The notes under the pieces were generated by a model that searched no databases, had not been told where the DNA came from, and saw only the letters and a program-made list of their open reading frames with translations. From Saprospiraceae bacterium (GTDB lineage: Bacteria; Bacteroidota; Bacteroidia; Chitinophagales; JAHQVX01): a DNA stretch of 36,255 bases. The position numbers and the translations under genes were made by a program. Where the stretch lies: the NCBI GenBank assembly GCA_019634125.1, contig JAHQVX010000144.1, positions 1 to 36,255 on the forward strand, in the 5' to 3' direction. Within the stretch, counting starts at the first letter, position 1. Each line of letters opens with the position of its first letter. This document shows positions 1-36,255 of this stretch, one piece after another.

Positions 1-185
1 ACAAAAGCGGGCAACTTATAGTATTCAGTAATGCTTTCGTCCACTTCCTTATGCTCGCCTAAGAAAGGTAAGACCTTAACTTGTGGTTTACCACCTAAGT
101 ATGCGATACTAACTACAATTAATGGAACTAAAAAGACCAGAATACCACAGAGTATTCCGGCCTTTTGATTTTTTGTAAGTGCCAT
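1..185 (-). CDS. SCO1/SenC-family copper chaperone, N-terminal part (cut by window edge)
   Basis: Only the first 61 codons are present; the gene runs off the left edge. The visible protein starts MALTKNQKAG, has one hydrophobic segment at about residues 9-30 (a membrane anchor) and then a short charged stretch. The thioredoxin-like domain and its CxxxC copper site would lie outside the window, so the family call rests on the N-terminal pattern and position. It is the last visible gene of the oxidase operon, 4 bp after the subunit IV gene. SCO proteins deliver copper to the CuA site of oxidase subunit II, which fits this place. Moderately sure. Confidence 0.6.
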   Translation of the reverse strand, partial: MALTKNQKAGILCGILVFLVPLIVVSIAYLGGKPQVKVLPFLGEHKEVDESITEYYKLPAF

Positions 186-189
186 TTAT

Positions 190-528
190 CTAGTTAAATA
201 GGCCTCTTAAATTCTTGATAGAATCACCTTCTATTAAGAAAGCAATAATTCCCCATATAAACAGAACCATAGGTACTAATATAGAAAGGGTTAATGCACG
301 CTTTTCATAGTTCAAGTGCATAAACTCACCTACAATAAAGAATGCTTTTAACAAACTAGCGATGATTAAAAAACCATTTAAAAACAGTTTATGATCACTT
401 CCTAATTTGTAGTACCATACTAAGGCAACTGCTACCTCTACAATGGTAATGATAGACAGCCATAATGTAGCTTTCCAAACAGCCGAAACTTGGCTGTTGT
501 ATTGTTCATCAGTTAAATCGTGTGCCAT
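190..528 (-). CDS. Cytochrome c oxidase subunit IV family protein
   Basis: A 112-residue protein with three predicted membrane helices at about residues 21-40, 48-67 and 78-98, the size and layout of the prokaryotic COX4/CyoD-like family. It would sit in the cytoplasmic membrane as a small non-catalytic subunit of the aa3 oxidase. It lies 9 bp after the second COX3-type gene and 4 bp before the SCO gene. No catalytic residues are expected. The call depends on size, topology and context, since this family is poorly conserved in sequence. Confidence 0.8.
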   Translation of the reverse strand: MAHDLTDEQYNSQVSAVWKATLWLSIITIVEVAVALVWYYKLGSDHKLFLNGFLIIASLLKAFFIVGEFMHLNYEKRALTLSILVPMVLFIWGIIAFLIEGDSIKNLRGLFN

Positions 529-537
529 AATTCTTTT

Positions 538-1329
538 TTATAGGAGGTAAAAACAAAGGAATACAAATACCCATACTAAGTCTACAAAGTGCCAGTACAA
601 GCCCATCTTCTCAATCATCTCATAATCTTTTCTGCGCTGATAAACACCTTTTGCAGTATTGATCCAAGCAATGATATTTAATATAATACCACTAAGAACG
701 TGGAGTCCGTGAAAACCAGTAATAAAGAAAAAGAGATTTGTAAAGTTAACTGGCGCCTTTTTCATTTGACCATTGGCCTGCATTTCAGTGACTTGAGCCT
801 CTGTAAAGAGTCCATCTTCAATTGCTTCTTCTAAGGCAGCTGGAGATAAAGTCAGTGCTTCGCCAGTAGGTGAGAAATCCTTCGGTACAATCTGTAAGGA
901 GTTACGGTCAAACCACATGCCTTCGTGATGCATATGCGACCACTCCCAAGCTTGACAACCAAGGAAAGCAATACCGCCTAAAATTCCAAGTCCCATCCAT
1001 TTGAGCACGCCATTTTTATTCAAACGGTGTCCCTCTTGAACCGCACGTACAACGAATACCGAGCTTAAGATCAAGATAAAGGTCATGATACTTACAAATC
1101 CAAGGGGAACTTTCACCCCATGCAAGAAAGGCATGGCGTTAAAAACTTGGTTCGGGTCGGGCCAAATTGTGCTACTAAAACGAATGAGTCCATAAGTCAC
1201 CAAAAATGTGGTGAATGTAAACGCATCCGATACTAAAAAATACCACATCATAAGCTTGCCGTAGCGCGCTTGAAAGGGTCTATTTCCACCTTTCCAGTCT
1301 ATCTCATGGCTGATATCAGTACTTGCCAT
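538..1329 (-). CDS. Cytochrome c oxidase subunit III family protein (long form)
   Basis: A 263-residue COX3-family membrane protein with about five helices. The conserved helix with FHGLHVLSG (about residues 203-211) and the C-terminal YWHFVDLVWVFVF segment identify the family. Between the third and fourth helices is a hydrophilic insertion of about 70 residues (about 130-197, with EWSHMHHEG at its start and an acidic middle). The preceding paralogue carries only a short loop there. Subunit III stabilises the catalytic core and does not bind the redox centres. It starts 4 bp after the shorter COX3 gene, so the two are tandem, diverged paralogues in one operon. Confidence 0.88.
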   Translation of the reverse strand: MASTDISHEIDWKGGNRPFQARYGKLMMWYFLVSDAFTFTTFLVTYGLIRFSSTIWPDPNQVFNAMPFLHGVKVPLGFVSIMTFILILSSVFVVRAVQEGHRLNKNGVLKWMGLGILGGIAFLGCQAWEWSHMHHEGMWFDRNSLQIVPKDFSPTGEALTLSPAALEEAIEDGLFTEAQVTEMQANGQMKKAPVNFTNLFFFITGFHGLHVLSGIILNIIAWINTAKGVYQRRKDYEMIEKMGLYWHFVDLVWVFVFLCFYLL

Positions 1330-1333
1330 TATT

Positions 1334-1942
1334 CTATTTATTTATTAAAAAGAAGATGAGTAAATAAATCCACAGGACATCAACAAAATGCCAATACGTG
1401 GACAATAAATCCATCCGAATACCTTTATTCGGTTCAATATTTTTCACAATTGAAGTTGCTGGATCTTTGAACACAAAGAACGAACGATATAATGCAATAG
1501 CCATCAAAAAAAGGCCTCCAGCTAAGTGGAGCATATGCCAGCCACTAATTATGTATACAAATGAACCTGCTGGGTTGGCATCTTCGCCACCCATAAATAC
1601 TTTCATGTCTTTCATCGCTTGCCACCCAAAGTATTGCAATACTGCAAATCCTAACCCAAGAATGAATGTAAGGGTCAAAAGATTGCGAAAGCGATCATAT
1701 TGATCGTGTTTATAGGCATGGTTAGCATAAATCATAGTGATACTGCTTAACACGATGACTGCAGTGCTAATGTAGAAGGTTATCGGAAGATTAAACTCCA
1801 ACCAATCTGACTGGGCACGGCGAACAATATAAGCACTGGTAAAGCCCGCAAAGGCCATGAACATAGAGATCATACCTAGCCAGAGCGCAAAACGTTGCGC
1901 AAAGAACTTTTTCGGCTGGGGTGGTATCATATCTACTGCCAT
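1334..1942 (-). CDS. Cytochrome c oxidase subunit III family protein (short form)
   Basis: A 202-residue COX3-family protein with five predicted helices at about residues 17-38, 54-73, 88-108, 127-150 and 181-200. The motifs WHMLHLAGG (about 134-142) and YWHFVDVLWIY near the C-terminus are typical of subunit III. The five-helix form is common when subunit III lacks the first two helices found in seven-helix relatives. It begins 2 bp after cyoE and is followed 4 bp later by a second, longer COX3 gene. Both presumably belong to the same aa3 oxidase. Confidence 0.88.
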   Translation of the reverse strand: MAVDMIPPQPKKFFAQRFALWLGMISMFMAFAGFTSAYIVRRAQSDWLEFNLPITFYISTAVIVLSSITMIYANHAYKHDQYDRFRNLLTLTFILGLGFAVLQYFGWQAMKDMKVFMGGEDANPAGSFVYIISGWHMLHLAGGLFLMAIALYRSFFVFKDPATSIVKNIEPNKGIRMDLLSTYWHFVDVLWIYLLIFFLINK

Positions 1943-1944
1943 AA

Positions 1945-2832
1945 CTAACCAATTACTAATGCGGTAAAGACTACCGGTAAATATAAAAAAGAAGCATACA
2001 TCAGCTGCTTCGCATGAACATCATCTTTGTTCCTGAGTAAACGAATGGCAGGAACCATATAAAACACCGCAGCAATAGCACAAACTAAAGCAACAGTTAG
2101 TGAAATCATTTCAAAATAGAAGGGTACAAATGCCAAGAAAGCTAAAGCCAAACAGTAAATTATTGACTGGATAGGCATGTTATTCGTCTTCTCGCCATCG
2201 GGTAGTAACTTATAACCTGCTTTTTTGTAATCTTCAAAGGCCAACCAAGCAATGGCCCAGAAATGCGGGAATTGCCAAAGGAATTGAAAACTAAACAAGA
2301 CCCAAGCTTCAAAAGTTAAACCTCCTGTAGCTGCTGCCCAACCAATCATTGGAGGTAGAGCACCAGGAATTGCTCCAATAAACACAGCTAAAGGAGAGAA
2401 ACGCTTCATTGGTGTGTAAATGAAGGCATAAACAAACAAAGACAAAGCACCTAATAGTGAAGCAATAGGATTAAAAAACATCCACAAAATCACTAAACCG
2501 AGTAATCCAGAAATACCTGCGATCAACCAGGCTTCCATAACACCTACTCGGCCATTTGGAATAGGTCGGTTTTGAGTTCGCTTCATCAGCTTATCAAAAT
2601 CACGTTCCAATATCTGATTAATGGTATTGGATGACATGGTGACTAAAAAACCACCCAGGAATAACCAAACCAAACTAGAAGCAGCTGCAGTACCCGCAAA
2701 GATATACCCCATAATTGCTGAAAACACTACGATGAGGTTTAGGCGCATTTTAGCCAATACCATGTAGTCTTTTAGCTTAGCGGCTAAAAGGGAAGCAATG
2801 GATATATTTTGATATGTCTGTTTATTCGACAT
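1945..2832 (-). CDS. cyoE: Protoheme IX farnesyltransferase (haem O synthase)
   Basis: A 295-residue polytopic UbiA-family prenyltransferase. It adds a farnesyl group to haem B to make haem O, the precursor of the haem A used by the oxidase. The prenyl-diphosphate/Mg site is seen at residues 72-90, with D78, D80, R85 and R89 in the DFDKLMKRTQNRP segment. The start codon lies inside the end of ctaD (11-bp overlap), which suggests coupled translation of the oxidase core and its cofactor enzyme. Also called ctaB. No haem A synthase (CtaA) gene is visible in this window. Confidence 0.93.
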   Translation of the reverse strand: MSNKQTYQNISIASLLAAKLKDYMVLAKMRLNLIVVFSAIMGYIFAGTAAASSLVWLFLGGFLVTMSSNTINQILERDFDKLMKRTQNRPIPNGRVGVMEAWLIAGISGLLGLVILWMFFNPIASLLGALSLFVYAFIYTPMKRFSPLAVFIGAIPGALPPMIGWAAATGGLTFEAWVLFSFQFLWQFPHFWAIAWLAFEDYKKAGYKLLPDGEKTNNMPIQSIIYCLALAFLAFVPFYFEMISLTVALVCAIAAVFYMVPAIRLLRNKDDVHAKQLMYASFLYLPVVFTALVIG

Positions 2833-4681
2833 GTTTTACTTCAGCATTGGTTGATGAAGAAGTTGCAGTTACTTGTTCTACAGTATGCTCTTGTCCTACA
2901 GGAACTGTTTGAGGCATGTACTCATACCCATCTTTCCCATACTCATAAGCACCTCTATGTACTTCAGGAATCGCTCCAGGCCAGTTTCCGTGGATTGGCT
3001 CGATAGACGCCGTCCACTCGAGTGAGTTTGATCTCCAAGGGTTTTTCTCCTTCATCTTACGTCCTCTCCAAATGCTATTGAAGAAGTTGTAGATGAATAA
3101 AAACTGAGCAAATACTGAGATAATGGCACCAATCGTAATGATCTTATTCACATCATCGAACTGGCTAGAGAATTCAAACGCATCAAATCTATAGTAACGT
3201 CTAGGTACACCACCTAGTCCTAACCAGTGCATCGGTCCGAAAACCAAGTAAGCACCGAGGAAAGTGATAAAGAAATGGATATAACCCAGTGTTCTATTCA
3301 TGTATCTTGAATACATCTTAGGGAACCAGTGATAAACCCCTGCAAATGTTCCGAAGAAGGCAGCAACACCCATTACAATGTGGAAGTGAGCTACTACGAA
3401 ATAAGTATCATGCAGGTGAAGATCTAGGAAGTTCGTCCCTAAGTAAATTCCAGTAAGACCACCACTAATGAAAAGCGACACAAAACCCAATGCAAATAAC
3501 ATCGCAGGAGTGAGTCGAATATTTCCTTTCCAGAGGGTGGTTAACCAGTTGAAGACCTTTATGGCTGATGGAACAGCAATCAATAACGTAAAGATGGTGA
3601 ACACAACTCCCAGTGAAGGGTTCATTCCAGTAACGAACATGTGGTGTGCCCAAACTAAGAAACCAATAATGGTAATAGCTAGGATGGAATAAACCATGGC
3701 GCTATACCCGAAAATTGGCTTACGAGAATTTGTGGATAGGATATGTGATACAATACCCATCGCCGGAAGAATGATAATATATACTTCTGGGTGCCCTAAG
3801 AACCAAAATAAGTGTTGGAATAATATAGGGTTACCACCTACGTTAGGCATGACTTCTCCCGCACTAGAAATAATATCGGATAAGAAGAAGCTTGTACCAA
3901 AGTTTCGATCGAATAACATTAATACTCCTGCTGCTAAGAGCACTGGGAATGAAAGTAATCCGATAATAGCAGTAAAAAAGAACGCCCAAACAGTAAGTGG
4001 CATACGCTTGAACGACATTCCTTTCGTACGCATGTTGATCACAGTCGAAATATAGTTCAGCCCACCGAGTAATACGGAGATAATGAATAAAGAAATAGAG
4101 ATTAACCAGTAGTCTACCCCAGCTTGAGATCCTTTCGCAGCCCATGGTAATGCGTTAAGTGGTGGATAGGCAGTCCAACCACCACTAGCAGCTCCAGTAG
4201 GGAGAAAGAAAGAAAGTAGCATTACAAATCCGGACAAAAAGAAGAACCAGTATGACAGCATGTTCATGAATGGAGAAGCCATATCACGAGCGCCTAACTG
4301 AAGTGGAATAAGTAAGTTACTAAAGGTTCCACTTAATCCAGCGGTTAATACGAAGAATACCAAGATGGTTCCGTGCATGGTCACCAATTGGTAATAAAAG
4401 TCTGCGGAAATTTGGCCACCTTCTGCCCATTTACCAAATAAACGTTCCAAGAATGGGAATGTTTGGTCTGGGTAAGCCAGTTGAATACGGAATAAAACAG
4501 ACATTAAACCAGCAATAACTGCCCAAATAATTCCTGTTATTAGGAATTGTTTAGCGATCATTTTATGATCTTGACTGAAGACGTACTTTGTGATAAAAGA
4601 CTCTTCGTGGTGGTGATCATGATGGTGATCATCATGTACATGATGATCGGTGTGTACTTCGTGCTCGGTATGCGTTTGCAT
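2822..4681 (-). CDS. ctaD: Cytochrome c oxidase subunit I (aa3 type)
   Basis: A 619-residue haem-copper oxidase catalytic subunit with 12 or more helices. It holds haem a, haem a3 and CuB and reduces oxygen while pumping protons. Near residue 297 is GHPEVY, giving a CuB histidine, the cross-linked tyrosine and the helix-VI glutamate of A1-type oxidases. WAHHMFVTGMNP follows with further CuB histidines, and HDTYFVVAHFHIVMG near residue 427 holds the haem a3 and a ligands. The N-terminus is unusual: 12 histidines occur within the first 26 residues, before the first helix. It starts 15 bp after ctaC and overlaps cyoE by 11 bp. The start was chosen because this His-rich segment is continuous with the frame and the next ATG is far inside. 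Confidence 0.97.
   Translation of the reverse strand: MQTHTEHEVHTDHHVHDDHHHDHHHEESFITKYVFSQDHKMIAKQFLITGIIWAVIAGLMSVLFRIQLAYPDQTFPFLERLFGKWAEGGQISADFYYQLVTMHGTILVFFVLTAGLSGTFSNLLIPLQLGARDMASPFMNMLSYWFFFLSGFVMLLSFFLPTGAASGGWTAYPPLNALPWAAKGSQAGVDYWLISISLFIISVLLGGLNYISTVINMRTKGMSFKRMPLTVWAFFFTAIIGLLSFPVLLAAGVLMLFDRNFGTSFFLSDIISSAGEVMPNVGGNPILFQHLFWFLGHPEVYIIILPAMGIVSHILSTNSRKPIFGYSAMVYSILAITIIGFLVWAHHMFVTGMNPSLGVVFTIFTLLIAVPSAIKVFNWLTTLWKGNIRLTPAMLFALGFVSLFISGGLTGIYLGTNFLDLHLHDTYFVVAHFHIVMGVAAFFGTFAGVYHWFPKMYSRYMNRTLGYIHFFITFLGAYLVFGPMHWLGLGGVPRRYYRFDAFEFSSQFDDVNKIITIGAIISVFAQFLFIYNFFNSIWRGRKMKEKNPWRSNSLEWTASIEPIHGNWPGAIPEVHRGAYEYGKDGYEYMPQTVPVGQEHTVEQVTATSSSTNAEVKHVE
4627..4648. repeat. 22-bp perfect palindrome inside ctaD
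   Basis: An 11-bp arm, GATCATCATGT, is followed directly by its exact reverse complement, with no spacer. It lies in the codons for the His/Asp-rich N-terminus of CtaD. Alternating GAT, CAT and ATC triplets tend to create such symmetry, so low-complexity coding is a sufficient explanation, although the perfect match over 22 bp is notable. Confidence 0.8.
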
Positions 4682-4696
4682 AGTTGCTATTTCTTT

Positions 4697-5767
4697 TTAA
4701 TTCAAAACTGTTTCTTCACTATCAGCACCTTGCATAGCAAGATTCTTTTCTTTTTCTAGTTTATCTAGAAGTGGTTGGTAGTAGATGGCTTTCGCCGTGG
4801 CTTGCGAAGCAAGCCATTCGTCGTATTCCTCTTGACTAACCACTCGTAATACTTTTTTCATGTTCCAATGTCCTGTCCCACAAAGCTCTGCACAAGCAAT
4901 CTCATACTCGAAATCAGGATCACCTAATTTCTCTCGCATCTGTGCGGTAGTCACATCTGGTTTGATTTTTATCCGTGTCGGAACTCCTGGAACAGCGTCC
5001 ATCTTGATTCTGAAATTCGGCAAATAAAAATCATGTAACACATCCAATGCATTTATATCGAATGCAATTTCCTGATTCACAGGAACAACAATTTCATCTG
5101 GATAAATATCATCATAGCCTTCCGCGTCTGTTGGATCAAGTCCTAAAAGGTTTTGAATTCCAAACTCTTTACCCCACTTACGAATATCACGATCTCCAAA
5201 TTCACCGTCGTCTCCAGCGTAGTTAATCATCCACTTGAACTGCATACCTGTAATTCGAATGTGCATCGCATCTTCGGAAGGAGGTGAAGTGGCTTTAATC
5301 CACTTACCAAGACCAAGTCCCACCAAGGCAATCATAACCACTGCAGGAACAACAGTCCAAATCATTTCAAGTTTGATACTCTCCGGGAAATAGAAGCCTA
5401 CCCGACCTTTTTTATAACTGTACTTGTAGACAAACCAAAATAATAAGGCGTGCGTAATAAAGAAGATCAATACAATAGGTGGCGAGAAAACAATGTAAAA
5501 CAACCAATCCCAATCTCTACCAAGTTCAGAAGAAGCTTCTGGTAAAAAGCGTGGTTGTTGGTTGAAATACGACCATGTAATTAAGCCAACGAATAATAAT
5601 CCGCTTACAATGAATAACAATGCGAGGTTCGTAGAAGACTCTTCTTCTGCTTTTTCAGGATCTTTCTTCAAGTTGGTGATCATGTCGCCCAACTTGGCTA
5701 TTTGCGCCATCACGATAACGATGGTTGCAATAACAAAAAGTACTATTAGAAAATTATTAAAACTCAT
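4697..5767 (-). CDS. ctaC: Cytochrome c oxidase subunit II (CuA protein)
   Basis: A 356-residue subunit II. It receives electrons at the binuclear CuA centre and passes them to CtaD. The CuA ligands are visible: H in VLHDFYLP, then CAELCGTGHWNM at about residues 292-303, giving the C-x3-C-x3-H-x2-M pattern. About four hydrophobic segments are seen (about 5-24, 48-66, 91-115 and 132-155); the first pair is extra relative to the usual two-helix hairpin. The C-terminus is a charged helix (LLDKLEKEKN) with no CxxCH, so this is not a caa3-type subunit with a fused cytochrome c. It lies 9 bp after actF and 15 bp before ctaD. Confidence 0.96.
   Translation of the reverse strand: MSFNNFLIVLFVIATIVIVMAQIAKLGDMITNLKKDPEKAEEESSTNLALLFIVSGLLFVGLITWSYFNQQPRFLPEASSELGRDWDWLFYIVFSPPIVLIFFITHALLFWFVYKYSYKKGRVGFYFPESIKLEMIWTVVPAVVMIALVGLGLGKWIKATSPPSEDAMHIRITGMQFKWMINYAGDDGEFGDRDIRKWGKEFGIQNLLGLDPTDAEGYDDIYPDEIVVPVNQEIAFDINALDVLHDFYLPNFRIKMDAVPGVPTRIKIKPDVTTAQMREKLGDPDFEYEIACAELCGTGHWNMKKVLRVVSQEEYDEWLASQATAKAIYYQPLLDKLEKEKNLAMQGADSEETVLN
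4798..4816. repeat. Perfect hairpin (8-bp arms, GAA loop) inside ctaC
   Basis: TGGCTTGC, then GAA, then GCAAGCCA: an exact 8-bp inverted repeat with a three-base centre, in codons near the 3' end of ctaC. On its own this is near the chance level for 36 kb, but it has the same GAA centre as other hairpins in the window. Confidence 0.6.
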
Positions 5768-5776
5768 TTACGCTTT

Positions 5777-6976
5777 TTAAATATGGTGTTCAACACTTTC
5801 TCTTTCAAATGGGTGATTTAGCGGAACAATATTCGCTTTTGTAAGTGCCCAAAGGGTTACAAAAATGAAAATTCCAGCATACATCAACATAGCTCCAATC
5901 TCAGTAATACCAATACTTTGAACAATGTGCTCATGTTTATGGTGACTTAAGAACTTATCTGCTCCAGGACGAATCATTAAGAAGAAATCGATCCAGTGGC
6001 CTAACAAAATTACACATGAAACAAACATTAAAGTATTCAAGTTTCTTTTCGCATCTCTAGACATCAATACGATTAATGGAATCAAGAAATTCAAAATCAA
6101 TGAGAAGAAAAACAAGAATCCGTGATTGTCATATAAATATCTAAAGTGCACCGTTTCTTCCGGAATGTTGGCATACCAAATCAACATGTGCTGTGAAAAC
6201 CATAGGTATGTCCAAAACACACTAAATGCAAACAGAAACTTCCCTAAATCGTGGAAGTGGTTCATATTCACTCGTGGTAGATAGCCTTGACGCTTTAAAA
6301 AGATAAGAATCAACGTCATTACTGCAATTCCTGACACCAATGAACTGGCAAATAAGTACCAACCGTATAAAGTAGAATACCAGTGTGGTTCTGTACTCAT
6401 AACCCAGTGCCAAGTAGATACAGAATTCATTACAGCGAAAAAGAAACAGAAAACTGCAGAGATAACAAGTGATTTATTAAAAATACGGTAATCACCTGTT
6501 TCATCCAACTTTACAGAGTTACGGCGAAGTAAGTAAAACATTCCGCCCATCGCTGCTAACCAACCTAGGGTAAACAAGATGAACATTTTACTATTCAACC
6601 ACCATTGTTTCACTTGAAGTAAGCCATCTTGCTCAATAACGTGATGATCGGTCCACTCATAAATGTGTTTGCCACCTAGTACAAAAATCACCAAAATCAT
6701 GATGATTCCAGGCACTATAAAATGCCCCATAGCTTCTGGAATTCGCTTAATAAGTGTATGCCATCCAGAATACCCTAAACCGAATGCCGCTACAAAAAAT
6801 CCTCCAATGAGTGCAATCCAAGTAAAGAATAAGTTGTTGAATAAGATACTGGTCCAAGCACGTTGTGCAGTATGCTCAGTGGTAAATGCTCCTAAGAGAA
6901 ATAAGACTAAGCCTGCAACAGCAAGGATGCCTGCAAACGTTTTCGCTTTATTTCCAAATACAAATCGTTGTTCCAT
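5777..6976 (-). CDS. actF: Alternative complex III subunit ActF (integral membrane quinol oxidoreductase subunit)
   Basis: A 399-residue protein with about ten membrane helices. It is the NrfD-related partner of ActC in alternative complex III, the menaquinol-oxidising complex that replaces bc1. It binds no haem or metal as far as can be seen. It matches the family in length, in position after actE, and in segments such as HWVMSTEPHWYSTLYGWY and FWTYLWFSQHMLIWYANIPEE. The gene starts 22 bp after actE and ends 9 bp before ctaC, linking the complex III genes to the oxidase genes in one operon. The precise role of its helices in quinol binding or proton movement is not shown by the sequence. Confidence 0.93.
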   Translation of the reverse strand: MEQRFVFGNKAKTFAGILAVAGLVLFLLGAFTTEHTAQRAWTSILFNNLFFTWIALIGGFFVAAFGLGYSGWHTLIKRIPEAMGHFIVPGIIMILVIFVLGGKHIYEWTDHHVIEQDGLLQVKQWWLNSKMFILFTLGWLAAMGGMFYLLRRNSVKLDETGDYRIFNKSLVISAVFCFFFAVMNSVSTWHWVMSTEPHWYSTLYGWYLFASSLVSGIAVMTLILIFLKRQGYLPRVNMNHFHDLGKFLFAFSVFWTYLWFSQHMLIWYANIPEETVHFRYLYDNHGFLFFFSLILNFLIPLIVLMSRDAKRNLNTLMFVSCVILLGHWIDFFLMIRPGADKFLSHHKHEHIVQSIGITEIGAMLMYAGIFIFVTLWALTKANIVPLNHPFERESVEHHI

Positions 6977-6998
6977 AATTGACTTTCTCTGTCGCTAG

Positions 6999-7619
6999 TT
7001 ATTTTGAAGCTGTTTGACTACCATCGGCAGTTGTAGCTGTATTCGCGTTATTTAATGATTTCACGTAATGCACCAATCGCCATCTATCATCATAGGCAAT
7101 TTGAGAAGCATAAGCCCCCATATTCCCTTTGCCGTAATTGATTACGTGGAATATTCTTCCTGAAGTCCACTCTCCGGTTGGTGCCGTAAAATTGATCGGT
7201 GGAGCTGCTAAGTTGTAATTACTTCCAAGGACAGCTGTACCTTCTCCATCTCCTTTAGGCCCGTGACAAGGCGTACAATAAATGGAGTAGACTTCCTTTC
7301 CTCTTGCTAAAGCTTCGTCAGTAAGCGCTAATGGATTTTCATCGCTGGCTGTAGCTAACGTATAGCCTTCGGGAGTATCATCCCCATGGTATACTTTCTG
7401 ACCTCTAGCGATAGATCCTTTTGCAGGCTCTAAAGCAGTATAGCCATCTTCAAACGCCGTATTATCTTTTACCTTAGTATAGGTCTCATAGGCTTTTGAG
7501 TGGGCCATATCTGGTGCGTATTCTCTACCTGGCTTCGAGTAATCTCGTTTACAGGTCACCATCACTATTACTGCTAGTAGTACAGGAGCTAAATATTTTG
7601 CTATTTCGATAGGTTTCAT
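6999..7619 (-). CDS. actE: Alternative complex III monohaem cytochrome c subunit ActE
   Basis: A 206-residue cytochrome c subunit. A hydrophobic segment at residues 9-22 ends in VMVTC, so C23 may be a lipidated lipoprotein cysteine; T at -1 and M at -3 make the lipobox a weak match. The haem site is CTPCH at residues 115-119, and a methionine in GNMGAYAS near residue 169 is the likely second haem ligand. The ATG at 7619 is preferred over an in-frame TTG 12 bp upstream because MKPIEIAK gives a normal signal sequence. The protein would be membrane-anchored in the periplasm and carry electrons within or out of the complex. The gene sits between actD and actF. Confidence 0.92.
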   Translation of the reverse strand: MKPIEIAKYLAPVLLAVIVMVTCKRDYSKPGREYAPDMAHSKAYETYTKVKDNTAFEDGYTALEPAKGSIARGQKVYHGDDTPEGYTLATASDENPLALTDEALARGKEVYSIYCTPCHGPKGDGEGTAVLGSNYNLAAPPINFTAPTGEWTSGRIFHVINYGKGNMGAYASQIAYDDRWRLVHYVKSLNNANTATTADGSQTASK

Positions 7620-7634
7620 GCTAAATATCAAATT

Positions 7635-8186
7635 TTATCTTAAAGCCAAAAGTTTAGAAGCCTCTGTTTCTGCTTCTTTTAACTCTATAGCACCATTTTT
7701 TTCAAGTAATCCTTTCACTTCATTCACGTCTGAATCGTCCATTTTAGCCATATCGAATGTAATGGCGAACATGTGATCGGTTAGTCGTTCATCGATAACA
7801 ATTGGTTTCTTCCCAGGGAATAATGTATTTCGAATAATAAAAGCGAAGAACATGCTCACAGCTGCTGATAATACAGTGACCTCGAATGTAATCGGAATCC
7901 AAGCCAAGATTGAATTAGAAGGTTTCCCTCCCCAGTTGATTGGCCAGCTAATATTGGTCACGTAGAAAATGAAGCTTAGCGCGAACAAACAACCGAACAG
8001 TCCCATCCAAAAGCCACCAACGTGCAATTTCGATTCTTTCATTCCAAGTGCTTCTTCAAATCCGTGCACTGGAAAAGGCATAAATGCGTCATCAATTCGA
8101 ATCCCTTCTGATCGAATGGCTTTAATCGCCTTCAAAAAGACGGCATCATCATCAAACATGCCTACTAAAACCTTTTTGGTATCCAT
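7635..8186 (-). CDS. actD: Alternative complex III subunit ActD (DUF3341 family)
   Basis: A 183-residue protein with two membrane helices at about residues 58-80 and 95-120, flanked by soluble ends. This is the usual layout of the DUF3341/ActD family. It has no cofactor motif and is a structural membrane subunit. The N-terminal soluble part begins MDTKKVLVGMFDDDAVFLKA, typical of the family. It starts 2 bp after actC and ends 15 bp before actE. The call is secure from family pattern and gene order. Confidence 0.92.
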   Translation of the reverse strand: MDTKKVLVGMFDDDAVFLKAIKAIRSEGIRIDDAFMPFPVHGFEEALGMKESKLHVGGFWMGLFGCLFALSFIFYVTNISWPINWGGKPSNSILAWIPITFEVTVLSAAVSMFFAFIIRNTLFPGKKPIVIDERLTDHMFAITFDMAKMDDSDVNEVKGLLEKNGAIELKEAETEASKLLALR

Positions 8187-8188
8187 AG

Positions 8189-9628
8189 TTATTTTTTAGA
8201 CAGTTCGCCAACTCCCACTTCCGTGTAAACTGGTTCTTCTTTTACTTTATCTAATGTTTTTTCTCTATACTGATCTCCAGAAGTTCTTAAGATCGACTTC
8301 ACTTCTGCCATCGCAATTACTGGTAAAGTTCTTGCAAATAGGAAGAATAATGTGAAGAACAAACCGAATGTCCCGATGTAAATACCCCACTCTACTGGTG
8401 TTGGCCAATAGTAACTCCAACTTGAAGGAATATAATCTTGGAACAATGAAGTCACAATAATTACAAATCGCTCAAACCACATACCTACGTTAATGAAGAG
8501 TGACATGATGAAAGTGATCATTACGTTTCTTCGAGCCCCTTTGAACCAGAAAATCTGAGGTGAAATCACGTTACAAGACATCATAATCCAGTATGCCCAG
8601 GCATACGGACCACTAATTCTGTTTCCAAGGAATGCCCATGTTTCATAACGTTCACCAGAGTAGATGGCCATGAAAAGCTCTGTAAGGTATGCTACTCCTA
8701 CAATTGAACCTGTGAGTAAGATGACCTTGTTCATCGACTCAATGTGTCCGAGGGTGATATAGTCTTTTAACTTGAATACGTGTCGTGTTACGAGCATGAG
8801 TGTAAGTACCATAGCAAATCCGGAGAAGATCGCACCCGCAACGAAGTATGGTGGAAAGATGGTAGTATGCCACCCTTTAATCACTGAAGTGGCGAAGTCA
8901 AATGATACGATGGTGTGTACGGAAAGTACTAATGGCGTAGCAAGACCTGCTAATACGAGCGACAAATATTCGAAACGTTGCCACTGCTTCGCAGTGCCCG
9001 TCCATCCAAACGATAATAAGTTATACGCTGCTTTTCTAAATTTGCCTTTCGCTCTGTCTCGTAGCGTAGCTACATCGGGGATTAGCCCTGAGTACCAGAA
9101 TAATACCGATACTGTTAAATACGTAGAAATCGCGAAAACGTCCCATAATAATGGCGAGTTAAAGTTCGGCCATAGCGGACCACGCGTATTTGGATAAGGG
9201 AAAATGAACATCGCATCCCAAATACGTCCCATGTGGATTAACGGGAACAATCCAGCACACATTACCGCAAAAATCGTCATGGCCTCTGCAGCACGGTTAA
9301 CGGCTGTTCTCCACTTCTGACGGAACAACAATAAAATCGCAGAAATTAGAGTTCCAGCGTGACCAATACCTACCCACCATACGAAGTTGGTAATATCCCA
9401 AGCCCATCCAATGGTTTTATTGAGTCCCCAAGAACCAATTCCTTTATAAATCGTCCATCCAATACTAATGACGCCTACAGTAAGTAATGCCAATGAAACA
9501 GCGAAACATACCATCCAAATGAGTGGCGGACGCCCCTCCGTAGGCGTAGCAATATCATCGGTGATCTGCTTGTATGTTTTATGCCCTGTTATCAGGGGTT
9601 CTCTTACCGGCGATTCAAATTGTGCCAT
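8189..9628 (-). CDS. actC: Alternative complex III subunit ActC (NrfD/PsrC-like quinol-binding membrane subunit)
   Basis: A 479-residue NrfD/PsrC-family protein with about ten membrane helices. In the family this subunit is the likely menaquinol site and contacts the iron-sulfur protein ActB. Recognisable segments are [20 protein letters not shown] (helix 2 region), [16 protein letters not shown] and [16 protein letters not shown]. The N-terminus is cytoplasmic and hydrophilic (about 35 residues, [12 protein letters not shown]). It follows actB by 35 bp and precedes actD by 2 bp. Confidence 0.94.
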
Positions 9629-9663
9629 AAATATCTATTTTGCAGGATCTGCTTATTCGTTTA

Positions 9664-12600
9664 TTAATGTCCGTTATCGTGTTCTTCTGTTGAGCTATGA
9701 TCAGCACCATGCGCTGCATCTGCACCATGGCTATCGCCATGATCATCACCATGATCTCCTCCGTGCCCTTTATCGTGGCTAATGTGTTCCTCTGAGAAGT
9801 GCCCTTCATCTAATTTATCGAAAGGTGCTATTGCTGAATTCGTAATCTTTGTCATATAGGATACAGAAGGCAATACGTGTGTTTCTTCTAACACGTGGTA
9901 CATCCGTTTCTCCGCATTCAACTTAGATAGTTCACTGTCTGGATTATTCATATCGCCAAAGACAATAGCATTGGTAGGACACGCACTCTGACAAGCCGTT
10001 TTAATCGCACTTGGGTCCATCGCTACGCCATTAATCTTCGCATCGAGCTTCTGCTCTTGGATACGCTGAACACAGAATGAACATTTCTCAATAACTCCTC
10101 TAGAACGTACGGTAACATCCGGGTTCAAGATCATTCGAGTGAGGTCATTACGCATCGCTTCGGACACGTGTTCTTTCTTGCCGTGCATGTGGTCGTTCTT
10201 AGGACCCCATGAATCAGCACCCCAGTAATCGAACCAGTTGAAACGACGTACTTTGTACGGACAGTTGTTCGCACAGTATCTTGTACCAATACAACGGTTA
10301 TAGGCCATTTGATTCAGCCCTTCTGAACTGTGGTTGGTGGCGTTTACTGGACAAACATTTTCACAAGGCGCGTTATCACACATCTGACACATCATTGGCA
10401 TAAATACCACAGATGGGTTCTCCAATTCTTTGTCGCCATCAATATCTGTTGCATAATAGCGGTCAATTCGCAACCAGTGCATTTCACGGCCGTTGGCTAC
10501 TTCTTCTTTCCCTACAATAGGAATATTGTTCTCGATATTACAGGATACTACACATGCACCACAACCTGTACAAGAGTTGAGATCGATGTTCATTCCCCAG
10601 TGGTGACCAGGAAAGTCACGGTCAGGATAAAGTGATATATCCTCTACCAGTTTTCTATAGGCTTCGGAAACATCTTTCTCGTAATTTCCCGCGTTTCGTT
10701 TCTCTTTATAGTCGGCTAATGTAGCTTCTTTCACAACAGGTCGATCATCGTCGATAGTGTGGTGAAGTTGTGTTTGTGCTACCCGCGTCATTTTACCAGT
10801 ACCTTCAACAGTAGCAGTTCCCGTGTATGAGAAACCAGCGCCATTGGCTGCAGCTAATTTAAAGCCACTTTCACCTGTTTCATTTCCAGTTAATCCTTCA
10901 ATAGTTCGCCCATAACCAACTGGAATAGCAACTACACCTGTTGGAACACCTGGCTGAACTACTAATGGTAATTCAATACTCTTCCCATTTGCGGTTACAC
11001 GAACAACATGGTGATTTTTCTTACCTGGCTTGATGTTCCGGTCTTTGAAGAGGCCTAATTCTTTTGCGTATTTTGAAGACACATATGCACAGTTGCCCCA
11101 AGTAACTTTCGATACTGGGTCTGGCAATTCTTGCATGTAAGGGTTGCGCGCATGTTCTCCCGCACCCATTTTATCTTCAAAGAGGACTAATTCAACACCA
11201 GAAACAGCAGGAGCAGAATAAGAAATTCCACTAACTGTGGCATTTCCAGCACTTACTGACACGGCTGGAACTGCGGCTTGGTGCATAAATCCATTTCGAA
11301 TCACCTCATCCCAATCTGCTTTACCTGCCCATTCTTCTTGAAGTACATCGTAGAATGATTGCTCAGAATCAGCTAATGCTAATAGCGAGTCTCCAAACTG
11401 ACGTGTATCAAATAAAGGCTGGATAGCAGGTTGTTGGAAGCTGAAACTTCCAGAATAAGGTTCTGCATCGCCCCAACTTTCTAAGTAATGATTATCAGGG
11501 AGAATATGCGAAGCCAATGCGTTGGTCTCATTCGGCTGACAGTCGAATGAGATCACTGTTGCTTTACCTGCACCAGTAGCAAATTCTTCTGCCAATGGCG
11601 AATTGTAAGCTGGGTTCGCATTGTAGGTTAATAATGTAGAAACACTACCGCTGTTTAAGTCGTTGACTAACTGTATAAAGTCTTCATCAACGCCTTGTCG
11701 CGTGTTAAGTGTTCGATTGAAATCAATGGTTGAACCAATATTGCCCAACATGGCATTGATGGCATTGGTTACGAGTTGCGATTCTTCGTCGTGCGCACCA
11801 CAAAGAACAACAGATTTTCCGCGGGCAGCAACTAAATCATCTGCCATTCGCTCTAACTCTCCGTTGCTAAGATCTTCTGAAGGCACTCCAGAAATAGCGC
11901 TTCCTCCTACTTTACCAGCTAACAGGTTGTATAATTGGAAGAGGGCCGCTTTTTGTTGTGAAGGTTTCACAGGAACACGAACATCAGCATTGGCTCCAGA
12001 AAGCGACATATTACTTTCTACTTGGTAATGCTTAGATAATGTTGGGTTCTCTGGGTTGATCTTACGGTTGGCCACATAACCTTGGTTCATGGTAATGTGA
12101 TCGAGCCATCCGCAAAGGAAATCGGCAGCAAAGCTGACGATTACATCTGCATTTTCTAATTTATAAGAAGGGATGGCTTTGTGTCCGAATGACTTCTCGT
12201 TAGCCGTGATCATAGCTGAAACAGACATAGCATCGTAGGTCACATGCTCTACGTTGTATTTATCTGCTAAGCCTTGAATCGTTTTCTTTAAAGAAGGAGA
12301 AATGATGGAAGAAGTCAGAAGTACTTTTCTACCTGCACCATTCAATGCTGCTTTCACGTCGGCATCTGCAGTATCCCAAGTGGCGGCTTCGCCATTAATC
12401 ATTGGGCTTTTGAAGCGGTGGAAATCGTAGAGAGAAAGCACAGATGCTTGCATAGCAGAAGTAGAACCTCCTTTAGTAAGTGGAGATTCTGGGTTCCCAT
12501 CTACTTTAATTGGGCGTCCTTCACGAGTTTTCACCAAAATACTTCCAAACTCGCGTCCATCAAAGAAGGTAGAGGCGTAGTAAGAAGCTTTACCTGGGGT

Positions 12601-12855
12601 AACAGCTTCTGGCTTGAAGGTATAGGGAATGGCTTTTTTCACTGGGATTTTACAGCTGGCCGCCAGGGCAGCTGCTGAAATACTAAATCCCATCACTTTT
12701 AAGAAGTCTCTTCGTGAAGTGTCTTCCTTCTGTAAATTGTCATTGAAGTAATCAAGAGCAGGTGCTTCTTGAGGAAACTCATCTTTAGTGACCACAGGAA
12801 GCTGGATATTCATATCCAGCTCTTCAATTCCTTTAACATATTTTTTATTGCTCAT
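9664..12855 (-). CDS. actB: Alternative complex III iron-sulfur subunit ActB (molybdopterin-fold/ferredoxin fusion)
   Basis: A 1063-residue periplasmic subunit. A twin-arginine motif, SRRDFLKVMG, lies at residues 47-56 and is followed by a hydrophobic stretch ending AALAASC, so C68 may be lipid-modified. Residues of about 80-700 match the molybdopterin oxidoreductase fold; ActB proteins of this family carry no Mo cofactor. At about 750-960 are four cysteine groups: CTGCGACVVSC, CQMCDNAPCENVCP, CIGTRYCANNCP and CSFCVQ with CQSACP. In the family these hold three [4Fe-4S] and one [3Fe-4S] clusters. The last 45 residues contain 11 histidines. The ATG at 12855 is preferred over the TTG one codon upstream. 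It carries electrons from quinol to the haems of ActA. Confidence 0.95.
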   Translation of the reverse strand: MSNKKYVKGIEELDMNIQLPVVTKDEFPQEAPALDYFNDNLQKEDTSRRDFLKVMGFSISAAALAASCKIPVKKAIPYTFKPEAVTPGKASYYASTFFDGREFGSILVKTREGRPIKVDGNPESPLTKGGSTSAMQASVLSLYDFHRFKSPMINGEAATWDTADADVKAALNGAGRKVLLTSSIISPSLKKTIQGLADKYNVEHVTYDAMSVSAMITANEKSFGHKAIPSYKLENADVIVSFAADFLCGWLDHITMNQGYVANRKINPENPTLSKHYQVESNMSLSGANADVRVPVKPSQQKAALFQLYNLLAGKVGGSAISGVPSEDLSNGELERMADDLVAARGKSVVLCGAHDEESQLVTNAINAMLGNIGSTIDFNRTLNTRQGVDEDFIQLVNDLNSGSVSTLLTYNANPAYNSPLAEEFATGAGKATVISFDCQPNETNALASHILPDNHYLESWGDAEPYSGSFSFQQPAIQPLFDTRQFGDSLLALADSEQSFYDVLQEEWAGKADWDEVIRNGFMHQAAVPAVSVSAGNATVSGISYSAPAVSGVELVLFEDKMGAGEHARNPYMQELPDPVSKVTWGNCAYVSSKYAKELGLFKDRNIKPGKKNHHVVRVTANGKSIELPLVVQPGVPTGVVAIPVGYGRTIEGLTGNETGESGFKLAAANGAGFSYTGTATVEGTGKMTRVAQTQLHHTIDDDRPVVKEATLADYKEKRNAGNYEKDVSEAYRKLVEDISLYPDRDFPGHHWGMNIDLNSCTGCGACVVSCNIENNIPIVGKEEVANGREMHWLRIDRYYATDIDGDKELENPSVVFMPMMCQMCDNAPCENVCPVNATNHSSEGLNQMAYNRCIGTRYCANNCPYKVRRFNWFDYWGADSWGPKNDHMHGKKEHVSEAMRNDLTRMILNPDVTVRSRGVIEKCSFCVQRIQEQKLDAKINGVAMDPSAIKTACQSACPTNAIVFGDMNNPDSELSKLNAEKRMYHVLEETHVLPSVSYMTKITNSAIAPFDKLDEGHFSEEHISHDKGHGGDHGDDHGDSHGADAAHGADHSSTEEHDNGH

Positions 12856-12882
12856 CAAACGAGGTTTGAATTCTTAATTAGA

Positions 12883-14121
12883 TTAATAGTGGCATTTCTG
12901 ACATTCCAAACCACCAATAGTTTCTACGGTAACAAAGTCCAATTTGCCATCCTTAACATTTTTATGATACTCTTTGAAAGTATCTGCATAGTAGGCATTG
13001 TCTTCGAATTGGACTTTTGTTTCTCTATGGCAGTTAATACACCAGCCCATAGACAAGTTTGAATATTGTGTAAGTACTTCCATTTCTTCGACTGGACCGT
13101 GACAGGTCTGACATTCGATTCCTCCTGCGCTAACGTGTTGTGCGTGGCTGAAGAAAACGTGATCTGGAAGGTTATGTATTCGATCCCACTCAATTGGTGC
13201 ACCTGGTTCAAGGTCATAGGCCAATGTTTCTGTATTCCAACCGGTGGCTTCATAGATCTTCGCGATTTGTTGCGTTTCGCCTGTTGGTCCTGCTTCCACT
13301 TGCTTATGACAGTTCATACAGATATTCATGGAAGGAATAGAAGCACTCTTGCTGACTGCTGCAGAAGAGTGGCAATATTGGCAATTGATTTCTAACGTTC
13401 CGGCGTGTAGTTTATGCGAAAATGCAATTGGCTGTTCCGGGGCATATCCTTGTGAACGCCCTAAGTTCGCGGCGTTTACATAAAGAGAGTATCCGAGGAA
13501 ACCGAAGGCTAACAATGAAAGGAAGCCTAATAATTTCTTATTTAAAATTCTATCCTTCAGTGAAACTGGCTCTGGAAGCGGATCACCATCGCGCTCATAG
13601 ATGAGTTTCTCTACGTTTTGCGAAATACGTGCAAGGATGAGTGATAGGATGAGTAATAATGCTAAAACACCTACGAGCAACCAGTTTATTCCCGTTTGAG
13701 CAACTGGCGCAGTGACTTCTCCACCACTAACGCCACCACCTGGTGTTACGGGATTGGCTACCCATGCAAAGATGGCGTCTAGCTTGGCGTCGTCTAAGGT
13801 TGGAAAAAGGTTCATCGCGCTAGCATCATAGTCTTGCACTTCAACAGCTCTTGCAAATCTAGGATCGCCTCCTTCGCCTAATTCAACTGCTTGTCCCCAA
13901 TTTCTTACCCAAGTATACATGGCTTCCTTATCCCCATCCCAATTGTCGAGGGCAGGTTGAAGTGCCGGACCTGTGTAGTCGGCATCAGCTTTATGGCAAG
14001 CGCCACAGTTTTGTTGGAAGAGTTTATACCCATCTAATTCTTGTGCAAAGACCGCAGAAGAAAGTAGGAGAAAAGCGGAGAAGAACAGTAAATATCTAAA
14101 TGCTTTATTCTTTGTTACCAT
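12883..14121 (-). CDS. actA: Alternative complex III multihaem cytochrome c subunit ActA (six CxxCH, mono- plus pentahaem)
   Basis: A 412-residue cytochrome c and first gene of the operon. A signal peptide (residues 1-26, ending VFA) is followed by a class I cytochrome domain with CGACH at 39-43 and a likely Met ligand at M103. Then come a Gly-rich linker and two hydrophobic segments (147-165 and about 195-217). The C-terminal multihaem domain has CxxCH at 247, 268, 337, 361 and 407, and the protein ends one residue after the last. Classical ActA is pentahaem, so the N-terminal domain is an added sixth haem site. In the complex it passes electrons from ActB outward. A candidate -7 promoter element lies about 19 bp upstream. 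Confidence 0.93.
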   Translation of the reverse strand: MVTKNKAFRYLLFFSAFLLLSSAVFAQELDGYKLFQQNCGACHKADADYTGPALQPALDNWDGDKEAMYTWVRNWGQAVELGEGGDPRFARAVEVQDYDASAMNLFPTLDDAKLDAIFAWVANPVTPGGGVSGGEVTAPVAQTGINWLLVGVLALLLILSLILARISQNVEKLIYERDGDPLPEPVSLKDRILNKKLLGFLSLLAFGFLGYSLYVNAANLGRSQGYAPEQPIAFSHKLHAGTLEINCQYCHSSAAVSKSASIPSMNICMNCHKQVEAGPTGETQQIAKIYEATGWNTETLAYDLEPGAPIEWDRIHNLPDHVFFSHAQHVSAGGIECQTCHGPVEEMEVLTQYSNLSMGWCINCHRETKVQFEDNAYYADTFKEYHKNVKDGKLDFVTVETIGGLECQKCHY

Positions 14122-14385
14122 CGGTAGGTTTTAACACCGCAAAGTTATGTTAGCGGCGCGTATTTCTTTAATGAACTGTTAACTTTTGAACACTTGAAGG
14201 TTGGCTTATAAACAGCCATACAATTGCCTGTTTATGAGCAAAGTAGACTTTTGGTAGGTGTAAATGTCATGAAAAAGTCAAAATTTAGAATCAGTCTACA
14301 TAACAAGGTTGTGGAACTGGCATTAAATTTTCGGTAAAGAAGCAGGGAATACCTATTTTTACATTCATAACCACTATAATTTATC
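14122..14385. other. Divergent intergenic region between actA and a lipoprotein gene
   Basis: 264 bp without a gene. On the minus strand near actA there is a TAACTTTG element, described separately. On the plus strand towards the lipoprotein gene I found only one-mismatch matches to the TAnnTTTG element (for example at 14324-14331) and no convincing -33 partner. There is no strong hairpin and no riboswitch that I recognise. Confidence 0.6.
14140..14147 (-). promoter_or_regulatory. Candidate -7 promoter element for the act-cta respiratory operon
   Basis: The minus strand reads TAACTTTG, a full match to the Bacteroidota -7 consensus TAnnTTTG. The implied transcription start would be about 12 nt before the actA ATG. 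No TTG-type -33 element is seen at the expected 19-21 bp spacing, so the call is tentative. Confidence 0.4.
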
Positions 14386-15540
14386 ATGAAAACAATTTCT
14401 TACTTTCTTTCCCTTTTGTTTGCAGCAGGGCTGCTATTTTCTTGTGGGGGAAGTAAAGCGACTAGCGGATCTGATTTAGACAGTTCGATTACGAATGCAT
14501 CCATTAAATTAAAGAAAAACCCGAACAATGAGCGTCAGGTTGGAATTTTAGAGGATGCCTATAAAAAGGCCACAGACCGCGATTTAGCAAGTATCGAGTA
14601 TTTAAAACAACAAGTGAATAGCGATCCATCAAAATGGCTAGACATTTACAATATTTATGACAAGATGCAAATTCGCGAGATTGCTGTAGTTCCCCTTTTA
14701 CCGTTATATGTAGACGGTCGGGAAGCGCAATTTGACATTCCAAATATTGATGTAGAGGCGAATGAGGCCAAAAAGAAAGCTTCGAACAATTTATACAATA
14801 CGGCTACTACGTTGTTGAATTCAGGCGACAAGATGAAAGCGCGTGAAGCGTATGACTTGTACGACCGGTTGATTGAGTTTGACTATGATTATTTAGATGC
14901 CTTAGACAAGCGTGCTGAAGCAAAAATCAAAGGTTCAACCAATGTATATGTACAAATGAAGAACAGTACTGGTGGCCAATTGCCTTCGAATTTTGAAAGC
15001 GACTTATTATCTATTCGTCAGGGCGTTTTCACTGATCCATGGGTGCTTTACCATACTCAGCGCCAGTCGGGCATCAATTACGATTATGATGTATTGCTGG
15101 ATGTGACCCGTTTAATTGTGGGGCAAGATCAGCAGCAACAGCGTCAGTATAGAGACCAACAGCAGGTGATTGTAGGTTATAGAGATGTTAAAGACAACGA
15201 GGGCAATACGGTTAGACAACCTCAGTATGGAACGGTTTACGCTGATGTATTAGAAACGACACAAGCAAAGCCAATTCGGATTGAGGGTTCTGCGCAGTAC
15301 ACCGACAATCGAAAAAATGAAGTTGTGGCTACTATTCCGCTTGAGCGCGAAGAAGCTTGGCAAAATGTGTATGCTCAATTCCGTGGGGATGAGCGGGCGT
15401 TGAGTCAAGAAAGTATAGCAAAGATTCAGGCTGGCCAACAGCCTTTCCCGACTGATGATCAGTTGCTTGATTTTGGCGGTAAGTTGCTGAACCAAGTTGT
15501 GATTAACTTGTTTGAGCAGAACAACAGTAATTTGAACTAA
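14386..15540 (+). CDS. Uncharacterised TPR-like lipoprotein
   Basis: A 384-residue protein I do not recognise. Residues 1-19 form a lipoprotein signal ending LLFSC, so C20 should be lipidated and the protein exported to an envelope membrane. Residues of about 30-185 are helical, with repeated patterns (NLYNTATTLLNSGDKMKARE, AYDLYDRLIEFDYDYLDALD) that look like tetratricopeptide repeats. From about residue 185 onward it changes to a beta-rich domain with a Gln-rich strip at about 246-262 (GQDQQQQRQYRDQQQ). The gene stands alone, points away from the respiratory operon and is closed by a strong terminator. TPR suggests a scaffold or assembly role, but that is inference. Confidence 0.85.
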   Translation: MKTISYFLSLLFAAGLLFSCGGSKATSGSDLDSSITNASIKLKKNPNNERQVGILEDAYKKATDRDLASIEYLKQQVNSDPSKWLDIYNIYDKMQIREIAVVPLLPLYVDGREAQFDIPNIDVEANEAKKKASNNLYNTATTLLNSGDKMKAREAYDLYDRLIEFDYDYLDALDKRAEAKIKGSTNVYVQMKNSTGGQLPSNFESDLLSIRQGVFTDPWVLYHTQRQSGINYDYDVLLDVTRLIVGQDQQQQRQYRDQQQVIVGYRDVKDNEGNTVRQPQYGTVYADVLETTQAKPIRIEGSAQYTDNRKNEVVATIPLEREEAWQNVYAQFRGDERALSQESIAKIQAGQQPFPTDDQLLDFGGKLLNQVVINLFEQNNSNLN

Positions 15541-15568
15541 TTGCGAACATGATCGTTCGTTGAAAGCA

Positions 15569-15595
15569 AAACCCCCAACCAAAGGTTGGGGGTTT
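15569..15595. terminator. Intrinsic terminator between convergent genes
   Basis: A perfect 12-bp stem (AAACCCCCAACC, AAA loop, GGTTGGGGGTTT) starts 28 bp after the lipoprotein stop codon and lies just beyond the divIC stop codon at 15602. The T-run on the plus strand and A-run on the other side allow it to work in both directions. It is nearly the same as the hairpin at 17376-17404. Confidence 0.88.
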
Positions 15596-15601
15596 CTTAT
15601 A

Positions 15602-15907
15602 CTATTTATCTTCTTCTACGATTACAAAGACGTCCTCGTCGTCTTTCTTCATCCGGTATTCTTCGCGGGCAAACTTCTCTAAAGCCGCTGGATCGTTCTC
15701 GAAAGCCGCTGCATCTTCCTCTATTTGAACAATGCCTTCTTCGTAAAACTCTTTTTGGTCTCTCAACTCCTTCAGCTCAGATTTCCTCTCGATCAATTTC
15801 AAGACACTAAAGCTGTCTAAGAACAACATAATAAGGGCAAACAACGCCAAAGCGATGAGGTATTTATTGAAGTACTTGCTAGAGGTAATGCGTTGGTACC
15901 AATTCAT
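15602..15907 (-). CDS. DivIC/FtsB-family septum formation initiator
   Basis: A 101-residue bitopic membrane protein with a short cytoplasmic start, one helix at about residues 15-33, then a coiled coil (about 36-68, LKLIERKSELKELRDQKEFY). The family signature segment LEKFAREEYRMKKDDEDVFV is near the C-terminus. DivIC/FtsB proteins join the FtsQ-FtsL complex and help activate septal wall synthesis. It is a single gene placed after enolase and separated from it by a terminator. A -7-like element lies directly against its start codon. Family call secure; divIC versus ftsB naming is a convention. Confidence 0.88.
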   Translation of the reverse strand: MNWYQRITSSKYFNKYLIALALFALIMLFLDSFSVLKLIERKSELKELRDQKEFYEEGIVQIEEDAAAFENDPAALEKFAREEYRMKKDDEDVFVIVEEDK

Positions 15908-15911
15908 GTTT

Positions 15912-15919
15912 CAAAGATA
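15912..15919 (-). promoter_or_regulatory. Candidate -7 promoter element abutting the divIC start
   Basis: The minus strand reads TATCTTTG, a full match to TAnnTTTG, followed by only four bases before the ATG at 15907. If used, transcription would begin at or very near the start codon, giving a leaderless mRNA. No clear -33 element is visible, so this is tentative. Confidence 0.4.
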
Positions 15920-15997
15920 GTTGGTTTGTTTCGAGCGTTGTACACATATGCACTGGCATTCGTGGATTAGTTAGGGAGTAGCTTATTAGACTAGACT

Positions 15998-16022
15998 AAA
16001 AAACCCTCGGCTTTGCCGAGGG
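15998..16022 (-). terminator. Intrinsic terminator after enolase
   Basis: On the minus strand an 8-bp GC-rich stem (CCCTCGGC pairing with GCCGAGGG, loop of three) is followed by a run of six T. It lies about 36 bp after the enolase stop codon and before divIC, so it should end enolase transcription. Confidence 0.88.
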
Positions 16023-16057
16023 GTTAATAGCTTCTATTTATTACTGTAAACTGCCTA

Positions 16058-17413
<1,356 letters not shown>

Positions 17414-17425
17414 TTATACACAGAT

Positions 17426-17971
17426 CTATTCTTCTTCTGTGCCTTTGATTTTTTCGCCAGCATCTTCTACGGCTTCTTCAGCTTCAGCTTTTGCTTGTGC
17501 TGCAGTAGTAGCTGCTGTAGCTACAGCAGCTTCGGCACCTGCTTTCTTCTTACCACCTCGTCTGCTTCTTCTAGTCTTAGATTTCTTAGCAGAATCGTCT
17601 TTAACGTATACCTCGTTGAAATCAACTAGCTCAATAAATGCCATTTCAGCAGCATCGCCAGAACGAACACCTGTTTTGATGATACGTACGTATCCACCAG
17701 GACGATCCCCTACTTTAGGAGCTACAGTAGCGAATAATTCAGATACTGCTTCTTTACTCTGCAAATACTTAAATGCCATTCGTCGTGAATGTGTAGAGTC
17801 TTCTTTTCCTCTTGTAATGATCGGCTCAACAAAAACGCGTAATGCTTTAGCTTTAGCTACTGTCGTTCTGATACGCTTATGCATAATCAGTTGGCTAGCC
17901 ATATTTGTAAGCAATGCTTTTCTGTGCCCTGCCTTTCTACTTAAATGATTAACTTTTTTCCCGTGTCTCAT
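17426..17971 (-). CDS. rplQ: 50S ribosomal protein L17 with Ala/Glu-rich tail
   Basis: A 181-residue bL17. Residues 1 to about 120 are the conserved protein ([20 protein letters not shown] at the start), which lies near the peptide exit tunnel. Residues from about 125 on are an added tail: a basic strip ([15 protein letters not shown]) and then an Ala-rich acidic end ([16 protein letters not shown]). Typical L17 is about 120-130 residues; long low-complexity tails are common in Bacteroidota. It is the last gene of the cluster, 12 bp after rpoA. Confidence 0.96.
17510..17531. repeat. 22-bp perfect palindrome in the rplQ tail
   Basis: AGCTGCTGTAG is followed directly by its exact reverse complement with no spacer. 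It lies in codons for the Ala/Thr-rich tail of L17, where GCT and GCA codons favour this symmetry. Confidence 0.8.
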
Positions 17972-17983
17972 CGTTCCTTAATA

Positions 17984-18982
17984 TTATTCTTCGTCAAGTT
18001 TGAACTTCGCTAAGTCCATACCAAATGAAAGTCCTTTTTCTACTAATAATGCTTCGATCTCAGTCAATGACTTCTTACCAAAGTTTCTAAACTTCAATAG
18101 CTGATTGGTGTCGTAGCGTACTAATTCTTGAAGCGTATTGATTTTTGCTGCTTTCAAACAGTTATAAGCTCTTACAGAAAGTTCCATATCTTCTAATGGA
18201 GTTTTTAGAAGCTTACGCATGTGAAGGATTTGCTCATCAACAACGTTCGTCTCATTACCCTCTTTCTCATCAAAGCTGATATTCTCATCTGTGATAAGCA
18301 TCAAGTGCTGAATTAAAATCTTTGAAGCTTCTTTAATGGCTTCTTCAGGGTGGATCGTTCCGTCAGTGGTGATCTCAATAATCAACTTCTCATAATCCGT
18401 CTTTTGCTCAACACGTGTATTTTCAACATGGTATCGAACATTCTTGATCGGAGTAAAAATTGCATCAGTAGCAATGGTTCCTAACTCCGCTTCAGGATTA
18501 ACATTTTCCTCAGCTGGTACGTATCCTCTTCCTTTTTGGATAGTCAGTTCAAGCTCAAGCTCAACTTTCCGATCCATATTGCAAATCACTAAATCAGGAT
18601 TAGTAACTTGGAATGACGTGGTGAATTTCTCAATATCACCAGCTTTGAATTCTTCTTTATCTCTAATAACAATAGCAATGCGCTCAGATGTCATTGAATC
18701 ATCGTCAATCACCTTCTTCAAACGAACTTGCTTTAAGTTTAAGATAATCTCCGTCACATCCTCTAACACACCTTTAATGGTAGAGAATTCATGATCAACT
18801 CCAGAAATGCGTACTGCAGAAATTGCATATCCTTCTAGAGAAGAAAGTAATACTCTTCGAAGAGCATTTCCAATAGTCACACCGAAACCAGGCTCAAGTG
18901 GCTTGAATTCAAATGACCCATCAAAGTCATCTGCCTTTTGAAGAATAATCTTATTTGGTTGTTGAAAAGCAAGTAATGCCAT
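17984..18982 (-). CDS. rpoA: DNA-directed RNA polymerase subunit alpha
   Basis: A 332-residue alpha subunit. The N-terminal domain (to about residue 235) dimerises and nucleates the polymerase: it includes [20 protein letters not shown]. The C-terminal domain (about 255-332) has the helix-hairpin-helix region [20 protein letters not shown] and [14 protein letters not shown], which contacts DNA and activators. It lies between rpsD and rplQ with 12-bp gaps on each side, the usual alpha operon order. Length is normal. Confidence 0.98.
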
Positions 18983-18994
18983 GTATAATGTCTT

Positions 18995-19594
18995 TTATTT
19001 TGAGTAAAGCTCTACGATCAATTGCTCGTTAATATTCTCTGGGATTAATTCTCTACTTGGTAGCTCATTAAATGTTCCTTTCATTTCGGAAGCATCCCAT
19101 GCTAACCAAGAGTAGTCTGTTCTTTTGTTCACAGAATCTTCTACTTGAGGATTAACCTTTGTTTTGTCTCTAAGTCCGATAACATCACCAGTTTTCACTT
19201 GGTAAGACGGAATGCTTAGAATTTGTCCGTTAACTGTAACGTGTTTGTGCGATACAAGTTGTCTAGCTCCTCTTCTAGAGTTAGAAAAACCTAATCTATA
19301 AACAACGTTATCTAAACGTGATTCTAAAAGTTGAAGCAACACTTCACCAGTAATACCAGTTCTTCGGTTCGCTTCTTCAAATAAGTTGCGGAACTGACGC
19401 TCTAAAACACCGTAAGTATACTTCGCTTTCTGCTTTTCTTGAAGCTGAATAGCGTATTCTGAACGTTGTCTTCTTCGCGCATTACCGTGCTGACCTGGGC
19501 CATACTTTCTTCGCTCATAGTTCTTATCGAACCCATATATTGGAGAGCCTAATGCTCTAGCTTTCTTCGTCTTTGGACCTGTATATCTTGCCAT
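18995..19594 (-). CDS. rpsD: 30S ribosomal protein S4
   Basis: A 199-residue uS4, an early 16S rRNA-binding assembly protein. The S4 RNA-binding domain is seen in RLDNVVYRLGFSNSRRGARQ followed by VSHKHVTVNG. There is no cysteine in the N-terminal region, so this is the zinc-free form. It lies in the alpha operon between rpsK and rpoA. S4 represses its operon translationally in E. coli; no matching mRNA structure was identified here. Confidence 0.97.
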   Translation of the reverse strand: MARYTGPKTKKARALGSPIYGFDKNYERRKYGPGQHGNARRRQRSEYAIQLQEKQKAKYTYGVLERQFRNLFEEANRRTGITGEVLLQLLESRLDNVVYRLGFSNSRRGARQLVSHKHVTVNGQILSIPSYQVKTGDVIGLRDKTKVNPQVEDSVNKRTDYSWLAWDASEMKGTFNELPSRELIPENINEQLIVELYSK

Positions 19595-19606
19595 GATCTT
19601 CTAGTT

Positions 19607-19987
19607 TTATACTCTTCTTCGTTTTGGAGGTCGACATCCATTATGAGGAATTGGTGTAACGTCTTTAATTACAGACACTTCAATTCCGTTAGAATAAATT
19701 GCTCGAATAGCAGATTCTCGACCAGCACCTGGGCCTTTTACAAACACTTCAACTTTTCTAAGTCCAGCATCATAAGCAGGCTTAGCTGCATTTTCACAAG
19801 TCACTTGGGCAGCGTAAGGAGTACTTTTCTTCGACCCTCTGAAGCCTACTTTACCCGCAGAAGACCAAGAGATAACCTGACCTTGCTTATTGGTAAATGT
19901 TATAATAATATTGTTGAAACTTGCTTTGATATAGCATAAACCAAGGGGTTCTACTGCTACGTTTCTTTTTTTCTTCGTCTTCGCCAT
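19607..19987 (-). CDS. rpsK: 30S ribosomal protein S11
   Basis: A 126-residue uS11, which lies in the platform of the small subunit near the mRNA exit. The conserved C-terminus [16 protein letters not shown] and the segment [20 protein letters not shown] identify it. It is 17 bp after rpsM and 12 bp before rpsD. Length and order are normal. Confidence 0.97.
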
Positions 19988-20004
19988 TTTCTAACGTTTC
20001 AGAG

Positions 20005-20373
20005 TTATTTTTTCTTGTTTGCTACCGTCTTACGCTTTCCTTTACGGGTTCTAGCGTTGGTTTGAGTTCGTTGTCCTCTTAAAGGAAGACCTTTTCTGTG
20101 TCGGAGTCCTCTGTAACAACCGATATCCATTAATCGCTTAATGTTCAGTTGAACTTCAGATCTAAGTTGACCTTCTACTTTGTACTCATCACCAATCACC
20201 TTACGGATACTCGTTAAGTCTTCGTCAGTCCAGTCGTTCACACGTGTGTAATGATCTACTCCTGCCTTGTTAAGAATATCTACAGCAGTAGTTCTGCCGA
20301 TTCCGTAAATGTAAGTGAGGCCAATATGTCCTCTTTTGTTTTTTGGTAAGTCTACACCTGCTATCCTTGCCAT
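20005..20373 (-). CDS. rpsM: 30S ribosomal protein S13
   Basis: A 122-residue uS13 in the head of the small subunit, forming bridges to the large subunit and contacting P-site tRNA through its basic tail. [20 protein letters not shown] at the start and [17 protein letters not shown] at the end are diagnostic. It follows rpmJ by 4 bp. Confidence 0.97.
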
Positions 20374-20377
20374 AATA

Positions 20378-20494
20378 TTATCCTTGACGTTGTTTAAACC
20401 TTGGATTCTTCTTGTTAATTACGTATAGTTTTCCTTTTCGACGTACCACTTTACAGTCGGCACTTCTTTTCTTTATGGATGCTTTTACTTTCAT
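20378..20494 (-). CDS. rpmJ: 50S ribosomal protein L36 (zinc-free form)
   Basis: A 38-residue bL36, [20 protein letters not shown] at the start and KQRQG at the end. The usual zinc ligands (C-x2-C ... C ... H) are reduced to a single Cys, so it should not bind zinc. The start at 20494 is chosen because upstream in-frame sequence has no L36 similarity and runs back into infA. It lies 4 bp after infA and 4 bp before rpsM. Confidence 0.95.
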
Positions 20495-20498
20495 AACT

Positions 20499-20720
20499 CT
20501 AAGATTTGTATCTATAAGTGATTCGTCCTCTCGACAAATCGTAAGGAGATAATTCCACTGCAACTTTATCGCCAGGTAAAATTCGGATGTAATTCATCCT
20601 CATTTTGCCTGAGATGTGCGCAATTATCTCATGATCATTCTCCAATTTTACACGGAACATAGCATTGGAAAGTGCCTCTGTTATTGTTCCATCCTGTTTT
20701 ATTAATCCTTGTTTACCCAT
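20499..20720 (-). CDS. infA: Translation initiation factor IF-1
   Basis: A 73-residue OB-fold protein that binds the A site of the 30S subunit during initiation. [36 protein letters not shown] and the end [12 protein letters not shown] are typical. Its start overlaps the end of map by 8 bp, and rpmJ follows after 4 bp. The order map-infA-rpmJ-rpsM is a usual join between spc and alpha operons. Confidence 0.97.
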
Positions 20721-21555
20721 CCTGAAAATTGGTCTGCAAATATCTAACTTTTTCTTTAAAATCCTTAATGTTTGGGTTACTTTTTATTGACTCAAAAATC
20801 ACCTCAAAATCAGAGAGGATATCGGGTCCATTTTTCGTAACTGCGACGGTGTGTTCGAAGTGTGCAGACGGCTTGCCGTCTGCAGTTATTATCGTCCAAC
20901 CATCATTCAACTGCTTCACCTTTCGAGATCCTGCATTAATCATTGGCTCAATAGCAATCACCAAACCTTCTTTGATCTTAGGTCCTCTACCCCGCTTTCC
21001 ATAATTCGGAACATCCGGGCTCTCATGTAAAGCACTTCCTACTCCATGTCCAACAAGCTCACGAACCACACCATAACCACGGTCAATTTCAGTGTACTTC
21101 TGGATCGCATAACTTACATCTCCAATCCGATTTCCAATTCGTGCACAATCAATACCGACATATAAAGAATCAATCGTGTCAATGAGTAGATCCCAAACTT
21201 CATCTGTTTGATCACCAACCGGGTAAGTAAATGCAGAATCTCCAAAATAACCTTCCCATTCTACACCACAATCAATAGAGAGAATATCTCCTTCTTTAAT
21301 TTCACGATCACTCGGAAAACCATGAACTATTTGTTCATTTTCTGAAATACATAAAGTGGCGGGAAAGCCGCCATAACCTTTAAAGGCCGGCTTAGCCCCT
21401 TCATGATCTCGAATAAAAGTTTCCGCAATTACATCCAACGACTTAGTCGTAATCCCTGGTCGAATATGCTTGGCTACTTCAGCATGAGTTTTAGCAACAA
21501 GTAAAGAACTTTTTCTGATGAGCTCTATCTCATCTTGTGTTTTCAGTTTAATCAT
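20713..21555 (-). CDS. map: Methionine aminopeptidase, type I
   Basis: A 280-residue enzyme that removes the initiator methionine from new proteins. The dinuclear metal site is visible as the two aspartates in [20 protein letters not shown], the His in [18 protein letters not shown], and glutamates in [11 protein letters not shown] and [11 protein letters not shown]. The final 30 or so residues after [14 protein letters not shown] form a charged extension beyond the catalytic fold, and its codons overlap the infA start by 8 bp. Its start overlaps the secY stop by one base (TAATG). Confidence 0.96.
20863..20884. repeat. Perfect inverted repeat (10-bp arms, TT centre) inside map
   Basis: TGCAGACGGC, then TT, then GCCGTCTGCA. 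It covers codons for the TADGKPSAH segment next to a metal-binding glutamate. There is no T-run after it, so it is not a terminator. The centre (AA on the coding strand) matches the hairpins in eno and the reductase. Confidence 0.8.
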
Positions 21556-22925
21556 TATACTGAAGCACCAACTCTAGATCTTCCACCTTTGTTGATACTC
21601 TTTCCACTTTTCATCAATCCATCATAATGACGCATCAATAAGTGGCTTTCAATTTGCTGAAGTGTGTCTAATACCACAGCTACCATAATCAATAGTGATG
21701 TTCCACCATAGAATAATGCAAAATTGGCATTAACACCGGCTAATTGAGCAAACGTAGGTAGAATCGCGATTAAGCCCAAGAAAATAGATCCTGGTAAAGT
21801 AATCCGATCTAGAATACCTTCAATGAAACTAGCAGTCTTCTTCCCAGGTCGAACACCCGGAATAAACCCACCATTTTTCTTCATATCATCCGCCATTTGG
21901 TTCGGATTGATAATCAATGCTGTATAGAAATAAGTAAAGATCACTACTAAAAAGAAGGTCAAAACACTGGAAATCAAACTAAACGGATTAGATAATTCAG
22001 CAAGAATACCGGTAGGGGCTTGGCCACCTCCCACAAAACCAGCAATGGTTGAAGGTAGGAACATCAATGCTTGAGCAAAGATAATTGGCATTACACCTGA
22101 GGCATTAAGCTTCAATGGAATGAACTGTCGAGCTCCGCCCACTTCAGCCATCTTGCCACCACGACCTACCATACGCTTAGCATACTGGACAGGAATTTTA
22201 CGTGTAGCTTGTACTAATGCAATAGTAACCAATACAACACCTAATAAGAACAACAATTCAATGAAGAATACTAAAGCACCTCCACCAGAAGTAGTTTTAG
22301 CTGAAAACTCACCAATTAAAGCACTTGGTAAACCTGCGATAATCCCTACTGTAATTAATAAGGAAACTCCGTTACCAATACCTCCGTCCGTGATTTTCTC
22401 ACCAAGCCACATCACAAATAATGTACCTGCGGTAAGGATAATGAGCGTCGAAATTGGGAAAATACCATTCAAATTATCAACCGCACCAGATAATCCACTT
22501 TGCCCTGACTTTAAAAATGCCACGTAAGCAATAGCCTGGAAAGCAGTAATTACTACAGTTAAAAAGCGTGTATACTGGTTAATTTTCCGTCGGCCACTTT
22601 CTCCATCCTTCTGGATTTTTTGGAAAGTAGGTACTACTAGAGTTAATAACTGCATCACAATAGAAGCAGATATGTAAGGCATGATTCCGAGGGCAAAAAT
22701 CCCCGCACGGTAAAATGCTCCTCCAGCAAATGTGTTGAATAATCCTAGAAGACCTCCTGTTCCATTCGCCTCAACTAAACGCTTTAACTCAACAGGATCT
22801 ACCCCAGGTAAGGTGATGAATGTACCCACCCTAAAAATCAACAATAAACCCAACGTATAAAGGATCCTATTTCTAAGATCCTCTATTTTCCAGATATTCT
22901 TCAATGTTTCTATGAACTTCTTCAT
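21555..22925 (-). CDS. secY: Protein translocase subunit SecY
   Basis: A 456-residue integral membrane protein with ten predicted helices that forms the channel of the SecYEG translocon. NRILYTLGLLLIFRVGTFI (helix 1), LGIMPYISASIVMQLLTLV (plug/helix 2 region) and GFIPGVRPGKKTASFIEGIL (cytosolic loop that contacts the ribosome and SecA) are characteristic. It lies in the spc operon between rplO (7-bp gap) and map (1-bp overlap). Confidence 0.98.
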   Translation of the reverse strand: MKKFIETLKNIWKIEDLRNRILYTLGLLLIFRVGTFITLPGVDPVELKRLVEANGTGGLLGLFNTFAGGAFYRAGIFALGIMPYISASIVMQLLTLVVPTFQKIQKDGESGRRKINQYTRFLTVVITAFQAIAYVAFLKSGQSGLSGAVDNLNGIFPISTLIILTAGTLFVMWLGEKITDGGIGNGVSLLITVGIIAGLPSALIGEFSAKTTSGGGALVFFIELLFLLGVVLVTIALVQATRKIPVQYAKRMVGRGGKMAEVGGARQFIPLKLNASGVMPIIFAQALMFLPSTIAGFVGGGQAPTGILAELSNPFSLISSVLTFFLVVIFTYFYTALIINPNQMADDMKKNGGFIPGVRPGKKTASFIEGILDRITLPGSIFLGLIAILPTFAQLAGVNANFALFYGGTSLLIMVAVVLDTLQQIESHLLMRHYDGLMKSGKSINKGGRSRVGASV

Positions 22926-22932
22926 ATTCTAT

Positions 22933-23385
22933 TTAGTCTACTAGATTAGCAGATCCACCAGCTTTTTCTATACCTTCTTTTGCAGAAGTAGTATATGCAT
23001 CTACTGTTACATTAACATTTGATGAGAAATTACCACTTCCCAAAATTTTCACTTTCGCAGATTTAGGAACGATTCCCAATTCTTTAAGAGTAGCAGTATT
23101 CAACTCTTTTAAATCGTGCTTAGTAACAATTTCTTGAAGTCGAGCTAAATTGATCGTGTAATAGTCTTTACGATTAATATTCTTGAACCCTCTTTTAGGA
23201 ACGCGTTTTTGAATCGGCATTTGACCACCTTCAAATCCATATTTCCTAGAGTAACCAGAACGTGATTTCGCACCTTTGTGTCCTCGCGTAGAAGTTCCGC
23301 CTTTACCTGAGGCTTGGCCTCTTCCTAATCGCTTCTTAGCTTTCTTAGTAGCGCCTTCAGCGGGTTTTAAATTACTTAAATCCAT
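22933..23385 (-). CDS. rplO: 50S ribosomal protein L15
   Basis: A 150-residue uL15. The Gly/Lys-rich N-terminal arm (KKRLGRGQASGKGGTSTRGH, then FEGGQMPIQKRVPKRGF) reaches into 23S rRNA. It lies 2 bp after rpmD and 7 bp before secY, the normal spc order. Length is normal. Confidence 0.97.
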   Translation of the reverse strand: MDLSNLKPAEGATKKAKKRLGRGQASGKGGTSTRGHKGAKSRSGYSRKYGFEGGQMPIQKRVPKRGFKNINRKDYYTINLARLQEIVTKHDLKELNTATLKELGIVPKSAKVKILGSGNFSSNVNVTVDAYTTSAKEGIEKAGGSANLVD

Positions 23386-23387
23386 GA

Positions 23388-23567
23388 TTAAGCTTCTTCA
23401 ACTTTAACTAAATGTTTTACTTTCTCTACCATACCTAAAACTTGTGGTGTGGCTTCTTTTTCTACGGTCTTATTTAATTTACCAAGACCTAAAGCTTTAA
23501 TAGTATCCTTCTGACGTTGAGGTCTATTAATAGCGCTTCTAACTTGTGTAACCCGAATCTTACTCAT
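23388..23567 (-). CDS. rpmD: 50S ribosomal protein L30
   Basis: A 59-residue uL30, found by translating the 178-bp space between rpsE and rplO. It begins MSKIRVTQVRSAINRPQRQK and ends VKHLVKVEEA. The segment ALGLGKLNKTVEKEATPQVL is the conserved core. It has 2-bp gaps on both sides, so it fills the space exactly, and its place between S5 and L15 is the standard one. Confidence 0.96.
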   Translation of the reverse strand: MSKIRVTQVRSAINRPQRQKDTIKALGLGKLNKTVEKEATPQVLGMVEKVKHLVKVEEA

Positions 23568-23569
23568 GA

Positions 23570-24091
23570 TTATCCATTAAATACTTTATCCAATGTAATT
23601 CCACGTTGTTTTGCTACAACCATTGGATCACGCAAATTCTCTAATGCATTGATCGTTGCCTTGATAACGTTGTGTGGATTAGATGTCCCGAGAGACTTAG
23701 CTAATACATTTTGAATACCAGCTAACTCCATAACAGCACGCATTGCACCACCTGCGATAACACCGGTACCATCAGAAGCAGGTTTGATTAACACCTTACC
23801 AGCACCATACTTCCCCAATTGTTCGTGTGGAATAGTTCCTTTATAAACTGGAACGTGAACTAAATTTTTCTTGGCGTCGTCGATACCTTTAGTAATGGCT
23901 CCGTTAACCTCTCTAGCTTTCCCTAATCCATATCCAACGATTCCATCTTCATTTCCTACTACAACAATGGCAGAGAAACCGAATGTACGACCACCTTTCG
24001 TAACCTTAGCAACACGATTAATTGCGACTACTTTCTCTTTGAGATCTAATTCAGCAGGCTTTAACCTTTTATTATCTTTTCTGTTACTCAT
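23570..24091 (-). CDS. rpsE: 30S ribosomal protein S5
   Basis: A 173-residue uS5, near the mRNA entry site, involved in decoding accuracy. The S5 double-stranded RNA-binding fold is seen in [20 protein letters not shown] and [18 protein letters not shown], and the C-terminal domain in [18 protein letters not shown]. It is placed between rplR and rpmD. Length is normal. Confidence 0.97.
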
Positions 24092-24102
24092 AATTCTTAT
24101 TC

Positions 24103-24453
24103 TTAAAATTGTAAGCCGCCTTCTCTTGCGCCTTCGGCAAGTGCTTTAACTCGTCCGTGATACAAATAGCCACCGCGATCAAAAACAACTTGATCAATAC
24201 CTTTCTCGGTTGCTTTTTCAGCTAGTTTTTTCCCAACAGCTTTCGCAATATCGATTTTAGTACCTGCACTTTCAAAGCCCTTCTCTCTGGAAGAAGCAGC
24301 CATCAAAGTGTGTCCGCTCAAATCATCAATAATCTGGGCATAAATGGCCTTATTGCTTCTGAAAACAGAAAGTCTAGGCTTAGCGCTCGTACCAGAAATC
24401 TTCTTACGAATTCTTCTTTTTACCTTAATTCTCTTTGCTACTTTAGACAACAT
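24103..24453 (-). CDS. rplR: 50S ribosomal protein L18
   Basis: A 116-residue uL18, which binds 5S rRNA with L5. The basic N-terminus ([20 protein letters not shown]), [18 protein letters not shown] and the end [20 protein letters not shown] are diagnostic. It lies between rplF and rpsE with 11-bp gaps on both sides. Confidence 0.97.
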
Positions 24454-24464
24454 AGCTTTTAATT

Positions 24465-25019
24465 TTATTTTGCTGCTGCTTTACCAGCTTTTCTTCGAAT
24501 TTGTTCACCTTTGAATCGGATACCTTTTCCTTTATATGGTTCAGGTTTACGAGTAGAACGAATTTTCGCTGCCACTTGTCCGATCAGTTGCTTGTCGTGA
24601 CTCTCAAGAGTAACCATAGGTGGTTGTCCCTTCTGCATTTCCGCGGAAACTTTTACTTCAGGTGGAAGTAAGAAAACAATGGGGTGAGAGTACCCTAAGG
24701 CAAGTTCTAGCTTGTTCCCAGAAGAACTCGCTCTATATCCTACACCGTGTAATTCTAATTCAATTTTATATCCTTCGCTCACTCCAACAACCATGTTGTT
24801 AATCAAAGAACGATAAAGCCCATGTGCAGACTTATGTCGCTTTTGCTCCGTTGGTCGTTCGATAGTGACAATGTTTCCATCAATTTTCACTTCCAAGTCT
24901 GCATCAACTTTTTGCAACAACTCGCCTTTTGGTCCTTTGACCTTTACTACATTGTTCTCGCCAACTTGGACTTCAACTCCAGCTGGAATTTCAATCGGTG
25001 ATTTACCTACTCTTGACAT
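24465..25019 (-). CDS. rplF: 50S ribosomal protein L6
   Basis: A 184-residue uL6 near the factor-binding site of the large subunit. [20 protein letters not shown] at the start and [20 protein letters not shown] near the end identify it. The ATG at 25019 is chosen because the longer in-frame start at 25067 lies within rpsH and adds 16 unrelated residues. It follows rpsH by 16 bp. Confidence 0.97.
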
Positions 25020-25035
25020 CTCAATCTGTTTATTA

Positions 25036-25437
25036 TTAAGAAACATAGCAGAGGACCTCTCCTCCAACTTTCATTTCTTTTGCTTGTTTATTGGTAATAA
25101 CTCCCTTTGGTGTAGATAAAATAGCTATTCCTAAACCATTGAGAACTCGAGGCATATCGTCAACACCTGTGTATCTTCTCAATCCAGGACGACTTACACG
25201 CTTCAGCTCCTTGATAGCAGGAATCTTTGTGTTTCGGTCGTACTTAAGAGCTATTTTAATTACTCCTTGTTTGTTATCTGTATCCTCAAATTTGTACTTT
25301 AGGATGTACCCATTATCGTACAAAATTTCGGTAATCTTCTTCTTCATGTTAGAAGCTGGGATCTCAACAATTCTATGTGCTGCCTTTTGAGCATTTCTAA
25401 TTCTTGTTAAGTAATCTGATATTGGATCTGTAACCAT
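25036..25437 (-). CDS. rpsH: 30S ribosomal protein S8
   Basis: A 133-residue uS8, a core 16S rRNA-binding protein. [19 protein letters not shown] at the start and [20 protein letters not shown] with GGEVLCYVS at the end are typical. In E. coli S8 is the translational repressor of the spc operon, acting at the L5 start; no equivalent mRNA fold was found by eye at rplE here. Confidence 0.97.
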
Positions 25438-25460
25438 AATCTTTCTTCTTATCTATGTTT

Positions 25461-25730
25461 TTACCAACTTGCTTTTCGAACACCAGGAATCAATCCCTGA
25501 TTAGCCATTTCACGAAACTTGATTCTAGAAATACCAAATGTTCTCATATATCCTCTAGGTCTTCCTGTCAGGGAACATCTATTTTTCAAACGAACTTTCG
25601 AAGAATTCTTAGGAAGTAAGTCTAATGCTTCCCAATCTCCTTCTGCTTTAAGCTGAGCACGCTTCTCTGCGTATTTCTCTACTAGTTTCTCACGCTTTCT
25701 TTGTCTTGCAACAACTGATTTCTTTGACAT
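25461..25730 (-). CDS. rpsN: 30S ribosomal protein S14 (zinc-free long form)
   Basis: An 89-residue uS14 of the longer form without the CxxC zinc sites (only one Cys, in [20 protein letters not shown]). It ends with the conserved [11 protein letters not shown]. It lies between rplE (9-bp gap) and rpsH (23-bp gap) in normal spc order. Confidence 0.96.
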
Positions 25731-25739
25731 AATCTTGGT

Positions 25740-26285
25740 TTAGCGTTTTTTAAATGGCATTCCAAAGCCTTTCAATAATTCATATGCTTCTTCATCGGTA
25801 TCGGCAGAAGTCACAATGGTAATATCCATACCATTGATTTGACTTACTTTGTCGATATTGATTTCTGGGAAAATAATCTGCTCAGTGATTCCAAGCGTGA
25901 AATTTCCTCTACCATCAAAACTCTTATCGTTAATCCCTCTAAAGTCACGAACTCGTGGAAGGGCAACATTAATGAGGCGATCAAGAAATTCATACATACG
26001 TTCTCCTCGAAGAGTAACTTTAACTCCAATTGGCATTCCTTCTCTTAACTTGAAGTTTGAGATCGCTTTTCTAGCTTTAGTAATTACTGGTTTCTGACCT
26101 GTAATAAGTGCCATTTCTTCCGCAGCAGTCTCAACAAGCTTCTTATTGGAAACAGCTGCTCCAAGACCTTGATTTAAGACAATCTTTTTCAACTTAGGAA
26201 TTTGCATAACCGTTTTATACTGGAAATGCTCCTTCAGCCCGTTGGCGATTTCTTCCTTGTACTTAGTTTTTAACCTCGGCTCCAT
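25740..26285 (-). CDS. rplE: 50S ribosomal protein L5
   Basis: A 181-residue uL5, which binds 5S rRNA and contacts P-site t[41 protein letters not shown] and [18 protein letters not shown] are characteristic. Its ATG overlaps the rplX stop codon by one base (TAATG). Confidence 0.97.
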
Positions 26286-26629
26286 TACTTAATAATTTTT
26301 TGGTCTTTAGATTTCTTAGAAAACCTTACCAATTTCCCGTCTTCTACTTTCCTACCAACTCTTGTTGGGTTGCCTTCCGAATCAACCACCATAAGGTTTG
26401 AAATATGGATCGGTGCTTCCTGTTCCAAAATTCCACCCTGTGGGTTATTTGCATTTGGCTTCTGGTGTTTCTTAACAATGTTCACACCTTCAACCACAGC
26501 TCTATTTTTCTCAGGAATAACAGAAAGTACTTTCCCTTGTTTTCCTTTATCTGCTCCAGCAATAACTTTTACAATATCGTCCTTACGGATCTTTAGTTTA
26601 GGCTGGAATCTCTTTTGAATACTTTTCAT
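26285..26629 (-). CDS. rplX: 50S ribosomal protein L24
   Basis: A 114-residue uL24, an assembly-initiating protein at the tunnel exit. The KOW motif is seen in [19 protein letters not shown] near the start. The ATG at 26629 (MKSIQKRF) is preferred; the alternative at 26650 would overlap rplN and adds seven residues with no L24 match. It lies 1 bp after rplN and overlaps rplE by one base. Confidence 0.95.
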
Positions 26630-26630
26630 C

Positions 26631-26999
26631 TTATAATACCTCTGGTGCAAGTGAAATAATCTTCATGTAGTCTCCTTCACGCAACTCTCTGGCTACAGGG
26701 CCAAAAATACGAGTACCTTTAGGTTCTCCTGATTCGTTAAGTAGAACACATGCGTTGTCATCAAAACGGATGTAAGAACCATCTTTACGCTTGATCTCTT
26801 TTCGAGTTCGAACAACAACTGCTTTCGAAACAGTTCCTTTCTTCACGTTTCCAGATGGTAAAGCATCCTTAACAGTTACAACGATTTGATCTCCGATAGA
26901 AGCGTACCTTCTCCTAGAGCCTCCGAGTACTTTGATACAAAGTACTTCTTTAGCACCGCTGTTATCAGCAACTTTTAGTCTTGATTCCTGTTGTACCAT
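26631..26999 (-). CDS. rplN: 50S ribosomal protein L14
   Basis: A 122-residue uL14 at the subunit interface, where it forms bridges with 16S r[23 protein letters not shown] and [20 protein letters not shown] are diagnostic. Its ATG overlaps the rpsQ stop codon by one base (TAATG), and rplX follows after 1 bp. Confidence 0.97.
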
Positions 27000-27262
27000 T
27001 ATTTTGCTCTTTCTAAAATTTCAATTAATCTCCATCTCTTATTTTTAGAGAGGGGACGAGTTTCCATAATGCGGACTGTATCTCCAGCATTACACTCATT
27101 ATTTTCGTCGTGGGCAGAGTACTTCTTCGTTTTCTTCACAAACTTCCCGTAGATCGGGTGCTTTACTTTACGCTCAACGGATACCGTAATTGTTTTATCC
27201 ATTTTATCGCTTGTAACTACACCAATTCTCTGCTTACGTAAATTTCGTTTTACTTCTTCCAT
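26999..27262 (-). CDS. rpsQ: 30S ribosomal protein S17
   Basis: An 87-residue uS17, an OB-fold primary 16S-binding protein. [39 protein letters not shown] and [18 protein letters not shown] identify it. It starts 4 bp after rpmC and overlaps rplN by one base. Confidence 0.97.
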
Positions 27263-27266
27263 CGCA

Positions 27267-27476
27267 TTAAGTATTTGATTCAGCTTTCTGACGTTTATTC
27301 AATTCTGTTTTGATTCTCGCCACATCTCTTCGTGCTTCACGGATGCTGAGTGGATTCTCAAGTTGAGAAACAGCGTGGTTAAACTTCATTTGTTGAAGTT
27401 TTGTTTGTTCAGCCTCCAAACGATCTTGAAGCTCTTCTACACTGAATTCTGAAAAATTAATCTTTTTGTTCGCCAT
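27267..27476 (-). CDS. rpmC: 50S ribosomal protein L29
   Basis: A 69-residue uL29, a two-helix protein at the tunnel exit near the docking site for trigger factor and [23 protein letters not shown] and [19 protein letters not shown] form the two helices. It lies between rplP (10 bp) and rpsQ (4 bp). Confidence 0.96.
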
Positions 27477-27486
27477 AATACCAGCT

Positions 27487-27903
27487 TTATACTAAATCTC
27501 TTCGTACAACAATTTTTGTTTTCACAGGAAGTTTTTGAGCTGCTAATCGAAGTGCTTCTTCTGCAGTCTCTCTAGTAACTCCATCAATTTCGAACATAAT
27601 TCTACCAGGCTTCACTACAGCAACCCAATGGTCTAAGGCACCTTTACCTTTACCCATACGTACTTCTGCAGGCTTGGAAGTAATTGGCTTATCTGGAAAA
27701 ATTCGAATCCAAACTTGACCTTCCCTTTTCATCCGACGCGTAACAGCGATACGAGCAGCTTCAATTTGTCTGTTCGTAATGAAAGAAGAGTCTAATGATT
27801 TTAAGCCAAACGCCCCGAATGAAAGTGTAGCACCTCTTTGAGAGATACCTTTCATTCTGCCTTTCTGGACTTTTCTTCTTTTAACACGTTTTGGTTGTAA
27901 CAT
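27487..27903 (-). CDS. rplP: 50S ribosomal protein L16
   Basis: A 138-residue uL16 near the A site and the peptidyl transferase centre. [40 protein letters not shown] and [20 protein letters not shown] are typical. The Arg in VRMGKGKG aligns with the residue hydroxylated in E. coli L16. It lies 26 bp after rpsC, one of the widest gaps in the cluster. Confidence 0.97.
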
Positions 27904-27929
27904 ATCTTCTGGTTATCTAATCCTTAAAC

Positions 27930-28631
27930 TTATTTTCTTCTTCTTGGAGCTCTTCTTCTTCCTCCACCTTCTTTCTTGGCTCCTACATTTGGAGACAAGT
28001 CTCTCTTTCCAAGAACTTCTCCTTTACAGATCCAAACTTTTACACCAATCTTTCCATAAACAGTATCTGCTTCTTTTAAAGCATAATCAATATCTGCTCT
28101 GAACGTATGAAGTGGTGTTCTTCCTTCTTTGTACTCCTCACTTCTTGCCATATCGGCACCTCCTAATCGGCCAGACACGCGTACTTTAATCCCTTCTGCT
28201 CCCATTCTCATTGTTGAAGCAATAGCCATTTTCACAGCTCTTCTAAAGTTTACACGTGCTTCTAATTGACGAGCAATGTTTTCTCCTACGATATTCGCAT
28301 CTAACTCTGGACGACGAATCTCCAAAATGTTGATTTGGATATCCTTACCGGTTAGTTTTTTCAACTCTTCCTTTAATCGATCTACTTCAGAACCACCTTT
28401 ACCAATGATAATTCCAGGACGTGATGTGTTGATTGAAATAATGATTCGATTTAACGTACGCTCAATGATGATTCGAGAGATTCCACCTCTATTCACACGA
28501 GCATTGATGTACTTACGGATTTTATCGTCTTCAACGATTTTATCTTTATAATCTTTGCCACCATACCAGCTAGAGTCCCAGCCGCGGATGATACCTAAAC
28601 GATTTCCTATTGGATTGGTCTTCTGTCCCAT
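27930..28631 (-). CDS. rpsC: 30S ribosomal protein S3
   Basis: A 233-residue uS3 at the mRNA entry channel. The N-terminal KH domain contains the GKGG loop at residues 77-80, and the C-terminal domain includes [20 protein letters not shown] and WICKGEVLG. It ends in a basic tail ([12 protein letters not shown]). The ATG overlaps the rplV stop by one base (TAATG). Confidence 0.97.
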
Positions 28632-28984
28632 TACGCTTCTACTTCTTTACTATCAACAATAATTGTTACATGGTTTGAACGCTTTCGAATTCTGTAAGCT
28701 CGACCAAACGGAGCTGGTTGGAATCTTTTAAGTGTTCGACCTTGATCGACGAAGGCTTGTTTCACATAGAGATTCGCATCTTCTACGCTTTCGCCATCGT
28801 TTTTGTTTTCCCAATTTGCAATTGCAGAAAGTAATAGCTTTTCTACTTTCGGAGAAACAGCTTTGGGATTGAATCTGAGTATGTTAAGTGCCTTCTCAAC
28901 TTCAACGCCACGGATAGTATCAACTACTAAGCGCATTTTGCGTGGTGAGGATGGGCAGTTTCTAAGTTTCGCTACAGCTTCCAT
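28631..28984 (-). CDS. rplV: 50S ribosomal protein L22
   Basis: A 117-residue uL22 whose long hairpin lines the peptide exit tunnel ([19 protein letters not shown]). The N-terminus [20 protein letters not shown] and the core [17 protein letters not shown] are family features. It lies 7 bp after rpsS and overlaps rpsC by one base. Confidence 0.97.
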
Positions 28985-28991
28985 TCTTTCG

Positions 28992-29261
28992 TTATTTTAA
29001 CCTCTTAGATGAATGTCCTCTAAAATTTCGAGTTGGTGCAAATTCGCCGAATTTGTGTCCAACCATATTCTCTGTTACATAAACAGGGATGAATTTATTC
29101 CCGTTATGAACTGCGATTGTATGACCTACGAAGTCAGGAGAAATGGTAGAGCGACGAGACCAAGTCTTTACTGCTGTTTTCTTTCCTTCTTCGTTCAGCT
29201 TCTCTACTTTACGTAGCAGCTTAGTTGAAACATAAGGTCCTTTTTTAATAGATCTAGCCAT
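28992..29261 (-). CDS. rpsS: 30S ribosomal protein S19
   Basis: An 89-residue uS19 in the head of the small subunit, paired with S13. [39 protein letters not shown] and [17 protein letters not shown] are diagnostic. It lies between rplB (5-bp gap) and rplV (7-bp gap). Confidence 0.97.
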
Positions 29262-29266
29262 TTCTA

Positions 29267-30091
29267 TTATTTTTTACGTTTTGTTACAATTAGGCGATTG
29301 GAAGCCTTATTTGGGTTCCGTGTTTTATATCCTTTAGCTGGCAAACCTTTTCGTGACCTTGGGTGACCTCCTGAAGATTTACCTTCACCACCACCCATTG
29401 GGTGATCTACTGGGTTCATGGCAACACCTCTTGTTCTAGGACGTCTTCCTAACCATCTTCTTCTACCGGCTTTACCCAAAACTTTCAAGCTATGATCCGA
29501 GTTAGACACTGAACCAATTGTTGCTTTACAAGTCAATAAAATCTTTCTTACTTCACCAGAAGGCATTTTAATAATCGCATACTTACCATCCCTTGAAGTC
29601 AACTGAGCATAAGAACCTGCACTTCTAGCAATCACACCGCCCTTTCCAGGCACCATCTCGATATTATGAATAATTGACCCAAGTGGAATTTCAGATAAGT
29701 ATAGCGCATTACCTAATTCTGGCTCAACACCATTTCCTGATTCTACTTTATCACCGACTTTGATTCCAGCTGGAGCCAAGATGTATCTTTTCTCTCCATC
29801 AGCATATGAAACAAGCGCAATAAATGCAGTTCTATTCGGATCGTATTCGATCGTGTCTACAGTTGCTGGTTCGTTCTCTCTACTACGAGCAAAATCGATG
29901 ATTCTATATTTCTTCTTATGCCCACCACCGATGTATCTCATCGTCATCTTACCAGAATGGTTACGACCACCACTACGCTTAGCTGGAGCCACTAAGGACT
30001 TCTCTGGCTTGTTGGTAGTAATTTCATCATAGCTCACTCCTACAAGAGTTCTCGAGCCTGGTGTTACTGGATTATATTTTTTAACCGCCAT
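29267..30091 (-). CDS. rplB: 50S ribosomal protein L2
   Basis: A 274-residue uL2, needed for subunit joining and peptidyl transferase activity. [20 protein letters not shown] in the N-terminal part and [20 protein letters not shown], with the conserved functional His, in the C-terminal part identify it. It lies between rplW (9-bp gap) and rpsS (5-bp gap). Length is normal. Confidence 0.98.
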
Positions 30092-30100
30092 TGTTTCGTC

Positions 30101-30394
30101 TTAAATGTTAGCGTAAAAATCAATTTCTTCTCCCTCAGCAAGTGTGATTACAGCTTTTTTGTAGGCCGAAGTTCTCCCTTCGATCACACCTGACTTTGTA
30201 TATCTGTTCTTTGCCTTACCTGGCAGAATGTAGGTATTAACTGCATCAACAGTAACTCCGTACATCTTCTCAACAGCATCTTTAATCTGAAGCTTGTTGG
30301 CTCCTTTTTGAACCACAAACACATATCGGTTGAGGTTTTCTTGAAGCTCATTTGACTTCTCAGTGACTACTGGCTTAATTAATACGTTGTTCAT
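30101..30394 (-). CDS. rplW: 50S ribosomal protein L23
   Basis: A 97-residue uL23, the docking site for trigger factor and SRP at the tunnel exit. LIKPVVTEKSNELQENLNRY and VEKMYGVTVDAVNTYILPGK are family features. Its ATG overlaps the rplD stop as ATGA (4-bp overlap), which favours re-initiation by the same ribosome. Confidence 0.96.
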   Translation of the reverse strand: MNNVLIKPVVTEKSNELQENLNRYVFVVQKGANKLQIKDAVEKMYGVTVDAVNTYILPGKAKNRYTKSGVIEGRTSAYKKAVITLAEGEEIDFYANI

Positions 30395-31005
30395 TCTGCA
30401 ATTTTTTTGAGGGCATCTTCTGTGAAAACAATATGATTGGCATTCATCACATCATATGTGCTTAATGATTCTACTGAAGTCAATTTAGTTTTCGGAAGAT
30501 TCCGTACACTTAATAAAGCATTCTTATTCAACTCTCCTGTCACGAATAGTGACTTCGCATCTACATTGATTGCACTCATCATAGAAGTGAAATCTTTTGT
30601 TTTAGGCGCATCAAATTCAAGGTTGTTTACTACTACAATCGCACTGTCTTTTGCTTTGTAAGTAAGTGCAGAAGCTCTTGCGAGTTGCTTAACTTTCTTA
30701 TTGATTTTAACCCCGTAGTTGCGTGGTCTAGGACCGAAGACAGTACCTCCACTTCGGAACAATGGATTTTTAAGCGATCCAGCTCTTGCTGTACCAGTTC
30801 CTTTTTGCTTCTTAATCTTTCTTGTAGATCCTGCGATCTCACCTCTTTCCTTAGCTTTGTGTGTTCCTTGACGTTGGTTCGCTAAGTAATTTTTTACAAC
30901 TAAGTAAAGTGCGTGATCGTTTGGCTCTACTTCGAACAAGCTTTTAGGAAGTGTTACTTCTTTGCCTGTACTCTTACCGTTTCTATCTAATACTGATACC
31001 TTCAT
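30391..31005 (-). CDS. rplD: 50S ribosomal protein L4
   Basis: A 204-residue uL4. Its loop, with KKQKGTGTARAGSLKNPLFR and SGGTVFGPRPRNYGVKINKK, lines the exit tunnel. In E. coli L4 represses its own S10 operon by attenuation and translation control; in this window no hairpin of that type was seen before rpsJ. The ATG overlaps the rplC stop by one base and the end overlaps rplW by four. Confidence 0.97.
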   Translation of the reverse strand: MKVSVLDRNGKSTGKEVTLPKSLFEVEPNDHALYLVVKNYLANQRQGTHKAKERGEIAGSTRKIKKQKGTGTARAGSLKNPLFRSGGTVFGPRPRNYGVKINKKVKQLARASALTYKAKDSAIVVVNNLEFDAPKTKDFTSMMSAINVDAKSLFVTGELNKNALLSVRNLPKTKLTSVESLSTYDVMNANHIVFTEDALKKIAE

Positions 31006-31628
31006 TACCCTTCAATTAATACATAAGAGCCTTTCGGACCTGGAACTGCTCCTTTAATAAAAATTAAGTTCTTCTCTGCATCAATCTTTTGTACACGTAG
31101 GTTGGTAGTAGTTACTTTTTTACCACCGGTTCTACCTGCCATTCTCATGCCTTTAAATACACGAGCAGGATAAGATGCTGCACCGATTGAACCTGGCGCT
31201 CTTTCACGGTTATGTTGTCCGTGTGTTCTCATACCAACACCACCAAAACCGTGACGTTTAACAACACCTTGGAAACCTTTACCTTTAGAGGTACCTGTTA
31301 CATCAACAAACTCGCCTTCTTCAAAAATATCTACAGATACTTCGTCACCAACTTCTTTATCGCCGTAACCGTTCTCGGTTCTAAATTCTGCCACTTTTGC
31401 AAGTGGATTCACACCGGCTTTATCGAAATGTCCTTTCAATGCAGCAGTAGTGTGCTTTTCTTTTTTCTCTGTGTAACCCAATTGAAAGGCAACATAGCCA
31501 TCAGTTTCTTCTGTTTTCACTTGGGTGATAAAGTTGGGGCCAGCGTGAATCACAGTTACAGGAACCAAATGTCCTTCATCTGTGAAGATGCTAGTCATAC
31601 CTATTTTTTTACCAATCAAACCTTTCAT
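31005..31628 (-). CDS. rplC: 50S ribosomal protein L3
   Basis: A 207-residue uL3, an early assembly protein whose loop reaches towards the peptidyl transferase centre. [40 protein letters not shown] and the following [16 protein letters not shown], with the methylatable Gln, are diagnostic. It starts 20 bp after rpsJ and overlaps rplD by one base. Confidence 0.97.
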
Positions 31629-31648
31629 AATATAATCTGATTCTAGTA

Positions 31649-31954
31649 TTATACTTTAATTTCTACATCCACACCACTAGGAAGCTCTAAGCGCATTAGC
31701 GCATCTACTGTTTTAGAAGAAGAGCTGTAAATATCTAGTAGTCTCTTGTATGTACTTAGCTGAAATTGCTCACGAGATTTTTTATTCACGTGCGGTGAAC
31801 GAAGTACAGTGAATTTCTTCTTTTCTGTAGGTAATGGAATAGGTCCAGAAACCACAGCTCCAGTACTACGAACTGTTTTTACAATCTTTTCCGATGACTT
31901 GTCCACTAAATTGTGGTCAAATGATCTCAGCTTAATTCTAATTCTCTGCGTCAT
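31649..31954 (-). CDS. rpsJ: 30S ribosomal protein S10
   Basis: A 101-residue uS10, a head protein that also acts as NusE in antitermination complexes. [40 protein letters not shown] and [14 protein letters not shown] identify it. It is only 4 bp after fusA, so the str and S10 groups are fused here and no separate S10 promoter is visible in the gap. Confidence 0.97.
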
Positions 31955-31958
31955 CTTA

Positions 31959-34091
31959 TTATGCGTTTACTTTACCAGTAGCTTTTTCAATAATTTCCTT
32001 AGAAAGTCCAGAAGGTACAGGAGCATAGTGAGAGAACTCCATTGCTGAACTTGCACGTCCAGAAGTAAGTGTTCTCAAATCTGTAACATAGCCAAACATT
32101 TCACTAAGTGGAACATCTGCTTTAATTACAACACCTGTTGGTTTGGTATCTTGACCTTTAGGTAATCCTCTTCGTCTGTTCAAGTCACCAATCACTGAAC
32201 CTGTATACTCATCTGGAGTCGTAATCTCCAATTTCATAATTGGCTCAAGAATTACTGGTTGTGCTTTAGGGGCTGCTACTTTGAAGCCTTCTTTAGCACA
32301 CAATTCGAATGCAATTGGCTTTGAATCGACGTTGTGCATAGATCCGTCATATACTCGAACCTTCATACTATCGATAGAGTAACCAGCAAGGATTCCGTTG
32401 TCCATCATAGCCAAGAAACCATCTTTGATCGGTTTCTGGTAGTTTCTATCGATGGCACCACCAACGATACCCCACTCGAATTGAAGTTTCTCTTTACCAG
32501 ACTTGAACTCATCACTGTCTAAAAACTCTTGATCAGCAGGTCCAACTTCAAATTCCATATCTGCGAATAAACCAGAACCACCTGATTGTTTCTTCAACTT
32601 CTCTCTGTGAGCTACAGAAGTCTGTAGGGCTTCCTTATAATTTACTTGGGGAGCACCTTCGTTTACTTCTACTTTAAACTCCCGCTTAAGACGGTCGATA
32701 ATAATTTCCAAGTGAAGCTCACCCATTCCACTAATTACAGTTTGCGCAGTGTCTTCGTCATACTTCACGGTAAAAGTTGGATCTTCTTCAGCTAGTTTCG
32801 CCAATGCTAGACCTAACTTCTCTAAATCAGCAGTTGTTTTAGGCTCTACGGCCACACCGATTACTGGATCTGGGAAAACCATTGCTTCGAAAACAAGTGG
32901 CTTACCTTCTGCAGTAAGTGTATCTCCTGTACGGATATCTTTAAAGCCAACACCTGCAGCAATATCTCCAGCGCTTACTTCTGGGATAGAGTTTTGCTTG
33001 TTAGAGTGCATTTGGAATAATCGAGAAATACGCTCTTTCTTTCCAGTCCTATTGTTTAGTACGTAAGAACCTGCAGGTAAGTTTCCAGAATACACTCTGA
33101 AGAAACATAGTCTACCGACGAAAGGATCTGTAGCAATTTTAAAGGCTAGAGCAGCGAAAGGCTCTTCTGGAGAAGGCTCTCTTGTTTCTTCTTCGTCTGT
33201 TCTCGGATTAGTTCCTGTAACAGATCCAACATCAATTGGAGAAGGCAAGAATGCACATACAGCATCTAAGACTGCTTGAACTCCTTTGTTTTTGAAGGCA
33301 GAACCACACATCATTGGAACAAACTTCCCATCGAGTACAGCAGCACGTACCGCTTCAATCATTTCTTCCTCAGTGATCGTATTAGGATCATCAAAGAATT
33401 TCTCCATTAGAGAATCATCGTATTCAGCAACTGCCTCTAATAATTTCTCTCTCCACTCTGAAGCTGTTTCTTCAAGGTCAGCAGGCATATCAATTTCTTC
33501 ATACGTCATACCGAAGTCGCCTTCATTCCAAACGATGGCCTTACCAGTGATTAAATCGACTACACCTTTGAAGTCGTCCTCAGCACCGATAGGCACTTGT
33601 AATGGAACAGCTTCAGAACCAAGCATTTCTTTCACTTGGTTACATACATTAAAGAAGTCTGCACCTTGACGGTCCATTTTATTCACGAAACCGATTCGTG
33701 GGACCTTATAGTTATCTGCTAATCTCCAGTTGGTTTCAGATTGTGGCTCAACACCATCTACTGCACTAAATAGGAAGACTAGTCCATCGAGTACACGTAG
33801 AGATCTGTTCACTTCTACAGTGAAGTCAACGTGACCTGGAGTATCAATGATGTTCATTGGGTATTTCTTCCCTTTCCATTCCCACTCTGTTTTGGTAGCT
33901 GCAGAGGTAATTGTAATTCCTCTTTCTTGCTCTTGCTCCATCCAGTCCATGGTAGCTGCACCATCGTGCACCTCACCGATTTTATGTGAAATACCGGTGT
34001 AGAATAAAATACGCTCAGTAGTAGTGGTTTTACCGGCATCGATATGCGCGGCAATCCCAATATTTCTTGTATATGTTAGATCCTTTGCCAT
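31959..34091 (-). CDS. fusA: Translation elongation factor G
   Basis: A 710-residue GTPase that moves tRNA and mRNA on the ribosome after peptide bond formation. The G1 motif [10 protein letters not shown] is at about residues 15-24, G3 is in DTPGHVDFT, and G4 is [10 protein letters not shown]. Later domains include [20 protein letters not shown] (domain III-IV region) and [20 protein letters not shown] near the C-terminus. It lies 17 bp after rpsG and 4 bp before rpsJ. Confidence 0.98.
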
Positions 34092-34108
34092 TTTATCTTA
34101 AACTGCTT

Positions 34109-34576
34109 TTATACTCTAAAGTGTGAAAATGCTTTATTGGCTTCTGCCATTTTGTGTGTATCCTCTCTTTTCTTAACAGCTGCACCTTCTCCTTTAGAAG
34201 CAGCAACCATTTCACTAGCTAGTTTATCGGCCATTGATTTTCCATTTCTTTTCTTAGAAAATCCGATTAGCCAGTTACAGCCGAGTGTAATTTTTCGTCT
34301 TGATGAGACTGGAGTAGGGATTTGGAAGGTAGACCCACCTACTCTTCTACTTTTCACTTCTACTGCAGGCATTACATTCTGTAATGCTTTTTTCCAGATT
34401 TCGTATCCATCTTCGCCTGTTTCAGCAGTTGCTTTATCTACTGCATCATAGAAGATACCGTAAGCAATGCTTTTCTTACCAGACTCCATTAAGCTATTCA
34501 CAAACCGGGTTACCATTGGGTCGTTAAACCTTGGATCCGGTTGAAGTTCGCGCTGTTTTACTCTTCCTTTTCTCAT
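34109..34576 (-). CDS. rpsG: 30S ribosomal protein S7
   Basis: A 155-residue uS7, which starts assembly of the 30S head and lies at the E site. MRKGRVKQRELQPDPRFNDP, FVNSLMESGKKSIAYGIFY and VMPAVEVKSRRVGGSTFQIP are diagnostic. In E. coli S7 represses the str operon from the S12-S7 gap, but here that gap is only 16 bp, too short for the same element. Confidence 0.97.
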   Translation of the reverse strand: MRKGRVKQRELQPDPRFNDPMVTRFVNSLMESGKKSIAYGIFYDAVDKATAETGEDGYEIWKKALQNVMPAVEVKSRRVGGSTFQIPTPVSSRRKITLGCNWLIGFSKKRNGKSMADKLASEMVAASKGEGAAVKKREDTHKMAEANKAFSHFRV

Positions 34577-34592
34577 TGAGCTACTGCTTTAA

Positions 34593-34964
34593 TTATTTAG
34601 GTCGTTTAGTACCGTATTTACTTCTACTTTGTTTTCTATCTGCAACACCTGCAGTATCCAATGCACCACGAACGATGTGGTAACGAACACCTGGAAGGTC
34701 TTTCACCCTTCCTCCACGGATTAACACGATGGAGTGTTCTTGAAGGTTATGGCCTTCACCAGGGATGTAGGCGATTACCTCTGTTCCGTTTGTCAACCTC
34801 ACTTTAGCTACTTTACGAAGTGCAGAGTTTGGTTTCTTCGGCGTAGTTGTATAAACACGCGTACACACACCTCGCTTTTGCGGGCATGCATCGAGGGCAC
34901 GAGACTTAGAAGTTGTCTCGATGACCTTTCTACCTTTTCTTACTAATTGTTGAATAGTTGGCAT
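34593..34964 (-). CDS. rpsL: 30S ribosomal protein S12
   Basis: A 123-residue uS12 at the decoding centre, first gene of the supercluster. [20 protein letters not shown] and [18 protein letters not shown] identify it. K43, K88 and P91, the positions commonly changed in streptomycin-resistant mutants, are the usual residues. D89 matches the site of methylthiolation in E. coli. The gene has an unusually long leader of about 170 nt with a terminator hairpin in it, described separately. Confidence 0.98.
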
Positions 34965-35136
34965 ATAAAATTGTTCCTATTTCTGTTTTTTAGTATTCCG
35001 ATAAAAAAAACCCAGTGTAAAATATCCCACTGAGTTTAGCTTTTTTTATTGGCTAACCATTCGCTTCAAAGTTGTTGAAACCAGCGGGTTAAGTACGTTA
35101 CGGAGTAAATTTCTCTGCTCCGGGTCTTAAAAATCG
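34965..35136 (-). promoter_or_regulatory. Candidate attenuator leader of the str-S10-spc-alpha cluster
   Basis: The mRNA made from the promoter at 35142-35172 would carry about 170 nt before rpsL. In order it has a CGGAG/CTCCG stem with a 12-nt loop (35101-35122), a TTCAA/TTGAA stem (35065-35079), a TTAGC/GCTAA stem (35036-35056), and a terminator hairpin with a T-run (35003-35037). The third stem shares two bases with the terminator arm. No promoter is visible between the terminator and rpsL, so expression would need read-through. The controlling ligand, perhaps a ribosomal protein, is unknown, and I could not see a strong antiterminator fold. Confidence 0.5.
35003..35037 (-). terminator. 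Intrinsic terminator hairpin within the rpsL leader
   Basis: On the minus strand AAACTCAGTG pairs with CACTGGGTTT across a 10-nt loop, followed by T in a run of eight. The one imperfect pair is a G-U wobble in minus-strand RNA but would be an A-C mismatch in plus-strand RNA, which favours function on the minus strand. A run of seven A before the stem on that strand could extend it. Confidence 0.7.
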
Positions 35137-35141
35137 GACTG

Positions 35142-35172
35142 CAAAGGTAGAATTATTTTTCTGAATTACCAA
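35142..35172 (-). promoter_or_regulatory. Bacteroidota-type promoter for rpsL and the ribosomal cluster
   Basis: On the minus strand a TTG (35172-35170) is followed by a 20-bp spacer and TACCTTTG (35149-35142), a full match to TAnnTTTG. This is the best-formed promoter in the window. Transcription would start near 35136, about 170 nt before the rpsL ATG. Confidence 0.7.
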
Positions 35173-35216
35173 TACCTCGATAAGTTTTTTACACATGATT
35201 TTTGGTTCGGCTGGAA

Positions 35217-35224
35217 TATGTTTG
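35217..35224 (+). promoter_or_regulatory. Candidate -7 promoter element for the reductase gene
   Basis: The plus strand reads TATGTTTG, a full match to TAnnTTTG, 33 bp before the ATG at 35258. A TTTG lies upstream at 35201-35204 but the spacer (12 bp) is too short for a usual -33 element. The implied leader is about 27 nt. Confidence 0.5.
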
Positions 35225-35257
35225 GTTTGCTATTAACTTCGCTTCGAAAATTCATTC

Positions 35258-36255
35258 ATGAGCTTATTTAAGAAACTATTCAAAAAAGCTTCTACAGACG
35301 ATACGAGTGGTGGCTTCATTTCGCTTACAATAAATCATATTCGTCGCGAAACCGCCAAGGCGGTTTCGCTGCAGTTCGATAAACCCACAGGTTGGGATTT
35401 CTTACCCGGTCAATACCTCACCTTTGAAGCTACGATTGATGGCTCAGTGGAACGCCGTGCCTATTCATTGAGTTCTCTGCCGTCGGATGACTTCCTTCAG
35501 GTGACGGTGAAAGAGACTCCTACTGGCTTCTTCAGTAAATATGTGAACCAAACGCTACAAGAAGGCGACAGTATATTGGTAATGCCCCCTACGGGCAAAT
35601 TCACCCACAATGTCGACCCATCGGCCCACAACGCCTACGTAGCCGCTGCCGGAGGCAGCGGCATCACGCCCATCTTCTCCATCTTGAAAAGTGTACTCGA
35701 ACAGGAAGCCAACAGCACTTTCACATTAATCTATGGAAACCGCACGCAGGAAGACATCATTTTCGCTGCAGCCATCCAGGACCTCCAAGCCAAACATGGA
35801 GCGCGCTTCAAAGTGCTACACGTTTTATCGGACGAAGAACGAAGCGACTTCACAGAATACTTCGGTTTTGTAACGATGGATATGATTAAAGAAATGGCGG
35901 AACGCCATTTCTCTATTGCCGAAACACATAGTTTCTTCCTATGTGGTCCGGGCCCGATGATCGACACGGTGAAAGGCAGCCTTAAAACACTGGGTGCCAG
36001 CGCCGACCAGATCAAAACGGAGCTGTTTACAGCTCCGTTAAACAACGATGCGAAACCTAAAAAAGAAGCAGACACAATCACTACAGATGCCCAAGTGAAA
36101 ATTACTTATGGCAAGGAATCGACCACTGTATATTATACCGACAAAAAGAAAACCGTACTAGACATGGCCCTCGATAACGGCATTAAAGTCCCATTTTCCT
36201 GCCTAAATGGCGTTTGTTCTACCTGTAGTGCTAAACTCGTTAATGGAACAGTGGC
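35258..36255 (+). CDS. PaaE-like flavin/[2Fe-2S] NAD(P)H oxidoreductase (3' end outside window)
   Basis: The first 332 codons of a three-domain ferredoxin reductase. Residues of about 18-115 form the FAD domain (PGQYLTFEA, then RRAYSLSS, the flavin-binding R-x-Y-S). About 115-250 form the NAD(P)H domain (AAAGGSGITPIFSIL, then FFLCGPGPMIDTV). After a Lys-rich linker a plant-type [2Fe-2S] domain starts, with three ligands visible in CLNGVCSTCSA; the fourth lies beyond the edge. PaaE passes electrons from NADPH to phenylacetyl-CoA epoxygenase, but no paaABCD genes are seen, so the real partner is unknown. The gene points away from rpsL. Its coding sequence has four perfect hairpins. Confidence 0.9.
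   Translation, partial: MSLFKKLFKKASTDDTSGGFISLTINHIRRETAKAVSLQFDKPTGWDFLPGQYLTFEATIDGSVERRAYSLSSLPSDDFLQVTVKETPTGFFSKYVNQTLQEGDSILVMPPTGKFTHNVDPSAHNAYVAAAGGSGITPIFSILKSVLEQEANSTFTLIYGNRTQEDIIFAAAIQDLQAKHGARFKVLHVLSDEERSDFTEYFGFVTMDMIKEMAERHFSIAETHSFFLCGPGPMIDTVKGSLKTLGASADQIKTELFTAPLNNDAKPKKEADTITTDAQVKITYGKESTTVYYTDKKKTVLDMALDNGIKVPFSCLNGVCSTCSAKLVNGTV
35346..35369. repeat. Perfect inverted repeat 1 in the reductase gene (11-bp arms, AA centre)
   Basis: GCGAAACCGCC, then AA, then GGCGGTTTCGC, starting about 88 nt after the start codon. It could form a stable hairpin in the early mRNA. No T-run follows. Confidence 0.85.
35642..35662. repeat. Perfect inverted repeat 2 in the reductase gene (9-bp arms, GGA centre)
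   Basis: GCCGCTGCC, then GGA, then GGCAGCGGC. It covers the codons of the conserved AAAGGSG nucleotide-binding motif. The arms are identical to those of the repeat in eno at 16977-16996. Confidence 0.85.
35890..35912. repeat. Perfect inverted repeat 3 in the reductase gene (10-bp arms, GAA centre)
   Basis: AGAAATGGCG, then GAA, then CGCCATTTCT, in codons for a weakly conserved helix (KEMAERHFS). No T-run follows. Confidence 0.85.
36016..36039. repeat. Perfect inverted repeat 4 in the reductase gene (11-bp arms, TT centre)
   Basis: AACGGAGCTGT, then TT, then ACAGCTCCGTT, in codons for KTELFTAPL just before the linker to the iron-sulfur domain. Confidence 0.85.

Follow-up and report, generated by a model that had tools for sequence, protein, structure and literature searches.

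Four perfect hairpins in a reductase gene

The window (here meaning the whole 36,255-nt stretch of DNA that was analysed) closes with a gene for a PaaE-like ferredoxin reductase, recognised by a match to the NCBIfam profile TIGR02160 which, at E=1.3e-81, lies under the curated cut-off. Within this gene are four perfect inverted repeats (Table 1), with positions, arm lengths and spacers all as described in an earlier, sequence-only reading of the same DNA. As single-stranded DNA all four fold, at -9.8 to -11.9 kcal/mol, and the second encodes AAAGGSG in place of the LFAGGSG seen in relatives. None is followed by a terminator-like T-run, which bears out the earlier view that these are not ordinary terminators, and no site combining a stem with a T-run is present in positions 35200-36255. 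Similarly, the window yields no Rfam matches above the gathering score, and a scan of genome contigs found no orthologues of the reductase. The contention that four such repeats exceed expectation also survives codon shuffling: synonymous-codon shuffles of the gene average 0.065 such repeats and none of the 400 reached four, whilst shuffles of codon order average 0.02.

Table 1. Reductase gene and perfect hairpins within genes of the window
Feature	Position	Strand	Arms (bp)	Spacer	DNA fold (kcal/mol)	z	Context
ORF	35258-36253	+					PaaE-like NAD(P)H/flavin/[2Fe-2S] ferredoxin reductase; 3' end past contig end; carries four hairpins
Hairpin	35346-35369		11	AA	-11.9	-5.4	Reductase gene; folded, 10-bp stem and 4-nt loop
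Hairpin	35642-35662		9	GGA	-11.8		Reductase gene; within conserved AGGSGITP motif
Hairpin	35890-35912		10	GAA	-9.8	-7.1	Reductase gene
Hairpin	36016-36039		11	TT	-10.6	-8.1	Reductase gene; folded, 10-bp stem and 4-nt loop
Hairpin	4627-4648		11	0 nt			Within ORF 2822-4681(-)
Hairpin	12800-12821		10	2 nt			Within ORF 9664-12858(-)
Hairpin	16977-16996		9	2 nt			Within ORF 16058-17386(-)
Hairpin	17510-17531		11	0 nt			Within ORF 17426-17971(-)
Hairpin	20863-20884		10	2 nt			Within ORF 20713-21555(-)
Hairpin	26926-26946		9	3 nt			Within ORF 26631-26999(-)

Abundance across the genome

The sequence-only reading had treated the hairpins as a peculiarity of the reductase gene, and in this it was mistaken. 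Six further hairpins of the same class lie within other genes of the window, the last of which encodes EVLCIKVL, compared with EVLCIRVL in relatives (80 % identical, 65 relatives). More broadly, 51 stretches were sampled, together comprising 692 kb, or 31 %, of this 2.2-Mb draft Bacteroidota genome, in which every ORF of at least 120 aa was mechanically taken to be a gene (574 genes, 627 kb coding). Taking as a hairpin any perfect inverted repeat with arms of at least 9 bp and a spacer of no more than 4 nt, the sampled coding sequence contains 279 examples, compared to the 13.4 expected from synonymous-codon shuffles; these shuffles leave dinucleotides across codon borders unfixed, but relatives provide a second control. 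The excess is thus approximately 20-fold (Poisson tail far below 1e-200), with a density of 0.445 per kb and 50 of the 51 stretches positive; a first sample of 404 kb had given 175 hairpins against 12.4 expected. By extrapolation, the whole 2.2-Mb genome holds about 900 hairpins in genes.

The hairpins are distributed near-uniformly over the contigs, at around one per 2.2 kb, and are spread through genes of all kinds. The number of genes with zero, one, two, three and four hairpins is 373, 133, 59, 8 and 1, respectively, which looks like the outcome of a mildly clustered random process, such that the notion of one special gene can be rejected. Given this high background, the grouping of four hairpins in the reductase gene is a mild outlier in the upper tail of the genome distribution: amongst 574 genes, at least four hairpins would be expected 0.17 times in a gene of no more than 1.1 kb, and 2.9 times in a gene of any length. 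Gaps of less than 400 bp between neighbouring hairpins number 57, compared to 40.5±5.3 expected, and this mild clustering speaks against a regularly spaced chromosome marker. A role as terminators or attenuators is likewise rejected, as only 3.6 % of hairpins are followed by at least five T in 8 nt, against a background of 5.0 %. Finally, all 279 hairpin sequences are distinct and therefore do not constitute a repeat family.

With regard to intergenic regions, the spacers between divergent genes contain 10 hairpins in 12.5 kb (0.8 per kb, a small count that includes some terminator-like examples), compared with 0.46 per kb in genes. The density of perfect repeats between convergent genes is 6.1 per kb, as opposed to 0.8 between divergent genes. 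As a separate observation, G+C-rich perfect hairpins with flanking A and T runs occur in the window at 15569-15595, 16004-16022 and 17376-17404, and in other sampled stretches (L006, 6949-6981; L009, 3407-3439; L017, 15043-15075). Many of these have a 3-nt loop set within a CTCGGC/GCCGAG core, and from their sequence look like a stereotyped bidirectional terminator.

Geometry, loops and perfection

The hairpins within genes conform to a narrow geometry. A spacer of 3 nt is dominant, with 64, 57, 29 and 15 examples for arms of 9, 10, 11 and 12 bp, respectively, against 1.0, 0.8, 0.4 and 0.2 expected; spacers of 0 and 2 nt represent the equivalent structure with a 4-nt loop, and spacers of at least 5 nt show no enrichment in the sampled coding sequence. 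Arms range from 9 to 13 bp, and those beyond 13 bp are almost absent. At the lower end, arms of 8 bp with a 3-nt spacer are observed 20 times against 7.0 expected, giving a sharp bound at 9. Symmetry ends abruptly, in that pairing past the end of the stem (0.19-0.32) equals chance, and the G+C content of the stem declines with its length, from 0.65 at an arm of 9 bp to 0.51 at 12 bp.

The loops are similarly restricted. For the 166 hairpins with a 3-nt spacer, 119 are closed by a C-G pair, and the loop is GAA/TTC in 59 cases, AAA/TTT in 37 and GGA/TCC in 25. Relative to hairpins with short stems, GAA loops are enriched 6-fold and TTC loops 5-fold. Mini-hairpins of the d(GCGAAGC) type are exceptionally stable in DNA. 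The two orientations of the commonest loop are nearly equal in number (34 GAA, 25 TTC), and 114 of 180 hairpins carry their purine-type loop on the coding strand, which does not differ from the baseline of 0.587 (p=0.23), indicating that the hairpins are strand-neutral. In rRNA, by contrast, GAAA loops outnumber their complement 99-fold (PMC8794818).

Perfection of the stem is a further feature. Stems of 10 bp are observed 92 times in perfect form against 1.95 expected, and 46 times with one mismatch against some 22 expected; stems of this length with a single G-T pair show no excess (5 versus 4.65 expected).

Consequences for the encoded proteins

Relative to the reading frame, 86, 55 and 25 hairpins are centred on codon positions 2, 1 and 3, respectively, compared to 62, 50 and 53 in shuffles (p=5e-6). 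The avoided phase is that which pairs third positions with third positions, thereby leaving the least freedom, and is the costliest to the protein. Comparison with homologues reveals that the hairpin regions align essentially ungapped, with a gap fraction of 0.5 %, so that insertion, like a repeat family, is rejected as their source. The arms also encode conserved motifs, such as EAAAKLRL of ClpB (91 % identity) and RETAKAVSL. On the basis of the ungapped alignments and the avoidance of the costliest phase, the hairpins are neither insertions nor, probably, assembly errors.

Identity to homologues is 0.45 in hairpin regions and 0.49 in their flanks, which is not a significant difference; in five well-aligned genes it averages 0.46 in hairpin codons and 0.565 elsewhere. 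The left and right arms do not differ as to which is the altered one (p=0.73), and it is accordingly rejected that the same arm is always altered, a pattern which one-way copying bias might produce. In terms of composition, the hairpin codons of this genome are enriched for alanine (2.1-fold), arginine (1.5-fold) and proline, depleted for Tyr, Asp, Met and Asn, and have a GC3 of 0.52, compared to 0.41 elsewhere. The share of alanine is 18.5 % in hairpin codons and 10.4 % in the corresponding columns of homologues, with both values being 8.1 % outside of hairpins. These alignments suggest that hairpin formation has changed some residues, the gain of alanine being the clearest case, with the alanine excess in part an ascertainment effect.

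Distribution amongst relatives

The genome is the sole member of its family amongst the relatives listed, with the nearest homologues at 30-68 % protein identity and the best fusA matches (75-78 % identity) belonging to Saprospiraceae. Hairpin counts for 20 genomes from other families of the order (6 versus 9.0 expected), a further 20 stretches of the order (9 versus 7.7) and 20 stretches of the phylum (12 versus 13) are near chance, and 80 fusA loci give 37 versus 28.8. In total, Bacteroidota other than the genome itself have 63 hairpins versus 48 expected (130 loci of at least 8 kb, 2.09 Mb coding), and a 50-kb stretch of E. coli K-12 has none versus 0.8. Thus, as the sampled Bacteroidota and E. 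coli K-12 lie near chance, the hairpin excess is lineage-specific within this sample of other families of the order, the phylum and E. coli K-12. At the same sites in relatives, pairing is modestly raised (mean z 1.2). It had been proposed that symmetry missing from all close relatives would tell against the four reductase hairpins; run against the other families of the order, to which this comparison is limited, the check does find symmetry to be absent, and a lineage-specific gain is the natural reading of that absence.

One stretch from another genome of the phylum (G114) initially resembles a second case, with 5 hairpins in 14.8 kb. This stretch, L221, contains the hairpins CGATCCTGC-TCT-GCAGGATCG and (C)GTTCCATTGC-AATG-GCAATGGAAC(G), paired in two genes (11551-11603 and 16966-17063). 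Because these two sequences recur in two genes, the enrichment is that of a repeat element rather than of the trait described here; judged by its sequence, G114 carries a dispersed palindromic repeat element overlapping ORFs.

Known suppressors of template switching, ExoVII and SbcCD, were also considered. XseA (ExoVII) was not found, and SbcD had no match above the cut-off, in the 83 %-complete genome, but the same holds for most of the hairpin-free relatives, so that loss of SbcCD or ExoVII is rejected as a sufficient cause. A MutS gene is present, truncated at a contig end, and the REP-type Y1 transposases (one match above the cut-off and one weak) show nothing unusual.

Origin of the hairpins

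The best explanation, to which we assign a probability of roughly 0.55, is that the hairpins are the footprints of a lineage-specific and very active process of fold-back template switching (quasipalindrome correction), filtered by selection on proteins. During DNA synthesis, the nascent strand would fold back at an imperfect inverted repeat to form a tight, stable loop, of 3-4 nt and typically C-G-closed around GAA, AAA or GGA. The folded strand would then copy its own other arm for some ten bases before rejoining the proper template, such that a perfect hairpin of 9-13 bp takes the place of the quasi-palindrome. If such conversion is fast relative to point mutation, then perfect hairpins would come to outnumber stems with one mismatch. 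Protein selection would remove most conversions, sparing those whose codon phase makes the changes largely silent; some amino acids would be altered nonetheless, most clearly through gains of alanine. A missing or altered repair or replication function may lie behind the process.

Template switching in E. coli is known to make quasipalindromic repeats perfect (PMC7202029), and a preference for short, stable loops is seen among template-switch events, which are enriched for GNRA and 4-nt loops (PMC8794818). A process of this kind predicts perfection with few intermediates, tight loops, abruptly ending tracts of around ten bases, neutrality between strands, a protein filter and presence throughout just one genome, and provides the best fit amongst the explanations weighed here. 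Some points count against it. The lower bound is sharp, and a protein that measures length would give the same step from 8 to 9 bp; the density in divergent spacers is not clearly above that in coding sequence, where a purely neutral process ought to leave fewer hairpins; and enrichment is lacking for spacers of at least 5 nt, even though larger loops are open to template switching.

The sequence-only reading had put forward three causes, and whilst template switching fares best of these, a role for DNA structure emerges as the chief rival. Here, a protein or enzyme would read any perfect stem of at least 9 bp with a 3-4-nt loop, whatever its sequence, and the approximately 900 sites would be kept by selection and might act in replication priming, nucleoid organisation or self-marking, with the hairpin either extruded or single-stranded. 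This is a possibility of some substance, albeit a clearly less likely one. The narrow geometry, with its sharp lower bound at 9 bp and limit near 12-13 bp, would suit such an element, as would the near-even coverage of the contigs, the restriction to perfect pairing and a stem G+C content that falls with length in the manner of a stability threshold. Conversely, the sites are mildly clustered rather than regular, strand-neutral and located in genes of all kinds, no candidate recognition protein was found, and the selection required at hundreds of sites would be demanding, and strong enough to change amino acids. Slightly more doubtful is the reading of the hairpins (stem 9-13 bp, loop 3-4 nt) as a geometry-specific, sequence-independent structural code, kept by dedicated writing or reading machinery; the machinery would be either an enzyme actively turning near-palindromes into hairpins or a protein dependent on them, and would take precedence over codon choice and some amino acids. 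If it is function that preserves the hairpins, they would constitute a new kind of DNA signal, chromosome-wide and set by shape instead of sequence.

The third cause, selection for secondary structure in mRNA (affecting stability, translational pausing or RNase sites), is largely contradicted and now very unlikely. Widespread weak selection for structure in bacterial coding mRNA has been reported (Katz and Burge 2003, as cited in PMC4060949), but enrichment here is limited to perfect Watson-Crick stems with abrupt ends, G-T (that is, G-U) pairs are not in excess, and the orientation of the loops is independent of the coding strand; given the latter two observations, mRNA structure is not what is kept. 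An artefact of assembly, amplification or library construction, in which fold-back chimeras render near-palindromes perfect in the consensus, is comparably improbable. The genome looks like a draft assembly from a metagenome (146 contigs), known here from its consensus and not from reads, and fold-back synthesis does occur in vitro; against this, reading frames are intact and alignments ungapped, and an artefact striking at random would be neutral to codon phase and would corrupt one arm, so that it is unlikely in view of the phase filter and of both arms encoding conserved residues. Chance, by which perfect 9-mers arise at about 0.02 per kb, or ordinary codon or composition bias in one gene, is refuted by a twenty-fold excess and by codon shuffles and other Bacteroidota at chance level.

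If fold-back template switching is indeed the source, this lineage would be a natural hypermutator for one specific and normally rare class of mutation, and a bacterial chromosome could be read for the rate at which fold-back copying occurs, along with its loop rules and tract length. It would also show the extent to which mutation bias rewrites protein sequences, and provide a genome in which to seek the responsible defect in repair or replication.

Comparison with known systems

Short palindromes dispersed in bacterial chromosomes are familiar from REP/REPIN sequences and from the Rickettsia palindromic elements, the latter of which can sit in genes. Such elements either represent multiple copies of a single sequence family or have been inserted, unlike the hairpins described here, which are all distinct and align with homologues without gaps. 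A closer parallel is quasipalindrome mutation in E. coli, in which an intramolecular template switch at a stalled fork likewise turns imperfect repeats into perfect ones; this is known from single hotspots and reporters (thyA, and the lacZ QP reporters; PMC7202029), and not as a chromosome-wide footprint. In prokaryotic genes generally, short inverted repeats (6-9 bp) show a small excess, which has been attributed to template-switch correction of imperfect repeats (Ladoukakis and Eyre-Walker 2008, as described in PMC4060949). As far as that description extends, the two cases have in common that perfect short inverted repeats exceed expectation in bacterial genes, but differ in that the present excess is some 20-fold, involves arms of at least 9 bp and is found in one lineage of the sample. 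Extreme over-representation in coding sequence has been reported for Cyanobacterium, Thermoanaerobacter, Allivibrio and Azobacteroides (PMC4060949), genera that lie outside of the present comparison.

The palindromes in mitochondrial coding sequence of Nematomorpha offer a close likeness. These show all-or-nothing perfection with no excess of imperfect repeats, favour phase 1 whilst avoiding phase 3 (in which third positions are tied) for long repeats, and have arms that encode conserved residues; an origin by conversion or template switching has been proposed (PMC6649704). Both systems thus feature many perfect repeats within genes, all-or-nothing perfection and a bias against the phase that ties third positions. 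They differ in that Nematomorpha palindromes occupy a small mitochondrial genome, with arms of up to 284 bp, whereas the present hairpins are found on a bacterial chromosome at around 0.45 per kb, with arms of 9-13 bp, spacers of 0-4 nt and preferred stable loops. Should template switching prove correct, the genome would hold a bacterial counterpart to these unexplained mitochondrial palindromes. In relation to earlier reports, it is the size of the excess, and its confinement to one lineage in the sample, that is unusual.
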